NCBI RefSeq assembly: GCF_033547095.1
Contig: NZ_CP137852.1
Coordinates: forward strand, 3,093,501 to 3,157,500
Direction: 5' to 3'
DNA: 64,000 nt
Source: Sediminicoccus rosea
Lineage (GTDB): Bacteria > Pseudomonadota > Alphaproteobacteria > Acetobacterales > Acetobacteraceae
Shown: positions 1 through 64,000 of the stretch, piece by piece
Layout: every line of letters starts with the position of its first letter
Position numbering within the stretch: position 1 is the first letter of the stretch
The notes under the pieces: model-generated
Told to the model about the DNA's origin: nothing
Database searches by the model: none
The model's input: the letters and a program-made list of their open reading frames with translations, nothing else
Translations under genes and position numbers: made by a program

Positions 1-2
1 CG

Positions 3-515
3 CTCGACCTGCCCGATGGCAGCTTCCGCTACGCCACCATGATGAACTTCCTGGAACACCTGCCTGACCGGCAGACCGGCGAGCGCATCATCGCCTCGGC
101 GGTGCGCGTCTCGCGCGATTTCGCCTTCATCCTCGGCCCCAATTTCGACGAGGCGGCCACGCTGCGCCGCCTGGGCCTGAAGAAGTACTTCGCGGATTGG
201 AGCGGCCACACCTGGCACCACACGACGCAGGAGCTGGGCGAGATCCTCTCCGGGCTGGGCCACCCCTTCAAGCTGATCGAGTTCGGCGAGATCCGCCACA
301 GCTCGCACCCCTACCTGCTGCCCCTCGAGGCCGGGCGGAACCGGAGCGCCTATGACCCCGCGCTGGACCCGCCCAAGCCGGACACGAAGATCCGGCGGGG
401 GGTCTTCGGCTGGGTGGCCGCGGTCGTCTGGAAGAATCCGGCGGTGGATGTGGCGGACATCCTGCTGAAGGCCGCCGGCTGCCGCGTCGTCCCGGTGGGG
501 CGCGCGGGGGGCTGA
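3..515 (+). CDS. SAM-dependent methyltransferase, 3' part
   Basis: The reading frame is open from the left edge (it reads LDLPDGSFRYATMMNFLEHL across the first in-frame ATG at 39), so the gene starts outside the window and only its C-terminal ~170 residues are seen. The NFLEHLPD stretch resembles the post-motif region of class I methyltransferases, and the downstream FAFILGPNF and WSGHTWHHTTQEL segments fit a methyltransferase C-terminal domain. The nucleotide-binding GxGxG motif would lie upstream, so the family call rests on a partial view and the substrate is unknown. The gene is convergent with the thiol dioxygenase gene that follows. Confidence 0.55.
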   Translation, partial: LDLPDGSFRYATMMNFLEHLPDRQTGERIIASAVRVSRDFAFILGPNFDEAATLRRLGLKKYFADWSGHTWHHTTQELGEILSGLGHPFKLIEFGEIRHSSHPYLLPLEAGRNRSAYDPALDPPKPDTKIRRGVFGWVAAVVWKNPAVDVADILLKAAGCRVVPVGRAGG

Positions 516-534
516 ACCCAGCCCTCGGCACGGC

Positions 535-547
535 GGGGGTGGCCCCC
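535..547. terminator. Small GC hairpin between convergent genes
   Basis: GGGGG and CCCCC arms enclose a 3-nt TGG loop in the 35-bp gap between two convergent genes. There is no T tract. It could act as a weak bidirectional terminator, but a stem this short may also be chance in GC-rich DNA. Confidence 0.25.
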
Positions 548-550
548 CCC

Positions 551-1153
551 CTAGGCTCCGGCCGTCATTTCCATCGAGCGGTCCCAGAGATTGGGCACCA
601 CCGTGTTGGTGTAGCCCGAGACGAAGCGCTTCTTCGCGCTCGTCGCGGGGTCGAAGGTGTGGCGCTCGATTGCGCCGATATTGCCGCCATAGACATGGAT
701 GGAGATGGAGGGACGGTCCGGGATGGCGTTCTCCACCCAGTGCACATCCTCCTCGCCCGAGCCCACGCCCACCACCTGGCCGGGGCTCAGATGGTCCACC
801 TGGCCCTCGCGCATCGGGCGGCCGGGCTCGGGGTGCATGGTGACGCTGACCTCGGCGCCGCGCAGCATGCCGACCAGGCCCCAGACCTTGTGGTTGTGCA
901 CCGGCGTGCGCTGGCCGATGCCCCAGACGAAGCTGACCACCGAGAAGCGCTCCAGCGGGTCGCAATGCAGCAGGTATTGGCGGTAGGTCGGGCCGGGCTC
1001 GGCCAGGGCCTCGGGCAGCCAGTCGTCATGGGCGATGAGTTCGGCGAGCAGGGCCTCGCCCTCGGCGAGCCAGCGCGCCTCGCTGGGGTTCTGGTCGGCC
1101 AGGCGCGTCATCGCCTGGATGAAACGGCGCAGACGGGAGATATCGGGCATCAT
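551..1153 (-). CDS. Cysteine / 3-mercaptopropionate dioxygenase family protein
   Basis: The 200-aa protein has the length and motifs of the cupin-fold thiol dioxygenases, which use mononuclear Fe(II) and O2 to convert a thiol such as cysteine or 3-mercaptopropionate to a sulfinic acid. The likely iron ligands are His86 and His88 (in TPVHNHKVWG) and His138 (in DVHWV). Ser151-x-His153-x-Tyr155 matches the catalytic Ser-His-Tyr triad. Position 93 is not Cys, so the Cys-Tyr crosslink of the mammalian enzyme is absent, as is usual for bacterial members. It overlaps the upstream amidohydrolase gene by 4 bp (ATGA), so the two are co-translated. The choice between cysteine, mercaptopropionate and other thiols cannot be made from sequence alone. 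Confidence 0.85.
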   Translation of the reverse strand: MMPDISRLRRFIQAMTRLADQNPSEARWLAEGEALLAELIAHDDWLPEALAEPGPTYRQYLLHCDPLERFSVVSFVWGIGQRTPVHNHKVWGLVGMLRGAEVSVTMHPEPGRPMREGQVDHLSPGQVVGVGSGEEDVHWVENAIPDRPSISIHVYGGNIGAIERHTFDPATSAKKRFVSGYTNTVVPNLWDRSMEMTAGA

Positions 1154-2313
1154 TCGCCTCCGAGGGAGCGCTTGGCGACGGCGGCGAGGTAGCTCGAGGC
1201 CGCCGGCAGCACGTCATCGTTGAAGTCATAGGCCGGGTGGTGCAATTCGCGCCCGCCATCGGCCGGGCCATTGCCGATCCAGACGAAGGCGCCGGGCACC
1301 TCGTTCAGGAACCAGGAGAAATCCTCGCCCGTCATGGCCGGCGGCAGGTCGCGGCGGATGGTGGTGACGCTGGCGGCCGCCGCGGCGGCGGTCTCGCGCT
1401 CGGCCGGATGGTTGGCGGTGACGGGCACGCCGCGGCGGAACTCCACCTCGGCGGTCAGGCCGAAGGCGGCCGCGATGCCGTGGGCGATCTCGCGCATGCG
1501 GGCCTCGATCAGCTCGCCCACGCTCTCATCCAGCCAGCGCGCCGTGCCATGCAGCCGGGCGCGGCTGGAGATCTGGTTGCCGGCCGAACCCGCCTCGGCG
1601 ATCGTCACGCTGACGACGGCCGATTGCAGCGGGTCCACCCCGCGCGCCACGATGGATTGCAGCGCCACAATGGCATGGCCCGCGCCCAGCATGGGGTCGC
1701 GCGTCATGTGCGGCAGGGCGGCGTGGCCGGCATGGCCCTCGAAGACGATGTCGAAGCGCGAGCCGGCGGCCATCACCGCCTTCTCATGGATGGCGATGTG
1801 CCCCGCCTCCAGCCCCGGCCAATTGTGCCAGCCGAAGATGCGGTCCATCGGGAATCGCTGGAACAGCCCGTCCCGGATCATGTGGCGGGCGCCGCCACCA
1901 CCTTCCTCGGCCGGCTGGAAGACGAGGCGCACCGTGCCGGACCAGCTCTGGTCCTCCAGCAGCAGGGCGGCGGCGCCCAGCAGGGCCGTGGTGTGGCCGT
2001 CATGCCCGCAGGCATGCATCACGCCGGGCTTGCGGCTGCGATGGGGCAGCGTCTCGTCCAGTTCCTGGATGGGCAGGGCATCCATGTCGGCGCGCAGGCC
2101 CACGCTGCGGTTGCCGCCCGCCCCGGTGGCCGCGCGGCGCAGCGTCGCCACCACGCCATGCCCGCCAATGCCGGTCTCGATCTCGGTGACGCCCAGTTCC
2201 CTCAGCTTCTCGACCACGAAGGCCGCGGTCTCGCCCTCATCGAGGGTCAGGCCGGGATTGGCGTGGAGATGGCGGCGCCAGAGGGTGAGTCGGGACTGGA
2301 GATCTGGATTCAT
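1150..2313 (-). CDS. M20 family amidohydrolase (hippurate hydrolase-like)
   Basis: This 387-aa cytoplasmic protein belongs to the M20D metallopeptidase / amidohydrolase family, which cleaves N-acyl amino acids and related amides at a di-metal site. The metal-binding HACGHDGH motif lies at about residues 100-107, the LRADMDALPI strand at about 73-82, and the catalytic-Glu motif PAEEGGGGA near 140. Length is normal for the family. It is the first gene of a two-gene unit with the thiol dioxygenase. One inference is that it releases a thiol-containing amino acid from a conjugate that the dioxygenase then oxidises, but no specific substrate can be read from the sequence. Confidence 0.88.
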   Translation of the reverse strand: MNPDLQSRLTLWRRHLHANPGLTLDEGETAAFVVEKLRELGVTEIETGIGGHGVVATLRRAATGAGGNRSVGLRADMDALPIQELDETLPHRSRKPGVMHACGHDGHTTALLGAAALLLEDQSWSGTVRLVFQPAEEGGGGARHMIRDGLFQRFPMDRIFGWHNWPGLEAGHIAIHEKAVMAAGSRFDIVFEGHAGHAALPHMTRDPMLGAGHAIVALQSIVARGVDPLQSAVVSVTIAEAGSAGNQISSRARLHGTARWLDESVGELIEARMREIAHGIAAAFGLTAEVEFRRGVPVTANHPAERETAAAAAASVTTIRRDLPPAMTGEDFSWFLNEVPGAFVWIGNGPADGGRELHHPAYDFNDDVLPAASSYLAAVAKRSLGGE

Positions 2314-2395
2314 GCGGGCAATCTAGCCAGAAAGCGCGGCGCGGCGTAACTGCCGCCCTGTCGCGTTTTTTGAGGCAATTCTTCGGTGATGACGC

Positions 2396-2423
2396 TTGAT
2401 CTCGTTTGCAAAGGTTGTATCTT
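2396..2423 (+). promoter_or_regulatory. Candidate sigma-70-type promoter for the HTH regulator
   Basis: TTGATC (2396-2401) and TATCTT (2418-2423) are separated by 16 nt, in an unusually AT-rich patch about 55 bp upstream of the chosen ATG at 2477. The elements fall inside the longer open frame that begins at 2396, which argues for the shorter start. Confidence 0.4.
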
Positions 2424-2476
2424 TAAAGCCTTACCACCCTGTGGTTGCAGCACGCCGAGCAACGAGGCAGATTCCC

Positions 2477-3352
2477 ATGAAGTTCGCTGACATCGGTCAA
2501 CAACTCCGCGCCTACCGTATGGAATCCGGCATGCGCGCCGAGGAGATCGCCGCCCGCCTGGGTGTCTCCCGCGCCGCCCTTTATCGCTACGAGAAGGGCG
2601 AAGTCATCAAGCTTGAGACGATCCGCCGCCTGGCGGAACTGCTCAAGGTCTCGCCGCTCTCGCTGCTGGGCATCGGCATCGAGTATTTCGCCCGCCCCGC
2701 CGCCTTCCAGGAGCGGTTGCGGGGCCTCGAGGAGCAGGCGGACCAGGTCCTGCTCGTCGGCGGCGCCTTCTGCTGGCAGATCACGGGCGAGGCGCTGGAA
2801 GGCGCGCTGGCCGAGGCCTGGACCCAGGCCGTTCCCGCCGGGCCCGACCGCACCGTCGCCATCTCCCTGATCGAGCAGGCGCTGGGCGCGCTCACCGCGC
2901 GCAAGCGGCTCTATACGCAGAAGCGGCCGAGCGTGATCGCGGTGCTGAGCGAATCGGCCATCGTCACCTTCCTGAATGAGGGCGTCGCCGGCGGCCTCAC
3001 CATCCCCGAGGCCTCGCGCTCCCGTGCGCGCGAGGCGGCGGCGATCGAGTGCGAGGCGATGGCCGTGATCATGGAGACGGTGCCGATCGGCCTGCAGCTT
3101 GGCCTGGCCACCGGAATCCAGCCCTCCGCCCCCTTCATGGTGCTGCGCGGGCGGGATCGGGCGCATGTCGTCACCTCCCCCATCCCGGCCGATGCCCCGC
3201 CGAGTGCCGCGGCCGGTGTCGCCGGCATCACGGCGGCGGAGGAGGCCGTCTCGGTGCATCAGCGCGTGGCGGAGGCCATGTGGCGCGACTGCCGCAAGGG
3301 CGCCGAGGCCGCGGCCCGGCTGCGCCAGCTGGTGCGCGAGGCGCGCGGCTGA
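2477..3352 (+). CDS. Helix-turn-helix transcriptional regulator (XRE-type N-terminus)
   Basis: The 291-aa protein has an N-terminal XRE-like HTH at about residues 5-60 (RAEEIAARLGVSRAALYRYE, then a second-helix region ending in LSLLGIGIEY). A ~220-residue C-terminal domain follows; it resembles the effector or dimerisation half of one-component regulators, but I cannot name its family. The start at 2477 is preferred over the longer frame because the HTH then begins about 5 residues in, a GAGGCAG ribosome site lies just upstream, and promoter-like elements lie inside the longer version. It is transcribed divergently from the amidohydrolase-dioxygenase pair, which it may control. Ligand unknown. 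Confidence 0.75.
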   Translation: MKFADIGQQLRAYRMESGMRAEEIAARLGVSRAALYRYEKGEVIKLETIRRLAELLKVSPLSLLGIGIEYFARPAAFQERLRGLEEQADQVLLVGGAFCWQITGEALEGALAEAWTQAVPAGPDRTVAISLIEQALGALTARKRLYTQKRPSVIAVLSESAIVTFLNEGVAGGLTIPEASRSRAREAAAIECEAMAVIMETVPIGLQLGLATGIQPSAPFMVLRGRDRAHVVTSPIPADAPPSAAAGVAGITAAEEAVSVHQRVAEAMWRDCRKGAEAAARLRQLVREARG

Positions 3353-3361
3353 ATGTCTTGA

Positions 3362-3380
3362 GCGGGGCGGTGAACCCCGC
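3362..3380 (+). terminator. Hairpin downstream of the HTH regulator
   Basis: GCGGGG and CCCCGC arms (6 bp) flank a 7-nt loop, beginning 9 nt after the regulator's stop codon. There is no strong T tract, so the terminator call is provisional. Confidence 0.4.
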
Positions 3381-3436
3381 CTAGGCTTGCGTGTCGGCGC
3401 GCGGATGGTCCGCTCGCCACACGGACATACCCCCAC

Positions 3437-3928
3437 ATGCGTCTGATCCCCCTCGCCCTTGTCGCGCCGCTGGCCCTGATCGGCTGTGCCGCCGATTCGC
3501 CGGCGCCGCCCGCCACCGCCGCCGCGCCGGCGGCCGTCCAGCCGGTCCAGCCCAACAACCGCATCACCTTCCCGACCGACGCGCAGATCGCCGCCGGGCA
3601 GCCCATCCGCATCCGTCCCGCGGCCAATTTCGGCGAATACGGCGTGCTGCAGTCGCTGCCTGGCGCGGCCTCCTGCGGCGTGCTGCAGCAGGGCCGCGTG
3701 GCGCGCACCCTGCCCGTCTCCTCGCCTTCCGGCCCGGTCACGCCGGCCTTCAGCATCGGCGGCCCCTGCCCGCGCACGGACGACAATCGCGGGCTGGCCT
3801 TCGTGCAGATCACCCAGGCCTGGAACCTGCCCACCGGCTTCTATCTGCGCGGGCCGACGGACGAATGCTTCCTGCCGCATGTCGGCTCGAACGCCGTCTG
3901 CGTGCCGCGGACGACGCGCGGAAGCTGA
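3437..3928 (+). CDS. Small putative lipoprotein of unknown function
   Basis: The 163-aa product begins with a short basic and hydrophobic stretch ending in ALIGC (lipobox, Cys at about residue 17), followed by an Ala/Pro-rich linker (about 20-40). This indicates export and lipid anchoring. The remaining ~120 residues contain four cysteines that could form disulfides in the periplasm. No known family was recognised. It stands alone between the HTH gene and a gene-free stretch, with hairpins on both sides. Confidence 0.6.
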   Translation: MRLIPLALVAPLALIGCAADSPAPPATAAAPAAVQPVQPNNRITFPTDAQIAAGQPIRIRPAANFGEYGVLQSLPGAASCGVLQQGRVARTLPVSSPSGPVTPAFSIGGPCPRTDDNRGLAFVQITQAWNLPTGFYLRGPTDECFLPHVGSNAVCVPRTTRGS

Positions 3929-4687
3929 TCGCGCCGGCGCTGCGCCGATGGCGGGGGCTCTCCCGCCATCGGGCAGTGACCCAGGCCTGAACATCCCCCT
4001 TGGCTCCTCAGGATGCCGGCACCACAGCCCGGCGGCCGCTGGCACCGCTGGGTTGCAGGCACCGAAGCCGCGTTCCGCGGCGTGATGCCTGCGTCGGCCG
4101 CGCCGAGGGCTCCTCGGGCCTTCTCACCGAGCCTGGCGCGGGACGCGCCAGCGTCGAGGCCAAGCGACAGCCGCGCCCGCTTCCGGGCTGGCGCGCGGCC
4201 CGATCTTCCCGCACGTCGCAGCGCTGTCGGTCACCGACGGACGGCCCGGCCGCCGCGCCCGTGACGCGCGCCTCATCCCCTGGATCTCGAATCGCGGACC
4301 CTGGGCCGGCCCGATTGTGTTGCCGCGCCCGGCACGCGCCGGAGGCTGCGCCCTTGGCCGCCGCCCGCAATCCGTCCAGGCCCTCGCGCCGCCGCGCATC
4401 CCGCGACGACTCGACGCCCACTCGCCCCCACCCCTGAGGCGACGGAGCGGGCCATTCGGGTGGCGCATCTGGCGATGCTCGCAGCCGGGCCAGCGCGGCG
4501 CCCCACGGCGGCTGCCCCGCCGGCGGGATCGCGCTCGAGCCAGCCCAGATCGGCCCCAAGGCAAGGACGGAGGAGGACACAACAAGGCCGCGCCCGCCCA
4601 GAGGATGGTTGACGCCGAATGCATTCTCCCTTATTTATTTCTCAAGAATTATCATGATTTAAATCAATCTTCGGGGCGCCGGTAACC
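3929..4687. other. 759-bp gap with no recognisable gene
   Basis: After a terminator-like hairpin (3947-3970) there are several overlapping open frames on both strands, but their translations are Arg/Ala/Pro-rich, resemble no family and have no convincing start. The last ~70 bp (about 4620-4680) turn abruptly AT-rich and probably hold the promoter of the gene at 4688. The stretch may be decayed coding DNA. Confidence 0.5.
3947..3970 (+). terminator. Rho-independent-like hairpin after the lipoprotein gene
   Basis: A perfect 9-bp stem (GATGGCGGG / CCCGCCATC) with a 6-nt loop lies 19 nt after the lipoprotein stop codon. It lacks a clear T run, but the stem is strong and well placed. Confidence 0.5.
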
Positions 4688-6052
4688 ATGGGTGATTTTT
4701 CTCGGATTTCCGCCGCCATATGGCGTCGCAATGAATTCCAGAATGACGAGCTGGATGCCCGCCTCGCGGGAATCACCGCCTACAGCATTTCAAAAATCAT
4801 GGGATCCAAGTATAATGAGATCCATCACTCCCATTCGATCGAAAAGATTCTTCTAGCCTGCCAGACTGACTGGTGCTTCATCCAGTCTTCCGGACACACC
4901 TATAGCGCGCAGAATGTTCCGCTTGCGCGGAATATACTCGCCAAAATGGTCGAGAACGATGAAGTTGCGGCCATCGGTCACCTGATGGACGACAAGGTTT
5001 ATTTTGGCCTTCATCATCAGGTGATGCTGCTGAATAAAAGGCTATGGGAGGAGCATGGGCGGCCCATCTTTGGCGGCACGGTCACGACCGAGCAGTCGGT
5101 GCGGCCGGTCCGGCGCAGCGACGAGAATGTCCATGATGACTACACGCCGCTGTGGCTGGCGCCTGCCTCAGGCCCACCGATCCAGGTGAAGCCAAAGACG
5201 GTGGGGTGGAACTTCATCTCCCACATGTCGGGCCTGGGATACTCGTTCGACAACTTCAAATCCGACTTCCGGAGCAGGAAGTTCTTCTGCTACCCGCAGA
5301 AAAAGAATTCAGCCGCCATGCTCGAAGCCCTGCGGGACACGTCCCAGCGGGGGGAGGTTGAAGATGCGCGGATTGCCTCGGTGGCAAAGCGTTTCCGCAT
5401 CAGCCGCCCATCCGGCATTCACATCGTCAACAATGAAGGAAATGGCGACATACCGCCGCCGAGCGGCGAAGCTGTCGGCCTGGCGGTATTCGTCGCCAGT
5501 GGCTTCAAGAGCAACATCATCCTGCACAAGCTTGGCTTCAACGCCGACACTGAAGTCGTATTCTACGACGTGGATCAAGCGACGCTCGAGTTCAAGAAGC
5601 GACTCATCGCGCACTGGAACGGCCAGAACTTTCTCGACACCGCCAATCAGGTGATTGAGGAGCTGAGATCCGAATACAAGACCAACAAGTTCACCGATGT
5701 GAATATCGATCTGTCGTACCAATCCATGATCAAGAACAGCTTCGGCTCCGAGGCAGGATGGGTCGATCACTGGATGAAGTTCAGGCAGCTTCGTTTTTCA
5801 TTTGTGAAGGCGGATATCTTGCGGGATCAGCAGCCGCTGGTGAACGCCCTGCCAAGCGCGCAGCGGGAGGGGCGTCCGGTCCTCTGGACCAGCAACATAT
5901 TCAACTACGGCATCGAGATCATCGGAATGGAGTTCCAGGCGCGCAAGAACGCGCATGCGAGCCTCATGGGGCACCTGCGTGCGGCCTGTGGCCGTGAACC
6001 GGTCTTCGTGGGCCAGACGCCACGTGACTACGCAAGCGGGACCTGGGTGTAG
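4688..6052 (+). CDS. Unrecognised 454-aa protein, atypical base composition
   Basis: I do not recognise this gene with confidence. Its codon use (many ATT, AAT, TTT and AAG codons) and the AT-rich leader differ clearly from its neighbours, suggesting horizontal transfer. By eye there are two parts. The N-terminal half (about 50-210) carries a GHLMDDKVYFGLHHQ / LLNKRLWEEHGRPIFGG pattern reminiscent of GT-A-like glycosyltransferase domains. The C-terminal half (about 255-440) carries GLAVFVASGFKSN, VVFYDVDQATLEFKK and LWTSNIFNYG, reminiscent of a Rossmann-type nucleotide or SAM-binding domain. It has no signal peptide or membrane segment. A surface-glycan modification enzyme is one possibility, but this is inference. 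It is a single gene between the lipoprotein and xerD. Confidence 0.65.
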   Translation: MGDFSRISAAIWRRNEFQNDELDARLAGITAYSISKIMGSKYNEIHHSHSIEKILLACQTDWCFIQSSGHTYSAQNVPLARNILAKMVENDEVAAIGHLMDDKVYFGLHHQVMLLNKRLWEEHGRPIFGGTVTTEQSVRPVRRSDENVHDDYTPLWLAPASGPPIQVKPKTVGWNFISHMSGLGYSFDNFKSDFRSRKFFCYPQKKNSAAMLEALRDTSQRGEVEDARIASVAKRFRISRPSGIHIVNNEGNGDIPPPSGEAVGLAVFVASGFKSNIILHKLGFNADTEVVFYDVDQATLEFKKRLIAHWNGQNFLDTANQVIEELRSEYKTNKFTDVNIDLSYQSMIKNSFGSEAGWVDHWMKFRQLRFSFVKADILRDQQPLVNALPSAQREGRPVLWTSNIFNYGIEIIGMEFQARKNAHASLMGHLRAACGREPVFVGQTPRDYASGTWV

Positions 6053-6211
6053 GAGGCTCCCCGGCCACCCTTCCCGCACGCCACGTCATGCGTCACCCGG
6101 CATGGAGGAGAACGACCCGAGCCAATCCCATCACCGGCGGGGCGTGACACGGCAGCGCCAGCGGCGAGGCCACGTTCCAGTCGCCGGCGCCTGGACCCTG
6201 GACGACAGGGC

Positions 6212-7099
6212 TCAGCCCCGCGCCAGCGGGTGGTGCTCCTCCACCACCGCCCGCAGCCGTTCCTCCAGCACGCGGGTGTAAATCTGCGTCGTCGCGATAT
6301 CGGCATGGCCGAGCAAAGTCTGCAGCGCCCGCAGATCGGCGCCGCGGGCCAGCAGGTGGGTGGCGAAGCTGTGCCGCAGCACGTGCGGGCTGACCTTGGC
6401 AGGGTCGAGCCCGCCGGCGATGGCCGCCTGCTTCAGCAGCAGCCCCACCCCCTGCCGCGTCAGATGGCCATTGGCGCCGCGTGAGGGCAACAGCCATTTC
6501 CGCGCCGAAAGCCGCCCCTTGCCGCGCGGCACCAGCCCCTCCTGCGCGGCCATCGCCGCCTCCCGAGCGCGGCGGGAGATCGGCACCAGGCGCTCCTTCC
6601 GGCCCTTGCCCATCACCGTCACCAGTGGTTCCTCGGCGCGCAGCATGCCGGCGGGCAGCGTCACCAGCTCCGTCACGCGCAGGCCCGAGGCGTAGAGCAG
6701 CTCGATCGCAGCGGTGGCCACCGGGGCCTGGGCGGGGGGCAGCTTCGCGGCGCCGGCGATGAGCTGCTGCACCTCGGCCTCGCTCAGCGCCTTGGGCAGG
6801 GGGGCCGGGGCCTTGGGGGCGTCCAGCAACTCGGTCGGGTCATCGGGGCGCAGGCCCTCGCGCGCCAGGAAGCGATAGAATTGCCGAAGCGAGGAGAGCC
6901 GCCGCGCCTGCGTCCGGGCCGAATAGATGGACTGGCTGCCGAGCCAGCCGCGCAGATCCTCGGGGCTCGCCAGCACGGGGTCGCCCTCGAGATAGGCCAG
7001 CGCGCTCTCAAGATCGGCCCGATAGGCTTCCAGGGTGTTGCGGGCGGCGCCGCGCTCGGCCGCCATCATCTCCAGGAAGGCCTCGAGATGGCGATTCAC
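6212..7099 (-). CDS. xerD: Site-specific tyrosine recombinase XerD
   Basis: The 295-aa enzyme resolves chromosome dimers at dif together with XerC and FtsK. An N-terminal SAM-like core-binding domain (about 1-90) precedes the catalytic domain. All catalytic residues are visible: Arg141 (SGLRVTEL), Lys165 (GKGRKER), His239 and Arg242 (HVLRHSFATH), His265 (LGHADIATT) and nucleophile Tyr274 (QIYTRV). Its position beside the shikimate genes, known in other alphaproteobacteria, supports XerD rather than XerC or a mobile-element integrase. It is read away from the AroK-AroB gene, with a 48-aa membrane protein gene between them on its own strand. Confidence 0.9.
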   Translation of the reverse strand: MNRHLEAFLEMMAAERGAARNTLEAYRADLESALAYLEGDPVLASPEDLRGWLGSQSIYSARTQARRLSSLRQFYRFLAREGLRPDDPTELLDAPKAPAPLPKALSEAEVQQLIAGAAKLPPAQAPVATAAIELLYASGLRVTELVTLPAGMLRAEEPLVTVMGKGRKERLVPISRRAREAAMAAQEGLVPRGKGRLSARKWLLPSRGANGHLTRQGVGLLLKQAAIAGGLDPAKVSPHVLRHSFATHLLARGADLRALQTLLGHADIATTQIYTRVLEERLRAVVEEHHPLARG

Positions 7100-7114
7100 G
7101 GGCGGGGCGCCCCC

Positions 7115-7261
7115 TCAGCGCACCTGGAAGCGGTCATTGGGCAGCACGCGCTCCACCGGGGCGGTGGTGACCGCGGGCGGGAAAGCGCCGAGCGCCAGCA
7201 GGCCGAGCGCACCGGCGCAAAGCAGCAACAGGAACAGCGTCAACACCGGGCGGCGGAACAT
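7115..7261 (-). CDS. 48-aa single-pass membrane protein
   Basis: An ATG at 7261 opens a 48-codon frame ending 15 bp before xerD on the same strand. The product has a short basic start (MFRRPV), a hydrophobic segment of about 20 residues (LTLFLLLCAGALGLLALGAF), then a polar tail ending VERVLPNDRFQVR. It is probably inserted in the inner membrane or exported with an uncleaved anchor. The frame fills the whole space between xerD and the divergent aroK-aroB start, supporting a real gene. Function unknown; the tail suggests a periplasmic segment. Confidence 0.6.
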   Translation of the reverse strand: MFRRPVLTLFLLLLCAGALGLLALGAFPPAVTTAPVERVLPNDRFQVR

Positions 7262-7315
7262 GATGGCTGGGGCGTCCCCTCGCAGGATTCATGGATTGTG
7301 CTAGCCTTCGCCCCA

Positions 7316-9019
7316 GTGTCACGCAACCTCGCCCAGCCCGATTCCGCCCCAGGCGCTGCCCTCCAGGGCCCTGCCGCGCGCGCCGCGCAGAACAGCATCG
7401 TGCTGGTCGGCATGCCGGGGGCGGGCAAGTCCTCGATCGGCCGCCGCCTCGCCGCGCGCCTGGGCCTGCCCTTCCGCGACGCCGACACCGAGATCGAGCA
7501 GGCCGCCGGCATCCCCATCGCCGAGATCTTCGCCCGCTATGGCGAGGCGCATTTCCGCGAGGGCGAGCGGCGCGTCATCGCCCGCCTGCTCAATTCGGGC
7601 GAGCCCATCGTGCTGGCGACCGGCGGCGGCGCCTATGTGGACCCGCGCTCCCGCGCCGCCATCCGCGATTCCGGGGCAACCGCGCTCTGGCTGAAATGCC
7701 GCCTCTCCACCCTGCTGCGCCGCGTGGCGGGGCGCGACCACCGCCCCATGTTCGTCGGCCAGGACCCGCGCGAGGTGCTGGAGCGCCTGATGGCCGCCCG
7801 CCACCCCGCCTATGCCGAGGCCGATGTGACCCTGCTCTGTTCCGACGAACCCCCCGAAGTCACCACGCGCCGCGTGGCCGAGGCTCTCTCCGCGCATCGC
7901 CCGCCCGAGCGGCTGCATGTGGCGCTCTCCCGCAACGCCTATGACATCGTGATCGGCGAGGGCGTGCTGCGGCGCGCGGGCGCCGAGATGGCGCAGCGGC
8001 TGGAAGGCAGGCGCGCCGTGATCGTCAGCGACCAGTCGGTCGCGCCGCTGCATCTGCCGACGCTGCGCGAATCGCTCGCCGATGCGGGCTTCACCGTGGC
8101 CGGCGAGTTCCTGGTGCCGCCGGGCGAGGCCAGCAAGTGCTTCACCCAGTTCGAGCGCCTGGTGGATGGCATCCTCTCGGCCAAGGCGGATCGCCGCCTC
8201 GCCGTCATCGCGCTGGGGGGTGGCGTGGTGGGCGACCTCGCGGGCTTCGCCGCCGCCGCCGTGCTGCGCGGCCTGCCCTTCGTGCAGTGCCCGACCACGC
8301 TGCTGGCCCAGGTGGACAGCTCGGTCGGCGGCAAGACCGGCATCAACACGAGCCATGGCAAGAACCTCGTCGGCGCCTTCCACCAGCCCCGGCTGGTATT
8401 GGCCGACACCGCGACCCTGCGCACCCTGCCGCCGCGCGAGCTGCGCGCGGGCTGGGCCGAGGTCGCCAAGCACGGGCTGCTGCAGGGTCCGCTCTGGGAA
8501 TGGTGCGAGAGCGAGGGCCCACGCGCCATGCAGGGCGACCCGGAGGCGCTGGCCTATGCGGTGCTGGAGAGCTGCCGGCTGAAATCCGCCGTCGTCGTGG
8601 ATGACGAGTTCGAGATGAAGGCCGAGGGCGGGCGCGCGCTGCTCAACCTCGGCCACACCTTCGGCCATGCGCTGGAGGCCGAGTGCGGCTATGGCGGCGA
8701 ATTGCTGCATGGCGAGGCGGTCGCGATCGGCCTCGGCCTCGCCACCGAGCTCTCGGCCCGCCTTGGCCTCTGCTCGCAGGAAATGCCGGGCCGGGTGCGG
8801 GAGCACCTGCGCGAGGTGGGGCTGCCCAACCGCATCGCCGCCCTGCCCCGCCGCTTCAGCGTGGAGCGGCTGATCGCCCGCATGCGGGCCGACAAGAAGG
8901 CGCGCGACGGCGCGATGCGCTTCGTGCTGCTGCGCGCCCCGGGCGACGTGTTCACCGAGAGCGGCGTGACCGAGGCCATGGTCCGCGCGCTCCTCAGCGA
9001 GGAAGGCTGCGAGCCATGA
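7316..9019 (+). CDS. aroKB: Bifunctional shikimate kinase / 3-dehydroquinate synthase fusion
   Basis: One uninterrupted frame encodes two enzymes of aromatic amino acid synthesis. Residues ~25-190 are shikimate kinase: Walker A GMPGAGKSS (Lys38), the DADTEIE substrate region and the ATGGGA loop near 101. Residues ~200-567 are 3-dehydroquinate synthase: GGGVVGDLAGF (about 301-311), VDSSVGGKTGIN (about 333-344), and the zinc-ligand region with Glu431/433, the His447-TFGHA motif and His465 in LLHGEAV. The linker is under 15 residues. The start is uncertain: GTG 7316 is chosen because a GCTAGC -10-like element just upstream would give a leaderless or near-leaderless message; GTG 7298, with an AGGA 10 nt upstream, is the alternative. 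It overlaps the next gene by 4 bp. Confidence 0.92.
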   Translation: MSRNLAQPDSAPGAALQGPAARAAQNSIVLVGMPGAGKSSIGRRLAARLGLPFRDADTEIEQAAGIPIAEIFARYGEAHFREGERRVIARLLNSGEPIVLATGGGAYVDPRSRAAIRDSGATALWLKCRLSTLLRRVAGRDHRPMFVGQDPREVLERLMAARHPAYAEADVTLLCSDEPPEVTTRRVAEALSAHRPPERLHVALSRNAYDIVIGEGVLRRAGAEMAQRLEGRRAVIVSDQSVAPLHLPTLRESLADAGFTVAGEFLVPPGEASKCFTQFERLVDGILSAKADRRLAVIALGGGVVGDLAGFAAAAVLRGLPFVQCPTTLLAQVDSSVGGKTGINTSHGKNLVGAFHQPRLVLADTATLRTLPPRELRAGWAEVAKHGLLQGPLWEWCESEGPRAMQGDPEALAYAVLESCRLKSAVVVDDEFEMKAEGGRALLNLGHTFGHALEAECGYGGELLHGEAVAIGLGLATELSARLGLCSQEMPGRVREHLREVGLPNRIAALPRRFSVERLIARMRADKKARDGAMRFVLLRAPGDVFTESGVTEAMVRALLSEEGCEP

Positions 9020-10035
9020 GCGAGTACAACCTCCAGGTCCTGCTGAAGCGTCGCCCCGTGGGTGAGCCGGTGGAGGGCGATTTCGAGATCGTCGAGGGGC
9101 CAGTGCCGCTGCCCGGCCATGGCCAGGTGCTGGTGCGCAACCGCTTCCTCAGTCTCGACCCCTACATGCGCGGGCGGATGAGCGACGCGAAGAGTTACGC
9201 CAAGCCCGTCGAACTCGGCGCCGTGATGGAAGGCGCGACGGTGGGCGAGGTGATCGCTTCGAACGACCCCGCCTTCGCGCCGGGCGATGCGGTGATGGGC
9301 GGCCAGGGCTGGCAGCGCTTCTGTACCATGGACGGCGCGAAGCTGCGTAAGGTGGATGTGAACGAGGTGCCGCTCTCGGCCAATCTCGGCGTGCTTGGCA
9401 TGCCGGGGCTGACCGCCTGGGTCGGCCTCGAGGATATCGGCGAGCCCAAGCCGGGCGAGACGGTGGTGATCAGCGCGGCCTCGGGCGCGGTGGGGCAGGT
9501 GGCGGGGCAGATCGCGCGCGCGCGCGGCGCGCGCGTCATCGGCATCGCGGGGGGCGCGGCCAAATGCGCCTTCGTGAAGGATGAGCTGGGCTTCGACGAC
9601 TGCCTCGATCATCGCGGCGACCTCGAAGCGCAGCTCGACGCCGCGTGCCCCAACGGCATCGACGTCTATTGGGAGAATGTGGGCGGCCATGTGCAGGCCG
9701 CCGTCTTCCCGCGCTTCCGCGATTTCGGCCGCATGGTGATGTGCGGGATGATCGCGCAGTACAACATCGCCCCCGGCGCCGATGCCGCCGGCGCGCCGCC
9801 CGGGCCCAATCTCGGCCCCGTCGTCCGCAAGCGGCTTCGCATCCAGGGCTTCATCGTCAGCGACCATGGCTGGCAGCGCTATCCGCAATTCCGCGCGGTG
9901 ATGCTGGGGCTGATCCGCGGCGGGCAGCTCACCTGGCGCGAGGATGTGGTGACGGGCCTTGCCGCGGCGCCGCGCGCCTTCATCGGCCTGCTCAAGGGCG
10001 AGAATTTCGGCAAGCTCGTCATCAAGGTGGAATGA
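9016..10035 (+). CDS. NADP-dependent oxidoreductase, MDR family (CurA-like)
   Basis: The 339-aa protein matches the leukotriene B4 dehydrogenase / CurA branch of medium-chain reductases, which reduce activated double bonds with NADPH and lack the zinc of alcohol dehydrogenases. The N-terminal GroES-like part contains FLSLDPYMRGRM (about 40-55). The Rossmann part contains SAASGAVGQVAGQIARARG (about 155-175), then DVYWENVGG (about 216-224). It overlaps the end of the aroK-aroB gene by 4 bp, so it is co-transcribed, although no metabolic link to shikimate is obvious. The substrate is unknown. Confidence 0.88.
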   Translation: MSEYNLQVLLKRRPVGEPVEGDFEIVEGPVPLPGHGQVLVRNRFLSLDPYMRGRMSDAKSYAKPVELGAVMEGATVGEVIASNDPAFAPGDAVMGGQGWQRFCTMDGAKLRKVDVNEVPLSANLGVLGMPGLTAWVGLEDIGEPKPGETVVISAASGAVGQVAGQIARARGARVIGIAGGAAKCAFVKDELGFDDCLDHRGDLEAQLDAACPNGIDVYWENVGGHVQAAVFPRFRDFGRMVMCGMIAQYNIAPGADAAGAPPGPNLGPVVRKRLRIQGFIVSDHGWQRYPQFRAVMLGLIRGGQLTWREDVVTGLAAAPRAFIGLLKGENFGKLVIKVE

Positions 10036-10110
10036 GCGCGCGGCTTCTTGCAATGCTGCCATGCATGAAGCACACAGACGCCTGACCTTATCCCGGGACG
10101 GAGAGACACC

Positions 10111-11112
10111 ATGACGCGTTTCATCACCCGCCGCGCCAGCCTCGCCGCCCTTGGCGGCGGTGCGGCCGGCCTTGCGCTGCCGGCCAACCACGCGCGCGCC
10201 CAGGCACCGCGCGAGCTGCGGCTCGGCCTCATCACGCCGCCGCCGCACACCTGGAACCAGCAGCTGGCAGCCTGGGGCACGCGGCTGCGCGATGCCTCGA
10301 ACGGGCGCTTCACCGTCACGCTCTTCCCCTCGGGCCAGCTCGGCAACGAGGCGGCGATGTTGCAGCAGCTGCAGACCGGCGCGCTCGACCTCAGCCTGCT
10401 GACCGTCTCCGAGATCAGCAACCGCGTGGATGCCTTCGGCGCGCTGCTCGCCCCCTTCATCGCGCGCAACATCGAGGAGGCGGTTCGCATGCTCCGCCAC
10501 CCGATCGCGCTCGGCCTGCTCAACGGCCTGCCGCAGGCGACGGGCTGCGTCGGCTTCCGCTACGGCATGGTCGGCATGCGCCAGATCAGCACGCGCGAGG
10601 TGACGAACACGCTGGCCGACCTGCGCGGCAAGAAGGTGCGCATCACCCCGGCCGCGCCGACGCGCGACTTCTTCAACCTGATCGGCATGGCGCCCACGCC
10701 GCTGCCGCTGCCAGCCATCTTCGAGGCGCTGTCCAACGGGCAGATCGACGGCGTGGACCTGGATTTCGAGAGCATCATCAACAACCGGTTCCAGGATCTC
10801 TGCCGGACGATGCTGCTCACCAACCACTTCATGTTCCCGGCGGTGGGCCTGATGTCCGCCCGCGTCTTCGGGACGCTGGCACCGGCCGACCGCGAGCTGA
10901 TCCGCGGCACGATGACCGAGGCGCTGGACGCGCTCTGCGATTCGATGCCGGAGCGCGAGGCGCGCCAGGGGGCGCAGCTGCGCGCGAGCAACATGCAGGT
11001 CCGCCCCACCGGGCCGGAATTCTTCGGCGATGCGGTGGCGCAGTTCGACCGCGCCTGGGGCCCGCGCGCGCCGGCGCTGGCGCAGCTCCGCGCGGCCTTC
11101 CCGCGCGGCTGA
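10111..11112 (+). CDS. dctP: TRAP transporter substrate-binding protein (DctP family)
   Basis: This 333-aa periplasmic receptor captures an organic anion for the TRAP permease encoded next. An RR-containing signal peptide (TRRASLAALGGGAAG..., cleavage near NHARA-Q at about residue 30) precedes a DctP fold with GLITPPPHTWNQQL, FPSGQLGNEAAMLQQLQTGALDL and DLRGKKVRI, all typical of the family. The DctP signature Arg is in the KKVRITPAAP segment. It is the first gene of a dctP-dctQ-dctM set. The stem-loop between it and dctQ may set its higher expression. The ligand cannot be read from sequence. Confidence 0.92.
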   Translation: MTRFITRRASLAALGGGAAGLALPANHARAQAPRELRLGLITPPPHTWNQQLAAWGTRLRDASNGRFTVTLFPSGQLGNEAAMLQQLQTGALDLSLLTVSEISNRVDAFGALLAPFIARNIEEAVRMLRHPIALGLLNGLPQATGCVGFRYGMVGMRQISTREVTNTLADLRGKKVRITPAAPTRDFFNLIGMAPTPLPLPAIFEALSNGQIDGVDLDFESIINNRFQDLCRTMLLTNHFMFPAVGLMSARVFGTLAPADRELIRGTMTEALDALCDSMPEREARQGAQLRASNMQVRPTGPEFFGDAVAQFDRAWGPRAPALAQLRAAFPRG

Positions 11113-11161
11113 GGTGGCTTCGACTGACTGCGGGGGCGCCTTGCCCCTTCGCACTCCCGCA

Positions 11162-11182
11162 GCAGGAACCGCGGGTTCCTGC
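11162..11182 (+). promoter_or_regulatory. Perfect stem-loop in the dctP-dctQ intercistronic region
   Basis: GCAGGAACC and GGTTCCTGC form a perfect 9-bp stem with a 3-nt GCG loop, 49 nt after the dctP stop and 17 nt before the dctQ start. There is no T tract. It may be a processing or 3'-stabilising element that leaves more binding-protein than permease message. Confidence 0.5.
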
Positions 11183-11199
11183 GCCGTCGGATCCTCGTG

Positions 11200-11763
11200 A
11201 TGCGGCGCATCAGCCTTGCCGTCGCGGCGCTGGAGAAGGGCGCGCTGGTCATCTGCATGGCCCTCGTGCTCGGCCTCGTGCTGCTCAACGTCGTCACCCG
11301 CAGCATCAACTATTCGCTCTTCTGGGTGGATGAGGCCGCGGTCTTCGCCATGGTCTGGGCCTGCTTCATCGGCGCCTCGCTGCTGGTGCACCAGCGCATG
11401 GATTTCGCGGTGACATTGCTGACCGACCCCCTGCCCGACCGGCTGCGCCACGCGGCGCGCGTGGTGGTGGATGCGCTGGTGCTGGGCTTCGGCGTGCTGA
11501 TGGTGGTGCTGTGCTGGTGGTGGTTCGACCTGCCCACCCTGGTGGCGCAGAACTGGAACCTGCAGGCTTTCTTCGAGGTGAACTACAACGGCATCTACAT
11601 GGACCGGCCGACCACGGTGAACCTGCCGAAATGGCCCTTCTTCCTGGTCATGCCCTGGTTCGCGCTCACCACCACCCTGCATGCGACCGCGAACCTCCTG
11701 GAGGACCTGGCCGCCATGCGCTCGGGCGAGGCCTTCGCCGAGCGCCAGGAGGCGGAGGTTTGA
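11200..11763 (+). CDS. dctQ: TRAP transporter small permease (DctQ family)
   Basis: The 187-aa membrane protein has four predicted helices: about 12-34 (ALVICMALVLGLVLLNVV), 44-64 (VDEAAVFAMVWACFIGASLL), 88-112 and 145-165. The second carries the family pattern W-DE-A-V. It pairs with DctM in the inner membrane of a sodium-driven TRAP transporter. ATG 11200 is chosen; a GTG directly before it (11197) is the alternative. The segment between helices 3 and 4 is longer than in minimal DctQ proteins. Its stop overlaps the TTG start of dctM. Confidence 0.9.
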   Translation: MRRISLAVAALEKGALVICMALVLGLVLLNVVTRSINYSLFWVDEAAVFAMVWACFIGASLLVHQRMDFAVTLLTDPLPDRLRHAARVVVDALVLGFGVLMVVLCWWWFDLPTLVAQNWNLQAFFEVNYNGIYMDRPTTVNLPKWPFFLVMPWFALTTTLHATANLLEDLAAMRSGEAFAERQEAEV

Positions 11764-13025
11764 TCACCGGCATCGCCTTCGCCGTCCTGCTCTTCATCGG
11801 CGCGCCCATCGGCATCGTGCTCGGGCTCTCGGCCGCGGCCTATATCTTCGCCAGCAACAACCAGGTGCTGCTCGGCTCCTACCCGATCCAGATGTTCGGC
11901 GGCGTCGAGAATTACGGCCTGCTCGCCATTCCGCTGTTTCTCATCCTGGGCGAGATCATGAATGGCGCGGGAATCACCACGCGCCTGATCGGCCTCGCCC
12001 GCGCCTTCGTGGGGACGGTGCGCGGCGGCCTTGCCTACATCAACGTGCTGGCCAATGCGCTGATGGCGAGCATCCTGGGCTCGGCCGCGGCGCAGATCGC
12101 CATCATGAGCCGCGTCATCGTCCCCGAGATGGACCGCGAGGGCTATGACCGCCGCTTTTCGGTCGCCACCACCGCCTCGGCGGGGTTGCTCGCCCCCATC
12201 ATCCCGCCCTCCATGATGTTCGTCGTCTATGCGGTGCTGGCGCGGGTGGCGACGGGCGACATGTTCCTGGCCGGCATCATCCCGGGCCTGATGATGACGG
12301 CGGGCTTCTTCCTCGTGATCTTCTGCGTGGGTCTCGTCAGCCCCTTCCCCGCCCCCCGGCCGCTCGGCTGGGGGGATCGCCTGCGCCTGCTGCGCGATGG
12401 CGCGCTGACGCTGCTGATCCCGGTGGTCATCATCGGCAGCATCACCACGGGCGTCGCGACGGCCACCGAGAGTGCCGCCGTCGCCTGCGTCGCGGCCTAT
12501 CTCATCGGCCGCTTCGTCACGCGCGAATTCCATGACCGGGACCTGCCGCGCATGCTGCTGGCGGCGGGGCGCAACGCGGCCGTGGTGCTCTTCATGGTCG
12601 CGACGGCGGCGGTCTTCGGCTGGGTGCTGACGTTCGGCAAGGTGCCGCAGGACATCGCGGCCTGGATCCAGACCATCGCGACCGGCCCCGTCTCCTTCAT
12701 GCTGCTGGTGAACTTCATCCTGCTGGTGATCGGCACGGTGATCGACGGCATCCCGGGCCTCATCATGGTCGTGCCGATCCTTCTGCCCATCGCGACCGAC
12801 ATCTACGGGATCGATCCCGTGCATTTCGGCGTGGTGGTCTCGATCAACCTGGTGCTGGGCCTCGTCTCGCCGCCCGTGGGCATCGCGCTCTTCATCGCGG
12901 CGGCGGTGACGAAGATGAAGCCCGGCCAGATCTTCCTCTGGACCATCCCCTATTGCGTGACGACGGCGGTGGTCCTCGTCCTGCTCAGCATCTTCCCGGC
13001 GCTCACGCTCTACCTCGTGCGCTGA
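11760..13025 (+). CDS. dctM: TRAP transporter large permease (DctM family)
   Basis: The 421-aa protein is the ion-coupled translocation subunit with about 12 membrane helices. Family hallmarks are the N-terminal LLFIGAPIGIVLGLS, NALMASILGSAAAQIAIMSRVIVPEM, and PIIPPSMMFVVYAVLA at about 140-155. The start is TTG at 11760, overlapping the dctQ stop and preceded by a good AGGAGGCGGAGG ribosome site; the frame extends upstream but that part is antiparallel to no known DctM N-terminus. It completes a three-part TRAP importer for an unidentified small organic acid. Confidence 0.92.
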   Translation: MITGIAFAVLLFIGAPIGIVLGLSAAAYIFASNNQVLLGSYPIQMFGGVENYGLLAIPLFLILGEIMNGAGITTRLIGLARAFVGTVRGGLAYINVLANALMASILGSAAAQIAIMSRVIVPEMDREGYDRRFSVATTASAGLLAPIIPPSMMFVVYAVLARVATGDMFLAGIIPGLMMTAGFFLVIFCVGLVSPFPAPRPLGWGDRLRLLRDGALTLLIPVVIIGSITTGVATATESAAVACVAAYLIGRFVTREFHDRDLPRMLLAAGRNAAVVLFMVATAAVFGWVLTFGKVPQDIAAWIQTIATGPVSFMLLVNFILLVIGTVIDGIPGLIMVVPILLPIATDIYGIDPVHFGVVVSINLVLGLVSPPVGIALFIAAAVTKMKPGQIFLWTIPYCVTTAVVLVLLSIFPALTLYLVR

Positions 13026-13213
13026 AGCCCGCCGCGAAGCCGGCGCCCAAGCGAGGATGGCCAAGATCCTTCGGCATGCGGGACTCGCGCCGGACGATGA
13101 TCCGCATGGCGAGACCACATCCAGACCCATGCCAGGAAACGAATTCGCGCCCATGGTGACCTTCGCACGGCACCGGGGGCGCGGCTGCATGCGGCACCGG
13201 GATCATCACACTT

Positions 13214-13228
13214 GCGTTGCATCAACGC
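13214..13228. promoter_or_regulatory. Palindrome, candidate operator
   Basis: GCGTTG and CAACGC form a perfect 6-bp inverted repeat with a 3-nt CAT centre, upstream of the four-gene binding-protein operon. The symmetry suits a dimeric regulator. Low length, so chance cannot be excluded. Confidence 0.35.
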
Positions 13229-13246
13229 GCAGCGCGCTTCAACCTC

Positions 13247-13259
13247 CCACACTGTGTGG
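13247..13259. promoter_or_regulatory. Second palindrome, candidate operator
   Basis: CCACAC and GTGTGG form a perfect 13-bp palindrome about a single T, 18 bp after the first palindrome. Together they may mark a regulated promoter for the genes starting at 13343. Confidence 0.35.
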
Positions 13260-13342
13260 CGTCGAGTCACCCGGACCGCTCCGCAGGAGGCGGCCATGCG
13301 CAAGAGAACGCGGTCGGGGAAAGGGGCAAGGGCGGGAGCGCG

Positions 13343-14197
13343 ATGAGCAGGCAGGTTGCAGCCACGATGCCCCCCCAGCCCTGCGGCACCGATCCTGCCG
13401 TCGCACGGGCCACGCGCCGCGCCGTTCTCGCCGCCGCCTTCCTGCTGCCCGCCGCGGCCAGCGCGCAGACGGTGGATGACTCCCTCGCCGGGGTGGTCCG
13501 CCGCGGCGTGCTGCGGGTGAATATCGGCTACTGGACGGCCAGCTTCGTGCCCCAGCCCGCCCCCGGCGAACCGCGCATGCGCGACAGCTTCCACGAAGCC
13601 CTGGCGCGGCAGATCGCACGGCAGTTCGGCGTCCGGGCGGAACTCCTCCCCGCGCGCGAATCGGGCGACGGCATCCAGCGCCTGAATTCGGGCGCGGTGG
13701 ACCTGGCCCTCGCGCCGCCGCTGACACGCAACCTGCTGCGCCAGATCATGTTCTGCGCGCCACACGCCATGATGGACCTGGTCGTTCTCGGCCGCACCCC
13801 GCCAGAGGGCGAGCGCGCGCGGCCGCGGCTCGACGCCATGCGCCTCGGCACGCTCGCCGTGCTGGCGCCGACGCTGGCCGATCGCGGCGCGTTGACGAGC
13901 ATGATGCCGGTGGCCACGCCCTGGCTCCTGATGGAGCACCTGCTGGAGGGGCGGCTGGATGGCGTCATCGTCACCCGGGTCATGGCCGATTCCGCGCTCG
14001 TCCATTTCGAGGGCGCGGGGCTGCGCGTGCAGCAGGCCATCACCAGCGCGGCCTTCGGGGGCGCCGTCGCCTACGGGGCGCATGACCTGCGGCGCGCCGT
14101 CAACCTCGCCATCGAGCAACTCCTGCTCGATGGCAGCCTCGCCGCCCTGTTCCGCCGCGAGATGGGCCTCCCCTTCAACCCGCCTTATCCGGAATGA
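13343..14197 (+). CDS. Family 3 (amino-acid-type) periplasmic binding protein
   Basis: The 284-aa secreted protein has an RR-containing signal peptide (VARATRRAVLAAAFLLPAAASA, cleavage near residue 42) and then an SBP_bac_3-type fold starting VVRRGVLRVNIGYW. The motif DGIQRLNSGAVDLALAPPLTRN (about 108-130) corresponds to the 'R-L-x-G-x-x-D' hinge region of the family. The ATG at 13343 follows a GGGCGGGAG ribosome site and gives a normal export signal; the frame upstream is not used. It is the first of four binding-protein genes overlapping by 4 bp, with no permease or ATPase among them. Ligand unknown. Confidence 0.8.
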   Translation: MSRQVAATMPPQPCGTDPAVARATRRAVLAAAFLLPAAASAQTVDDSLAGVVRRGVLRVNIGYWTASFVPQPAPGEPRMRDSFHEALARQIARQFGVRAELLPARESGDGIQRLNSGAVDLALAPPLTRNLLRQIMFCAPHAMMDLVVLGRTPPEGERARPRLDAMRLGTLAVLAPTLADRGALTSMMPVATPWLLMEHLLEGRLDGVIVTRVMADSALVHFEGAGLRVQQAITSAAFGGAVAYGAHDLRRAVNLAIEQLLLDGSLAALFRREMGLPFNPPYPE

Positions 14198-15531
14198 CGC
14201 CGATGCCGCATCAGATCCTTCCGCGTCGCAGCCTGCTGGGCACCGGGCTCTCCCTCGCGCTCGCGGCGCCGGCGCTGGCGCAGTCGGCCGACCCGCAGAC
14301 CGTCAGCTTCATCAGCTGGACCAGCACCGAGCCCATCCAGGCCGCGCTGCGCGCGCAGATCGCGAGCTTCATGACGGCGACCGGCCTGCGCGTCGCGCAC
14401 CAGCACTTCCCCTGGAGCAGCTACCGCACGGCGCTGCTCTCCCGCATGCTCAGCGAGGGGCCCGCCGATGTGATCTGGCTCTCCGACGCCTGGCTGCCGG
14501 AATTCGCGGAAGCCGGCTGGGTGCGGCCGATCGAGGATGTGGCGGCGCTGATGCGCTTCACGCCCGAGACGCGCGTCAGCTGCGTGCAGGGCATGAGCCA
14601 CCGCGGCGAGCAATACGGGCTCTCCTACTACAGCGACCACATGAGCTTTCTCTACAATGCGCGCCTCCTGCAGCGCGCGGGCTTCACGGAGCCGCCCAGG
14701 AACTGGAACGAGATGCTGCAGCAGGCGCAGGTGATGCGCCGGCGGGGGATCTCGGCGGCGCCGCTCGGCCTGCCGCTCGCCGCCGACCCCTGGCTGATCG
14801 AGATCGTCTCCACCCTGGTGTTCAGCTTCGGCGGCGCCTTCGTGGCAGGCGGCGAGCCGGTGATGGCGCAGCGCCCGGCGACGCGCGCCGCGCTGGAATT
14901 CCTGGCCCGCCTCATCCTGCATGAGCATGTGGTCGCCACCGATGCGGTGAATGCGAGCGAGGATGACGTGCTGGAGGCCTTCGGCCAGGGCCAGCATGCC
15001 TTCGCCATCCTGCCCACCTACCGCATGCGCTTCCTGAACAACCCGGCGCGCTTTGCCGAGGCGGGGAATTTCCACCTCACGCTCATGCCCAATGGCGGCG
15101 ACGCCACCGGGCACGAGACCTGCGGCTGGGTGCGGATGTACGCGCTCACTTCCGCCGCGGCGGGCAATCTGCGACGGCTGCGCAACGCCAGCGCCTTCAT
15201 GGAGTCCTTCGGCGGGCGGGACCAAACGGGCGAATACACCATGGCCAAGCGCATGCTCTTCGGCGCCGGCGTGCCCTTCTGCCCGACGCCGCTCTACCGG
15301 GACCCGCAGGTGATCGACTACGTCACGCGCTGGAGCCTGGGCGGCAACCTGCTGCTGCGCCAGCAGCTCGATGCGGTGCGGACGAAGGACACGATCTCGC
15401 CCTGGTTCGGCAACTGGCAGTCCCTGACCGACCCGCTCTGGCGGGCGATGTGCCAGGGGACGCTGGCACCCCAGGCCGGCCTGACCCTGGCGACAGAGGC
15501 CTGGACGGGCCTCCGGCGGTCGAGGAACTGA
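14194..15531 (+). CDS. Family 1 (sugar-type) extracellular solute-binding protein
   Basis: The 445-aa protein is larger than its three neighbours and belongs to the SBP_bac_1 (MalE/UgpB-like) class. It has an RRSLLGTGLSLALAAPALA signal peptide (about 10-28) and a two-domain Venus-flytrap body with VSFISWTSTEPIQ, GPADVIWLSDAWLPEFAEAGW and GLSYYSDHMSFLYNARLLQRAGF. Such proteins usually capture sugars or glycerol phosphates for an ABC importer. Its start overlaps the preceding gene by 4 bp and it lies 2 nt before the next, so it is in one operon with family 3 receptors, an unusual mix. Confidence 0.85.
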   Translation: MTPMPHQILPRRSLLGTGLSLALAAPALAQSADPQTVSFISWTSTEPIQAALRAQIASFMTATGLRVAHQHFPWSSYRTALLSRMLSEGPADVIWLSDAWLPEFAEAGWVRPIEDVAALMRFTPETRVSCVQGMSHRGEQYGLSYYSDHMSFLYNARLLQRAGFTEPPRNWNEMLQQAQVMRRRGISAAPLGLPLAADPWLIEIVSTLVFSFGGAFVAGGEPVMAQRPATRAALEFLARLILHEHVVATDAVNASEDDVLEAFGQGQHAFAILPTYRMRFLNNPARFAEAGNFHLTLMPNGGDATGHETCGWVRMYALTSAAAGNLRRLRNASAFMESFGGRDQTGEYTMAKRMLFGAGVPFCPTPLYRDPQVIDYVTRWSLGGNLLLRQQLDAVRTKDTISPWFGNWQSLTDPLWRAMCQGTLAPQAGLTLATEAWTGLRRSRN

Positions 15532-15533
15532 GC

Positions 15534-16328
15534 ATGCTCCGCGCGCCCCTGGCCCGCCGTGCCCTTCTCGCCGGCCTGCCGGCCACCCTCGCCGCCCCGG
15601 CCCGGGCGGCGCCCGACGGCTCGCTCCGGCGCGTGCTCGATGCGGGCGTGCTGCGCCTCGGCGTGCAGGTGGAGGGCACGGTCGCCGCTACCCGCGGTGG
15701 CGACGGCAGCCTGCGCGGCTACCTGCCGCAGCTCGGCCGGCGCATCGCGGAGGGGCTTGGCCTGCGCGCCGAATTCATCGCGGTGCCGCGGGGCGACATG
15801 CTGGGCCTGTCGCAGCAGGGCCGCTTCGACCTGGGGCTGGGCGGGGCCATCGCCAGCACCTGGCTCGCCATGAGCGCCCTGCTGAGCGACCCGATCATGC
15901 GCTTCCAGCTCGTCGTGCTCACGCCGCGCGAGCAGCCGGTGAGCGGCATGGCGGAGCTGCGCACCTGGCGCGTGGGCATCCTGGAGGGCCGCTCCTTCGC
16001 CGAGACGCTGCGCGAGGCGGGCGTGGAGGAGGAGCGGACCGTGATCTACCCCAGCTGGCAGGCCTCGGCCGAGGCGCTGGCGCGCGGCGCGAAGGAGGCG
16101 GCGATCGTGCCCACCTATCACGCGCGGGAGATCCAGCGGCTGGTGCCGCAGGCCACCACGCGCTTCACCCTGGGCGAGTTCTGGCACTGCGCCATCCTCC
16201 GCCCGGGCGAGCATGACCTGGTGCGGGCGGTGAACGTGCTGCTCTACCTGCTGCGGCAGGAGGGCGAGCTGCCGGCGCTGCACCGCGCCTTCTTCGACAC
16301 CGACCTGGGCGGGCGGAGGACGCTGTGA
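15534..16328 (+). CDS. Family 3 periplasmic binding protein
   Basis: The 264-aa product starts with an RR signal peptide (LARRALLAGLPATLAAPARA, cleavage near residue 25) followed by the family 3 opening LRRVLDAGVLRLGVQ. The central motif LGLSQQGRFDLGLGGAIAS replaces the usual ligand-handling region. The ATG at 15534 lies 2 nt after the previous stop; the same frame is open further upstream inside the previous gene, but only this start gives a signal peptide. Sequence similarity to the first and fourth proteins of the operon is only general, so these look like diverged paralogues for different ligands. Confidence 0.78.
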   Translation: MLRAPLARRALLAGLPATLAAPARAAPDGSLRRVLDAGVLRLGVQVEGTVAATRGGDGSLRGYLPQLGRRIAEGLGLRAEFIAVPRGDMLGLSQQGRFDLGLGGAIASTWLAMSALLSDPIMRFQLVVLTPREQPVSGMAELRTWRVGILEGRSFAETLREAGVEEERTVIYPSWQASAEALARGAKEAAIVPTYHAREIQRLVPQATTRFTLGEFWHCAILRPGEHDLVRAVNVLLYLLRQEGELPALHRAFFDTDLGGRRTL

Positions 16329-17149
16329 GCGCGCCCCCCGGCCCGCGGCGGCGGCACCTCCTGGCCCTGGCGGGTCTCGCCCTGGGCGGCTCCGCACCGC
16401 CCGGCGGCGCGCGGGCCGCGGCGCCGCCGGACATCCTGCGCCGCGTGAGGGACCAGGGCGTGGTCCGCATCGGCGTCTGGCTGGACGCGCCGCCCTGGGG
16501 CGGCTTCGACGCCGATGGCCGGCCCGATGGCTCCGAGGTCGCGATCGCGCGGCTGCTGGCGCGGGACATGGGCCTGCGCCTGCGCCTCGTGCGGCTGAAG
16601 GCCGGCGAGCGGATGGAGGCGCTGCTGGAGGATCGCTGCGACGTGCTGGCAGCCGCCCTGCCGATGGCGCCGCCGCAGATCGGGCGCGTCGCCTTCACCA
16701 TGCCGCATGGCAGGGTGAACACGGTCTTCGCCGCACCTTCCGGCCTTCGCCTCGAATCGATGGGCGACCTGGTGGGCCGGCGGGTGGCGATGTCGGCGGG
16801 GACGGTCGCGGCGGAAATGGCGCATGCGCAGCTCCCGCCCGGCGCCATCGCGCTCTTCACGCCGGGCACGCCGCAGACGGTGGAGGCGCTGCTGATGGGC
16901 GAGGCCGATGTGGCCGTCACCTATGACTGGCAGCTGAGGGACCTGCGCCTCGCGCGGCCGGACCTCGACATCCTGCCGCAACTGCCGCTGCATTCCTGGA
17001 GCTATGGCCTCGCCACGCAGCTCGGCCAGCCGGATTTGCAGCGCTTCCTGAACATCTTCCTCTATCTGCGCGGGGTGGACGGCACGCTGGCCGACATCCA
17101 CGCCCGCTACTTCGCCTCGCCCCTGCCCGAGGGGCTGCGCTTCCGCTGA
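16325..17149 (+). CDS. Family 3 periplasmic binding protein
   Basis: The 274-aa protein starts at a GTG overlapping the previous stop by 4 bp. A signal peptide (RRRHLLALAGLALGGSAPP..., cleavage near ARA-A at about residue 32) precedes a family 3 fold: ILRRVRDQGVVRIGVW, PDGSEVAIARLLARDMGLRL and RMEALLEDRCDVLAAALPM, all in standard order. It is the last gene of the four-receptor operon and is convergent with a tctC gene. No transporter membrane part follows, so it either feeds a permease encoded elsewhere or serves sensing. Confidence 0.82.
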   Translation: MSAPPGPRRRHLLALAGLALGGSAPPGGARAAAPPDILRRVRDQGVVRIGVWLDAPPWGGFDADGRPDGSEVAIARLLARDMGLRLRLVRLKAGERMEALLEDRCDVLAAALPMAPPQIGRVAFTMPHGRVNTVFAAPSGLRLESMGDLVGRRVAMSAGTVAAEMAHAQLPPGAIALFTPGTPQTVEALLMGEADVAVTYDWQLRDLRLARPDLDILPQLPLHSWSYGLATQLGQPDLQRFLNIFLYLRGVDGTLADIHARYFASPLPEGLRFR

Positions 17150-17160
17150 GCGGGGGCGCA

Positions 17161-17181
17161 GCCCGGATGCGTCACCCGGGC
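17161..17181. terminator. Hairpin between convergent binding-protein genes
   Basis: GCCCGG and CCGGGC arms with a 9-nt loop sit in the 45-bp gap between the SBP operon and the convergent tctC gene, a position that suits a bidirectional terminator. There is no T tract. Confidence 0.35.
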
Positions 17182-17194
17182 CCTGCGCGGAGCG

Positions 17195-18178
17195 TCACTC
17201 AGGCTCGACGCGGGCGAGGCGCAGCAGGGTCTGCGCCTTGTCGAAGTCGCGCGCGATGTAGCTGTCCAGCGCCGCGCCCGCCTGGAACAGCGGCACGATG
17301 CCAAGGCCGGTGAGGCGATTGCGGATCGCCTCCTCGCCCATGATCGCCTCCACCTGCGCGTTGATCTGGGCGATGATGCCCTCGGGCAGGCGCGGCGGGC
17401 CCCAGATGGCCCACCAGGAATGCGAATCCACGCTGGCAAAGCCGGCCTCGGCCGTGGTCGGGATCTCGGGCGCGGCGGGGCTGCGCTGCGGGGCCGTGAG
17501 GGCGATGCCGCGCAGGCTGCCCGCGCGCACCGGCGGCAGCATGGCCAGCATCGGGTCGGTGTTGAAGCCGAGGCGCCCGCCCAGCAGGTCCACCAGGATG
17601 GGCGCGGTGCCGCGATAGGGCACGAAGGTCACGTCGGCGCCGATCTGCCGCACGAACTCGATGGAGGCGAGGTGCCCGGCGGAACCGAGCGCCGAGACGC
17701 CGGCCGACCATTCGCGCGGATTGGCGCGGATGGCGGCGGCCATCTCCGCCATGGTGGTCTGCGGGCGGCTGGGGTTGATCGCCATGAGGCAGGGCCCCTC
17801 GCCCACGCGGGCCACGGGCTTGAGGTCGGTCAGCGGGTCGTAGCCCGGGGCGCGCATGACGAGGCGCGCGATGGTCTGCACCGAGGCCGAGACGAGCAGC
17901 GTGTAGCCATCCGGCGCCGATTGCGAGACACCGATGCCGCCCACCGTGCCATTGGCGCCGGCGCGGTTCTCGACGGTCACCGTCTGGCCGGTGCGCTCGG
18001 CCATGCGGGTGGCGATGGCGCGCGCCATGGTGTCCACCGAACCGCCGGGGGCGAAGGGAACGACGATGCGCACGGGCCGCGTCGGCCAGGCGGGCTGCGC
18101 GAGGGCGGGAAGTGCGAGGCCGGCCGGCAGGAGGCCGGCGCCGGCCAGCGCGGCGCGGCGGGTGAAGCGGGTGGTCAC
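17195..18178 (-). CDS. Tripartite tricarboxylate transporter receptor (TctC/Bug family)
   Basis: The 327-aa periplasmic protein follows the Bug pattern: signal peptide (TRRAALAGAGLLPAGLALPALA, cleavage near residue 27), then WPTRPVRIVVPFAPGGSVDTMARAI, VENRAGANGTVGG, PDGYTLL and VPYRGTAPILVDLLGGRL, where the two ligand-binding loops lie. The GTG at 18178 with AGGAG 11 nt upstream is chosen; the frame continues upstream to 18241 but adds residues before the signal peptide. No tctA or tctB is adjacent, as is common for these receptors in Acetobacteraceae and betaproteobacteria. Ligands are usually carboxylates. Confidence 0.9.
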   Translation of the reverse strand: MTTRFTRRAALAGAGLLPAGLALPALAQPAWPTRPVRIVVPFAPGGSVDTMARAIATRMAERTGQTVTVENRAGANGTVGGIGVSQSAPDGYTLLVSASVQTIARLVMRAPGYDPLTDLKPVARVGEGPCLMAINPSRPQTTMAEMAAAIRANPREWSAGVSALGSAGHLASIEFVRQIGADVTFVPYRGTAPILVDLLGGRLGFNTDPMLAMLPPVRAGSLRGIALTAPQRSPAAPEIPTTAEAGFASVDSHSWWAIWGPPRLPEGIIAQINAQVEAIMGEEAIRNRLTGLGIVPLFQAGAALDSYIARDFDKAQTLLRLARVEPE

Positions 18179-18260
18179 GGGCGTGAAATCTCCTGGCTGG
18201 GGCGGCGACGATAGACCGGGATTCGCGGGATGTTTACCCAAAATTCACACAGCGCCGCGC

Positions 18261-18905
18261 TCAGCTGGCGCGGCGCTGCTCAAGGGCCACGCGCAGCGCG
18301 CGCATTTCGCCTTCCAGCGCGGCAAGCCGCTCGCCCACCGGGTCGATTTCCTGCGCGGGCAGGCCATAGCCCACGGTCACCACCTCGGGGCAGTCGGGCC
18401 CGGAGCAACGGGCGGGAATGCCCACCACCGTCGTGCCGTCCGGCACGGAGGCGACGGCGACTGCATTGGCACCGACGCGCGCGCCGCGGCCCACGGTGAT
18501 CGGCCCCAGCACCTGGGCCCCCGCGCCGAGGATGGCGCCGTCCAGCACATCCGGGTGGCGCTTGCCCGCCTTGAGCGAGAGGCCGCCCAGCGTCACGCCG
18601 TGATAGATGGTCACGTCATCGCCGATCGTCGCCGTCTCGCCGATGACGACGCCCATGCCGTGGTCGATGAAGAGCCGCCGGCCGATCTTCGCGCCGGGAT
18701 GGATCTCGATGCCGGTCAGCATGCGCCCCAGATGCGAGGTGAAGCGGCCCAGGCCGCGCAGGCCCAGCGTCCAGAGCCGGTGCGCGAGGCGATGCCACAG
18801 CACCGCATGCAGGCCGGGATAGGAGAAGATGACCTCGGGCCAGGAGGGGCGCGCCGGGTCCCGCTCCCGGATCGAGCGGCCGAGTTCGATGATCTCGAGG
18901 GTCAT
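18261..18905 (-). CDS. cysE: Serine O-acetyltransferase
   Basis: The 214-aa enzyme makes O-acetylserine from serine and acetyl-CoA, the first step of cysteine synthesis. It is the short (EpsC-like) form: a reduced N-terminal helical part with [16 protein letters not shown] (about 28-43) and a left-handed beta-helix of hexapeptide repeats with [25 protein letters not shown] and GVTLGG. The active-site His of IDHGMG and the H-P-GAKIG His are present. An extra C-terminal tail (about 170-214) carries two Cys ([12 protein letters not shown]). It overlaps cysK by 4 bp (ATGA) and is translated after it. Confidence 0.92.
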
Positions 18906-19921
18906 GCCAGCCAGCTTGGCACGGGCAGGCCCTTGGAGCGCAGGAATTCCGGGTTGAACAGCTTGGACTGGTAGCGCGCGCCCCCGTCGCAGAGGATGGT
19001 GACGATGCGGTGGCCGGGCCCCATGATCCGCGCCAGCTTCACCGCGGCGGCGACGTTGATGCCGGCCGAGCCGCCGATGCACAGCCCCTCATGCAGTGTC
19101 AGGTCGAAGACCTGTTCCAGCGCCTCCTCATCCGTCACCTGCAGCGCGTCATCGATCGGCGCGCCCTCCAGGTTGCCGGGCACGCGGGACTGGCCGATGC
19201 CCTCGGTGATGGAGCCGCCCTCACTCATCTCGGGCGTGCCGGTCTTGCGCCAGGCGTAGAGGGCGGAGCCCATCGGGTCGGCCAGCACCACGCGGGTGGT
19301 GGCGTCATGCGCCTTCAGCGCCAGGGCAATGCCGGCCAGCGTGCCGCCGGTGCCGCAGGCGCAGGTGAAGGCATCCACCCGGCCGCCCGCCTGGGCGATG
19401 ATCTCGGCGCCAGTGGTGCGGCGATGGCCCTCGCGGTTGTCCAGATTGTCGAACTGGTTGGCCCAGAGGGCGGAACCGGGGTCGGCCGCGTTCAATTCCT
19501 CCGCCAGCCGGCGTGAATAATGGACGTAGTTGCCGGGGTCCTTGAAGGGCTTGGCCGGGATCAGCCGGAGATCGGCGCCGATCATGCGCAGGAAGTCGAT
19601 CTTCTCCTGGCTCTGCGTCTCCGGCATCACGATGACGCTGCGGTAGCCGCGCGCATTGCCGACCAGCGTCAGGCCGATGCCGGTGTTGCCCGCCGTGCCC
19701 TCGACGATGACGCCGCCCGGGCGGAGCTCGCCCCGTGCCTCGGCCCCCTGGATGATGGCGAGCGCCGCGCGATCCTTCACCGAGCCGCCGGGATTCATGA
19801 ATTCGGCCTTGCCCAGGATCTCGCAGCCCGTGGCGGCGCTGGCGCGCCCGAGGCGGATGAGCGGCGTGTTCCCGATGGCGCCGAGGAGGCCCGGGACGGG
19901 TGCGGGTGTGATGGCGTTCAT
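18902..19921 (-). CDS. cysK: Cysteine synthase A (O-acetylserine sulfhydrylase)
   Basis: The 339-aa PLP enzyme replaces the acetyl group of O-acetylserine with sulfide to form cysteine. The PLP lysine lies in [11 protein letters not shown] (about 43-53), the substrate loop is [11 protein letters not shown] (about 74-84), and the phosphate-binding GTGGTLAG is near 192. It forms a cysK-cysE operon, so both steps of cysteine assembly are made together and may associate as the cysteine synthase complex. [16 protein letters not shown] and the length match the usual bacterial A-type enzyme, though the C-terminus is slightly longer. Confidence 0.93.
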
Positions 19922-20022
19922 GGCGGTTGCATATCATCCCGGTTGTGTCGTGAAACAAGGGGTTTCCCCGGCGCAATGCGCGGGGCGCGGGGGTATCATG
20001 CGACGGTGCGGCGCATTTCACG

Positions 20023-20051
20023 TTGACGAACGATGATTGGCTCCATATCTC
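20023..20051 (+). promoter_or_regulatory. Sigma-70-type promoter for the second tctC gene
   Basis: TTGACG (20023-20028) and TATCTC (20046-20051) are separated by 17 nt in the AT-richer divergent region between cysK and the tctC gene at 20118. Confidence 0.45.
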
Positions 20052-20117
20052 ACGATCAACTGACGTATTTAATCCACGACATCGCCGGGTATTTCCCGAC
20101 GCCTGGAGCAGATCCCC

Positions 20118-21080
20118 ATGAACCGCCGCCAGATCCTTGCCCTCCCCGCCCTCGCCCTGGCCACCTCCGCCTTGGCCACCTCCGCCTGGGCGCAAGCCGA
20201 CCGCCCCATCCGCCTCATCGTCCCCGTGGCGCCGGGCGGCAGCCAGGACATCGTGGCCCGGCTCATCGCCCGCCACCTGGGCCCCGTGCTCGGCCAGAGC
20301 ATCGTGGTGGAGAACCACCCCGGTGCCGGCAGCAATATCGGCTATGAACTGGGCGCCCGCGCCCGGCCGGATGGCCTGACGCTGATCGCGGGCTCGGACA
20401 GCCTGTCCATCAACAAGGGCCTGTTCCGCCGCCTCTCCTTCGACCCGGTGGAGGATTTCGCGGCCGTGGCACAGGTCACCTCGGTGCCGCAGATCCTGGT
20501 GGTGAAGGCGGATTTCCCGGCGGCCAGCCTGGCCGATTTCGTGGCGCTCAGCCGCCGCCAGCCCATCGCCGTCGGCACGCCGGGCAATGGCAGCCTCTCC
20601 CACCTGCTGATCGAGCAGCTGCAGCAGGCGACCGAGACCCGCTGGACCCATGCGCCCTATCGCGGCGGCGCGCTGGCGGTGAATGACCTGCTGGGCGGCT
20701 CGCTCCAGGGCGTGATGATCAATATCGGCGCCGTCACGCAACATGTGCAGGCCGGGCGCCTGCGCGGCCTCGCCGTCTCGACCGGCGCGCGCACGGCCGC
20801 CCTGCCCGACGTGCCGACGCTGGCCGAGGCCGGCGTCTCCAACATCGCCGTCTCGGGCTGGCATGGGCTGGTGGCGCCGCGCGGCACGGAGGCCGCGACG
20901 GTGCTGCGCATCAACCAGGCCGTGGGCGAGGTGCTGCGCATCGCCGAGGTGCGGGAGCGTCTGGCCGCGCTCGGCATCGAGCCGGTGGATGCGCCGCCCG
21001 AGGCGCTGGCCGCCAAGCTGCGCGAGGATGCCGAGCGCTGGGCGCCGCTGATCCGCCGCACCGGCATGCAGCCCGATTGA
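20118..21080 (+). CDS. Tripartite tricarboxylate transporter receptor (TctC/Bug family)
   Basis: A second orphan Bug-type receptor, 320 aa. The signal peptide (MNRRQILALPALALATSALATSAWA-Q) contains a small internal repeat, ALATSALATSA. The mature part has RLIVPVAPGGSQDIVARLIA, VENHPGAGSNIG, THAPYRGGALAVNDLLGG and DVPTLAEAGV, in family order. A GGAG ribosome site precedes the ATG. It is transcribed divergently from cysK-cysE, with its own promoter-like elements. No membrane subunits lie nearby. The ligand is unknown; its sequence is clearly different from the receptor at 17195. Confidence 0.9.
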   Translation: MNRRQILALPALALATSALATSAWAQADRPIRLIVPVAPGGSQDIVARLIARHLGPVLGQSIVVENHPGAGSNIGYELGARARPDGLTLIAGSDSLSINKGLFRRLSFDPVEDFAAVAQVTSVPQILVVKADFPAASLADFVALSRRQPIAVGTPGNGSLSHLLIEQLQQATETRWTHAPYRGGALAVNDLLGGSLQGVMINIGAVTQHVQAGRLRGLAVSTGARTAALPDVPTLAEAGVSNIAVSGWHGLVAPRGTEAATVLRINQAVGEVLRIAEVRERLAALGIEPVDAPPEALAAKLREDAERWAPLIRRTGMQPD

Positions 21081-21111
21081 ACATCGCCGCCCCGGGGCCA
21101 CATCCCGGGGC

Positions 21112-21342
21112 GTGACTGAGACGCCGAAGCTCCGCTTCTACCTCTCCCATGTCGGCATCGGCATGGGACTTTCGGCCGTGTTCATGGCGGCGATCCTCTG
21201 GGCTGATCCGCTGGGCCTGGGCAGCCTGCTGGTGCGCTCCTCCGAGCACCCGCTGCCGCTGTTGCTGCTCTGGTTCTTCTGCGCGCTGACCTTCAGCTCG
21301 GTGCAATTGGGGGTGGCCATCATGCTGCGCTTCGAACGATGA
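21112..21342 (+). CDS. 76-aa two-helix membrane protein
   Basis: This small protein starts at a GTG 31 nt after tctC and ends overlapping the start of the SOUL lipoprotein gene by 4 bp. Two hydrophobic segments are predicted, about 12-33 (VGIGMGLSAVFMAAILWADPLG) and 47-72 (LPLLLLWFFCALTFSSVQLGVAIML), with a short polar loop between. The 4-bp overlap suggests co-expression with the SOUL protein. No family recognised. Confidence 0.6.
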   Translation: MTETPKLRFYLSHVGIGMGLSAVFMAAILWADPLGLGSLLVRSSEHPLPLLLLWFFCALTFSSVQLGVAIMLRFER

Positions 21343-21992
21343 GGCGGCGGCTGCTGCCCCTGCTACTGGCGCCTTTCCTCGGGGCGTGCTCCGTCTTCGG
21401 CATGCGCGACGGCACCGAGGAACCACCCTTCACCGTGATCGCCCGCCTGGGCCCCGCCCCAGGCGAGGTGGAGATCCGCCGCTATGCGCCGCGCCTCGTG
21501 GCCGAGATGACGGTCACGGGGGACGAGGTGAGCGCCCGCAGCGCCGCCTTCCGGCCGCTTGCCGCCTATATCTTCGGCGATAACACGGCCAGCGAGCGCA
21601 TCGGCATGACGGCCCCCGTGGCCCAAGGAAGCAACGCGGCGAGCAGCGAGCGGATCGGGATGACAGCGCCGGTCGCGCAATCCGGCGGCGCCGGGGAATG
21701 GCGCATCGGCTTCTTCATGCCGGCCCGCTACACGCTGGCCACCCTGCCCCGCCCGCGCGACCCGCGCATCACGATCGTGACCCTGCCCGAGGCGGAGCTG
21801 GCCGTGCTGCGCTTCTCGGGCCTGCCGGGCGCGGAGGCGGTGGCGGCGGCGCAGGCGCGCCTCGCGGCCGCACTCGAGGGCGGCTGCTGGCTTCCCAGCG
21901 GCACGGGCGGCGCCTGGTTCTACGACCCGCCCTGGACCATCCCGAACCTGCGCCGCAGCGAGGTCTGGCTGCCGGTCAGGAACAATTGTTGA
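21339..21992 (+). CDS. SOUL family heme-binding lipoprotein
   Basis: The 217-aa protein starts with a lipoprotein signal (LLLAPFLGAC, lipid-modified Cys at about residue 17). Family features are EVEIRRYAPRLVAEMTV (about 47-63), FRPLAAYIFGDN, the duplicated SERIGMTAPVAQ motif (about 87-98 and 104-115) and WRIGFFMPARYTLATLPRP. SOUL/HBP proteins bind heme or tetrapyrroles; the anchored form would sit in the envelope facing the periplasm. It shares a 4-bp overlap with the preceding small membrane protein. Its last 17 bp overlap the convergent gene's end. Confidence 0.85.
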   Translation: MRRRLLPLLLAPFLGACSVFGMRDGTEEPPFTVIARLGPAPGEVEIRRYAPRLVAEMTVTGDEVSARSAAFRPLAAYIFGDNTASERIGMTAPVAQGSNAASSERIGMTAPVAQSGGAGEWRIGFFMPARYTLATLPRPRDPRITIVTLPEAELAVLRFSGLPGAEAVAAAQARLAAALEGGCWLPSGTGGAWFYDPPWTIPNLRRSEVWLPVRNNC

Positions 21993-22314
21993 CCAGCAGG
22001 TCCTGGATGATCTGGTTCTGCAGCAGGCGCGGGCTGCCCGGCGTCTGGCGACCCAGCCGGATGCGCGTCGCCGTGCCGGGATTGAAGCGCAGATTTCCGG
22101 AGACCTTGTCGGTCAGCGCGCCCCGGTAGAGCACATTGGCGGAGACCACGGCCCCGCTGATGTTCCGCACCGTGGCGTAGTATTCCATCCCAGAGGGCGT
22201 GGCCTGGGTGGTCGTGTCGTTCAGCTGCAGGCGGCCGTTGCAGTAGTTGGCAAGCTGCGCCTGCGCCGAGAGCGGCAGGGCCAGGAGCATGGCGAGGGGC
22301 AGAAGGCGCAGCAT
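21976..22314 (-). CDS. 112-aa exported protein of unknown function
   Basis: A clear signal peptide (MLRLLPLAMLLALPLSAQAQ, cleavage near residue 18-20) is followed by about 92 residues with two cysteines (NYCNG and the C-terminal VNNCS) that could pair in the periplasm. Beta-rich patterns such as YYATVRNISGAVVSANVLYRG suggest an immunoglobulin-like or small beta-sandwich domain. No family recognised. Its 3' end overlaps the SOUL gene by 17 bp in convergent orientation. Confidence 0.6.
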   Translation of the reverse strand: MLRLLPLAMLLALPLSAQAQLANYCNGRLQLNDTTTQATPSGMEYYATVRNISGAVVSANVLYRGALTDKVSGNLRFNPGTATRIRLGRQTPGSPRLLQNQIIQDLLVNNCS

Positions 22315-22406
22315 GGTGTCACTCCCGCGAGTCAGGTCTTGTTAACCCCTGCCCCGGCCGGCTGCCAATCGGCAACTTCGATGCCGGGGCAAGGCGGCGC
22401 CGATGG

Positions 22407-23384
22407 TCAGCCCGTCACCATCGCGATCTTCCCGAAATGCGCATTCGCTTTCATATGCGCCAGCGCGTCATGCACCTCGTCCAGGTGGAAGACGCGATCC
22501 AGCGGCAGCGCCAGCTTGCCCGCCTCCAGCGCCGCCCAGAGGTCCTGCCGCATGAGGCGGACGATCTCCCGCACCTCCTCGTTGCTGCGGGTGCGGAAGG
22601 TGACGCCGATATAGGAAATGCGGCGCGCGGCATGCAGGTCGAAGTCGAAGTCCGCGACGGCGCCGCCCAGGCGGCCCACATTGATGATCCGGCCCAGGAT
22701 GCGCGTCGCCGCCAGCGTCTGCGAGACCAGCGGGCCGCTGATCTGGTCCACCACGGAATCCACGCCGCGGCCGCCCGTCGCGTCCAGCACCTGCTTCACC
22801 CAGGCGGGGTCGTTCGTGTCCACCGCCAGCGTCGCGCCGAACTCGCCGAGGCGCGCGCGCTTCTCGGGATTGGTCGAGCTGCCGACGATGACGGAGGCGC
22901 CCATGAGGCGCGCGATCTGCAGGCCCATCAGGCCGACGCCCGAGGAGGCGCCCTGGATCATGATGGCCGAGCCCGGGCCGCACAGCCCGTGCGTGACGAC
23001 CGCATTGTGCATGGTCTGCAGCGCGACCGGCAGCGTCGCCGCCACTTCCCAGGGCATGTTGGTGTCGGGCACCAGGTTCACGCGCCCCCAATCGGCGACG
23101 GCGTATTCGGCGTAGCAGGCGCCCATGCCGCCCATGACGCGCATGCCGGGCTTGAGATGCGCAGGCACCGCGCTGCCGCATTCGACGATCTCGCCGGCCG
23201 CCTCCAGGCCCGGGATGGCGCCGATGCCGCCCACCGCGCCATGCGCGTGGCCGGCCGCCACGCCGAGATCGGCGCGGTTCAGGCCAATGGCGCGCAGCTT
23301 GATGAGGATCTGCTCCGGCCCGGGCTTGGGCACGGGGACCTCCTGCAGCTTCAGGCCTTCTGCGGTGACGATGGCGGCTTTCAT
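22407..23384 (-). CDS. Zinc-type alcohol dehydrogenase-like / quinone oxidoreductase
   Basis: The 325-aa medium-chain reductase has an N-terminal GroES-like domain (IGLNRADLGVAAGHAHG, GLEAAGEIVECG) and a Rossmann domain with MIQGASSGVGLMGLQIARLMGA at about 138-159 for NAD(P)H. It lacks the structural-zinc cysteine cluster, as expected of quinone-oxidoreductase-type members. The ATG at 23384 with GGGAG upstream is chosen over a longer frame. It lies 60 bp downstream of the GntR gene on the same strand and may belong to the same transcription unit as the GntR and ThDP genes. Substrate unknown. Confidence 0.87.
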   Translation of the reverse strand: MKAAIVTAEGLKLQEVPVPKPGPEQILIKLRAIGLNRADLGVAAGHAHGAVGGIGAIPGLEAAGEIVECGSAVPAHLKPGMRVMGGMGACYAEYAVADWGRVNLVPDTNMPWEVAATLPVALQTMHNAVVTHGLCGPGSAIMIQGASSGVGLMGLQIARLMGASVIVGSSTNPEKRARLGEFGATLAVDTNDPAWVKQVLDATGGRGVDSVVDQISGPLVSQTLAATRILGRIINVGRLGGAVADFDFDLHAARRISYIGVTFRTRSNEEVREIVRLMRQDLWAALEAGKLALPLDRVFHLDEVHDALAHMKANAHFGKIAMVTG

Positions 23385-23444
23385 GGCGGGCTCCCTGGGA
23401 TTCGGCGCGGAGGCTAATCCCAAACCGCGCGTGGAACGAGAGGG

Positions 23445-24167
23445 CTAGCGGAGCTCGATCGCGTAGCGCAGCGCGCCGGTCTCGATCCAGGAGAGGCGGC
23501 GCTCCACCGGGCGGTCCATCACGTCATACGCGACGCGTGCGATGTGCATCACCGGCGCATCGGCAGCGAGGCCGAGCAGCGCCGCCACATCGGCGGGCGC
23601 GCCGATGGCGGCGAGCTTCTCGGTCACGCGCATCACCGTGATGCCGTGGTGGCGCTGGTAATGGACATAGAGCTCATCGCTGAGTTCGACACCGATGGGC
23701 AGCGTGAAGCCGGGAAACAGCGCCTCTGGCAGCGCGATCTCCTCCACGATGGGCGAGCTGCGGCCGAGGAAGCGCTGGCGCGTGAAGCGGTGCACCCGCG
23801 CACGGCGCGGCAGCGCGAGCGCGCGGGCTTCGTCGGGTGTGGCCGGGGCACGCTCCAGCCGGTGCAGGCGGCTGGTGGGGGTGAGGCGCCCGCCATCCAG
23901 CGCCTCGGCGCGGAAGAAGTGAAAGAGCGCGCGCTCGCTCGTCGCCTGGGTCACATAGGTGCCGATGCCCTGGCGGCGCTCGATCAGCCGCTGCGCCTCC
24001 AGCACGCCGAGTGCCCGGCGCAGCGTGCCCTGGCTGATGCCGAGCTGCGCGGCGAGCGCACCCTCGGTCGGCAGCGCCTCGCCCGGCTTCCATTCACCGG
24101 CCGCGATGCGCGCGCGCAGCTCCTGCTCGGCGCGTGCGTAAAGGGGCGCGCGCGCCAGTGTTGTCAT
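23445..24167 (-). CDS. GntR family transcriptional regulator (HutC subfamily)
   Basis: The 240-aa one-component regulator has an N-terminal winged HTH (about 8-72: YARAEQELRARIAAGEW, PTEGALAAQLGISQGTLRRAL, RRQGIGTYV) and a UTRA-type ligand domain (about 95-235) ending in a beta-rich SWIETGALRYAIELR. HutC-type GntR proteins respond to small organic acids or phosphorylated sugars. Its start overlaps the end of the ThDP enzyme gene by 4 bp, so it is translated in the same unit. The palindrome at 25821-25843 in the divergent promoter is the obvious candidate binding site. Confidence 0.88.
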   Translation of the reverse strand: MTTLARAPLYARAEQELRARIAAGEWKPGEALPTEGALAAQLGISQGTLRRALGVLEAQRLIERRQGIGTYVTQATSERALFHFFRAEALDGGRLTPTSRLHRLERAPATPDEARALALPRRARVHRFTRQRFLGRSSPIVEEIALPEALFPGFTLPIGVELSDELYVHYQRHHGITVMRVTEKLAAIGAPADVAALLGLAADAPVMHIARVAYDVMDRPVERRLSWIETGALRYAIELR

Positions 24168-25786
24168 GCGCGGCGGAGATTGGGGGCCGGCAGGCCCTCG
24201 ATCAGCACGTTCACGCAGGCGGGCTTGCCGCTGGCGAAGGCGCGCTCGAGGGCGGGGGCAAGATCCTCGCCGCGCTCGACGAATTCGCCATGGCCGCCAA
24301 GGCCGCTCACCACCAGGTCATAGCGCGTGCCGGGCGCGAGCTCGCAGCCATGGGTGCGGTTGGCGCCGTAGTCGCGCGCCTGGATCTGGTATTCGGCGTT
24401 CCACTTCGCGTCATTGCCGACGACCAGCACGAATGGCAGGTCATGGCGCAGCGCGGTGTCGAATTCGGCCATGTGGAAGCCGAAGGTGCCATCGCCGCAG
24501 ATGGCGAGCACACGACCCGCCGGGCGCGCGGCACGGGCGGCCGCGGCGAAGGGAAGGGCCGCGCCGATCGCACCGGCGACACCATTGATCACGCGCTCGG
24601 GCGCCGAAAGGCAGGCCTGCATCCATTGGCCGATCTCGCCGCCATCCACCACCAGCACCGTGTCCGCGGTGATGAAGGGGCGGAGCGCCGCGCCCAGCGT
24701 CGCCGGATGCACGGGGCCCCCCGGCTTGCCGGCCAGCGCTTCCCAGGCCTTGGGGCGATGCGCGATGGCCTCACCGAGGGCGGCAGCCCAGCCGGTGTTG
24801 GCATGCGGCCTCGCATGCGCGGCCAGCATGGCCATCGCCTCCAGCGGCGCGGCCATGGCGGAGAGCGCGAGGCGCCCACCCAGCCCTTGCGCGGCGCGCG
24901 CCATGAGCTTCGCGTCGGGCTCGATCACCACCCAGCGCGCGGTCTCGCTCACGAAGGGCACGCGGCCGAAGCGCAGCGTGAAGTCGAGCGGCTTGCCCAG
25001 CAGCACCACGCAATCGGATTGCGCCAGCATCTCGGCGAAGGCGCCGAGCGAGGGGTCGCCCAGGCCGCGCGGGCTTTCCATCAGGGCGATGGGCAGGCCG
25101 AGCGCGGCCTCCAGGGCTGCGCGGGCGCGCCGGCCATCGGGCGTGTTCAGCGCGGGCCCTGCGGCGAGGAGCGGACGCTCCGCGCCCGCGATCGCAGCGA
25201 GGATGGCGGCCGCGCTCTCGGCAGCGAGCGGCATGGGTGCCGCGAGGTAGGCGGCTTCCTGCGGGAGCTTCGGCGTGGCCTTGGCCTCCACCACGTCGGT
25301 CGGCAGGGAGATGTGCACGGGACCGGGGCGGCCGCTGCGCGCGATGGAGAAGCCGCGCGCAATGTCATCGGCAAGGCCCGCCGTGCTCTGGGCGAGCCAG
25401 GCGGCCTTGCACAGCGGGGCCGCCATCTCGACCTGCGGCGTTTCCTGGAAGGCGCCGAGGCCCAGCTCGTTCAGTGGCGCATGGCCCGAGAGCAGCAGGA
25501 TCGGCACCTCGCCCGCCAGCGCGGTCGGCAGGCCGGCCACGGCGTTGGAATGCCCCTGCCCGCCGGTCACCAGCGCGACACCGACCTCGCCCGTCAGCCG
25601 CGCCCAGGCATCGGCCATGTGCACGGCCGCCGCCTCGTGCCGGACGTGGATGATCTCGATGCCCTCGCCGAAGGCCGCGTCATAGACCGGCATGATGTGG
25701 TTGCCCGAGAGGCTGAAGACGCGCGTGACGCCGCCCTTCTTCAAGGCGCCCCAGAGGATGTCGGCGCCGCGGATCTCGTGCTGCAT
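24164..25786 (-). CDS. Thiamine diphosphate-dependent enzyme (acetolactate synthase-like)
   Basis: This 540-aa enzyme has the three ThDP-family domains in order. The N-terminal PYR domain has the cofactor-activating Glu51 in VRHEAAAVHMADA; the middle domain covers about 190-330; the C-terminal PP domain has the Mg/ThDP motif GDGTFGFHMAEFDTALRH with a later GNDAKWN near 430-465. Relatives include acetolactate synthase, oxalyl-CoA decarboxylase and various 2-oxoacid decarboxylases; specificity is not readable. No regulatory subunit gene is adjacent, against biosynthetic AHAS. The ATG at 25786 with a GGAG ribosome site is chosen. It diverges from the SDH-like operon across a palindrome and is translationally coupled to gntR. 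Confidence 0.85.
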   Translation of the reverse strand: MQHEIRGADILWGALKKGGVTRVFSLSGNHIMPVYDAAFGEGIEIIHVRHEAAAVHMADAWARLTGEVGVALVTGGQGHSNAVAGLPTALAGEVPILLLSGHAPLNELGLGAFQETPQVEMAAPLCKAAWLAQSTAGLADDIARGFSIARSGRPGPVHISLPTDVVEAKATPKLPQEAAYLAAPMPLAAESAAAILAAIAGAERPLLAAGPALNTPDGRRARAALEAALGLPIALMESPRGLGDPSLGAFAEMLAQSDCVVLLGKPLDFTLRFGRVPFVSETARWVVIEPDAKLMARAAQGLGGRLALSAMAAPLEAMAMLAAHARPHANTGWAAALGEAIAHRPKAWEALAGKPGGPVHPATLGAALRPFITADTVLVVDGGEIGQWMQACLSAPERVINGVAGAIGAALPFAAAARAARPAGRVLAICGDGTFGFHMAEFDTALRHDLPFVLVVGNDAKWNAEYQIQARDYGANRTHGCELAPGTRYDLVVSGLGGHGEFVERGEDLAPALERAFASGKPACVNVLIEGLPAPNLRRA

Positions 25787-25820
25787 GATGCGTCTCCTGC
25801 CCTTTCGGCCAGCTTGCACA

Positions 25821-25843
25821 GGTCTTGTGTCTTATACAAGACC
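25821..25843. promoter_or_regulatory. Palindromic operator between the ThDP gene and the SDH-like operon
   Basis: GGTCTTGT and ACAAGACC are perfect 8-bp arms separated by 7 nt (GTCTTAT). It lies in the 89-bp divergent intergenic region and overlaps a TTATAC element that could be a -10 box. Size and symmetry suit a GntR dimer, and a gntR gene is in the leftward unit. Confidence 0.6.
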
Positions 25844-25875
25844 GGGGCAGGATCGTGGCATCGGGAGGAACAGCG

Positions 25876-26607
25876 ATGGCCGATCTGAAGGTCCGCATCT
25901 GGCGCGGCGACGCCGAGGGCGGCGCATTCGCCGAATACGCGGTGCCCGCGCGCGAGAACCAGACCATCCTCGACGTGGTGACGCAGATCCAGCGCGAGCA
26001 GCAGCCGGACCTGGCCTATCGCTTCGCCTGCCGCGTCGGCATGTGCGGCTCCTGCGCGATGGAGGTGAATGGCCGCGCGCGCTGGACCTGCCGCACCCAT
26101 GTGAAGCGCGTGGCGAGCCCTGGCGAGACACTGGAGATCCGGCCACTGGCGAACCTGCCGGTGATCCGTGACCTCGCGACCGACATGGCGCCCTTCTTCG
26201 ACAAATGGGCGCGCGCCGGGGGCAAGTTCCAGCCGAAGGATGCAGCCGATGGCGCGGTGCCCGAGGAATTCGCCGTGGTGCCGCCGGCCTCCAAGAAGCG
26301 CCAGCAGGCGGATGCGGGCATCGAGTGCATCGGCTGCGGCGTCTGCTACGCCTCCTGCGACATCGTCGCCTGGAACCAGGACTATCTTGGCCCTGCCGCG
26401 ATGAACCGCGCCTGGACCCTGGTGAATGACGTGCGCGACGGCGGCAACAAGGAGCGCCTGGATGCGGTGAGCGGCGATGCCGGCTGCCATTCCTGCCACT
26501 CCACGCAATCCTGCACGGAACGCTGCCCGAAGAATCTCGACCCCTCCTCGGCCATCGCCGGGCTGAAGCGGACGATCTTCTGGGACAGCCTGCTGGGGCG
26601 GCGCTGA
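25876..26607 (+). CDS. Succinate dehydrogenase/fumarate reductase iron-sulfur subunit
   Basis: The 243-aa SdhB/FrdB-type subunit carries electrons between the flavoprotein and the membrane anchors. A plant-type 2Fe-2S domain has Cys52, Cys57, Cys60 and Cys72 (CRVGMCGSC...C). The C-terminal domain has Cys151, Cys154, Cys157 and Cys161 (CIGCGVCYAS) and Cys204, Cys207, Cys213 and Cys217 (CHSCHSTQSCTERCPK). This matches the standard three-cluster ligand layout. The ATG at 25876 follows a GGGAGG ribosome site. It is the first gene of a seven-gene operon with two anchors, a TauE exporter, a two-subunit hydro-lyase and the flavoprotein. Gene order differs from housekeeping sdhCDAB. Confidence 0.92.
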   Translation: MADLKVRIWRGDAEGGAFAEYAVPARENQTILDVVTQIQREQQPDLAYRFACRVGMCGSCAMEVNGRARWTCRTHVKRVASPGETLEIRPLANLPVIRDLATDMAPFFDKWARAGGKFQPKDAADGAVPEEFAVVPPASKKRQQADAGIECIGCGVCYASCDIVAWNQDYLGPAAMNRAWTLVNDVRDGGNKERLDAVSGDAGCHSCHSTQSCTERCPKNLDPSSAIAGLKRTIFWDSLLGRR

Positions 26608-26945
26608 TGCGCGCGGCGGGCACGCGGCTCTGGGCCATCCAACGCATCACGGCGGGCTTCCTCGGCCTCGCCGTCATCGTGCATCTGGTGACGATCATGC
26701 TGGCGATCCGGGGCGGCTTGTCGGCGGCCGAGATCCTGGCGCGGACGCGCGGCGCGGAGCTCTGGTTCGGCTTCTACGTCCTCTTCGCGCTGTGTGCCGG
26801 CCTGCATGGCGCGATCGGGCTGCGGAACATCGCGGGCGAGTGGCTGGGGCTGCGCGGCCGCGCGGTGGATGCGCTCTGGCTCGGCATCGGCCTGGTCACG
26901 GCGGGTTTCGGCATCCGCGCGGCCTGGGGGCTTTACCATGCCTGA
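26607..26945 (+). CDS. Membrane anchor subunit, SDH/FRD cytochrome b type (first)
   Basis: The 112-aa protein has three predicted helices: about 14-35 (AGFLGLAVIVHLVTIMLAIRGG), 50-72 (ELWFGFYVLFALCAGLHGAIGLR) and 85-108. His residues at VIVHLVT and GLHGAIGLRN are in positions used for heme b in SdhC-type anchors. It overlaps sdhB-like by 1 bp (TGATG) and the next gene by 8 bp, so all are tightly coupled. It would anchor the iron-sulfur and flavoprotein subunits and pass electrons to or from quinone. Confidence 0.75.
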   Translation: MRAAGTRLWAIQRITAGFLGLAVIVHLVTIMLAIRGGLSAAEILARTRGAELWFGFYVLFALCAGLHGAIGLRNIAGEWLGLRGRAVDALWLGIGLVTAGFGIRAAWGLYHA

Positions 26946-27273
26946 CCGCCGCCACCCGACCTATGTCGCCTTCGTGATCCACCGCGTCTCGGGCCTGCTT
27001 CTGGCGCTGTTCCTGCCGCTGCATTTCTGGGCGCTGGGCCAGGCCATCTCGGGCGAGGCGGCGCTGGAGGGCTTCCTGCGCTGGACCGACAATGCGCTGT
27101 TCAAGTTTGCCGAATGGGGCCTCGTCGTGCTGCTGGCCGTGCATCTCGCCGGTGGGCTGCGCGTGATGGCGCTGGAATTCCTCGGCTGGCGGGCGCGGCA
27201 GAAGGACATGGTGGCGGCCTCGGCCGGTGTCGCCATCGCCGCCGGCATCCTGTTCCTGCTCAATGTGGGCTGA
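26938..27273 (+). CDS. Membrane anchor subunit, SDH/FRD cytochrome b type (second)
   Basis: This 111-aa second anchor has helices at about 10-33 (VAFVIHRVSGLLLALFLPLHFWAL), 55-80 (KFAEWGLVVLLAVHLAGGLRVMALEF) and 90-110. The HRVSG motif in helix 1 matches SdhC quinone/heme-site motifs (H-R-x-S-G), and H-x-x-G-G-L-R in helix 2 matches the second heme ligand region. It starts at ATG 26938, inside the end of the preceding gene. With that gene it forms a two-anchor, probably heme-containing membrane part of the complex. Confidence 0.78.
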   Translation: MPDRRHPTYVAFVIHRVSGLLLALFLPLHFWALGQAISGEAALEGFLRWTDNALFKFAEWGLVVLLAVHLAGGLRVMALEFLGWRARQKDMVAASAGVAIAAGILFLLNVG

Positions 27274-28054
27274 GGCGCTCCTTATCTCGGCGGGCAGCCT
27301 GCTCGCCGCCTTCTGCGCCAGCATCGCGGGCTTCGCCTTCGTGCTGGTGGGTGCGGCCGTGCTGCTCCAATTCATGGCCCCCGCGCTGGTGGCGCCGGTG
27401 CTGGTGATGGGCAGCCTGATCGTGCAGGGCATCGGCACCTGGGCAGTGCGCGACCACATCCCCTGGCAGCGGCTGTGGCTCTATGTCGGCACCGCCACGC
27501 TCGGCCTGCCGATGGGCCTCGCCATTCTTGCGCTGGGCCCGGCGCGGGCCATCGTGGCCGGCGTCGGCGCGCTGCTCGTGCTCTATGCCGGCTACACGCT
27601 GGCACGCATCGCGGTGCTGCGGCTCGCCCTCGGCTCGGGCCTGCCGGCCAATCCGGCGCTCGCCCGCCTCGCCCTGCGGCTCAAGGCGCCGGGTGCGCGC
27701 GCTACGCCACGGAGCGACGCGGCGATCGGCTTCGCCTCGGGCATCCTGGGCGGCATCGGCGGCTATGTGGGCGCGCTGGTCGGCATGTGGGCCGACATGC
27801 AGGGCATGCCGCCGCAGGACACCCGGGCGCTGATGCAGCCCTTCATCGCCATCATGCAGGCGCTGACCGTCATCGGCCTCGCCTTCACCGGTTTCTTCAC
27901 GCCCGAGGCGATGCTGCTCACCGCCACCGCCGTCCCTGCCCTGCTGCTCGGCACCTGGGCCGGCCAGCGCGCAGGCAGGCGCCTGCCGGCGCAAGGCTTC
28001 CGCCTGGTGCTGCTCAGCCTGCTGCTCGTCTCCGGTCTCTCCCTTCTCCTCTGA
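27263..28054 (+). CDS. TauE/SafE family anion exporter
   Basis: The 263-aa membrane protein has about eight helices in two similar halves: N-terminal GSLLAAFCASIAGFAFVLVGAAVLL and, after a cytoplasmic loop (about 125-155), GFASGILGGIGGYVGALVGMW. This is the typical TauE/SafE/YfcA duplication. Characterised relatives export sulfite, sulfoacetate or other anions formed in catabolism. It overlaps the second anchor gene by 11 bp and precedes the hydro-lyase genes, so it is built into the operon. Its presence suggests that the pathway releases an anion to be removed, possibly sulfite; this is inference. Confidence 0.82.
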   Translation: MWAEALLISAGSLLAAFCASIAGFAFVLVGAAVLLQFMAPALVAPVLVMGSLIVQGIGTWAVRDHIPWQRLWLYVGTATLGLPMGLAILALGPARAIVAGVGALLVLYAGYTLARIAVLRLALGSGLPANPALARLALRLKAPGARATPRSDAAIGFASGILGGIGGYVGALVGMWADMQGMPPQDTRALMQPFIAIMQALTVIGLAFTGFFTPEAMLLTATAVPALLLGTWAGQRAGRRLPAQGFRLVLLSLLLVSGLSLLL

Positions 28055-28063
28055 GGAAACGCC

Positions 28064-28966
28064 ATGTCCGTCATCCCCCCGCCCGAGAAGCTGCGCGTGA
28101 CCCCGGACGCGATCGAGGAAGCGGCCAAGCTCCTCTACATCCGCGCGCTGAAGATCCTGCCCGACGACATCAAGCAGGGCTTCTTCCGCCTGGATGCGAG
28201 CGAGACGGACGGCCTCGCGCGCTCCGTCCTCGCCACGATGATCGAGAACATCGCCGTCGCTGAGCGCACCGAGAACCTGCTCTGCCAGGACACCGGCATC
28301 CCCATCTTCAACGTGCAGATCGGCCGCGACGTGGAGCTGGATGGCTGGGCGCTGAAGCAGGCCATCGCGCGCGGCACCGAGCGCGCGACGCGCGAGCACC
28401 CGCTGCGCAGTTCCGTGGTGCATCCCATCACGCGGGTGAACGCGCACACCTCCTGCGGGGCGCATGTGCCCGTCATCAACATTGATTTCGTGGAGACGCC
28501 GCGCACCCTGCGCCTCGAGATGATCCCGAAGGGCAGTGGCTCGGAGAACGGGTCCTTCCTGCAGATGCTGATCCCGGCGGATGGCCTCGCGGGCGTGAAG
28601 CGCTTCGTGGTGGATGCGGCGATCAAGGCGGGCGGCAAGGTCTGCCCGCCGACCATCCTGGGCGTGGGCGTGGGGGGCACGAGCGACCTGTGCATGCATC
28701 TCGCCAAGGTGGCGGCGACGCGGCCCCTCGGCTCGGTCTGCGCGGATGCGGAGGGGGCGAAGCTGGAGGTGGAGCTGAGCGAGGCGGTGAACTCGCTCGG
28801 CATCGGGCCGCAGGGGTTGGGCGGGGACAGCACCGCCTTCGCCGTGCATGTCGAGGTGGCGGCCACGCACATCACGATGAACCCGGTGGCGGTGAATGTG
28901 CAGTGCCATTCGGCGCGGCGCGCGAGCGCCACCTTCACGCCCGAGGGCGTGGTGATCGGATTCTAG
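28064..28966 (+). CDS. Class I fumarase/tartrate dehydratase family, alpha subunit
   Basis: The 300-aa catalytic-cluster subunit of a two-chain, 4Fe-4S hydro-lyase. Likely cluster ligands are Cys74 (NLLCQDTGIP), Cys194 (GKVCPPTILG) and Cys281 (VQCHSARR). The substrate region RVNAHTSCGAHVPV and GVGVGGTSDLCMHLAK are conserved family motifs. Such heterodimers act as fumarase, L-tartrate dehydratase, mesaconase or related enzymes. Two complete fumarase genes of other types lie less than 10 kb downstream, which favours a specialised substrate here. The beta subunit follows after 11 nt. Confidence 0.88.
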   Translation: MSVIPPPEKLRVTPDAIEEAAKLLYIRALKILPDDIKQGFFRLDASETDGLARSVLATMIENIAVAERTENLLCQDTGIPIFNVQIGRDVELDGWALKQAIARGTERATREHPLRSSVVHPITRVNAHTSCGAHVPVINIDFVETPRTLRLEMIPKGSGSENGSFLQMLIPADGLAGVKRFVVDAAIKAGGKVCPPTILGVGVGGTSDLCMHLAKVAATRPLGSVCADAEGAKLEVELSEAVNSLGIGPQGLGGDSTAFAVHVEVAATHITMNPVAVNVQCHSARRASATFTPEGVVIGF

Positions 28967-28977
28967 GAGCGCGCATC

Positions 28978-29586
28978 ATGGCCCACCACGTCCTCCACAT
29001 GCCCTGCACCGAAGCCGACATCCGCAAGCTGCGCGCGGGCGATACGGTGACCTTGCAGGACACGCTCTTCGGCATCCGCGATGCGACGCAGATCCACATG
29101 TTCGACCGCGGCCGCCGCACGCGGTTCGACCTCAACGGCCATGCGGTGATCCACACCGCGCCGAACGTCCGCAAGGTGGACCCCTCCGGCACCAACCAGG
29201 CGGGCTATGAGGCCGTGTGCATCGGCACCACGACGAGCGACCGCATGGAGCGCTTCACGCGCCCGCTGATGGAGCGCGAGGGGGTCCGGATCATCATCGG
29301 CAAGGGCGGGCTGCGCGAGGAATCCGCGAAGGCCTTCCAGGAACTGGGCGGATGCTACCTCGCCGTCATCGGGGGGGCCGCGGCGCTGGAGACCACCTGG
29401 ATCGCCGCCATCGAGGATGTGGACATGGATGACCTGAATCCCGAGAGCCTCTGGCGCTTCGCCATCAAGGATTTCGGGCCGCTCATCGTCGGCATGGACA
29501 GCCATGGCGGCAGCCTCTACCGCGACGTGCAGGCCAGCGTGGAAGCGCGGCGCGCCGCCGTCCTCGCCAAGCTCGGAGCCGGCTGA
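28978..29586 (+). CDS. Class I fumarase/tartrate dehydratase family, beta subunit
   Basis: The 202-aa partner of the alpha subunit has the swivelling C-terminal fumarase domain: LRAGDTVTLQDTLFGIRDATQIHMFD (about 18-43), GPNVRKVDPSG-like APNVRKVDPSGTNQAG, SDRMERF, IGKGGLREESAKAFQELGGCYLAVIGGAAAL and a final DFGPLIVGMDSHGGSLY. The HTAP and KGG motifs contribute to the active site in known structures. It ends one base into the flavoprotein start (TGATG), giving tight coupling. Substrate as for the alpha subunit. Confidence 0.88.
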   Translation: MAHHVLHMPCTEADIRKLRAGDTVTLQDTLFGIRDATQIHMFDRGRRTRFDLNGHAVIHTAPNVRKVDPSGTNQAGYEAVCIGTTTSDRMERFTRPLMEREGVRIIIGKGGLREESAKAFQELGGCYLAVIGGAAALETTWIAAIEDVDMDDLNPESLWRFAIKDFGPLIVGMDSHGGSLYRDVQASVEARRAAVLAKLGAG

Positions 29587-31310
29587 TGGACCGCATCACG
29601 ACCGACATCCTGGTGCTGGGCTCCGGCGGCGCCGGGCTGCTCGCGGCACTCCACGCCAAGTCCGCCAACCCCGAGCTCCGCGTCACCGTCGCGGTGAAGG
29701 GGCTGCTGGGGAAATCCGGCTGCACGCGCATGGTGCAGGGCGGCTACAATGTGGCCCTCGCCGCGGGGGATTCCGCGGAGCGCCATTTCATGGACACGCT
29801 GGATGGCGGGAAATGGCTGAATGACCAGGACCTGGCCTGGACGCTCGTCACCGTGGCGCAGCGCCGCATCCGTGAGCTGGAAAACCGTTGGGGCTGCTTC
29901 TTCGACCGCAACGCCGATGGCACCATCCACCAGAAGGCCTTCGCCGGGCAGACCTTCGACCGCACGGTCCACAAGGGCGACCTGACCGGCATCGAGATCA
30001 TCAACCGCCTCGCCGAGCAGACCTGGGCGCGCGGGATCGAGCGGCTGGAGGAACACCGCGCCGTCTCGCTCATCCGCTCGCGCGATGGATCGCGGCTTGC
30101 GGGCGTTCTGCTGCTGAACATCCGCCGGGGCGGCTTCGTCTTCGTGCAGGCCAAGGCGGTGCTGCTGGGCACCGGCGGCGGGCCCACCATGTACAAGTAT
30201 CACACGCCCTCGGGCGACAAGTCCTGCGACGGCATGGCGATGGCGCTGCGCGCGGGCCTCGCGCTGCGCGACATGGAGATGGTGCAGTTCCACCCGACCG
30301 GCGTGCTGGCCGGCCCCGGCACGCGGATGACAGGCACCATCATCGAGGAAGGGCTGCGCGGCGCCGGCGGCTATCTGCTGAATGGCGACGGCCAGCGCTT
30401 CATGCACAATTACGACCCGCGCGGCGAACGCGCCACGCGCGACATCGTCTCCCGCTCCATGGAGCGCGAGATCCAGGCGGGCCGCGTCAACGCCGAGGGC
30501 GGGCTCTGGATCGAGATGGGTCATCTTGGCCCCGCCAATGTGGCGAAGCAGTTCAAGGGCATGGTGGAACGCTGCGCCGATATGGGCTTCGACCTGGCCG
30601 GCGGGCGCGTGCCCGTGGTGCCGACGGCGCATTACATGATGGGCGGCGTGGTCTTCCGCGCCGATGGCAGCACCGAGCTGCCCGGCCTCTTCGCCGCGGG
30701 CGAGGACACGGGCGGCGTGCATGGCGCGAACCGCCTGGGCGGCAATGGGGTGGCCAATTCCACCGTCTTCGGCGGCATCGCGGGCGATGCGATGGCCGCC
30801 TGGGTGCCGAAGCACGGCGCGCTGGAAGCGCCTGACGAGGAGGCGCTGCGCGCAGCGCAGGATGCGGCGCTGGCCCCCTTCGGCAAGCCCGCTCGCCCGC
30901 TCAACCCTTTGCGCGACGCGCTGGCGGAACTCATGTGGGACAAGGCCGGCATCCTGCGCGATGCGAAGGGCCTGGCCGAGGCGGCATCGGGGCTCGATGC
31001 CATCGAGGCCGAGTTGCGCGCATCCGGCGTGAAGGATGGCGCGCGGGGCTTCAACCTCTCCTGGGCGGATTGGCTGAACCTGGAAAGCCTGGTGCTGACC
31101 AGCCGCGCCATCGTCGCCGCCGCCGAGGCGCGCTGCGAAAGCCGCGGCGCGCATTGGCGCGAGGATTTCCCGCAGACGGACGAGGATGCGAAGGGCCTGA
31201 GCCACACGGTCGTGACGCTGGAGGCGGGCCGCGTGAAGCTCGACTGGCGCGCGGTGCAATTCACGCGCCTCAAGCCCGGCGAGAGCCTGCTGGCAGCCGC
31301 CGCGGAGTAG
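29586..31310 (+). CDS. SDH/FRD-type flavoprotein subunit lacking the covalent-FAD histidine
   Basis: The 574-aa flavoprotein has an FAD Rossmann motif GSGGAG (12-17), QFHPTGV with His236, RATRDIVSRSM with the catalytic Arg region, PTAHYMMGGV and GEDTGGVHGANRLGGNG. In succinate dehydrogenase and fumarate reductase a His in the R-S-H-T-x-x-Q-G-G motif carries covalent FAD; the corresponding segment here is SGCTRMVQGG, with Cys46 in that place. The FAD is therefore probably non-covalent, as in aspartate oxidase and soluble fumarate reductases. It is last in the operon, whereas its iron-sulfur subunit is first. Substrate may be succinate, fumarate or a substituted analogue. Confidence 0.85.
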   Translation: MDRITTDILVLGSGGAGLLAALHAKSANPELRVTVAVKGLLGKSGCTRMVQGGYNVALAAGDSAERHFMDTLDGGKWLNDQDLAWTLVTVAQRRIRELENRWGCFFDRNADGTIHQKAFAGQTFDRTVHKGDLTGIEIINRLAEQTWARGIERLEEHRAVSLIRSRDGSRLAGVLLLNIRRGGFVFVQAKAVLLGTGGGPTMYKYHTPSGDKSCDGMAMALRAGLALRDMEMVQFHPTGVLAGPGTRMTGTIIEEGLRGAGGYLLNGDGQRFMHNYDPRGERATRDIVSRSMEREIQAGRVNAEGGLWIEMGHLGPANVAKQFKGMVERCADMGFDLAGGRVPVVPTAHYMMGGVVFRADGSTELPGLFAAGEDTGGVHGANRLGGNGVANSTVFGGIAGDAMAAWVPKHGALEAPDEEALRAAQDAALAPFGKPARPLNPLRDALAELMWDKAGILRDAKGLAEAASGLDAIEAELRASGVKDGARGFNLSWADWLNLESLVLTSRAIVAAAEARCESRGAHWREDFPQTDEDAKGLSHTVVTLEAGRVKLDWRAVQFTRLKPGESLLAAAAE

Positions 31311-31352
31311 GCGTTAAGGGTTTCTCAAGCAGGGGCGGCGCAGTCTTGTGCC

Positions 31353-31652
31353 ATGGTCCTGCACCCCTCATCCCCCTCGCCCGACGCGCTGCTCTTCGAG
31401 GCCCTGGTGAACAGCCGGCCCAGCCTGCCCCGCGAGGAGGCGGACCAGCTTGCCGATCTTGTCCTCCGCCTCGCCGGAGCCGTGCGGGAGACGACGGTGG
31501 CGCTGCGCGAGGCCTCGGCCTGCCTCGCCCGCCAGCAGGATGCGGAGCGCCTGCCCGAACTGCTCACCCGCGCCGAAGGCGCCTGCCGGGACCAGGCGGA
31601 TTGCACGACGGCGCTGATCCAGCACCTGGCGCCCAGGCTGGCCGCCGCTTGA
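31353..31652 (+). CDS. 99-aa helical protein of unknown function
   Basis: A small, acidic, mostly helical product (e.g. REEADQLADLVLRLAGAVRETTVALREASACLARQQ) with three Cys and no signal peptide or membrane segment. It starts 42 nt after the flavoprotein gene. The minus strand is also open here, but the plus-strand composition and heptad-like pattern look more protein-like. No family recognised. Its 3' end is the first unit of a 28-bp imperfect tandem repeat. Confidence 0.45.
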   Translation: MVLHPSSPSPDALLFEALVNSRPSLPREEADQLADLVLRLAGAVRETTVALREASACLARQQDAERLPELLTRAEGACRDQADCTTALIQHLAPRLAAA

Positions 31653-31721
31653 GGCCCTCAGGATCCTGGCCGCTGCATGAGGTCCTTGAGGCCCTGGCCG
31701 CCGCCTGACGGCGCTCAGGCG
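31638..31721. repeat. Three imperfect 28-bp tandem repeats
   Basis: Units at 31638-31665, 31666-31693 and 31694-31721 each begin CTGGCCGC(C/T)GC. They span the last codons of the 99-aa gene, the whole gap and the last codons of the convergent oxyR gene. Confidence 0.55.
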
Positions 31722-32671
31722 CTCTCGCGCGCCCGCCCTCCGGGCTTGTGCACCTTCACCGCGCTCTGCTCGGCCAGGATCTCGCCGATGCTCTGGCGCA
31801 GCAGCCGGATGTCACGGATGCGGCCGAAGCTGGGGCGGTGGAACAGCGCCACGTCGCGCATGTGTTGCCCGCCCGCGATGCGCCGATAGGCCACCATGTC
31901 ATCCAGCAGCGCACCCACCTGGATGGCGAGCTGCGGCATGAAGGACACCCCGCTGCCGGCCGCGATCATCTGCCGCAGCGTCTCCAGGCTCGCCGCCTGC
32001 AATTCGGCCGAGCCCTCGCGCAGGCGCGACGGGCAGAGCTCCAGCGCCTGGTCGCGCAGGCAATGGCCCTCGGCCAGCAGGATCAGCTCCGGCACCGGGA
32101 TGTCGTCGGGGTTCACCGCCTCCACCTGGGCCAGCGGGTGGTCCCGCGGGACGGCCAGCGCCAGCTCCTCGCGGAAGAGCGGCAGCTCCACCAATTCGCT
32201 GTCGCCGATCGGGCTGGTGGCGAGCAGCGCGTCCAGCTCTCCCTCCTCCAGCTGGCGCACGAGCACGCGGGTGTGGCCCTCGGTCAGCAGCAGCTTCAGC
32301 TCCGGGTAGCGGGCGCGCAGCGGCTTGAGCAGGAAGGGCACGAGATAGGGGCCGAGGGTGGAAATCACGCCCAGGCGCAACGTGCCGGTCAGCGGCTCGG
32401 CGCCGATGCGCACCACCTCGAACAGGCGCCGCGCCTCGCTGATGATGCGCTTGGCCTGGGCCACCACCTCCTCGCCGCGGCGAGTCACCAGCACGCCGCG
32501 CGGGCTGCGCTCGAAGATCTCGACGCCCAGGAACTCCTCCAGCTTGCGCAACTGGCCGGAGAGTGTCGGCTGGCTGACACCGCAGGCCTGGGCGGCACGG
32601 CCGAAATGCAGGTGCTCGGCTACCGCCGTGATGTATTCCAGGTCGCGCAGGCTCAATCCGGCGAGGTTCAT
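31715..32671 (-). CDS. oxyR: Hydrogen peroxide-sensing LysR regulator OxyR
   Basis: The 318-aa LysR-type regulator has an N-terminal HTH (about 5-62, HFGRAAQACGVSQPTLSGQL) and a two-lobe sensor. The redox cysteines of OxyR are present in EGHCLRDQALELC (Cys204 and Cys213, matching Cys199 and Cys208 of E. coli), so the usual H2O2-driven disulfide switch is expected. The ATG at 32671 is chosen because the HTH then starts normally; upstream residues in the frame are non-homologous. It is divergent from the chromate transporter gene chrA and may regulate itself and perhaps chrA. Confidence 0.93.
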   Translation of the reverse strand: MNLAGLSLRDLEYITAVAEHLHFGRAAQACGVSQPTLSGQLRKLEEFLGVEIFERSPRGVLVTRRGEEVVAQAKRIISEARRLFEVVRIGAEPLTGTLRLGVISTLGPYLVPFLLKPLRARYPELKLLLTEGHTRVLVRQLEEGELDALLATSPIGDSELVELPLFREELALAVPRDHPLAQVEAVNPDDIPVPELILLAEGHCLRDQALELCPSRLREGSAELQAASLETLRQMIAAGSGVSFMPQLAIQVGALLDDMVAYRRIAGGQHMRDVALFHRPSFGRIRDIRLLRQSIGEILAEQSAVKVHKPGGRARESA

Positions 32672-32802
32672 GCGATTCCCCCAAGGGTGCTGGCCAGGGG
32701 CGCAGCATTCGCCAGGGAGGGCCGGGCCGCAAGTGCCGCTTGACGGGAGGGCCGCGCCGGGTGAGGCGTAACGCCCCGCCACCCGCCGACAGGACACCCC
32801 GC

Positions 32803-34101
32803 ATGAGCGCCTTGCCGAGCTTTTCCGAGGCGCTGCGCGTCTGGGCGCGGATCGGCTGCCTTTCCTTCGGCGGGCCCGCCGCGCAGATCGCGATGATGCA
32901 GCGCGAGGTGGTGGATGAGCGCCATTGGGTGAGCGACCGGCGATTCCTGCACGCGCTGAACTTCTGCATGCTGCTGCCGGGGCCGGAGGCCATGCAACTC
33001 GCCACCTATCTCGGCTGGCTGATGCACGGGGTGAAGGGCGGTATCGCGGCGGGCCTGCTCTTCGTGCTGCCGGGGGCGCTGGTGATGCTGGCGCTCTCCT
33101 TCATCTACGCCATCCTGGGTGACGTGCCGCTGATCGCGGGCCTGTTCTTCGGGCTGAAATGCGCGGTGCTGATCCTGGTCGTGGAGGCGCTGATCAAGGT
33201 GGCGAAGCGCGCGCTGAAGGGCGCCCTGCCCTGGGCGCTGGCCATCGCGGCCTTCCTCGCCCTCTTCGTGCTGGCGCTGCCCTTCCCCGTCGTCGTGCTG
33301 GCGGCCGCCGCCATCGGCTATGCCCTGCCCCAGGCCTTCGCGGCCGGCGTGCATGGCAAGCCGCGCGAGGGCGGGCCGGCCGCGCTCGATGCGGCGCTGG
33401 CCGCGGATCCGGGCCGCATCGCCGCCATGGCGCCGCTGGCGCGCCGGGCGGGGCTGGTGGCGCTGGCCCTCTGGCTCTGGCCGGTCGCACTTCTCATGCC
33501 GGTGGGCGGCGTCTTCGCCGATATCGGCTGGTTCTTCTCGAAGATGGCGGTGGTCACCTTCGGTGGCGCCTATGCGGTGCTCGCCTATGTGGCGCAGGAG
33601 GCGGTGGAGCATTACCGCTGGCTCTCGGCCCCCGAGATGCTGGCGGGCCTCGGCCTTGCCGAGACCACGCCGGGGCCGCTCATCCTCGTGCTGCAATTCG
33701 TGGGCTTTCTCGCCGGCTGGCGGGATTCGGGCGCGCTGGGCGCCGTGGCGGGGGCCGGGCTCACGCTCTGGGTGACCTTCCTGCCCTGCTTCGCCTGGAT
33801 CTTCCTGGGCGCGCCCTATATCGAGAAGCTGCATGACATGGCGCGCCTCAAGGGCGCGCTGGCGGGGGTGACCGCGGCCGTCGTGGGCGTCATTGCCAAC
33901 CTGGCGCTCTGGTTCTCGCTGCGTGTTCTCTTCGCGCGGATGGAGGGCATCTGGCCCGACCCTTGGAGCCTTCAGCCGGCGGCGCTGCTGCTCACCGTGC
34001 TGGCGGGCATCTGCCTCTTCCGCCTCAAGCTCGGCGTGGTGACGGTGCTGGGGGTCACGGCGGGTGCGGGTCTGGTGCTGCGCCTGGTCGGGCTTGGCTG
34101 A
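32803..34101 (+). CDS. chrA: Chromate transporter ChrA (two-domain)
   Basis: The 432-aa inner-membrane protein has two homologous CHR domains. The N-terminal one carries CLSFGGPAAQIAMMQREVV (about 19-37) and LLPGPEAMQLATYLG. The C-terminal one (from about 210) carries KMAVVTFGGAYAVLAYVAQEAV and GLAETTPGPLILVLQFVGF. This is the standard bidomain form that effluxes chromate by the CHR-family mechanism. It diverges from oxyR, linking it to oxidative stress, since chromate reduction yields reactive oxygen. Its last 47 bp overlap a small convergent RHH gene. Confidence 0.92.
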   Translation: MSALPSFSEALRVWARIGCLSFGGPAAQIAMMQREVVDERHWVSDRRFLHALNFCMLLPGPEAMQLATYLGWLMHGVKGGIAAGLLFVLPGALVMLALSFIYAILGDVPLIAGLFFGLKCAVLILVVEALIKVAKRALKGALPWALAIAAFLALFVLALPFPVVVLAAAAIGYALPQAFAAGVHGKPREGGPAALDAALAADPGRIAAMAPLARRAGLVALALWLWPVALLMPVGGVFADIGWFFSKMAVVTFGGAYAVLAYVAQEAVEHYRWLSAPEMLAGLGLAETTPGPLILVLQFVGFLAGWRDSGALGAVAGAGLTLWVTFLPCFAWIFLGAPYIEKLHDMARLKGALAGVTAAVVGVIANLALWFSLRVLFARMEGIWPDPWSLQPAALLLTVLAGICLFRLKLGVVTVLGVTAGAGLVLRLVGLG

Positions 34102-34303
34102 GGCCGAGCGCGAAGACGCGCAAACGGCTCGCCAACGGCTGATCCGCCTCGGTGCGGGCCGCGTCCTGCTCGGCCACCAGCGCGGCGAGCGTGACGCCGC
34201 GCCGCGCGGCCTCGCCCTCCAGCACCGCCCAGAATTCCCGCTCCAGCGCGATGGAGGTGGCGTGGCCGGCGAGGCGCAGGCTGCGCTTGAGCAGGTGGCG
34301 CAT
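34055..34303 (-). CDS. Small ribbon-helix-helix domain protein
   Basis: The 82-aa product begins KRSLRLAGHATSIALEREFWAVLEGEA..., the pattern of the RHH_4-type domain common in alphaproteobacteria: a beta strand (RLAGHATSIALE) and two helices to about residue 65, then a Pro-rich tail. It lies 2 nt after fumC on the same strand, at the end of the fumarase operon, so it may be co-expressed. Some RHH proteins bind DNA, but many of this type have no assigned target. Confidence 0.7.
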   Translation of the reverse strand: MRHLLKRSLRLAGHATSIALEREFWAVLEGEAARRGVTLAALVAEQDAARTEADQPLASRLRVFALGLSQARPGAAPDPHPP

Positions 34304-34305
34304 GG

Positions 34306-35685
34306 TCAGGCGGGCTTCAGCATCGCCTCAGGCCGCACCCAGGCGTCGAACTCCTCCGCCGCCACGCCCTGGCGCAGCGCCGCCTCGCGCAGCGTCAGGT
34401 CCTCATGCAAGGCGAGCTTGGCGATGGCGACGGCCTTGTCATAGCCAAGATGCGGGTTCAGCGCGGTCGCCAGCATCAGCGACTTGGCGAGGTTCTCGGC
34501 GAGGCGCGGCAGGTTGGGTGCCAGCTTCGCCACCATGTTCCGGGCGAAGCTCTCAGCCGCATCGGCGAGCAGCAGGGCCGATTGCAGCACGGCCTGGATG
34601 ATGACGGGCTTGTAGGTGTTCAGCTCCAGATGGCCCTGGCTCGCGCCGATGGTGACCGTCACCTGGTTGCCCATCACCTGCGCGCAGACCATGGCCAGCG
34701 CCTCGCATTGGGTCGGGTTGGTCTTGCCCGGCATGATGCTGCTGGAGAGCCCCTCCTCCGGCAGGATCAGTTCGGCGAGGCCCGCGCGCGGGCCGCTGCC
34801 CAGCAGCCGCACGTCGTTCGCGATCTTCATGAGCGAGGCGGCGACGGTGTTCATGGCACCATGCAGCTCCAGCAGCGCGTCATGTGCCGCCATGCCCTCC
34901 GACTTGTCGGGGTTCGGGGTGAAGGGCAGGCCGATGCGCGTGCCGACCACCTCGCAGAACACCGTGTCGAACTCCGGGTGGCGGTTGAGGCCGGTGCCGG
35001 CCGCCGTGCCGCCCTGGGGCAGTTGCAGCAGGCGCGGCATGCAGGCTTCCAGCCGCGCCACGCCATGCATCACCTGGCGCGCGTAGGTGATGAATTCGCC
35101 GCCGAGCGTCACCGGCACCGCATCCATCAGGTGGGTGCGGCCGATCTTGATGATGCCCTCCCATTCCTCCGCGCGGTCGTTCAGCGCGGTCGCCAGCGTC
35201 TCCAGCGCGGGCCTGAGGCGGAACTGCACCGCCTGCGCGGCGGCGAGGTGCATCACCGTCGGGAAGCTGTCATTGGAGGACTGGCCGAGGTTCACATGGT
35301 CATTCGGATGCACCGGCTCGCGCGCGCCGAGCGGCTGGCCGAGCAGCTGGTTCGCGCGGTTCGCGATCACCTCGTTCGCGTTCATGTTGGTCTGCGTGCC
35401 GGAGCCCGTCTGCCAGATGGTGAGCGGAAACTCCTCGTCCCGCGCGCCCTGGATGATCTCGTTCGCCGCCTGGCGGATCGGGTCGGCCAGGTGCAGCGGC
35501 AATTCGCCAAGCCGCGCATTGGCCTCGGCCGCCGCCCATTTCTGCTGGCCCATGGCGCGGATGAGCAGCGGCGGGAAACGCTCGCTGCCGATGGCGAAGA
35601 GCGCGCGCGCGCGCTCGGTCTGCGGGCCCCAGAGGCGGTCGGCCGGGATTTCGATGCTGCCGAGGCTGTCGGTTTCGGTGCGCAT
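34306..35685 (-). CDS. fumC: Class II fumarate hydratase
   Basis: The 459-aa cofactor-free fumarase interconverts fumarate and malate in the TCA cycle. The signature GSSxMPxKxNP appears as SSSIMPGKTNPTQCE (about 314-328) and contains the catalytic Ser loop. SGTQTNMNANEVIANRAN (about 98-115) and the His/Asn region HPNDHVNLGQSSNDSFPT form the rest of the active site. Because it needs no iron-sulfur cluster, it works under oxidative stress, fitting its neighbourhood. The ATG at 35685 is chosen; upstream frame is non-homologous. Its operon also encodes an iron-sulfur fumarase. Confidence 0.95.
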   Translation of the reverse strand: MRTETDSLGSIEIPADRLWGPQTERARALFAIGSERFPPLLIRAMGQQKWAAAEANARLGELPLHLADPIRQAANEIIQGARDEEFPLTIWQTGSGTQTNMNANEVIANRANQLLGQPLGAREPVHPNDHVNLGQSSNDSFPTVMHLAAAQAVQFRLRPALETLATALNDRAEEWEGIIKIGRTHLMDAVPVTLGGEFITYARQVMHGVARLEACMPRLLQLPQGGTAAGTGLNRHPEFDTVFCEVVGTRIGLPFTPNPDKSEGMAAHDALLELHGAMNTVAASLMKIANDVRLLGSGPRAGLAELILPEEGLSSSIMPGKTNPTQCEALAMVCAQVMGNQVTVTIGASQGHLELNTYKPVIIQAVLQSALLLADAAESFARNMVAKLAPNLPRLAENLAKSLMLATALNPHLGYDKAVAIAKLALHEDLTLREAALRQGVAAEEFDAWVRPEAMLKPA

Positions 35686-35750
35686 GAGGGTCTCTCCTTG
35701 AGGGGCGTCGCCCCTCAAACGCCGCGCCAGGGCATCGGTTTCCTGGGCCC

Positions 35751-36149
35751 TCAATCGCTGTAGGTCGAAATCTCGATGAGGTTCTGGTCGGGGTCGCGGC
35801 AATAGACGGAGGTGATGGGGCCGAGCGCGCCGTCCTTCGGCACGGGCCCCTGCTCGACCGCGACGCCGCAACGGTGCAGATGCTCCACCACCTGCGGCGC
35901 GCTGACAGTGACGATGAAGCAGAGATCCTGCCCGCCCGGCGCCGTCGCGGGGCCGGACCACCATTCGGCCTGCGTGGCCTCCACCGGGCGCAGATTGATC
36001 TTCTGGCCGCCGAAGCGCAGCGAGGTGCGGCGATGCGGCCCGAACTCCGCCCGCTCCATCCCCAGCACGCGCTGGTACCAGGCGGCGCTGATCTCCACAT
36101 CCTTCACGGTGATGACGAGGTGATCCAGGCGGTCCACGGAAAAGCGCAT
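35751..36149 (-). CDS. VOC (glyoxalase/bleomycin-resistance) family protein
   Basis: The 132-aa protein has the paired beta-alpha-beta-beta-beta units of the vicinal oxygen chelate fold: RLDHLVITVKDVEISAAWYQRVLGM at the start and DPDQNLIEISTYSD at the end. His9, a middle-strand Gln/His position and the C-terminal Glu of the LIEIS motif are likely metal ligands. Members include glyoxalases, dioxygenases and resistance proteins; its role is not readable. It lies 4 nt downstream of the RidA gene in the fumarase operon. Confidence 0.82.
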   Translation of the reverse strand: MRFSVDRLDHLVITVKDVEISAAWYQRVLGMERAEFGPHRRTSLRFGGQKINLRPVEATQAEWWSGPATAPGGQDLCFIVTVSAPQVVEHLHRCGVAVEQGPVPKDGALGPITSVYCRDPDQNLIEISTYSD

Positions 36150-36153
36150 GGGC

Positions 36154-36543
36154 TCAGGCCTTCTTCTGGCGGCGGGCGGTGACTTCGATCTCGATGCGCA
36201 TCGCATCCGTCTGCAGGCCGGCATGGATGAGCGTGGAGGTGGGGCGGGCCTTGCCGAGGTGCTTCTTGATGACGGGCCAGCAGGGCTCCCAATCCTCGCG
36301 GCGGGGCACGATGAACATGACGCGCACCACATCGTCCAGCGTGGCATCGGCTTTGGCCAGGGCTTCCGCGATGTTGCGGAAGGTCTGGTCGCATTGGGCG
36401 GCCACGTCATCCACGATGGTCATGGTCTTGTAGTCGTAGCCGGTCGTGCCGGAGACCCAGATGTCGTCGCCATCCACGACGGCGCGGGAATAGCCGATTT
36501 CCTCTTCGAAGCGGGAACCGGAGGAGAGACGGATGCGGGTCAT
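36154..36543 (-). CDS. RidA (YjgF/YER057c/UK114) family protein
   Basis: This 129-aa protein shows the RidA pattern: IGYSRAVVDGDDIWVSGTTGYDYKTMTI (about 16-43), DVAAQCDQTFRNIAEALAKADATLDDVVRVMFIV and a C-terminal RIEIEVTARR with the conserved Arg/Glu. Members hydrolyse reactive enamine/imine intermediates or act in related catabolic steps. The overlap with the preceding small gene is 4 bp. Its presence inside a fumarase operon is not explained by known pathways. Confidence 0.88.
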   Translation of the reverse strand: MTRIRLSSGSRFEEEIGYSRAVVDGDDIWVSGTTGYDYKTMTIVDDVAAQCDQTFRNIAEALAKADATLDDVVRVMFIVPRREDWEPCWPVIKKHLGKARPTSTLIHAGLQTDAMRIEIEVTARRQKKA

Positions 36544-36761
36544 GGCCGGTGTCCTGTGAGGATGAGTTGGCCCGAGGGCGAGAGCGCGCCGGGCGAATGG
36601 AACCAGATGATCTCGGCGATGAAGAGATCGGCCGTGCCATCGGGCAGGCGCACGCGCAGGCGATGGCCGATTGCGGGGACGCCGTCCAGCTCCGCCATCT
36701 CGTCCGAGAGCGGGCCGAGGCCCGGCTCGCGCAGCGCGATGAGGAAGCGGAAGCCCGTCAC
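36540..36761 (-). CDS. 73-aa conserved-looking hypothetical protein
   Basis: Starts at a GTG that overlaps the end of the DUF1272 gene by 4 bp and overlaps the RidA gene by 4 bp, so it is a genuine small gene in the operon. The product (beginning [17 protein letters not shown]) has beta-strand-rich segments, GHRLRVRLPDGTADLFIAEIIWF, and no signal peptide. No family recognised. The frame is open further upstream but there it is only a shadow of the DUF1272 gene. Confidence 0.55.
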   Translation of the reverse strand: MTGFRFLIALREPGLGPLSDEMAELDGVPAIGHRLRVRLPDGTADLFIAEIIWFHSPGALSPSGQLILTGHRP

Positions 36762-37000
36762 GCGCAGCGCTCGGGGCGGTGCTTCCGCTCGGTGCTGGCC
36801 GGGTGCTTCGCCAGCATGGCGGGCGGGCGGATGGGCCGCGGCACGAGGTTGCCCTGGCAATTCGGGCACGTCATGCCGAGCTTGGTCTCGGCGCAGTCGC
36901 GGCACCAGGTGCACTCATAGGTGCAGATGAGGGCGAGCGGGCTCTCCGGTGGCAGGTCGCGATCGCAGCATTCGCAATTGGGCCGGAGGGCGAGCATCAT
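36758..37000 (-). CDS. DUF1272 family zinc-ribbon-like protein
   Basis: The 80-aa protein has the conserved Cys pattern of DUF1272: [29 protein letters not shown] and [17 protein letters not shown], eight or more cysteines that probably bind zinc in a treble-clef or RING-like fold. Function of the family is unknown. ATG 37000 overlaps the class I fumarase stop; ATG 36997 is an equally possible start. It is translationally coupled to its neighbours on both sides. Confidence 0.85.
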
Positions 37001-38658
37001 TCAAGCCCTTCGTAGAAGTCGTTGCCCTTGTCATCCACCACGATGAAGGCGGGGAAGTCTTCGACCTCGATCTTCCAGATCGCCTCCATGCCCAGCTCCG
37101 GATACTCCAGGACCTCGACCTTCTTGATGCAATCCTGCGCGAGCCGCGCGGCCGGGCCGCCGACGGAGCCCAGGTAGAAGCCACCATAGGTCTTGCAGGC
37201 GTTCAGGACGGCCTTGGAGCGGTTGCCCTTGGCGAGCATCACGAGGCTGCCGCCCGCCTTCTGGAAGGCCTCCACATAGCTGTCCATGCGGCCGGCCGTG
37301 GTGGGGCCGAAGCTGCCGGTCGCCATGCCGTCCGGCGTCTTGGCGGGGCCGGCGTAGTAGATCGGGTGGTCCTTGATGTATTGCGGCAGCCCCTGCCCCG
37401 CATCCAGCCGCTCCTGCAGCTTCGCATGCGCGATGTCGCGGCCCACCACGATGGTGCCAGTGAGCGAGACGCGGGTCTTCACGGGGTACTTCGTCAGCGT
37501 CGCGCGGATCTGGTCCATGGGCTGGTTGAGGTCGATCTTCACGACCTCGCCGCCCAGGATGTCATCCGTGTGTTCGGGCAGGTAATGCGCGGGGTCGGTC
37601 TCGAGCTGCTCGAGGAAGATGCCCTCCGGCGTGATCTTCGCCTTGATCTGGCGGTCCGCCGAGCAGGAGACGCCGATGCCGATGGGCAGCGAGGCGCCGT
37701 GCCGCGCCATGCGGATCACGCGCACATCGTGGCAGAAATACTTGCCGCCGAACTGCGCGCCGATGCCGAGATTCTGCGTGAGCTTGTGGATCTCGGCTTC
37801 CAGCTCATGGTCGCGGATGGCGTGGCCGGACTTGTCGCCGCGGCCAGGCAGCCCATCCAGCCACTTGGTGCTGCCGAGCTTCACCGCCTTCAGGTTCAGC
37901 TCCGCACTCGTGCCGCCGATGACGACCGAGAGGTGATAGGGCGGGCAGGCGGAGGTGCCGAGCGTCTTCACCTTCTCCTCGATGAAGGCGAGCAGCTTCT
38001 GCCTGTTCAGCACCGCGCGCGTCTGCTGATAGAGGAAGGTCTTGTTGGCCGAGCCGCCGCCCTTGAGGATGAACATCAGGTGGAACTCGTCGGCATGGTG
38101 CTCACCCGGGGCGGCCATGATGGAGAATTCCACCGGCATGTTGTTGCCGCTGTTCACCTCCTCATACATCGAGATCGGCGCCATCATCGAATAGCGCAGG
38201 TTGGTCTCGGTGTAGGTGCGCGCCACGCCGTAGCTCAGCGCCTCCTCCTCATCGCCCTCGACCCAGACGCGCTGGCCCTTCTTGCCGAAGACGATGGCGG
38301 TGCCGGTATCCTGGCACATGGGCAGCACGCCGCCCGCCGCGATGTTCGCGTTCTTCAGCAGGTCGAGCGCGACGAAGCGGTCATTCGCGCTCGCCTCGGG
38401 GTCCTTCAGGATATTGGCGAGCTGCTGGAGATGCGCGGGGCGCAGCAGGTGCGACACGTCATGGCAGGCCACGCGCGCCAGTTCCACCAGCGCCTCAGGC
38501 TTCACCTTGAGGACTTTCTTGCCCTCAACCTCGATGGTGGAGACGCCCGGGATATCCAGCTTGCGGTAGGGCGTCGTGTCCTCGGCCAGCGGGAACATGG
38601 TGCTGAAGGCGAAGCCCGGCGGGCGGGCGGGGGTGGCGTGATCAGCATCAAGCGGCAT
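36997..38658 (-). CDS. fumA: Class I fumarate hydratase (single chain, iron-sulfur)
   Basis: The 553-aa protein contains in one chain what the 28064-29586 pair encodes as two. The N-terminal part has the Cys in [10 protein letters not shown] (about 115), [22 protein letters not shown] and [15 protein letters not shown] as likely 4Fe-4S ligands. The C-terminal part has [34 protein letters not shown] and [30 protein letters not shown]. This is the housekeeping aerobic (oxygen-sensitive) form in many alphaproteobacteria. It is the first gene of a minus-strand operon that later includes fumC. Confidence 0.92.
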
Positions 38659-38737
38659 GGCGGCCTCGGCATCCTGTTGTTGCCGAATCCATAGCGCGCG
38701 CGGGTGCCCGCGTCATCCCGCCCAAAGGGTGACCTGG

Positions 38738-39214
38738 CTAATCCCGCTTGCGGCGGAAGGCGTCCAGGCTGACGACCTGCGGCGTCTCGGCCGGCGCGGC
38801 GGGCGGCGGCTCTGGCTCGGGCGCGGCCTCGGGAACGGGCTCCGCCTCGTCCGGCTCGAAGCGCAGGCCGAAATTGGCGTGCGGGTCCTGGAAGGCGGTC
38901 AGCGCGCCGAAGGGCACGGAGAGCACCGAGGGCACACCCGAGAAGGAGAGGCCGACCGAGAAGCGCTCGGCCACGCGGTCCACCATCAGATCCCAGAAGC
39001 GGTGCTGCAGCACGATCGTCATCTCATGCGGGTAGCGCGACTTGAGATGCGCCGGGATCTGCGTACCCGGATGGTCGGTGCGGAAGGAGATGTAGAAGTG
39101 ATGTTCGCCGGGCAGGCCCTCGCGGGCCGCGAATTCCAGCGCGTCCACCGCCACGCCGCGCAATGCGCGGGCGGCCCAGCTCTCATAGGGGATTTGGCTC
39201 TCGGGGGTGCTCAT
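38738..39214 (-). CDS. sspB: ClpXP adaptor SspB
   Basis: The 158-aa protein matches alphaproteobacterial SspB, which delivers ssrA-tagged peptides to ClpXP. The folded domain (about 10-115) has IPYESWAARALRGVAVDALEF, GEHHFYISFRTDHPGTQIPAHLKSRYPHEMTIVLQHRFWDL and FGLRFEP. A long Pro/Ala/Glu-rich linker (about 120-143) leads to a C-terminal ClpX-docking tail ending VVSLDAFRRKRD. Such a flexible tail is typical. It stands alone between the fumarase operon and the hydroxylase operon. Confidence 0.9.
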   Translation of the reverse strand: MSTPESQIPYESWAARALRGVAVDALEFAAREGLPGEHHFYISFRTDHPGTQIPAHLKSRYPHEMTIVLQHRFWDLMVDRVAERFSVGLSFSGVPSVLSVPFGALTAFQDPHANFGLRFEPDEAEPVPEAAPEPEPPPAAPAETPQVVSLDAFRRKRD

Positions 39215-39295
39215 GGGGGTGTTGTGCGGGGTCCTGTCTCTCGGGCCACCATATGGCGGTGCGACGCTTTGGGGAAGGAAGCGAAGGGTCCAGCC

Positions 39296-40234
39296 CTATC
39301 CCCTCGCCCGCAAGGCGCGCCAGACCTCGCGCAGCCCCGCCGCCTGCTGGGCCAGCCAGCCGCCCGCGACATAGGCGCGCGGCGCGCCGGGATCGCCCGT
39401 GCGGGGATAGGCGGCGCGGTTGAAATCCGCCGTGCCGAACATCCAGTCCCAGACCGGCAGCAGCACGCCGTAGTTCTTGCCCGCCTGCCCCACGCTCAGC
39501 ACGCCGTGATGCAGGCGGTGGAAGCGCGGGCTGACCAGCAGCCGCTCGCCCACCCGCCCGAAATCGAGGCGCACATTGGCGTGGCTGAGGCTCTCGGCCA
39601 GGCGCAGCACCAGCAGGATGATGGGGAACTGGCCGGGCGGCACGCCGATCAGCACGGCGATGATGCCGAACCAGGCGGCGGCGATCACGTCATCCAGCAC
39701 GTGGTTGCGGTCATCCGTCCAGAAGGTCATCTGCGTCTGGGCGTGATGGATGGAATGCAGCGCCCACCACCAGCCAAACTGGTGCTGGAAGCGGTGGCGC
39801 CAGTATTCCGCGAAATCCAGGATGACGATGTAGCAGGCCAGCGCCACCAGCGGCCATTCGCGCAGCCAGGGCAGGAAGGTCTCGAGCGTGGGCGGCACGA
39901 AGCCGCTATCGGCGATCCAGCCCTCGATCCGGGCGGAGGCGGCGAAGAAGAGGATGAAGCCCAGCATGGGCAGGATGCCGAGGCGGGTGAGCAGCGTGTA
40001 GGTCACGTCGGTCCAGACGCGGCGCTGGCTCTCCCAATGCTCGACGGGGCGCCAGCGCTCCAGCGGCAGGCAGACGGCGGCGACGACCATCACCTGGATC
40101 ACGCCGAAGATGAAGAAGTCCATCCAGTGGAAGGCCTCGTCGGCCCAGTCCATCAGGCCCAGCTCATACATCAGGGGCTGGAGCAGGGCCTCGAAGAGCC
40201 ATCCGGTGAGGCGGTCATAGGCGTCACTGATCAT
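39296..40234 (-). CDS. Fatty acid hydroxylase / sterol desaturase family membrane protein
   Basis: The 312-aa integral membrane di-iron oxidase has the eight-His motifs of the family: EYWRHRFQHQ (about 145-154), ALHSIHHAQTQM (about 158-169) and PRFHRLHHGV (about 243-252). Several hydrophobic helices surround them. Members hydroxylate or desaturate lipids and sterol-like compounds. It overlaps the deacetylase gene by 4 bp (ATGA) and is the last gene of a three-gene unit with a secreted beta-propeller, so a role in modifying an envelope lipid or glycolipid is plausible but unproven. ATG 40234 is chosen. Confidence 0.85.
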   Translation of the reverse strand: MISDAYDRLTGWLFEALLQPLMYELGLMDWADEAFHWMDFFIFGVIQVMVVAAVCLPLERWRPVEHWESQRRVWTDVTYTLLTRLGILPMLGFILFFAASARIEGWIADSGFVPPTLETFLPWLREWPLVALACYIVILDFAEYWRHRFQHQFGWWWALHSIHHAQTQMTFWTDDRNHVLDDVIAAAWFGIIAVLIGVPPGQFPIILLVLRLAESLSHANVRLDFGRVGERLLVSPRFHRLHHGVLSVGQAGKNYGVLLPVWDWMFGTADFNRAAYPRTGDPGAPRAYVAGGWLAQQAAGLREVWRALRARG

Positions 40235-41004
40235 CGGGCTATGCCCTCGGGCGGCAGGGGCGCGAAGCAGAAGCCACGCTCCAGCAGGCCGGTGAGAAGC
40301 TGGTCGAAGACGAGGCCGAAGGGCTCGCGGCGGGAGCGCACGCCCCAATGCATCACCAGCACCTCGCCCGCGCGGATGCGGCTCAGGTTCTGCCGCAGCA
40401 GCGCGGCATTGGGATGCGCGTCGGATGCGAGTTCGTCGCCCAGGAAGCCATTGGCGGTCCAACCCTGGTGGCGCAGGCCGCAGGCTTGCGCCATGCGGAC
40501 CGCGCCCGGCGTGACGATGCCGCCCGGCGCCCGCCAGAGCGGCAGCACCTGTGCCTCGGGCACCATGGCGCGCAGCGCCTCGATCGGGCGCGCCAGTTCG
40601 GCGCAGAGGCCGGCCTGGTCCAGCACCTCATGCCCCTCGTTCCGGCGGGAGGCATAGGTGACGCGGCCTGGCGCGGGATCGCCGCGGAAATACCAGTGCC
40701 GCCAGGTGTGGCTCGCGAAGACATGCCCCTCCGCCGCCCGCGCCCGCCAGAAGGGCGCCCAGGCCGGGTCGAGGTTGCGGTCGCCGCGATGCGTCGGCTC
40801 ATTGGCGATGAAGAGCGTGGCGCGGACGCCGTGCCGCGCCATGCTGGCCGCGATCACCTCCGCCTCGCGCGACCAGCCGGTGTCGATCGTCAGGTAGAGC
40901 GTGCCGGCGCAGGCGCGCGCGATGGGCGGGCGGGCCAGCTGCGCGGCGGCGGGGCTCGCGGCGGAGGCGGCGGCGCCCAGCCCGAGGACACGGCGCGTGA
41001 TCAT
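40231..41004 (-). CDS. Exported polysaccharide deacetylase-like protein with altered metal motif
   Basis: The 257-aa secreted protein has an RR-containing signal peptide (about 1-22) and a NodB-like domain. The metal His pair is present in SHTWRH (His100 and His104), but the first motif, usually TFDDG, reads TIDTG, keeping the catalytic-base-type Asp41 and replacing the metal-ligand Asp with Thr42. WRAPGG and the LVMHWG motif match later family motifs. The enzyme may use another metal arrangement or have lost deacetylase activity. It lies 2 nt after the beta-propeller gene and overlaps the hydroxylase gene by 4 bp. Confidence 0.78.
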   Translation of the reverse strand: MITRRVLGLGAAASAASPAAAQLARPPIARACAGTLYLTIDTGWSREAEVIAASMARHGVRATLFIANEPTHRGDRNLDPAWAPFWRARAAEGHVFASHTWRHWYFRGDPAPGRVTYASRRNEGHEVLDQAGLCAELARPIEALRAMVPEAQVLPLWRAPGGIVTPGAVRMAQACGLRHQGWTANGFLGDELASDAHPNAALLRQNLSRIRAGEVLVMHWGVRSRREPFGLVFDQLLTGLLERGFCFAPLPPEGIAR

Positions 41005-41006
41005 GA

Positions 41007-42149
41007 TCAGCGCAGCGAGGGCCGAGCCGGGTAGCTGGCCGGATGGCCCGCATTGACGCGCACCGCCATCTCGCCCCCCGGCAGCGGCGCGGCCCCCGCG
41101 ATGGGCGGCGGTGCGGCGCGGGTGATGGTGCCGCCGCCCACCACGGGCTGAGGCATGGGCCGGCTGCCGCTGACCGCCCCCGGTGCGGCGAAGGCGAAAT
41201 CGGCGCCGAGGCCGGGGCGGCGCGGCATCACGAAGATGCCATGCGGGCTGCGTCCCACGCGGATCTGCGCCTGCTCGCCCGTCGCGGGGTCAAGCACCAG
41301 GACGCGGCCGATCCAGCGCAGCGTGGCATAGATGCGGCCATCGGAATCAAAGGCGATGCAGTCCGGCCCGCCCGGCACCTCGAAGACGCGGCGGACTTCC
41401 AGCGTCGCCGCATCCACCTCGGCGATCCGGCTGTCCACGCGGGAGGTGGCGTAGAGGAAACGGCCATCCGGCGAGGGGAAGACATTGTGCGCGCCACGGC
41501 CGACGGTGAAGGCGGGGCGCACCTCGCGCGTCTCGGGGTCGAGCGAGACGAAATCGGTGCGGCCCATCAGCCCGATCAGGAGGCGCCCGCGATGCCAGAT
41601 GATGCCGGCCGGCTCCGGCCCCACATCCTGGATCCAGAGGGTCGCGCGCGTCGCCATGTCCACCGCCGCCACCTGCCCCGTGCCCTGCAGCGTGACGTAG
41701 ACGAAGCGGCTGTCGGGGCTGAAGGCGATGTGGCTCGGCTTGTCCGGCTGGCGGAAGCGATGGATCAGCGAGAGCGTGGCCGCGTCATAGATGTCGATCT
41801 GATCCCGCCGCAGCGAGGCGATGACGAGGTAGCGCCCATCCGGGCTGTATTCGAGGTGATAGGGGTTGCTGATCCGCTCCCGCCGGCGGATCTCGCCGGT
41901 CTGCGGATCGAGGAAGAAGAGCTCGTTCCCGCCGCTGTCGCCCACCACCAGGTCGCGCCCGTCGGGGCTGACGACCAGGTGATGCGCCTCGCGCAGCAGC
42001 GGGATGCGGCGCGTCTCGGTCCGCGTCGTGGCATCCAGCACCGACATGGACGCATCGGCGGAGTTGATCACGAAGACCGTATCGGCGCGCGCGGCCGGCG
42101 GGGCACTGAGCGTGGCGGTCAGGAGAAGCAGCAATACGGCGCGCCACAT
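41007..42149 (-). CDS. Secreted YVTN-type beta-propeller protein
   Basis: The 380-aa protein has a signal peptide (MWRAVLLLLLTATLSAPPAARA) and then repeated ~40-residue blades with SPDGR motifs: LVVSPDGRDLVVGDSGG, EYSPDGRYLVIAS, AFSPDSRFVYVTLQGTG, FPSPDGRFLYATS and AFDSDGRIYATL. This is the YVTN/PQQ-like seven-bladed surface propeller. A Pro/Ala-rich tail follows from about residue 315. Such proteins scaffold or bind partners in the periplasm or outside the cell. It is the first gene of the unit with the deacetylase and hydroxylase. ATG 42149 was chosen for the signal peptide. Confidence 0.82.
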   Translation of the reverse strand: MWRAVLLLLLTATLSAPPAARADTVFVINSADASMSVLDATTRTETRRIPLLREAHHLVVSPDGRDLVVGDSGGNELFFLDPQTGEIRRRERISNPYHLEYSPDGRYLVIASLRRDQIDIYDAATLSLIHRFRQPDKPSHIAFSPDSRFVYVTLQGTGQVAAVDMATRATLWIQDVGPEPAGIIWHRGRLLIGLMGRTDFVSLDPETREVRPAFTVGRGAHNVFPSPDGRFLYATSRVDSRIAEVDAATLEVRRVFEVPGGPDCIAFDSDGRIYATLRWIGRVLVLDPATGEQAQIRVGRSPHGIFVMPRRPGLGADFAFAAPGAVSGSRPMPQPVVGGGTITRAAPPPIAGAAPLPGGEMAVRVNAGHPASYPARPSLR

Positions 42150-42195
42150 GGCAGCGGGGCTTTCGAGCCTGGAGGTTACAGTCTCATTTAGCCCA

Positions 42196-42213
42196 TGAAA
42201 TCTGAAGATTTCA
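42196..42213. promoter_or_regulatory. Inverted repeat between msrB and the beta-propeller operon
   Basis: TGAAATC and GATTTCA form a perfect 7-bp stem with a 4-nt loop in an AT-rich patch 26 bp past the msrB stop and ~47 bp upstream of the propeller gene's start. It could terminate msrAB or serve as an operator; no T run supports the former. Confidence 0.4.
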
Positions 42214-42238
42214 AGACGATAGCGCGATCGTGCAAGAA

Positions 42239-42658
42239 TTACTCCGGTTTGAAATGCAGCGAAACACCATTCATGCAGTAGCGCAGCCCGGTGGGCTCCG
42301 GCCCGTCCGGGAAGACATGGCCGAGATGGCCACCACAGGCGGCGCAATGCACCTCCGTGCGGCGCATGAAGAAGCTGTTGTCCTCGCTCTCGCCGACATT
42401 GCCCGCGATCGGGCTGGTGAAGGAGGGCCAGCCCGTGCCGCTCTCGAACTTGGCCTCGGCGTCGAACAGCGGCGTGTCGCAGCCCGCGCAGTGATAGACG
42501 CCGGCCCGCTTCTCGGCGTTGAGCGGCGAGGTGCCGGCCCGCTCCGTGCCATGCTCGCGCAGCACCTTGTAGGCGGCGGGCGAGAGGGCGGCGCGCCACT
42601 CCGCCTCGCTGCGCTGGATCGGGAAATCGGTGGTCTGGGTCTTCTTGCCGAAGAACAT
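42239..42658 (-). CDS. msrB: Peptide methionine (R)-S-oxide reductase MsrB
   Basis: The 139-aa enzyme repairs R-methionine sulfoxide. Zinc cysteines Cys57, Cys60, Cys105 and Cys108 (HCAGC and HCAACG) and the catalytic Cys128 in LRYCMNGVSLHF are present, with GTGWPSFTSPI in the substrate region. Length fits a cytoplasmic form without a signal peptide. It is 3 nt downstream of msrA on the same strand, giving a complete sulfoxide-repair pair. Confidence 0.95.
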   Translation of the reverse strand: MFFGKKTQTTDFPIQRSEAEWRAALSPAAYKVLREHGTERAGTSPLNAEKRAGVYHCAGCDTPLFDAEAKFESGTGWPSFTSPIAGNVGESEDNSFFMRRTEVHCAACGGHLGHVFPDGPEPTGLRYCMNGVSLHFKPE

Positions 42659-42661
42659 GGC

Positions 42662-43216
42662 TCAGGCCCCCACCCGGCTGAGACGTGCCGCGAAGGTCTT
42701 GCGGAACTTGCTCACCTTTGGCGCGATCACGGCGCGGCAATAGCCGGACCAGGGGTTGAGCGCGAAGTAGTTCTGGTGCTCGGGCTCGGCCGCGTAGAAG
42801 GCGCCGGCGGGCTCCAGCTCGGTCACCAGCGGCGCGCCCCAGATGCCGGCCGCCGTCACCTCGGCCATGACGGCACGCGCGACGGCCATCTGCTCGGGCG
42901 TCTCGGCCAGGATGATGGAGCGGTATTGCGGGCCGACATCGGCGCCCTGGCGGTCCTTCGTGGTCGGGTCGTGCAGGGTGAAGAACATCCGCAGCAGGTC
43001 GGCATAGGTGACGATGGCGGGGTCGAAGCCGATCCGCACCACCTCGGCATGGCCGGTCTTCTTGCCGCAGACCTGCTCATAGGTCGGGTTCACCACATGG
43101 CCGCCGGCATAGCCGCTGACGACCTCCGTGACGCCCGCCACATCCCGGTAGGCGGCGTCGAGGCACCAGAAGCAGCCCCCGCCCAAGGTCGCATATTCCC
43201 TGGTCGCATGTTCCAT
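42662..43216 (-). CDS. msrA: Peptide methionine (S)-S-oxide reductase MsrA
   Basis: The 184-aa enzyme reduces S-methionine sulfoxide. The catalytic Cys15 lies in GGGCFWCLDAAYRDVAGV, followed by SGYAGGHVVNPTYEQVCGKKTGHAEVV, the substrate-binding signature. A short C-terminal tail (SKFRKTFAARLSRVGA) lacks the usual extra recycling cysteines; Cys58 (QVCGKK) and a later Cys in SGYCRAV may serve. The ATG at 43216 follows a GGGAGG ribosome site; the frame upstream is not used. Confidence 0.94.
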   Translation of the reverse strand: MEHATREYATLGGGCFWCLDAAYRDVAGVTEVVSGYAGGHVVNPTYEQVCGKKTGHAEVVRIGFDPAIVTYADLLRMFFTLHDPTTKDRQGADVGPQYRSIILAETPEQMAVARAVMAEVTAAGIWGAPLVTELEPAGAFYAAEPEHQNYFALNPWSGYCRAVIAPKVSKFRKTFAARLSRVGA

Positions 43217-43320
43217 CACCCGGTCCTCCCTGTTCCACGCCACACATAGGGCGGGACTCCCGCTTCCAGAAGATGCGGGGTGTTGCGGGGTTCGCCGGGA
43301 TGCCCGCGGAGGTTACGAAC

Positions 43321-45021
43321 TCAGCCCTGGCGCTGCCGGGCGGCCAGCGCCGAGACCTCCTCGCGCAGGAAGCGGCCCGAGGCGTCCAGCTCGCCGGCCA
43401 GGCCACGCAATTCGCGGGCGGCGGCGTCCGTCTCGGCCACCTCGCCGCTCAGCGCATGGGCGCCGCCCGAGACGATGTCGGTCGCGGCGGCCGCCTGCGC
43501 CACGCCGCGCGCGATCTCGCGCGTCGCCTCGCCCTGCTGGGCCATGCCATCGGCGATGGCGGCCGAGATCGCGTGCAGCTCCTGGATGGTCTGGCCGATG
43601 CCGGCGATGGCCTGGGCCGCGCCCTCCGTCGTCGTCTGGATGGCGCCGATCTGGCTCGCGATCTCCTCCGTCGCCTTGCCGGTCTGCAGGGCGAGGCTCT
43701 TCACCTCGCCCGCCACCACGGCAAAGCCCTTGCCCGCCTCCCCGGCCCGCGCCGCCTCGATCGTGGCGTTGAGGGCGAGCAGGTTGGTCTGCGCGGCGAT
43801 GGTCTCGATCAGGCGCACCACCTCGCCGATGCGCTGGGCGGCGGTGGACAGGCCGCGCACCGTCGCATCGGTCTGCTGCGCCTGGGTCAGCGCGCGGTCG
43901 GCGATGCCGGAGGCGTCGGTCACCTGCCGGGTGATCTCGGCGATGGAGCCGGCCAGTTCCTCGGCCGCCGCGGCCACCGCCTGGACATTGGCCGTCGCCT
44001 CCTCCGAGCCGTGGCCGAGCTTGCGCGCCTCGCCCGTCGCGCGCTCGGCGAGATCGGAGAGGCGGCTGGCGGCGGCGAGCGTGAGGGAGGCGCGCTCGTT
44101 CAGCTTGGCCGAGGCCTCGGCCAGCGCGGCCTCCAGGGCGGCGGCATTGGCGAGCGCCGCCTCACGCCGCATGAGTTCGGTGCGCCCGCGCTCGGCCTCG
44201 GCCTCCTCGCGCGCGGTGCGGGTCTCGAGGCGCGAAAGGCGGAGCGTCTCGATCGCCTGCGCCATGGCGCCGATCTCGTCGCGGCGGGCGAGGTGCGGCA
44301 CGGCGGTATCGAGTTCGCCCGCGGTGACGCGGCCCACGCTGGCGCCGAGCTCGCCCATCGGGCGCAGCAGGCGGCGGATCATCCACCAGCCGGCCAGGCC
44401 CACCACCAGCAGCGCGACCAGCCCCGCCGCCAGCCCGTCACGGATCAGCGTGGCCTCGGTCGCGGCGAGCGCGGCCAGCGACTGGCCGGCGAAGAGCAGG
44501 CCCAGCTGCCGGCCCGAGGCATCGCGGATCGGCTGGTAGATGGTGAGGTGGTTGGTGCCGAGGATCACATTCTCGCCCCGGTAGGTCCGCCCCTCGGTGA
44601 TCGCGGCGGTATAGGCCGGCCCGGCGGCGAGGCGCGTGCCGGTGGCGCGCGTGCCGTCGGGCCGCACCACGCTGGTCGCGACCCGCTCATCCCCCTTGAA
44701 GATGGTGGCGACGCCGCCGCCCGCGCGGGAGACCATGTCCACGATGGCATTGGCGCCATCCAGCATGAGATCGCCGCGGGCGAGCTGCCCCGTCTCGGTC
44801 AGGCGCCAGGGCGCGCCGCCCGAGAGCCGGGCCGTCACGGCCTCCAGCAGCTGGAGGTCGCGCTCCAGCCGCTGCTCCAGCCGCGCCGTCTCCGCCGCGT
44901 GGAAGCGCTGGAAGGACCAGGCCTGCAGGCCGAGCACGGCCAGGGCGATGGCGAGAAGCCCCACGCCCGCGATGCGGGTGGCAAGGCTGAGTGCGGCGAG
45001 GCGCTGGAGGACGTTCTTCAT
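43321..45021 (-). CDS. Methyl-accepting chemotaxis protein with periplasmic sensor domain
   Basis: The 566-aa chemoreceptor has a first membrane helix (about 13-32), a ~150-residue periplasmic single-Cache-like sensor (about 35-185) with [32 protein letters not shown], a second helix (about 193-215), a HAMP region (about 213-270) and a long cytoplasmic coiled coil. The signalling tip reads [40 protein letters not shown], the conserved MCP hairpin. It signals to CheA/CheW, which are not in this window. The ligand is unknown. Confidence 0.93.
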
Positions 45022-45074
45022 CCAGCGACATTCACCGGTCAGGCGTTACCGGCCGGTGAATGCCCGCGATGAAT

Positions 45075-46460
45075 TCAGGCGGGGACCGACGCCTCCTCGC
45101 GCATCGCCATCCAGGCGGCGTCCAGCCCCTGGCCGAAGCGGCGGCACATCAGCGCGATCTCGGCCTCGGTGATGATGAGCGGCGGCGTGAAGGCGATGCG
45201 GTCGCCGATGGCGCGCACGACGAGGCCCGCCTCATGGCATTTCTGCTGCACGAGGATGCCGATCTTGCGCGCGGGGTCGAAGGGCGTGCGCGTCGCCTTG
45301 TCGGCCATCAGCTCGACGCCGGCGATGAGGCCGACGCCGCGCACATCGCCCACCAGCGGATGGCCGCGGAAGGCAGCCAGCCCATTCAGGAAGGCGGGAG
45401 CGACGCGCTGCACATGGCCCACCATGTCGCGCTCGGCGTAGATGGCGAGCGTCTCGAGGCCCACGGCGCAGGCCACGGGATGGCCGCCATAGGTGAAGCC
45501 ATGGCCGAAGCTGCCATGCTTCTTCGAGCCCTGGATCAGCGCCTCGTGGATCGGTGCGGAAATGAGCGTGGCCGAGAGCGGCTGGTAGGCGGCCGTCAGC
45601 TGCTTCGCGCAGGTCAGGATGTCGGGCGTGATGCCGTAGGTCTCGCAGCCCCACATGTTGCCGGTGCGGCCGAAGCCGCAGATCACCTCATCGGCCACGA
45701 AGAGGATGTCGTGCTTCTTCAGGATGGGCTGGATGGCCTGGAAATAGCCTTGCGGCGGCGTGATGGCGCCGCCGCCGCCCTGCACCGGCTCGGCGAAGAA
45801 GGCGGCGATGGTCTCGGCGCCCTCGCGCTCGATCAGCGCCTCCAGCTCGGCCGCCATGCGGGCGGAGAACTGCAGCTCCGTCTCGCCCGGCTGGTGGAAG
45901 CGGTAGTAGTTGGGGTTCGAGACATGCAGGAAGCGGTCGCCGAGGGGCAGGTCGAAATCCGCCTGCATGTGCGGCTGGCCGGAGAGCGAGGCGGTGGCGA
46001 CGGTGTTGCCGTGATAGCCGCGGATGCGGCCGATCAGCTTCTTCTTCTGCGGCTTGCCGCGCTGGTTGTTGTAGTACCAGATCAGCTTGATCGCCGCGTC
46101 ATTGGCCTCGCTGCCCGAGCACTGGAACAGCACGTGGGTGAGGCCAGCCGGAGCCAGCTCGATCAGCTTCTCGGCCAGGCGGACGGCGGGCTCATGCCCC
46201 TTCTGGAAGAAGGTATGGTAATAGGGCAGCGCGAGAAGCTGCTTGTAGGCGGCATCGGCCAGCCGCTTCTCGGAGAAGCCGAGGGAGGCGCACCAGAGGC
46301 CGGCCATCGCCTCGATGTATTCGCGGCCTTCGGTGTCGAAGACATGCACGCCATCGCCGCGCGCCATCAGCACGGCGCCGTGCTCGTGATGGTCGGCGAG
46401 GTCGGTCTGCTGGTGCACGAAATGCGCGATGTCGGCGGCGTGCAGGGAATTCGGGCGCAT
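45075..46460 (-). CDS. Class III PLP aminotransferase (aspartate/omega-type)
   Basis: The 461-aa PLP enzyme belongs to the class III aminotransferases. Visible motifs are FQCSGSEANDAAIKL (about 113-127, phosphate-binding), IRGYHGNTVATASLSG, AEPVQGGGGAI, FVADEVICGFGRTG (cofactor Asp) and TCAKQLTAAYQPLSA with the Schiff-base Lys. This subgroup includes beta-alanine, polyamine, taurine and other omega-amine transaminases. ATG 46460 is chosen because the longer frame has no homologous N-terminus. The upstream region carries three 14-bp tandem repeats. The amino donor is unknown. Confidence 0.9.
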   Translation of the reverse strand: MRPNSLHAADIAHFVHQQTDLADHHEHGAVLMARGDGVHVFDTEGREYIEAMAGLWCASLGFSEKRLADAAYKQLLALPYYHTFFQKGHEPAVRLAEKLIELAPAGLTHVLFQCSGSEANDAAIKLIWYYNNQRGKPQKKKLIGRIRGYHGNTVATASLSGQPHMQADFDLPLGDRFLHVSNPNYYRFHQPGETELQFSARMAAELEALIEREGAETIAAFFAEPVQGGGGAITPPQGYFQAIQPILKKHDILFVADEVICGFGRTGNMWGCETYGITPDILTCAKQLTAAYQPLSATLISAPIHEALIQGSKKHGSFGHGFTYGGHPVACAVGLETLAIYAERDMVGHVQRVAPAFLNGLAAFRGHPLVGDVRGVGLIAGVELMADKATRTPFDPARKIGILVQQKCHEAGLVVRAIGDRIAFTPPLIITEAEIALMCRRFGQGLDAAWMAMREEASVPA

Positions 46461-46567
46461 CTTGGCTCTCCTGGAGGCAGGGGAGAAGCTTACCCGGTTC
46501 GGGCGCGGTGGAAATGGCCCATTGCAGGCCCTGAATCTGTTGTATTCCCAGATACATGACTCTGCGG

Positions 46568-46609
46568 CATGGTCATCGCGCCATGGTAATTGCGGCATGG
46601 TAATTGCGT
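46568..46609. repeat. Three 14-bp tandem repeats (iteron-like)
   Basis: Units 46568-46581, 46582-46595 and 46596-46609 are CATGGTCATCGCGC, CATGGTAATTGCGG and CATGGTAATTGCGT. They lie between the aminotransferase start (minus) and a small plus-strand gene. Phased repeats this regular could bind a regulator. Confidence 0.7.
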
Positions 46610-46685
46610 AAGACAGGAAAGGAGGCGGTGGGCGGCGCGTGCCGGCCGGCGCTTCCAGCGTTTCATCTGCCAGACAGGATGTCTC

Positions 46686-46817
46686 ATGGCCCAAGCCCCC
46701 AGGCCGCCCGAGCGCGGCAAGCGACCCGGCCCCAACTGGGGCAGCATCATCGCCTATGGCATCATGATCGCGCTGGCCCTGCTGGCCCTGGCGCCGCTCT
46801 ACTCGTCGCTGCTCTGA
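46686..46817 (+). CDS. 43-aa single-pass membrane protein
   Basis: An ATG at 46686 opens a short frame with a basic, Pro-rich start (MAQAPRPPERGKRPGPN) and one hydrophobic helix (IIAYGIMIALALLALAPLYSSLL). It is typical of small inner-membrane proteins. It ends exactly where the phosphoribosyltransferase gene begins to end on the other strand (46818), i.e. the two are convergent with no gap. Function unknown. Confidence 0.5.
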   Translation: MAQAPRPPERGKRPGPNWGSIIAYGIMIALALLALAPLYSSLL

Positions 46818-47456
46818 TCAGCCGGGCGCGGGCCACCAGCCGTCCGCCTCCTGGCGCAGCCTCGGCGTCTCGCAGACGCTGACCACGGGGATGTCGGCCG
46901 GCCAGTCCGCCGCCCAGGCGCGGGTCTGGATCATCGCCACGCAAAGCCCGACCGGCCGCAGGCCCGCCGCCGCCAGGAGGGCGAGGCCCGCACGGGCGGA
47001 GGACCCGCTGGAGACCACGTCATCCACCAGCAGCACGCGCCGCCCCGCAAGGCGCGGCAGCATGCGCGGGTCGAGCCAGAGGCGGCGCTCGGCGGTGGTG
47101 GTGATGGAGCGCATGGGCACGCTCAGCCGCTCCTCATACCAGAGCTTGCGCGAATAGCCGGCGGCCACCCAGTTGCGGTGGCCCAGGCGCTCCGCCAGCA
47201 GCGGCGCGAAGACATGGCCGAGGGTGGGCAGGCCCAGCACCATCTCGGCGCCCAGGGGGCGCGCGGCCTCGGCCATCCATCCCACCAGCGCGTGCACCAC
47301 GGGGAAGCTCGCCTGGGTGGCGATCAGGCCGGCGACGCCGATGGGGCGGATGGGCAGGTGCAGCACGCGGCCATCGGGCATGCGGGCCGGATAGCGCGCG
47401 CCGAAGGGCGGGCCGGGATCGGGCATCGGGTCGAAATGCTGCCAGGGATCGCTCAC
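46818..47456 (-). CDS. Phosphoribosyltransferase-domain protein
   Basis: The 212-aa cytoplasmic protein contains the PRPP-binding signature VLLVDDVVSSGSSARAGLALL (about 145-165) in a type I phosphoribosyltransferase fold. The N-terminal half has LIATQASFPVVHALVGWMAEAARPLGAEMVLGLPTLGHVFAPLLAERLG. Relatives include ComF, purine PRTases and uncharacterised members. The GTG at 47456 with AAGGA upstream is chosen. Substrate base unknown. Confidence 0.75.
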   Translation of the reverse strand: MSDPWQHFDPMPDPGPPFGARYPARMPDGRVLHLPIRPIGVAGLIATQASFPVVHALVGWMAEAARPLGAEMVLGLPTLGHVFAPLLAERLGHRNWVAAGYSRKLWYEERLSVPMRSITTTAERRLWLDPRMLPRLAGRRVLLVDDVVSSGSSARAGLALLAAAGLRPVGLCVAMIQTRAWAADWPADIPVVSVCETPRLRQEADGWWPAPG

Positions 47457-47487
47457 GCCGGAGTCCTTCCACGCACAAGGCACCGCG

Positions 47488-50400
47488 TCAAAAGGCGAGG
47501 CGCAGCCTGGCCGTACCCGCGACCTGGGTGACATTCGCCGAGAATTCGCTGTCCACCCGCGCGCCCAGGGTGAGGCCCGCCGCGATCGGCACCTCAAGCC
47601 CGCCCGAGAGCAGCGCCGCATTCGCATCCGGCCGCGCGCCGCGCACCGTGAAGCCGGCATCGGGGAGCGAAGCGAAGCCCACCGCCATCGCCGCATCGCG
47701 CGTCAGGTAATGGGCCCAGGAGGCGCGCAGATACCCCTGCACCGGCACGGCGCCGAGCGCGACCACGCCGTTCACCTGCGCGCCCAGTTCGCTCCGCAGC
47801 GAGGCCTGGCTCTGCCCGCCCACCGCCACCCCATGGGTCCTGCCGGTGAGCGGGCTCGCCTCGGTGTAGCCCTGGTTGTTCACCTGCTGCCATTGCAGCG
47901 CCGCGAGGGGCTGCAGCCGGACGCCGCCGGCCAGTGCCACGCCATCCTGCCGCGCCTCGGCGCGCAGCGAGTAGACCTGTGCCCCGAAGCCCGCGCGCTG
48001 CGGATCGCTGTTCAGGAAGTAGAGCGTGCGCTTGGTGTCCACATCCATGACGGTGAAGGCGCCCGCGCCCGAAAGCGTGACGCTGCCGAGGCGCGTGGCG
48101 CCATAGGCGCCGATCTGCCCGAAATTGGCCGTGGCACTCCCCTGCCCGGCCGCGAGCGACGCCGTGCCCTCGCCCACCGCGATGGCGACACCCGCGATGC
48201 TCCGCGCCCCGACCAGATGGTCGAAACCGAGGGCGAAGCCTGCCGTGCGCGCGGTGCGGCTGGCCGCGCCATCGGCGCTGTCGCCGCCCGTGCGGTTGTA
48301 GCCGCCGGTCGCCGTGCCCCAAACGGCGTGGCGCTTGCGTTGGGCGGCATCCCCGGGGGTGAGGCGGCCGCCCATCATGCTCTCGCGCCCCAGGCCCATC
48401 GGGTCGAGCAGCGTGGCGAGGAACTGCTCGCCCGCGGCGAAGCCCATGGCGCCCGTGCTGGTCGCGACCTCGCCCGAGAGCTGGTTCACCGCGAGACCGA
48501 TGGTGCTGGCCGGCTGGTTGTACACGTTGAAGAAGGGATTGAGGTTGCCGCCCGCGCGGCTCGCCGCGTCCAGCGCGCCTGCCGCCGAGCGCTGGTTGAA
48601 GGTGGTGAAGTTCGGGATGCCGCCCGGGCCGGTCAGCGCCGCCGGGGTGAGGCCGAGCAGCACCTGCGTGGGCGTCACGGTCACATTCGCCTCGACCCCC
48701 GCGCCGAAGGTGCCGGCGGTGGTGACGGTCGTGAAGTTGCCGGTGACACTCGCCGCCTGGATCAGGATGTAGGGCGTGTTGAAGGTGTAGGGCCCGCCCA
48801 GCGGCAGCAGCCGCAGCGTGCCGCCCAGCGTGGCGTTGCCGGCCACGTTGATCCGGTCCGCCAGGCTGCCCTGCACCTCGATCGCCGTGGTGGCGCCCGT
48901 CGCCAGCGCCAGGCTCGCCAGGTTGATCGTGCCGATCGAATTGCCCGGCGCCATGGTGCCGCCGCTCGCGATGGTGACGCCGGGCAGGCTCCCGGTGCCG
49001 CTCAGAGTCCCGCCATTGATGACAACGCTGGTCTCGCGGATGCTGCCATTCACCACCAGCGCGCCGCCATCGAGCGTGACGCCGGAGGGGCCGCGCACCG
49101 TCCCATTCACGACGAGGCTCCCACCCCGGCTGATCACGATCCCGCTCCCGCCCTCGATCGTGCCGTTCACGATCAGCGTGCCGCCCTGGATCACCGTCCG
49201 GCCGCTGATCCGCGAGGTGCCGTCGAGGGTGGTGGTGCCGCCGAACACGGAGAGCGTGCCGCGGACAAACTCATTGCCATCGGCCAGCGTGCCGCCGAAG
49301 CGCGTGCCGCCCTGGCTGATGCCGAGCGTGGCGTCGCCGAGCAGCACCAGGCCCTCCCCCGCCAGCGAGGCGATGACAATGCCGCGCGCGAAGGTGAAGC
49401 GGGTGTCCACCGTGGCGCCCGCCGCGACGAAGAGCGGTCCCGAGCCCGTCAGCGCGCCGCCCCGGAGGATGAGGCTCCCTTCCATCACCCGCGTCGGCCC
49501 GTCATGGTTGAGCGCGCCGGTGACGAGCAGCTGGCCCCCGCCGGTCAGCGTCAGCCCACCCGGCCCGCTGACCTCGGCTATCGTGTGCAAGGTCAGCGCC
49601 GTGCCCGCGGCCACGGCAAGGGTGCCGCCCGTGCCCTCCAGTGCCATGGGCCGGGTCAGCGTGAAGGTGGTGGTGGTGGCGAGCGTGCCGCCGGCCAGGG
49701 TGATGAGGCCACGGGCCGGCGTGCCGAGATTCTCGTCCGACGCCACGGAGAGCGTGCCGGCGGAGATGACGGTGCCGCCGGTGTAGCTGTTGGCGCCGGT
49801 CAGCGTCGTCGTGCCCATGCCCATCTGGCGCAGCACACCGCGGCCCGAGATGGGATTGGCGATGGTGACGGCATCGGCGCGGTTGATGGCGAGCGTGGCG
49901 TCGTTCACGACGGCGCCGGCGCCGAGCGAACCGCCCGGGCCGATTTCCAGCCTGCCCGCGCTGATGGTGGTGCCGCCCGAATAGGTGTTGGCGCCGGTGA
50001 GGATGGTGGTGCCGGTGCCGATCTGCCGCAGCGCGCCGGCGCCGGAGATCACCTGTGGCAGCGTCAGGCTGTCGGCGCGGGCCATCTCCAGCCCCGCCCC
50101 GGCCGCGATGGCGATGGGCGCGCTGCCGAGCGAACCGCCCTCGCTGAGGCGCAGCGTGCCTTGCGCGACCTGCACCGCGCCGAGGCGGCTCGCGCCGGTC
50201 AGGGTCAGCGTCGCGGAGCCTTCCTTGGCCAGCGTGCCGCCCGCGCCATCGGCGCCGAGCACGCCGCCGAAGGCTTGGTCGGCGTTGTTGCCGCCCAGGC
50301 GCAGCGTCTTGCCGCCGAGCCACAGCTCGCCATCGCCCGAGAGGGTGCCGAGGCGGAAGGAGGAACCCTGGAAGGCCCGGAGGTCGAGCGTCGCATTGCC

Positions 50401-53400
50401 TTCCAGGCGCAGGCTGGCCTGCGCTGCGTCCTGGTTGCCCTGGAACTGCACCAGCCCGCCCGCCCGGCCGTTCACGCCGCCCAGGGCGGTGATTTGCGCC
50501 GTGCCGGCCGTGCTGTCGTCACGGAAGAGGAGCCAGCCGCCGCCCGCGATGGCGGCGGGCCGCGCGGCGGGATCGGCGGCCTCCACCCGGATGGTGGCAT
50601 TGGCCGCGGTCGCATTGCCGTAGAGCGCCATCTGCGAGCCGGGCCCGAAACTGCTGGAGCCGCCCAGGTTGATGCGGGCCGTGCCCGCGGTGGCATCGCC
50701 GTACAGCTCCACCGTGTTGCCGGTTCCCGAGCGGCTCCGTGCGCCGCCCTGGCTGATGATGGTGGCGGCGCCCATGCCGGCCTGGTCCTGGAAAACCAGC
50801 CGCGATATCGGCGAGCTGTCGACGGCCAGCGCCGCATTGGTGATGGTGGCGGTGCCTGCCGTGCTGTTGCCCTCGAAGATGATCATGCTGCCGAGGGAAA
50901 AGCCGGTGCTGGCGGCGTTGCTATAGGCGCCGCTGCCGGCGCTCGCCGTGCCGCGGAAATAGAGCCGGCCGGCATTGATCGCCGTATCCGAGCCGCCCTG
51001 CACCACATGCGCGTTGTTGCCGCCATCGGTGCCGGTCTCGTAGATCAGCGTCGCCCCCGGCGCGATGGTGACGTTCGACCCGCTGGAGAGCGTGCCCGCG
51101 CCGCTCACCGAGAGCGTTCCGTTCGCCACCGTGGTGCCGCCCGCATGCGTGTTGGCGCCGGTCAGCGTCAGCGTGCCCGCGCCCGCCTGCGTCAGGCTGC
51201 CAGAGCCGGCGATCACGCCGCCGAAGGTCACGGCATCGCTGCGGTTGAAGACCAGCGCGGCGTTGTTCGTGATATTCCCCGTGAGGGAGCCCGTGGTGCC
51301 GCCATCGCCGATCCGCAGCGTGCCGGCGCTGGTGGTCGTGCCCCCGGTGTGGGTGTTGGCGCCGGTCAGCGTCAGCACGCCCGTGCCCGCCTGGGCGAGC
51401 ATGCCCGTGCCCGAGACCACGCCCGCATAGGTCAGGGCATCGGCGCGGGCGAAGCTGAGCGTGCCCGCATTGGCGACATCGCCAGCCAGGCTGCCCGTGA
51501 CGCGCAGCGTGCCGCCGGCCTGGATGCTCGTGCCGCCGGTGTGGCTCGCCGCCCCCGCGATGGTCAGCGTCCCGCTGCCCGCCTGGGTCAGGCTGCCGGC
51601 CCCCGTCAGCGCGCCGGCCAGCGTCACGTCGCCCGCGCGCGCGAAGATCAGCGCGCCCGCATTGGCGACCCCGCCCGTGCCCAGCATGCCCGCTCCCTCG
51701 ACGCGCAGCGTGGTGGCGCTGTTGATCGTGGTCAGGCCGGAATAGCTGTTCGCACCCGTCAGCGTCAGCGTGCCCGCACCCGCCTGCGTCAGCGTGCCGC
51801 TGCCCGAGATGGCGTTGGCGACCGTCACCGCATCGCCCCGGTTCACCACCAGCGCGCCATTGTTCACGACCGCGCCACCGCCGACCTGCCCCGAGGTGCC
51901 GCCATCGCCCACCTGGATCGTGCCGCCCGCATGGATGGTGGTCAGCCCGGCATGGGTGTTCGCACCCGTCAGCGTCAGGCGGCCCGTGCCCGCCTGGGTC
52001 AGCGTCCCCGTGCCGGAGATGGCATTGGCGAGGGTGATGTTGTCGGCGCTGGCGAAGACCAGGGCCGCGTTGTTGGTGATGCCGCCACCGCTCAGGCGGC
52101 CCCCGCCCTCGAGGCGCAGCGTCCCCGCGGTGATCGTCGTCGTGCCGGCATAGGTGCTGGCCCCCGTGAGGGTCAGCGTGCCCGCCCCCAGCTTCTCGAA
52201 GCCGCCCGTCCCCGCGATGGCGCCGGAGAAATTGCCGGCGGAGATCTGCGTGGTGGCGCTGCCGGTCAGCGTGCCCGCACCTTGCAGATTGCCGATGGTG
52301 CCGGTCAGCGCGCCGTAATCCAGCGTGGCGCCGGCCGCGATGGTGACGCTGCCGGCGAGCAGGGTGAGCTGGTTCAGCCCGAGATTGCCCGCGGCCAGCG
52401 TGCCGCCCGCGACCTGCAGCGCGATGGTGGCCGGCGAGAAGACATCCACCGAGGAAAAGCCCGCCACCACCCGTCCTGTCTCGGTGGCCGAGCCGATGGT
52501 CAACGTGCTGCCGGGCCTGAGCGAAAGCGCGCCCGTCAGCGTCAGCGTCTCGCCCGTCGCGGCGGCGAGGCGGCCGGTCGCGTTGTCGGTGATGCTGATC
52601 GTGTTGCCGAGCGTGCCCGTCACATTCGCACGAAGCCCGCCGCCCGCGAGCGTGACGGCGCCGCTGCCGATGGCGCCGATGGCGCCGAGCGCGAGCGTGC
52701 CCGCGGTGACGCTGGTGCCGCCCAGGTAGCTGTTGGCGGCCGAGAGCGTCAGCACGCCGCTGCCCACCTGCGCCAGCGTGCCGCTGCCCGAAATACCGTT
52801 GGCGACGGCGATCGCGTCGCTGCGGTCGAAGACCAGCGCGCCGTCATTGATGACCGCCCCCGCGCCCAGCGTGCCGCTGGTGCCGCCCGCGCCGATCCGC
52901 AGCGTGCCGCCGCTGATCTCGGTGGTCCCGGTGTAGCTGTTGGCGCCGCTCAGGATCAGCGTGCCGCTGCCGGTCTTCTCCAGGTTGCCGCCCGTGCCCG
53001 TGATGCTGCCCGAGAAATCGCCTTGGCGGATGCGGATAAGGTCCGTGTTGGTCAGCGTGCCGGCACCCTGGAGATGGCCGATGGTGCTGAGCCGGCCATC
53101 GAGGTCGAGCGTGGCGCCGGCCTGGATGGTGGTGCTGGCGGCATTGGACGTGAGGTCGTTGAAGGCGAAGCCGCCAGAGGTGACGCGGCCGGCGGCGATG
53201 ACGAGGCGCGTCGTCGCCAGATCCGTCGGGTCCACGCTGGAGAAGCCCGCGACGATGCCGCCCGCGGCCCCGCTCGCCCCCAGCGTCAGCGTGGCGCCGG
53301 CGAGCGTCGTCAGCCCGCCGGTCAAGCTCAGCGTCGTGCCGGTGGCGGCGGCGAGGGTGGCGTTCGCGCCGCCCGTGACGCGAAGGTCCTGCGCGAGTGT

Positions 53401-54441
53401 CGCATCCACCGCACCGCGCAGCGTGGCATCCCCGATGATGATCGGCCCGCTGCCCAGCGCCGCCGCATCGCCCAGCACCAGCGTGCCGCCCAGCAGGCTG
53501 GTGCCCGCGGAAAAACTGCCCGCGCCGTTCAGCGTGAGCGTGCCGGCGCCGGTCTTGCTGATGGAGCCGAAGCCCGAGATGCCGCCCTGCACCGTCGCGT
53601 CGCCTGCCTGGGCGAATTCCAGCGCGGCGAAATTCGCGAGCGCGATTCCGCCCTGCACCATGCCGCCCGCGCCGATGGAGAGCAGGTTCGTCCCGCCCGT
53701 CAGTTCCAGCGCGGCGGCGCGCGTGGCGCCATCGCCGCTCAACCCGCCCGAGAGGGTGGCGCCCAGGGTGATGGACAGGCCCTCGCCCCGGATGCCGGCG
53801 CCGCCCGCGGCGAAGGGGCCGCCGCCCGCGCCGCCGGAGACATTGGCCTGGACCGAGATGGTGACATCGGGCGCGGTGAAGATGATGCCGGCCCCGCCCT
53901 GCCCGCCCTGACCTGGCAGGCCCAGGGGTGCCGCGCCGCCCGCGCCGCCCGCCCCACCGGTGACGCTGTCGAACAGGGTCCCGGCGTTCCCGGTGGCGAT
54001 GAAGACGAGGCCGGTGCCACCGCCGCCGCCGCCACCACCGCCGCCGGCACCGCTGGCCCCGCCGCCCGCGCCGCCGGTGCCACCGGTGAGCGGCCCGCCA
54101 GGCAGGATGGAATCCACGAGGCCATGCGCGCCGCCGCCGCCGCCGCCGCCCGCCAGGGTGCCGTCCGTGCCGGGGCTGCCGGCCGCAGCGGGCGCGCCGC
54201 CACCCGCGCCGCCTGGGGCATCACCCGCGCCGCCTGGGCCGCCCGTGTCGCCCGCGCCGCCGCCGCCACCGCCGAGCGCGGCATCATCGCCGCCCGCGGC
54301 GCCGGCCGAGAAATTGAAGCCGGGGCCACCCGCGCCGCCGATGCCGGCACCGCCCGCCCCGCCCGGGGACTGGGCCCGGGCATCCAGGCCGATCAGCGCC
54401 GTGGTCGCCAGCAGGGCGGAGATGAGGCGGGGCAAGGACAA
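47488..54441 (-). CDS. Giant autotransporter adhesin with Gly-rich N-terminus and PATR repeats
   Basis: The 2317-aa protein has a signal peptide (MSLPRLISALLATTALIGLDARA), a Gly/Ala-rich stretch (about 25-215, long GG/GAGG runs), then about 20 or more autotransporter-associated beta-strand repeats of the type GSGTLTQAGAGTLTLTGAN-x-Y-G-T-T with TL(R/S)I, forming a passenger beta-helix to ~1950. The C-terminal ~285 residues are a 12-strand beta-barrel ending in the outer-membrane signature LRLAF. It is thus a type V surface protein, probably adhesive. The only possible start in frame is TTG at 54441. No processing partner is adjacent. Confidence 0.93.
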   Translation of the reverse strand: MSLPRLISALLATTALIGLDARAQSPGGAGGAGIGGAGGPGFNFSAGAAGGDDAALGGGGGGAGDTGGPGGAGDAPGGAGGGAPAAAGSPGTDGTLAGGGGGGGAHGLVDSILPGGPLTGGTGGAGGGASGAGGGGGGGGGGTGLVFIATGNAGTLFDSVTGGAGGAGGAAPLGLPGQGGQGGAGIIFTAPDVTISVQANVSGGAGGGPFAAGGAGIRGEGLSITLGATLSGGLSGDGATRAAALELTGGTNLLSIGAGGMVQGGIALANFAALEFAQAGDATVQGGISGFGSISKTGAGTLTLNGAGSFSAGTSLLGGTLVLGDAAALGSGPIIIGDATLRGAVDATLAQDLRVTGGANATLAAATGTTLSLTGGLTTLAGATLTLGASGAAGGIVAGFSSVDPTDLATTRLVIAAGRVTSGGFAFNDLTSNAASTTIQAGATLDLDGRLSTIGHLQGAGTLTNTDLIRIRQGDFSGSITGTGGNLEKTGSGTLILSGANSYTGTTEISGGTLRIGAGGTSGTLGAGAVINDGALVFDRSDAIAVANGISGSGTLAQVGSGVLTLSAANSYLGGTSVTAGTLALGAIGAIGSGAVTLAGGGLRANVTGTLGNTISITDNATGRLAAATGETLTLTGALSLRPGSTLTIGSATETGRVVAGFSSVDVFSPATIALQVAGGTLAAGNLGLNQLTLLAGSVTIAAGATLDYGALTGTIGNLQGAGTLTGSATTQISAGNFSGAIAGTGGFEKLGAGTLTLTGASTYAGTTTITAGTLRLEGGGRLSGGGITNNAALVFASADNITLANAISGTGTLTQAGTGRLTLTGANTHAGLTTIHAGGTIQVGDGGTSGQVGGGAVVNNGALVVNRGDAVTVANAISGSGTLTQAGAGTLTLTGANSYSGLTTINSATTLRVEGAGMLGTGGVANAGALIFARAGDVTLAGALTGAGSLTQAGSGTLTIAGAASHTGGTSIQAGGTLRVTGSLAGDVANAGTLSFARADALTYAGVVSGTGMLAQAGTGVLTLTGANTHTGGTTTSAGTLRIGDGGTTGSLTGNITNNAALVFNRSDAVTFGGVIAGSGSLTQAGAGTLTLTGANTHAGGTTVANGTLSVSGAGTLSSGSNVTIAPGATLIYETGTDGGNNAHVVQGGSDTAINAGRLYFRGTASAGSGAYSNAASTGFSLGSMIIFEGNSTAGTATITNAALAVDSSPISRLVFQDQAGMGAATIISQGGARSRSGTGNTVELYGDATAGTARINLGGSSSFGPGSQMALYGNATAANATIRVEAADPAARPAAIAGGGWLLFRDDSTAGTAQITALGGVNGRAGGLVQFQGNQDAAQASLRLEGNATLDLRAFQGSSFRLGTLSGDGELWLGGKTLRLGGNNADQAFGGVLGADGAGGTLAKEGSATLTLTGASRLGAVQVAQGTLRLSEGGSLGSAPIAIAAGAGLEMARADSLTLPQVISGAGALRQIGTGTTILTGANTYSGGTTISAGRLEIGPGGSLGAGAVVNDATLAINRADAVTIANPISGRGVLRQMGMGTTTLTGANSYTGGTVISAGTLSVASDENLGTPARGLITLAGGTLATTTTFTLTRPMALEGTGGTLAVAAGTALTLHTIAEVSGPGGLTLTGGGQLLVTGALNHDGPTRVMEGSLILRGGALTGSGPLFVAAGATVDTRFTFARGIVIASLAGEGLVLLGDATLGISQGGTRFGGTLADGNEFVRGTLSVFGGTTTLDGTSRISGRTVIQGGTLIVNGTIEGGSGIVISRGGSLVVNGTVRGPSGVTLDGGALVVNGSIRETSVVINGGTLSGTGSLPGVTIASGGTMAPGNSIGTINLASLALATGATTAIEVQGSLADRINVAGNATLGGTLRLLPLGGPYTFNTPYILIQAASVTGNFTTVTTAGTFGAGVEANVTVTPTQVLLGLTPAALTGPGGIPNFTTFNQRSAAGALDAASRAGGNLNPFFNVYNQPASTIGLAVNQLSGEVATSTGAMGFAAGEQFLATLLDPMGLGRESMMGGRLTPGDAAQRKRHAVWGTATGGYNRTGGDSADGAASRTARTAGFALGFDHLVGARSIAGVAIAVGEGTASLAAGQGSATANFGQIGAYGATRLGSVTLSGAGAFTVMDVDTKRTLYFLNSDPQRAGFGAQVYSLRAEARQDGVALAGGVRLQPLAALQWQQVNNQGYTEASPLTGRTHGVAVGGQSQASLRSELGAQVNGVVALGAVPVQGYLRASWAHYLTRDAAMAVGFASLPDAGFTVRGARPDANAALLSGGLEVPIAAGLTLGARVDSEFSANVTQVAGTARLRLAF

Positions 54442-54519
54442 AGGCGGCGACCATCCTGGTGAACAAACCCAGGATCACGCTAGCCAGAAGCGTGACCGCT
54501 CCGCCAGTGCCGGGTCAGC

Positions 54520-55698
54520 CTATTCCGCGGCTGCAACCGGCTTGGCGGTGTCGCCATGCTTGGCGCCCTTGCGGGGGGCCTCATGCGCCATCTCGTTCAT
54601 CGCCTTCTGCACATGGGCGGAGAAGACGTATTCTGCCGGGCGCTGCTGCGAGAGGTCGATCTCCGGCGCCATCGGCCCCTCGGTGCGGGGCCCGCGCAGC
54701 TGCGCGGTGACGGCCTTCCAGGGGCGCTTGATCGCGTCCAGCGCGGCGGTCGCCTCGAAGCCGGAATGCACCATGCAGTCGGCGCATTTCTCGTAGTTGC
54801 CCACACCGTACTTGTCCCAGTCGGTGGTTTCCATCAGCTCGGTGAAGCTCTTGGCGTAGCCCTCGCCCAGCAGGTAGCAGGGGCGCTGCCAGCCGAAGAT
54901 GTTGCGCGTCGGGTTGCCCCAGGGCGTGCAGTGATAGGTCTGGTTGCCGGCCAGGAAATCGAGGAAGAGCGGGCTGTTGCCCATGCGCCACTTGGGCTTG
55001 CCCTTGCCGTCATTGTGCCGGAACACGTCGCGGAACAGGTTCTTCGTCGCCTGGCGGTTCAGGAAGTGCTTCTGGTCCGGCGCGCGCTCATAGGCGTAGC
55101 CGGGCGAGAGCATGATGTTGTCCACGCCCATCGCCGTCACGTCGTCGAAGAACTTCGCGGTGCGCTCGGCGTCGGCGTTGTTGAAGAGGGTGCAGTTGAT
55201 GGCGGTGCGGAAGCCGGCGTCGCGCACCTTCTTCAGCGCCGCGACGGCGCGCTCATAGACGCCTTCCTGGCTCACGGCCCAGTCATGCTGCGCCTTGTCG
55301 CCATCGAGGTGGATGTCCCAGATGAAGCGCGGATGGGGCTTGTAGGCCTCCATGCGCTTCTCCAGCAGCAGCGCATTGGTGCAGAGGATGACGATGCGCC
55401 CCTGGGCCAGAAGGCCCTCGACGATCTGCGGCATCTCCTTGTGCAGCAGCGGCTCGCCGCCCGCGATGGCGACGACGGGGGCGCCGCATTCCTCGGCGGC
55501 ACCGAGGCAATCCTCGACCGAGAGGCGCTTGTTCAGGATCTCGTCCGGGTAGTCGATCTTGCCGCAGCCCGCGCAGGCCAGGTTGCAACGGAACAGCGGC
55601 TCCAGCATGAGGACGAGCGGAAAGCGCTTGCGGCCAGCCAGCTGCTGCTTGACCACATAGGCCGCGACCTTGGCCTGTTGCGCCAGTGGAATACCCAT
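54520..55698 (-). CDS. hpnH: Hopanoid biosynthesis radical SAM protein HpnH
   Basis: The 392-aa enzyme adds the adenosyl side chain to diploptene (first step to bacteriohopanetetrol). The radical-SAM 4Fe-4S motif is FRCNLACAGCGK (Cys38, Cys42 and Cys45). HpnH features include VVAIAGGEPLLHKEM, FIWDIHLDGDKAQHD, NCTLFNNAD, and a C-terminal Cys cluster YEKCADCMVHSGFEA. Length is slightly above average because of a Lys/Ala tail. Other hopanoid genes are on the other side of an outer-membrane protein gene (HpnN at 60189). Confidence 0.95.
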   Translation of the reverse strand: MGIPLAQQAKVAAYVVKQQLAGRKRFPLVLMLEPLFRCNLACAGCGKIDYPDEILNKRLSVEDCLGAAEECGAPVVAIAGGEPLLHKEMPQIVEGLLAQGRIVILCTNALLLEKRMEAYKPHPRFIWDIHLDGDKAQHDWAVSQEGVYERAVAALKKVRDAGFRTAINCTLFNNADAERTAKFFDDVTAMGVDNIMLSPGYAYERAPDQKHFLNRQATKNLFRDVFRHNDGKGKPKWRMGNSPLFLDFLAGNQTYHCTPWGNPTRNIFGWQRPCYLLGEGYAKSFTELMETTDWDKYGVGNYEKCADCMVHSGFEATAALDAIKRPWKAVTAQLRGPRTEGPMAPEIDLSQQRPAEYVFSAHVQKAMNEMAHEAPRKGAKHGDTAKPVAAAE

Positions 55699-55877
55699 GC
55701 CGAATCCGCTCCGGAGTGCTGCAAGCCCGAGCCTCTAGCACGGGGAATGAGGCGCTGCGAAGGCAGCGCCGCCCCGGGCGCCCCTTCCGCCCGCGCATCG
55801 GTGGATCCAAAAAATAAACCTTTCCCTGCTTGTCAGCCTCGACAATCATGAGTTGCAGGTCTTGCGGGGGGTTGCAC

Positions 55878-56759
55878 GTGAAGGTGACGCAGCGGTTGAC
55901 CGGCGCGGCGGCGCTGGCCTTGGTGGTGGCGGGCGGGCCGGTCGGCGAGGCGCTCGCCCAGACCGCGCCGCCGACGAGCGGGCTCTATATCGGCGCGGGC
56001 GGCAGCGTGAACGTCGCGCGATTCGACATCCAGAACACCTATTTCGCCGGCGTCTCGGACGCCTTCCAGGACGGCGTGCGCGTCCTCAGCGGGTCGGCCG
56101 CCGGGCCGGCGCGCAACCCGATCGGCAATGATGTCGCGGCGGCACCCAATGTGCAGCTCGGCTACTACCAGAACTTCCGCGACAGCCGCTGGCTCTGGGG
56201 GGCCAAGGCCTCCTACAGCTACCTGGGCGCCTCCGCGACGACGAACAACGCGCTGCTGCCGCAATTCGGCGGCTTCACCCGGACCGATGGCGTCTATATC
56301 CCCTTCAGCGGCAGCGGCGTCGCCCGCTCCTACCAGATGCGCGCGCAGCATCAGGTCGCGCTCACGCCCTTCCTCGGCTACTCGACGGATCGCGGCTTCC
56401 TCTATCTTGGCGGCGGGCCCACGCTGACGCGGCTCCAGACCGACGTGAACGGGCTGATCGGCTTCGCCGACATCTATGGGCAGACGACCAATGTCTCCGG
56501 CCCGCCGCAGAATTTCTCGAGCGCCGGCTGGGTCTGGGGCGGGATGCTGACCGCGGGATTCACCTTCTTCCTGACGCCCGAATGGTTCCTGGACTTCGCC
56601 TATACGGCCTCGGCCACGCAGCGGCAGTCGGCCGTGCACAACAGCCCCTTCATCAACACGGCGGACCCCCGGGGCGTGACCCAGGGCAGCGTGTTCCTCA
56701 GCACCTCGGGCGGCGTGGTCGTCCAGGGGGCGACACTGACGCTGAACCGCCGCTTCTGA
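55878..56759 (+). CDS. Outer membrane beta-barrel protein
   Basis: The 293-aa protein has a signal peptide (VKVTQRLTGAAALALVVAGGPVGEALA-Q) and a mature part dominated by alternating aromatic strands: GLYIGAGGSVNVARF, APNVQLGYYQNFRDSRWLWGAKASYSYLG, HQVALTPFLGYSTDRGFLYLGGGP and a terminal TLTLNRRF. The Phe C-terminus and patterned strands fit an 8-10-strand OmpA/porin-like barrel. The GTG at 55878 after a GGGGGG ribosome-like stretch is preferred over an ATG at 55848. It diverges from hpnH; a link to hopanoid transport is possible but unproven. Confidence 0.72.
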   Translation: MKVTQRLTGAAALALVVAGGPVGEALAQTAPPTSGLYIGAGGSVNVARFDIQNTYFAGVSDAFQDGVRVLSGSAAGPARNPIGNDVAAAPNVQLGYYQNFRDSRWLWGAKASYSYLGASATTNNALLPQFGGFTRTDGVYIPFSGSGVARSYQMRAQHQVALTPFLGYSTDRGFLYLGGGPTLTRLQTDVNGLIGFADIYGQTTNVSGPPQNFSSAGWVWGGMLTAGFTFFLTPEWFLDFAYTASATQRQSAVHNSPFINTADPRGVTQGSVFLSTSGGVVVQGATLTLNRRF

Positions 56760-56780
56760 CGCAGAGCCGCCCGGGGCGGC

Positions 56781-57176
56781 CTAGCGCGGCGGTGCGGAGC
56801 CGCTGGCCGGCGGCAGGTTGCGATAGGCGGCCGGCCGTTCGCCAGGCTGCCAGGCGCAGACGCGGATGGCGGCCGCACGGCCCCAGCAGGCGCCATCGCG
56901 CCGGGCATCGGCCACACCCGGCGGCTCGCCCGAGGCGCTGTCCTCATAAAAGGCGCGGCCCATCCGGGCGCCGGGGTCCACCATCACCTGGGCCTTGCGG
57001 CTGCCAAGCGTGAGCGTGAAATCCCCGCCCGCCTCGGCCGTGAAGTCGCAGGGGCCGTTGATGAGCGTGCGGCCCTCGACCTGGACGAGGCAATCGGCCG
57101 GGCGTGCGGCGGCCAGGGATGGCAGGGCGGCCGCGCCCAGCAGCAGGGCGGCCGCGATCTGGCGGGGCCCGCTCAT
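56781..57176 (-). CDS. 131-aa exported protein of unknown function
   Basis: The product has a signal peptide (about 1-24: SGPRQIAAALLLGAAALPSLAAA) and a small mature domain with Cys pairs (PADCLVQVEG, NGPCDF, GACWG, RVCAWQ) likely in two disulfides. It follows the next gene with a 4-bp overlap (ATGA), so the two are co-translated. No family recognised; both look like small periplasmic proteins. Confidence 0.6.
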   Translation of the reverse strand: MSGPRQIAAALLLGAAALPSLAAARPADCLVQVEGRTLINGPCDFTAEAGGDFTLTLGSRKAQVMVDPGARMGRAFYEDSASGEPPGVADARRDGACWGRAAAIRVCAWQPGERPAAYRNLPPASGSAPPR

Positions 57177-57685
57177 CGCCGCAGGCAGGCCTGGAGCGCG
57201 CGCACCGCCGCAGCCGAGCCGCGCAGCGGATAGGTGAGCGACATCTCGCCCGCCATGATCGCGAGGTCCTGGCCGGCGGCCAGGCTGTCCAGCGTGCCGG
57301 CCTCGGCATCGGGCTCGACGAAGCGGGCCGAGCGCGTGTTCAGCGCCGTCGCCGTCGCGGCCTGGGTGCCGTTCTCGTCATCCACCCAGAAGCGCAGCTC
57401 GAAGCGCGGCCCGAGCCGGTCGAGCGAGGCGCCGCTGGTGACGAAGCCGATGGCGATGGGCTGGCGCGGCGCGGCCTCGACCCGCAGCACGCTGCCATTG
57501 GGGTAGCTGCGCTCCATCTCGCAGCGGACGAGGCGGTTCGTCCCGGCATCCTCGTAGCGGGCGATGATCCAGTCGCCCGCGCGCGTCTCGCCCTGGCGGA
57601 GCACGCTGTTGCCGGTGGCGGGTGCCTGCGCGGTGACGCAGGCGAGGGCGAGCACCGCGCCGATGGCGCGGAAGGGACGGTTCAT
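57173..57685 (-). CDS. 170-aa exported protein of unknown function
   Basis: Signal peptide (about 1-20: NRPFRAIGAVLALACVTAQA), then a beta-rich domain beginning WIIARYEDAGTNRLVRCEMERS, which resembles the invasion-associated/IalB-like pattern of small alphaproteobacterial periplasmic proteins (W-x-x-x-C-E). Only two cysteines (RCEM and ACLRR near the end) are present in the mature part. Name given as possibility only. Its end overlaps the 131-aa gene by 4 bp. Confidence 0.6.
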   Translation of the reverse strand: MNRPFRAIGAVLALACVTAQAPATGNSVLRQGETRAGDWIIARYEDAGTNRLVRCEMERSYPNGSVLRVEAAPRQPIAIGFVTSGASLDRLGPRFELRFWVDDENGTQAATATALNTRSARFVEPDAEAGTLDSLAAGQDLAIMAGEMSLTYPLRGSAAAVRALQACLRR

Positions 57686-57873
57686 GGAAGGTGCCTCCTC
57701 AACGACGCCCCCAGCCTAGGCGGTCTTTGCATGGTGGTCCTTTCGGGAATGTCATGCCTCCGCCAGAGGCATGGCCCCGGCACGCCGGCGCGCGTGGACT
57801 TGCCGGCCCTTGGCGGATAATCAGGTCTTCCGGCCATTCTGCCGGCGCCCCGCCCCGATGGAGCCCCTCCCCC

Positions 57874-58875
57874 GTGAGCCACGCCGCCACCAGCCACAGC
57901 CTGAACGAGCTTGAAGCGCGCCTCGCCGGCAGCCTGGATGACAACCTCGCCGGCCGCCTGCCCGATGCCGGGACCGTGGCGGCGGCCGATTCGCGCGCGC
58001 GGCATTGGCGCAGCCCCCACCAGGGCCGCCTGAAGCCCGGTTCGCCCGAGCACAAGCGCGCCATGTGCGCGATGTTCGCCGAGACCTTCAACCCCTACAA
58101 ACCCAGCGTCATCAACTGGCCCAAGCTGGATGCCGAGGCGCTGCACCGCATCACCACCCTGCCCATCTGGGACATCGCGGTGCAGACCGAGGGCAAGGCG
58201 CGGCTGCGGATGTCCGCCTATGCCGAGACCCTGACCGACCCCGAACTGCGCGAGACCATCGCCCGCAACGGCTGGGAGGAGAACCGCCACAAGGAGGTGC
58301 TCTCCAAGCTGGTCGAGGCCTATGGCATCCCGCTGGCGCCCGAGCCGGAATACGTGAAGCCCAAGGACACCGAATGGGCGTACATGGTCACCGGCTTCAG
58401 CGAATGCGTGGACAGCTTCTTCGCCTTCGGCCTCTTCGAGATGGCCCGCCAATCGGGCTTCTTCCCGGAGGAATTGACCGACACCTTCGAGCCGGTGATG
58501 CAGGAGGAGTGCCGCCACATCCTGCTCTTCGCCAATTGGCTGGCCTGGCACCGCGCGACCATGCCGGTCTGGCGCCGCCCCTGGTTCGAGATGCGGGTCT
58601 GGGCCGTCTGGGTCTTCCTGGGCTGGGAGCGCATCGGCCTCGCCAAGACCGTGGATGGCGAGGGCAAGGAGCAGAAGCAGGACAACAACTTCACCGTCAC
58701 CGGCGGCAAGGCGATGACGGCGAAGGAGTACACCATGGCCGAGATCATGGATCTCTGCCTCGCCGAGAACGACCGCCGCTTCGCGGGCTATGACGAGCGG
58801 CTGCTGCGCCCGACCACCATGCCCTTCCTGGTGCGGCTCGCCCGGCGCTTCATGCGCTCGCCCAAACCGGCCTGA
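57874..58875 (+). CDS. Ferritin-like di-iron protein of the hopanoid neighbourhood
   Basis: The 333-aa cytoplasmic protein is mostly helical. Di-iron-type motifs are visible: IAVQTEGKARLRMSAYAE (Glu), NGWEENRHKEVLS (E-x-x-R-H) and MQEECRHILLFAN (E-E-x-R-H), about residues 105-225. It is a member of the ferritin-like/ribonucleotide-reductase-like superfamily. The GTG at 57874 is preferred because the encoded N-terminus is then close to family length. It lies just upstream of a CopD-like membrane protein and hpnN with a 1-nt gap, so it is probably in the hopanoid operon. Function unknown. Confidence 0.75.
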   Translation: MSHAATSHSLNELEARLAGSLDDNLAGRLPDAGTVAAADSRARHWRSPHQGRLKPGSPEHKRAMCAMFAETFNPYKPSVINWPKLDAEALHRITTLPIWDIAVQTEGKARLRMSAYAETLTDPELRETIARNGWEENRHKEVLSKLVEAYGIPLAPEPEYVKPKDTEWAYMVTGFSECVDSFFAFGLFEMARQSGFFPEELTDTFEPVMQEECRHILLFANWLAWHRATMPVWRRPWFEMRVWAVWVFLGWERIGLAKTVDGEGKEQKQDNNFTVTGGKAMTAKEYTMAEIMDLCLAENDRRFAGYDERLLRPTTMPFLVRLARRFMRSPKPA

Positions 58876-58876
58876 G

Positions 58877-60199
58877 ATGGAAGCCGGGCTCGCCCCCGCC
58901 CTCCTGGAGGCGAGCGCGCTGGCGGCGCGCAGCGCCCTGCTCGGCGGCGCCGCCTTCCTGCTGGCGGTAGCGAGCCCGCTGGCGCGCCGGCTGCCGGCGG
59001 GCCAGGCCGCCACGCTCATGGCGGCGACGCAGCTCTTCCTGCGGCTGGCGGCGCTGGCCACGATGGCCCTCGCCGTGGCGCAGCTCGTGGCCGGGCAATT
59101 CGGCGCGGTGGGCGTGCTGCTGGCCGCCGCCGTGCCGCTGGTGCTGGCCCCGCGCGAGGGGCCGGCGCCGCGCCTCGCCCTCGTCATCCTGGGCTTTGCC
59201 GCGCTGGTGATGGTGCTGGGCGTCACCGAGGGACGGCTCAGCCTGCTGCAGCCGGGCAGCGTGACGCTCGCGACCCTGCTGCGCGAGGCCGGGGCGGCGC
59301 TCTGGATGGGCAACCTGCCGCTGCTCTGGATGCTGCTGCGACCGAACTGGCCGGCTTCGGTGCCCCAGGCCATCGGCATCCGGCATGCGGGGCTGATGCT
59401 GGCCGGCATGGCGCTGGTGGCGGCGGGGCTGTTCGTCGCCGCCCCCCATCGCACCCTGCTTTTCGGGCCGGAGGCCCTGCCGCTGCTGGCGGTGACGGCG
59501 GGCTTCGTGCTGCTGGCGCAGCTCGCGGCGGGCTTGCGCGTCCTGCTGCTGCTGGCCGCCGGGCGCGCGGCGCCGGCCGGGCTCTGGCTGCCGCGCCTGC
59601 GCTGCGTGGTGGAGATAGAACTGCTGCTCTCCCTCGTGCTCTGCGGCCCCATCGTGGCGCTGTTCCGGCTGGGCGCGCAGGGGCTGGAGCCGGCGGCCAC
59701 GCCCGACCTCGCGGCGCTGGTGCCGCGGTTCGGCCTGCATGCCCTGGGCCCGGCCGAGACCGGCGGCCTCGTGCTGCTGCTCATCGCGCTGCTGGCCTGG
59801 CTGAACCGGCTGGGCGGCGCCCCGCTCGCCCGCTTCGCGCCGCTCCTGCTGCTGCCGCTCGGCCTCGGCCTCGCCTGGGGGGCGCAGGGTGTGGCGCTGG
59901 CGCTCGCCCTGCTGGTGATCGTGGCGGGGCTGGCCGAGGCCTGGGTGGTGTTTCGCGGCAGCGCCGGCGGCCCCGGCATGGTGCTGCCCTTCGCCGTCAT
60001 CCTGGGCGTGATCCTGGTGCTGGCGGGGGCGCCGCCGCGCTGGGCGCTGCTGCCCTGCTTCCTCGCCACGCTCGCGCTGCTGATCCGCTGGGCCGAGCTC
60101 CGCCTGCCCGACCGGCGCGACGGCGCCGCCATGGCGCTCGCCTGGCCCGTCGTGCTGGGCGCGCTCGGCCTCGTCCTGGTGCTCGCGCATGACAGCTGA
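58877..60199 (+). CDS. Multi-pass membrane protein with CopD-like domain
   Basis: The 440-aa protein has about 12 predicted membrane helices and no large soluble part. One segment (LREAGAALWMGNLPLLWMLLRPNWPASVP... then HAGLMLAGMALVAAGLFV) is reminiscent of the copper-resistance D (CopD) domain, including W-x-G-N-L-P. It starts 1 nt after the ferritin-like gene and overlaps hpnN by 11 bp, so all three are one operon. It might conduct copper or another ion, or lipid; this is a tentative call. Confidence 0.6.
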   Translation: MEAGLAPALLEASALAARSALLGGAAFLLAVASPLARRLPAGQAATLMAATQLFLRLAALATMALAVAQLVAGQFGAVGVLLAAAVPLVLAPREGPAPRLALVILGFAALVMVLGVTEGRLSLLQPGSVTLATLLREAGAALWMGNLPLLWMLLRPNWPASVPQAIGIRHAGLMLAGMALVAAGLFVAAPHRTLLFGPEALPLLAVTAGFVLLAQLAAGLRVLLLLAAGRAAPAGLWLPRLRCVVEIELLLSLVLCGPIVALFRLGAQGLEPAATPDLAALVPRFGLHALGPAETGGLVLLLIALLAWLNRLGGAPLARFAPLLLLPLGLGLAWGAQGVALALALLVIVAGLAEAWVVFRGSAGGPGMVLPFAVILGVILVLAGAPPRWALLPCFLATLALLIRWAELRLPDRRDGAAMALAWPVVLGALGLVLVLAHDS

Positions 60200-62762
60200 T
60201 CCGGCGGCCGCGCTCGGCCGCATCGTGGTGGCGCTGGTGCGGCTCTCGCTGCGCCGGACGATCCTCATGCTGCTGCTGCTGGCGCTCGGCACGGGCGGCG
60301 CGGGCTGGCTCGCCGCCACGCGCTTCACGCTCGATTCCGACGTGACGAAGCTCTTCCCGCAGGACCTGCCCTGGCGCCTCGCCGAACGGCAGATCGAGAC
60401 GGCCTTCCCGCAGCGGCAGGACCTCATCGTCATCGTGCTCGACGCCGGGGAGGCGCGCGAGGCCGAGCGCCGCGCCGCCGCGCTGGCGGGCGCGCTGCGC
60501 GCCCATCCCGGCCTGTTCCGCAGCGTGCGCCGGCCGGATGAGGGGCGCTTCTGGGCGACGCAGGGCCTGCTCTATCTCGACCTGCCCGAGGTGCAGTCCA
60601 TCACCGAGCAGATCATCGCGGCGCAGGGCCTGCTCGGCCCCTTCGCGGCCGATCCGAGCCTGCGCGGCGTCGCGGACCTGCTGCGCCTGATGGGCGAGGG
60701 CCTCGCGCGCGGCGAGGCCGATGCGGCGCGCCTCGCCGCCCCGCTGGCCGCCTTCGCCGATGCGGCGGAGGCGGCGCTGCAGGGCCGCGTCGCGCCGCCC
60801 GACTGGGAGCGGCTGCTGACCGGCCGCGCGCCACGCCCGCTCGAACTCCGCCGGCTGATCCTGGTGCAGCCCGCGCTGGACTATGAGCAGCTGACGGCCG
60901 GCGCGGCCGCGACCGAGGTGATCCGCGCCGAGGCCGCGCGGCTTGGCATCCCCATCCGCCTGACCGGCCCCGTGCCCATGGCCGATGAGGAATTCGCGAC
61001 CGTCAGCGCGGGCGCGGTGGAGAACAGCATCGTCTCCTTCGTGCTGGTGGGCGTGCTGCTCTGGATGGCCTTGCGCTCCTGGCGGCTGATCTGGCCGCTG
61101 CTGGTGCTCATCGTGGTGGGGCTGGTCTGGACGGCGGGCCTCGGGCTTTTGCTGGTGGGCAGCTACAACCCGCTCTCCATCGCCTTCGCCGTGCTCTTCA
61201 TCGGCCTCGGCGTGGATTTCGGCATCCAGTACGCGGTGCAATACCGCGCCGAGCGCGCGCATCTGCCCGAGCTCCGGCCCGCGCTGGAACAGGCGGCGCG
61301 CGTCGCGGGGCCGGGGATGACGCTGGCCGCGCTGGCGGTGACGCTGAGCTTCCTCTCCTTCTGGCCGACCGATTACCGCGGCGTGGCGGAACTCGGCCTG
61401 GTCGCCGCACTCGGCATGGTGATCGGCTGGTTCCTGGCGATGACGCTGCTGCCCGCGCTGCTCGTCGTGGCGCGCCCGCGCGGCGAGGCGCGGGAGGTGG
61501 GCTACCCGGCGCTTCGCCCCGTGGATGGCTGGCTCTCCACCAATGCCGGCGGCGTTGCCCTGATGGCGCTGGCGCTCGCCGCCATCTGCGTGGCGAGCCT
61601 GCAATGGCTGCGCTTCGACACCAACCCGATCAACCTGCGCGATGCCGGGGCGGAATCTGTCGCCACCTGGCGCGACCTCGCCCGCAGCGCCGAGACCAAT
61701 CCCAATACGCTGGAGGTGCTGGCGCCCGACCTCGCGGCGGCCGAGGCGCTGGCGCGGCGCCTCGCCGCCCTGCCCGAGGTGGCGCGCGCCACCACGCTGG
61801 CCGATTTCATCCCGGGCCAGCAGACCGAAAAGCTCGCGCTGATCGAGGATGCGGCCATGCTGCTGGGCCCGGCGCTGGCCGCCGAGCCGCGCCCCGCGCC
61901 CGATGCGCTGGCGGTGGTGGCGGCGCTCCGCGCGGCGGCGAGCGAGCTGGTGCCGCTCGGCGGCGAGGCGGCGCGCCTCGGCCGCGCGCTCGCGCTGCTG
62001 GCCCGCGGCGGCGCGGAGCCGCGCGAGGATTTCGCCGCCGCCACCGTCCCGGGCCTCGCCGAGCTTCTGGGCCGCATACGCGACATGCTGGCGGCCCAGC
62101 CGGTGACACGGGAAAGCCTCCCGCCCGAGATCCGCGCCGAGTGGATGACGCCCGATGGCCGCGCCCGGGTGGAGGCCGTGCCCAACCCCATCGCGGCGGA
62201 CGAGACGACGCTGCTGACGCGCTTCGCCGCCGCCGTGCGCGCCGTGGCGCCCGACGCCACGGGGCTGGCCGTCTCGATGCAGGAATCCTCGGCCACCATC
62301 CAGCGCGCCTTCCTGCAATCGGGCGTGCTGGGGCTGGTCTTCGTGCTGGCGCTGCTGTGGCTCACGCTGCGCTCGCTCAGGCTCTCGCTGCTGGCGCTCG
62401 CGCCGCTCGCGCTCGCCGGGCTGATGACCATGGCGCATTGCGCGCTGCTGGGGCCGGACCTCAACCTCGCCAACATCATCGCGCTGCCGCTGCTCTTCGG
62501 GCAGGGTGTCGCCTATGACATCTACTTCGTGGCGGCCTGGCAGCAGGGGCGGCGCGACCTGCTGGCGAGCCCGCTGAACCGGGCGGTGATCTACTCCGCG
62601 GTCACCAATGCGGCGGCCTTCGGGGCGCTGGCGCTCTCGCCCCATCCGGGCACGGCCAGCATGGGCGTCGTCCTGTCGGTCAGCCTGGTCTATTCGCTGC
62701 TCTGCGTGATGCTGGTGCTGCCCCCGCTCCTCAAGCTCTTCGCGCCCGCCCCCCGGGGCTGA
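60189..62762 (+). CDS. hpnN: RND-type hopanoid transporter HpnN
   Basis: The 857-aa MMPL/RND protein moves hopanoids from the inner to the outer membrane. Expected features are a first helix (about 20-42), a large periplasmic loop (FTLDSDVTKLFPQDLPWR...), a helix group at about 275-425 including FIGLGVDFGIQYAVQYR and GPGMTLAALAVTLSFLSFWP, a second loop and a last helix group at about 705-850 with AFLQSGVLGLVFVLALLWLTLRS. Length and topology match HpnN. The last 11 bp of the preceding gene overlap its start. Hairpins follow its stop. Confidence 0.92.
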   Translation: MTADPAAALGRIVVALVRLSLRRTILMLLLLALGTGGAGWLAATRFTLDSDVTKLFPQDLPWRLAERQIETAFPQRQDLIVIVLDAGEAREAERRAAALAGALRAHPGLFRSVRRPDEGRFWATQGLLYLDLPEVQSITEQIIAAQGLLGPFAADPSLRGVADLLRLMGEGLARGEADAARLAAPLAAFADAAEAALQGRVAPPDWERLLTGRAPRPLELRRLILVQPALDYEQLTAGAAATEVIRAEAARLGIPIRLTGPVPMADEEFATVSAGAVENSIVSFVLVGVLLWMALRSWRLIWPLLVLIVVGLVWTAGLGLLLVGSYNPLSIAFAVLFIGLGVDFGIQYAVQYRAERAHLPELRPALEQAARVAGPGMTLAALAVTLSFLSFWPTDYRGVAELGLVAALGMVIGWFLAMTLLPALLVVARPRGEAREVGYPALRPVDGWLSTNAGGVALMALALAAICVASLQWLRFDTNPINLRDAGAESVATWRDLARSAETNPNTLEVLAPDLAAAEALARRLAALPEVARATTLADFIPGQQTEKLALIEDAAMLLGPALAAEPRPAPDALAVVAALRAAASELVPLGGEAARLGRALALLARGGAEPREDFAAATVPGLAELLGRIRDMLAAQPVTRESLPPEIRAEWMTPDGRARVEAVPNPIAADETTLLTRFAAAVRAVAPDATGLAVSMQESSATIQRAFLQSGVLGLVFVLALLWLTLRSLRLSLLALAPLALAGLMTMAHCALLGPDLNLANIIALPLLFGQGVAYDIYFVAAWQQGRRDLLASPLNRAVIYSAVTNAAAFGALALSPHPGTASMGVVLSVSLVYSLLCVMLVLPPLLKLFAPAPRG

Positions 62763-62772
62763 CGCCGCACCC

Positions 62773-62807
62773 TTGCATTTTGCAATGCCTCCTGCGGGAT
62801 TCGCAGG
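62773..62807 (+). terminator. Pair of stem-loops after hpnN
   Basis: TTGCA-TTT-TGCAA (62773-62785) and CCTGCG-GGATT-CGCAGG (62791-62807) lie 10-45 nt after the hpnN stop. Both are perfect short stems; the second is terminator-like but without a T tract. Confidence 0.4.
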
Positions 62808-62890
62808 CTGCATGCGGCCTGCAGGGCCGCGCACGCCCGGAATATTCTTTTATTTCTGAAGCTTGACAGCGAAGGCCCGCCTGCCGGCCC

Positions 62891-62906
62891 TGGCACACCG
62901 GCTGCA
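62891..62906 (+). promoter_or_regulatory. Candidate sigma-54 promoter upstream of the RTX gene
   Basis: TGGCAC (62891-62896), 5 nt, then CTGCA (62902-62906): GG at -24 and GC at -12 with correct spacing and only one mismatch to TGGCAC-N5-TTGCW. It lies 40 bp before the ATG at 62946, which suits its position. A perfect TTGACA occurs upstream at about 62866 but has no matching -10. Confidence 0.45.
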
Positions 62907-62945
62907 ACACCCCAGGCACACAACACCTCCCAGGGGTTTCGCATC

Positions 62946-64000
62946 ATGGTCCGTCCCATCATCACCGGTACCGCCAACGCCGACTGGCTGCACCTGCAGG
63001 CCGCGGCGAGCGCGATGGAGGTGACGACCGGCGCGGGCCATGACGGCATCTTCGCCGGCGCCTTCGACGACCTGCTGCGCGGCGGCACGGGCGATGACCA
63101 GCTCTGGGGCAATGCCGGCAACGACACGCTGCTCGGCGAGGAAGGCAACGACCAGGCCTGGGGTGGCGAGGGCCATGACAGCCTGGATGGCGGCGCCGGC
63201 AACGACCTGCTCTGGGGCGATGCGGGCCAGGACACCATCCTGGGCGGCGCCGGCAATGACCAGCTCTGGGGCGGCGAGGGCAATGACAGCCTGGACGGCG
63301 GCGCGGGCCAGGACCTGCTCTGGGGCGGCCAGGGCGACGACACCATGGCGCTCGGCGAAGGCAACGACCAGGCCTGGGGCGAGGACGGCCATGACCGCAT
63401 CTCGACCGGCACTGGCAACGACACGGTCTGGGCCGGCCAGGGCGATGACAGCGTGGATGGCGGCGCGGGCGATGACAGCCTGACCGGCGAGGCGGGGAAC
63501 GACACCATCCAGGCCGGCGAAGGCCGCAACATCGTCAGCGGCGGCCAGGGCGATGACAGCATCACCGCCGGCAGCGGCCATGACAGCATCACCGGCGACC
63601 AGGGCGACGACGTGATCGCCGCCGGCAACGGCAACAACACCATCCATGGCGGCGAGGGCCTGGACCGCATCACGGCCGGCACCGGCAATGACGTGATCAC
63701 CGGCGGCAACGGCCATGACGTGATCGACGCGGGCGCCGGCAACAACACGGTCTGGTCCGGCCAGGGCGATGACAGCGTCACGACCGGCGCCGGCAATGAC
63801 GAGATCGGCACGGACGAGGGCAATGACACGGTCCAGTCCGGCGCGGGCCATGACCGCGTCTATGGCAATGGCGGGCATGACAGCATCGAGGCCGGCTCGG
63901 GCAACGACGTCGTCACCGGCGACATGGGCAACGACACCATCAACGGTGGCGCCGGCAATGACAGCCTCTACGGCGGCGAGGGCCAGGACCGCATCGTGGC
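62946..64000 (+). CDS. RTX (hemolysin-type calcium-binding repeat) protein, 5' part
   Basis: The gene begins at ATG 62946 and is open to the right edge (~351 codons seen). A ~25-residue lead (VRPIITGTANADWLHLQAAA) is followed by at least 30 nonapeptide repeats of the form GGxGxDxLx (for example GGTGDDQLW, GNAGNDTLL, GGAGNDLLW, GGAGNDSLY), which bind calcium in a beta-roll. Such proteins are exported by type I secretion with a C-terminal signal; the end is outside the window. There is no N-terminal signal peptide. Repeat units vary between W- and V/I-type centres. A sigma-54-type promoter lies upstream. Enzymatic domain, if any, is not visible. Confidence 0.88.
   Translation, partial: MVRPIITGTANADWLHLQAAASAMEVTTGAGHDGIFAGAFDDLLRGGTGDDQLWGNAGNDTLLGEEGNDQAWGGEGHDSLDGGAGNDLLWGDAGQDTILGGAGNDQLWGGEGNDSLDGGAGQDLLWGGQGDDTMALGEGNDQAWGEDGHDRISTGTGNDTVWAGQGDDSVDGGAGDDSLTGEAGNDTIQAGEGRNIVSGGQGDDSITAGSGHDSITGDQGDDVIAAGNGNNTIHGGEGLDRITAGTGNDVITGGNGHDVIDAGAGNNTVWSGQGDDSVTTGAGNDEIGTDEGNDTVQSGAGHDRVYGNGGHDSIEAGSGNDVVTGDMGNDTINGGAGNDSLYGGEGQDRIV

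Follow-up and report, generated by a model that had tools for sequence, protein, structure and literature searches.

The gene block analysed in the current work, located in a window (the whole stretch examined) of 64,000 nucleotides of the Sediminicoccus rosea genome, probably specifies a pathway in which 3-sulfopropanoate is converted through sulfoacrylate to (R)-sulfolactate and then to pyruvate and sulfite, the substrate and intermediates being deduced from gene content and gene neighbourhoods. Such a block would represent a sulfonate version of the part of the TCA cycle that leads from succinate to malate, with 3-sulfopropanoate acting as a succinate mimic that carries a sulfonate instead of one carboxylate. 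A membrane-bound complex II-like enzyme would oxidise 3-sulfopropanoate to sulfoacrylate, with transfer of the electrons to quinone, and a fumarase-like alpha/beta enzyme would add water to sulfoacrylate to form sulfolactate, the regiochemistry of this addition being presumed. According to our own derivation, an addition resembling the formation of L-malate would yield (R)-sulfolactate, the substrate of the sulfo-lyase SuyAB; this enzyme, encoded elsewhere in the same genome, would release pyruvate and sulfite, and the latter would leave the cell through the TauE exporter. If correct, the block supplies candidate enzymes for 3-sulfopropanoate degradation, a step of the sulfur cycle, and includes a sulfonate-oxidising complex II, while genes labelled succinate dehydrogenase (SDH) or fumarate hydratase may in such cases fall outside the TCA cycle.

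Profile searches recovered every member of the block described in the initial annotation, arranged as two divergent units with a palindrome between them (Table 1). The span 24164-31310 that had been assigned to it holds for the genes listed there except for the GntR gene, which lies outside apart from a 4-base overlap. For comparison with other genomes, the 80 most similar of 565 stretches were kept (67-95% flavoprotein identity; 20 Acetobacteraceae-type loci and 60 others), the others being stretches that need not all belong to the flavoprotein family. FumA and FumB relatives are found near the flavoprotein in all 20 Acetobacteraceae-type loci and, outside that group, in 51 and 56 of the 60 loci, respectively, some of these contigs being short; one locus with full flanks (L069) carries the flavoprotein without other block genes. 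The gene set is conserved in many of the 80 kept species contigs and is also present on plasmids; one culturable carrier is Methylobacterium radiotolerans JCM 2831.

Table 1 Features of the gene block, in coordinates of the window.
Feature	Position	Strand	Evidence
GntR family HutC-type (UTRA domain) regulator	23445-24167	-	PF00392 and PF07702 above cut-offs
ThDP-dependent enzyme, 2-hydroxyacyl-CoA lyase / acetolactate synthase superfamily	24164-25786	-	PF02776 and PF02775 above cut-off; NCBIfam; PDB matches
Putative GntR operator, palindrome GGTCTTGTGTCTTATACAAGACC, between divergent units	25821-25843	.	21-base core at one genomic site; tracks the GntR gene in related loci
Complex II-type FeS subunit (2Fe-2S, 4Fe-4S, 3Fe-4S cysteine motifs)	25876-26607	+	TIGR00384 197.7 bits, cut-off 88
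Complex II-type membrane anchor, SdhD-like	26607-26945	+	PF01127 above cut-off
Complex II-type membrane anchor, SdhC-like (cytochrome b)	26938-27273	+	PF01127 above cut-off; TIGR02970 58.4 bits, cut-off 52.3
TauE/SafE-family exporter, likely sulfite	~27263-28054 (alternative start 27227)	+	PF01925 76.6 bits, cut-off 32.6
Class I fumarase-type hydro-lyase alpha (type I)	28064-28966	+	PF05681 290, cut-off 25; NF004885 303.2, cut-off 276
Class I fumarase-type hydro-lyase beta	28978-29586	+	PF05683 102.7, cut-off 22.2; PDB 7xky_B, 5dni
SDH/FRD-type flavoprotein, distinct family	29586-31310	+	PF00890 249.7, PF02910 99.1, both above cut-off

The regulator combines a GntR helix-turn-helix with a UTRA domain and has a palindromic candidate operator nearby, which places it in the GntR/HutC group, and scores below the HutC equivalog cut-off (84.9 versus 220 bits). 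The palindrome has the form GGTCTTGT-N7-ACAAGACC, and its 21-base core was found at a single site in a search of the whole genome. In related loci the presence of the regulator tracks that of the palindrome: the core CTTGT-N7-ACAAG occurs in seven of the ten Acetobacteraceae-type loci that have a GntR gene of their own nearby (among the three misses, L034 reaches its contig end there) and in none of the ten without one. The palindrome is therefore a probable GntR operator, and the HutC-type protein would bind it and control both divergent units.

The flavoprotein (PF00890 and PF02910), the FeS subunit and the two anchors together assign the enzyme to the complex II superfamily, which comprises SDH and fumarate reductase (FRD). 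With E. coli SdhCDAB and FrdABCD it shares the four-subunit architecture, the FeS cysteine motifs (patterns retained in 83/85 relatives), heme-ligand-like anchor histidines (a loose pattern present in 81/85 SdhD-like and 87/87 SdhC-like anchors), the catalytic positions and the fold. The flavoprotein nevertheless constitutes a distinct family within this type: its identity to the best-matching SDH/FRD chains is in most cases about 30-35%, it scores below the sdhA_frdA subfamily cut-off (TIGR01812, 444 versus 567.3 bits), and its block differs in gene order and in its sulfonate neighbours. Alignment of 103 family members showed that, in all of them, the positions aligned with SDH catalytic residues are kept, the histidine that binds FAD covalently is replaced by a cysteine (Cys46), the pocket threonine of SDH is replaced by a glutamate (Glu254), and an inserted pocket loop carries an arginine or lysine. 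The substrate pocket thus appears altered relative to that of SDH, with one carboxylate site (His/Arg) kept and the other changed at Glu254. This comparison is based on the genome's own SdhA and on HMMER alignments. AF2 modelling of this subunit (36 sequences, mean pLDDT 75.8) was unreliable at active-site segments 40-63, 115-134, 244-246 and 378-387, which prevented the pocket from being read off the model. A Foldseek search with the same model returned an SDH/FRD fold, with E. coli fumarate reductase 1kf6 as best match (E 3.9e-38), while sequence-profile ranking placed SDH (7d6v, 1nek) above FRD. Loss of the covalent-FAD histidine in E. coli FrdA lowers succinate oxidation, and the direction of the reaction is uncertain here because a cysteine occupies this position throughout the family. 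The glutamate at the threonine position is no obvious sulfonate ligand, which counts against 3-sulfopropanoate; in urocanate reductase an aspartate on presumably the same helix as Glu254 binds imidazole.

The hydro-lyase shares its alpha and beta subunits with class I fumarase and L-tartrate dehydratase (TtdAB type; PDB 7xky), and the three cysteines conserved in these enzymes recur, together with their KGSGSEN motif, in its alpha subunit, which was compared for 40 of the 75 type I loci and all 17 of type II. The alpha subunit exceeds the fumarate hydratase equivalog cut-off (NF004885), whereas the beta subunit falls below the corresponding one (NF004708, 132 versus 269); both subunits also score below the L-tartrate dehydratase equivalog cut-offs (TtdA 179.4 versus 365 bits, TtdB 145 versus 264 bits). 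Linkage to sulfonate genes is a further difference from these enzymes. The exporter belongs to the TauE/SafE fold family and, judging from neighbouring genes, likely exports sulfite; a TauE or YeiH gene was found in 44 of the 75 type I loci, and its absence from the available stretch of the other 31, some on short contigs, counts against the proposed pathway.

The nature of the substrate is indicated by the neighbourhood of the flavoprotein in other genomes, which includes SuyAB, SlcC/ComC-like dehydrogenases, sulfonate-type ABC transporters, the sulfite exporters TauE and YeiH, and SorA, the last adjoining the M. nodulans block with a score above the cut-off. Outside the Acetobacteraceae-type group, SuyB, SlcC or ComC homologues lie within 10 kb in 40 of 60 relatives, and SuyB itself in 31; among type I loci, SlcC occurs in 16/75 and ComC in 28/75. 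In four loci (L076, L080, L160 and L161) a single-strand run encodes SuyA, SuyB, the FeS subunit, both anchors, TauE, a sulfonate-type ABC transporter, FumA, FumB, the flavoprotein, SlcC and ComC. The identity of SuyB is supported by the occurrence of the same UxaA pair near the annotated hpsN/hpsO genes of C. pinatubonensis, and in Rhodobacteraceae SC52 directly after hisD/SDR/ADH (HpsNOP-like) genes. The haloarchaeal loci offer a weak hint only, because their UxaA pair is just 33-43% identical to SuyAB and the lyase scanned there exceeds the argH cut-off (323.3 versus 279.5 bits). Eight of the 26 recurrent neighbour clusters were scanned through representatives, giving ChrA, ChrB, RecQ, a sulfatase, an FMN-dependent dehydrogenase, a TauD-family protein, another ThDP enzyme and one cluster without match. 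A relative of 3-sulfinopropanoyl-CoA desulfinase was observed about 11 kb from the flavoprotein in L020 and L171.

Against this, SuyAB is absent from the block in the window and in all 20 Acetobacteraceae-type loci, and no 3-sulfopropanoate-forming gene is consistently linked to the block. The window's genome does encode SuyB (67% identical), SuyA and a GntR gene away from the block, at about 2.9 Mb by contig coordinates. SuyB was likewise found elsewhere in 27 of 30 genomes tested whose loci lack SuyB, SlcC and ComC, these 30 being drawn from 40 such loci. They comprise the 20 Acetobacteraceae-type loci and 10 more whose flanks extend 6 kb or further in each direction; the remaining 10 of the 40 have shorter flanks. 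In a sample of 241 alphaproteobacterial genomes, 18 carry the flavoprotein, and SuyB is present in 13 of these compared to 11 of the 223 others (p 1.6e-11, kinship ignored). The association with Xsc, used as a control, is weaker (6/18 versus 23/223, p 0.012, kinship likewise ignored), and a search of the window's own genome returned no Xsc at E 1e-200. All seven sampled flavoprotein genomes with the hydratase type of the window possess SuyB; the five of 18 in which it is missing, which count against the proposal, all have the second hydratase type.

Known SuyAB-dependent sulfolactate catabolism in P. pantotrophus, C. pinatubonensis and C. salexigens, as outlined in parts of PMC9594981, involves SuyAB, SlcC, ComC, TauE and a sulfite dehydrogenase, which also occur here in the same loci or genome. 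The inputs given there are DHPS, sulfolactate and sulfosugars, entering through aldehydes or hydroxyacids, whereas entry by complex II-like oxidation and subsequent hydration, the feature of the present block, goes unmentioned in those parts of the article. Excerpts of PMC9594981 and PMC11489063 describe 3-sulfopropanoate as a natural product and call its degradation unreported or in need of further study (2022 and 2024). Enterococcus gilvus makes it from sulfoquinovose and dihydroxypropanesulfonate, and gut bacteria have similar genes; Burkholderia sp. and C. necator H16 make it from homotaurine, the latter reportedly as a by-product. For Roseovarius nubinhibens ISM, a thesis by J. Mayer on homotaurine and 3-sulfopropanoate degradation, as cited in an excerpt of PMC11489063, proposed 3-sulfopropanoate, sulfoacrylate and sulfolactate as intermediates, the same three as proposed here.

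The initial annotation had envisaged oxidation or reduction followed by hydration, with removal of an anion by TauE, and had favoured a substituted, possibly sulfonated, succinate. The present data support oxidation and then hydration, with a sulfur anion leaving through TauE. A sulfonated substrate is retained, but a C4 skeleton seems less likely, since the SuyAB, SlcC, ComC, sulfonate-type ABC transporter, SorA and YeiH neighbours favour a C3 sulfonate, namely 3-sulfopropanoate. Mercaptosuccinate was set aside, as no supporting neighbour was found in a survey not aimed at its dioxygenase; the desulfinase relative of L020 and L171 is to be noted in this regard. Sulfosuccinate catabolism is possible but doubtful: the flavoprotein would form sulfofumarate, whose sulfonated carbon would take up water to give an alpha-hydroxysulfonate that decays to oxaloacetate and sulfite, so that SDH, fumarase and TauE are accounted for without a separate desulfonase. 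SuyAB (7/7) and often SlcC/ComC, which accompany the hydratase type of the window, would then be superfluous, and sulfosuccinate keeps both carboxylates, whereas the altered pocket corresponds to a carboxylate-binding position. Among relatives with the second hydratase type, TTT (tricarboxylate-type) carriers adjoin 5/17 and neither SuyB nor Xsc is present in 3/11 genomes, and it is for these relatives that sulfosuccinate is most viable; no sulfosuccinate degradation pathway appeared among the literature search listings. Processing of a sulfur-free dicarboxylate (methylsuccinate/mesaconate, tartrate or similar), with TauE exporting another anion, agrees with the family names and folds, which are those of dicarboxylate enzymes, and with the fumarate hydratase score of the alpha subunit, yet is quite unlikely in view of sulfonate neighbours across many lineages, and since none of the eight neighbour clusters scanned, out of 26, proved to be a CoA-dependent or citramalate lyase.

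A reversal of the proposed 3-sulfopropanoate route, in which dehydration of sulfolactate gives sulfoacrylate and reduction of the latter to 3-sulfopropanoate serves as a fumarate-reductase-like electron sink, would fit the invariant Cys46, as mutants with the covalent-FAD histidine replaced keep fumarate reduction, and the best fold match to FRD. It is nonetheless very improbable, considering that the importers, SuyAB and functions for oxidising or exporting sulfite nearby suit consumption, that SDH outranks FRD by sequence profile, and that many carrier groups of the block are aerobic. A role as TCA-cycle SDH/fumarase or back-up copy, for which the full subunit set and the hydratase could be invoked, is extremely unlikely and was rejected. 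The initial annotation had considered that the genome might contain no other SDH, which proved not to be the case: the canonical SDH subunits SdhA (797.4 bits against a cut-off of 567.3) and SdhB are encoded at C1:4286495-4288648, a class I fumarase is also present elsewhere, and a further ORF reads as FumC by eye. Together with the dedicated regulator and the sub-threshold SDH score of the flavoprotein, this bears out the earlier suggestion of a dedicated, regulated pathway apart from the TCA cycle.

The ThDP enzyme has no clear place in the 3-sulfopropanoate route, which counts against that route, and possibly belongs to a side branch with sulfopyruvate or a different 2-oxo sulfonate as substrate. 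It was rejected as Xsc (sulfoacetaldehyde acetyltransferase; TIGR03457, 164.3 versus cut-off 676.4 bits) and as a known acetolactate synthase, falling below the cut-offs of the best 25 models listed; of 19 ThDP matches in its own genome, 11 were scanned besides the window's own. Among the plasmid records listed, seven carry a full-length ThDP relative (at least 45% identity) and six of these also carry the flavoprotein, the exception being V. paradoxus, in which no plain sulfonate gene adjoins the ThDP relative except a TauD/TfdA-family dioxygenase. A broader reading, unlikely when taken as a whole, is that complex II, fumarase and the malate-dehydrogenase-like SlcC/ComC were co-recruited into a sulfonate counterpart of the section from succinate to oxaloacetate, by which 3-sulfopropanoate would feed the respiratory chain, with two further C-S-breaking routes in relatives. 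As parts of that same unlikely whole, the type II hydratase, carried for instance by C. necator N-1 and Pseudomonas sp. MPC6, would add water to the sulfonated carbon, with spontaneous departure of sulfite leaving malonate semialdehyde for MMSDH, and the ThDP enzyme would release sulfite in decarboxylating a 2-oxo sulfonate. An MMSDH gene is linked in three plasmids.

The gene block is real and conserved, and most likely encodes a 3-sulfopropanoate (3-SP) pathway. Every gene named in the initial annotation was recovered in the window (G000:C1:3093501-3157500 of a 5.14 Mb genome), where the seven plus-strand genes from the FeS subunit to the flavoprotein overlap or almost touch their neighbours, and the ThDP and GntR genes overlap by 4 bases on the minus strand.

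Gene block and neighbouring features (window positions)
Feature	Position	Strand	Remark
Zinc-type quinone oxidoreductase-like gene	22407-23423	-	directly after GntR
GntR gene	23445-24167	-	
ThDP gene	24164-25786	-	
Palindrome GGTCTTGTGTCTTATACAAGACC	25821-25843		between the two divergent units
FeS subunit	25876-26607	+	
First anchor	26607-26945	+	
Second anchor	26938-27273	+	
TauE	~27263-28054	+	
Hydro-lyase alpha	28064-28966	+	
Hydro-lyase beta	28978-29586	+	
Flavoprotein	29586-31310	+	
LysR regulator	31715-32797	-	directly downstream of block
ChrA-type gene (chromate transporter family)	32740-34101	+	directly downstream of block
FumC-like ORF	34306 to ~35700	-	identified by eye
Class I fumarase	36997-38658	-	full length

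The zinc-type oxidoreductase gene is found elsewhere only in the nearest loci (L025-L027), and a ChrA-type cluster is shared by 11 of the 20 Acetobacteraceae-type loci, the window's own group among 80 kept relatives. The ThDP enzyme is linked to the block: its relatives (45% identity) occur in 18 of these 20 loci and in 18 of the 60 others. Among the plasmid matches listed, full-length ThDP relatives of at least 45% identity share their record with the flavoprotein in six of seven cases; on the P. seriniphilus plasmid the two genes lie far apart. The own genome contains a single copy of the palindrome core. Its inner form is present in seven of ten related loci that have a GntR gene nearby (the sequence of L034, one of the three misses, ends there) and in none of ten without one, while a different palindrome, CTGGACAGSCTGTCCAG, is present in six of ten loci without a local GntR gene and in none of ten with one. 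These sequence distributions support a pairing of GntR with the palindrome as its putative operator.

The possibility, raised in the initial annotation, that the block represents the TCA-cycle succinate dehydrogenase/fumarase of a genome without another SDH does not hold, since a canonical SdhA (797.4 bits versus a cut-off of 567.3) with SdhB beside it is encoded elsewhere in the genome, a separate class I fumarase is present, and the block flavoprotein (444 bits) scores under the SDH/FRD cut-off; a TCA-cycle role is thus very unlikely. Three fumarase-type enzymes are clustered here, the FumC-like ORF and the class I fumarase being within 8 kb of the block.

Among 72,556 plasmids, the best 18 flavoprotein records (one aligned over 66% of length) show 46-68% identity, and the next among the 40 listed 33-37%. 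A species-genome scan gave at least 565 matching stretches, not necessarily all of this flavoprotein family, the best 80 of which (L025-L104) have flavoproteins of 67-95% identity; the closest among the matches listed (92-95%) are those of Roseococcus and an Acetobacteraceae MAG (L025-L027). In L069, a locus with full flanks, the flavoprotein stands without the rest of the block. In a residue alignment of 103 sequences (the window, 10 plasmid loci, L025-L104 and L149-L160), for which we take residue roles to be those of the E. coli enzyme, the catalytic His, Glu, Arg, His and Arg of SDH align with residues that never vary, the covalent-FAD His position is Cys and the pocket Thr position is Glu in all 103, and an inserted loop bears a basic residue, Arg in 100 sequences and Lys in 3. 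By loose patterns, a heme-ligand-like His is kept in the two anchors (87/87 and 81/85), as are the cysteine motifs of the FeS subunit (83/85). Because catalytic residues, anchor His and FeS Cys are kept and Thr is replaced by Glu, the block enzyme looks, from its sequence, like a functional, quinone-linked complex II whose substrate site is altered at one end. In urocanate reductase, according to excerpts of PMC7921117, imidazole is bound in place of one carboxylate, and the imidazole-binding Asp helix is the region most unlike fumarate reductase. We infer that the pocket Glu of the family lies on the same helix as this Asp, a comparison which would indicate where specificity can shift and not which group the block enzyme binds.

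The genes adjoining block relatives point to sulfonates. In Methylobacterium radiotolerans (L015), block genes are accompanied by a UxaA-family pair, a dicarboxylate-type carrier, a hydroxyacid dehydrogenase and an Ldh-family enzyme; among NCBIfam models the last of these scores highest, at 160.1 and thus under the cut-off of 500, against L-sulfolactate dehydrogenase. Further flavoprotein plasmids carry TauE, YeiH, sulfite oxidase, SorA (695.9 bits, cut-off 600) and carriers of the TTT or TRAP type. We identify the UxaA pair as SuyAB (sulfolactate sulfo-lyase), because the same SuyB family, represented in plasmids by 13 records of 61-100% identity (the next among the matches listed being at most 39%), lies close to annotated hpsN/hpsO in Cupriavidus pinatubonensis and immediately after HpsNOP-like genes in Rhodobacteraceae SC52; in Paracoccus versutus, HpsNOP-like genes accompanied by genes for a sulfate exporter and a sulfite oxidase are found no more than 10 kb away. 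Excerpts of PMC9594981 assign SuyAB to PF04295 and place the dehydrogenases SlcC and ComC beside it in Paracoccus. At identity cut-offs of 58%, 45% and 40%, SuyB, SlcC and ComC were found in 31, 16 and 29, respectively, of the 60 loci outside the Acetobacteraceae-type group, and any of the three in 40. In a gammaproteobacterial and a Rhodospirillales MAG (L076 and L080), SuyA, SuyB, FeS, both anchors, TauE, a sulfonate-type ABC transporter, FumA, FumB, flavoprotein, SlcC and ComC are on one strand within 12 kb, and the same single-strand set recurs in L160 and L161. Transporter relatives in L015 and L018 match SsuA, SsuC and taurine-ATPase models, all below cut-off.

In the proposed chain, 3-SP would be converted to sulfoacrylate, sulfoacrylate to sulfolactate, and sulfolactate to pyruvate and sulfite, mirroring the succession from succinate to fumarate and malate in the TCA cycle. 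Under the naming rules, sulfolactate with the L-malate-like configuration is designated (R), and (R)-sulfolactate is the SuyAB substrate in the excerpts of PMC9594981. The weakest link of this chain is 3-SP as substrate, for which sulfosuccinate is the main rival. A thesis cited in PMC11489063 (2024) is reported to have proposed 3-SP, sulfoacrylate and sulfolactate as intermediates in Roseovarius nubinhibens ISM. A gene assignment for the 3-SP/sulfoacrylate route was not found in excerpts of PMC11489063, PMC12890257, PMC11659671 and PMC9594981, taken from the open-licence PMC literature, and a description elsewhere is possible. Excerpts of PMC12421959 report that Paracoccus wurundjeri on sulfofucose induces nine proteins of a cluster 3 (MDP0926751-0926761), including a TauE homologue, interpreted there as possibly Krebs-cycle linked. 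This cluster may be the present sulfonate unit: its unbroken run of 11 tags, in which TauE is number seven, would agree with the order FeS-D-C-flavoprotein-FumA-FumB-TauE-LysR-TctCBA, which is close to that in Sulfitobacter THAF37.

Near the block, SuyB, SlcC and ComC were found in none of the 20 Acetobacteraceae-type loci. The own genome encodes a SuyB of 67% identity in a SuyA-SuyB-MFS unit (~C1:249.6-253.1 kb; L119:8608-12129) that is divergent from a UTRA-type GntR gene and ~2.9 Mb from the window; it also encodes two SorA-like proteins, which at 236.7 and 244.5 bits stay under the cut-off of 600, and a search for Xsc at E 1e-200 gave no match. Among genomes without local SuyB, SlcC or ComC, 27 of 30 tested have SuyB (E < 1e-100), the misses being L043, L085 and L090. 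In an even sample of 241 alphaproteobacterial genomes, the flavoprotein is present in 18 and SuyB in 24 (13 both, 5 flavoprotein only, 11 SuyB only, 212 neither), an association with a one-sided Fisher p of 1.6e-11 (1.2e-10 without the own genome) that ignores phylogeny and genome size. Xsc, another sulfonate enzyme, occurs in 6/18 flavoprotein genomes versus 23/223 others (p 0.012).

The fumarase-like subunits are of two types, type I (the window's; 75 loci) and type II (17 loci), with alpha subunits ~35% identical between types; type II occurs beside the same flavoprotein in L016-L021, L024, L096, L149-L157, L163, L165 and L171. SuyB is present in 7/7 type I and 6/11 type II genomes of the class sample, and locally in 32/75 type I and 0/17 type II loci; three of the 11 type II genomes have neither SuyB nor Xsc. 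Across 40 type I and 17 type II alpha subunits, the KGSGSEN motif is kept in type I and altered in type II (two residues missing, Ser-Glu replaced). Three type II plasmids (L016, L017, L171) carry a relative of methylmalonate-semialdehyde dehydrogenase, an enzyme type for which malonate semialdehyde would be a substrate; none of the 75 type I loci has such a relative. Some type II loci have YeiH and TTT carriers. On two haloarchaeal plasmids (L022, L023), flavoprotein, FeS, TauE and a UxaA pair are present, matching anchors are absent beside the flavoprotein and FeS subunit, and an ArgH-type lyase stands in place of FumAB, so that a different fold may replace the hydratase. The L023 lyase exceeds the argH cut-off (323.3 of 279.5), its fourth-best model being XcbC of coenzyme M synthesis (256.9 of 575); the UxaA pair shares just 33-43% identity with SuyAB, and therefore neither pair nor lyase is an established sulfonate enzyme.

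Betaproteobacterial loci (L058, L062, L066, L068, L072) contain varying sets of sulfatase-family, TauD-family and FMN-dependent 2-hydroxyacid dehydrogenase genes, which perhaps specify further organosulfur steps; L062, L072 and L073 are environmental MAG contigs whose title, Bordetella parapertussis, looks doubtful. In Sulfitobacter sp. THAF37, an annotated 3-sulfinopropanoyl-CoA desulfinase (L020:24490-25662) is found ~11 kb away from the flavoprotein; the C. necator N-1 stretch has a related gene at its end (L171:25349-25701).
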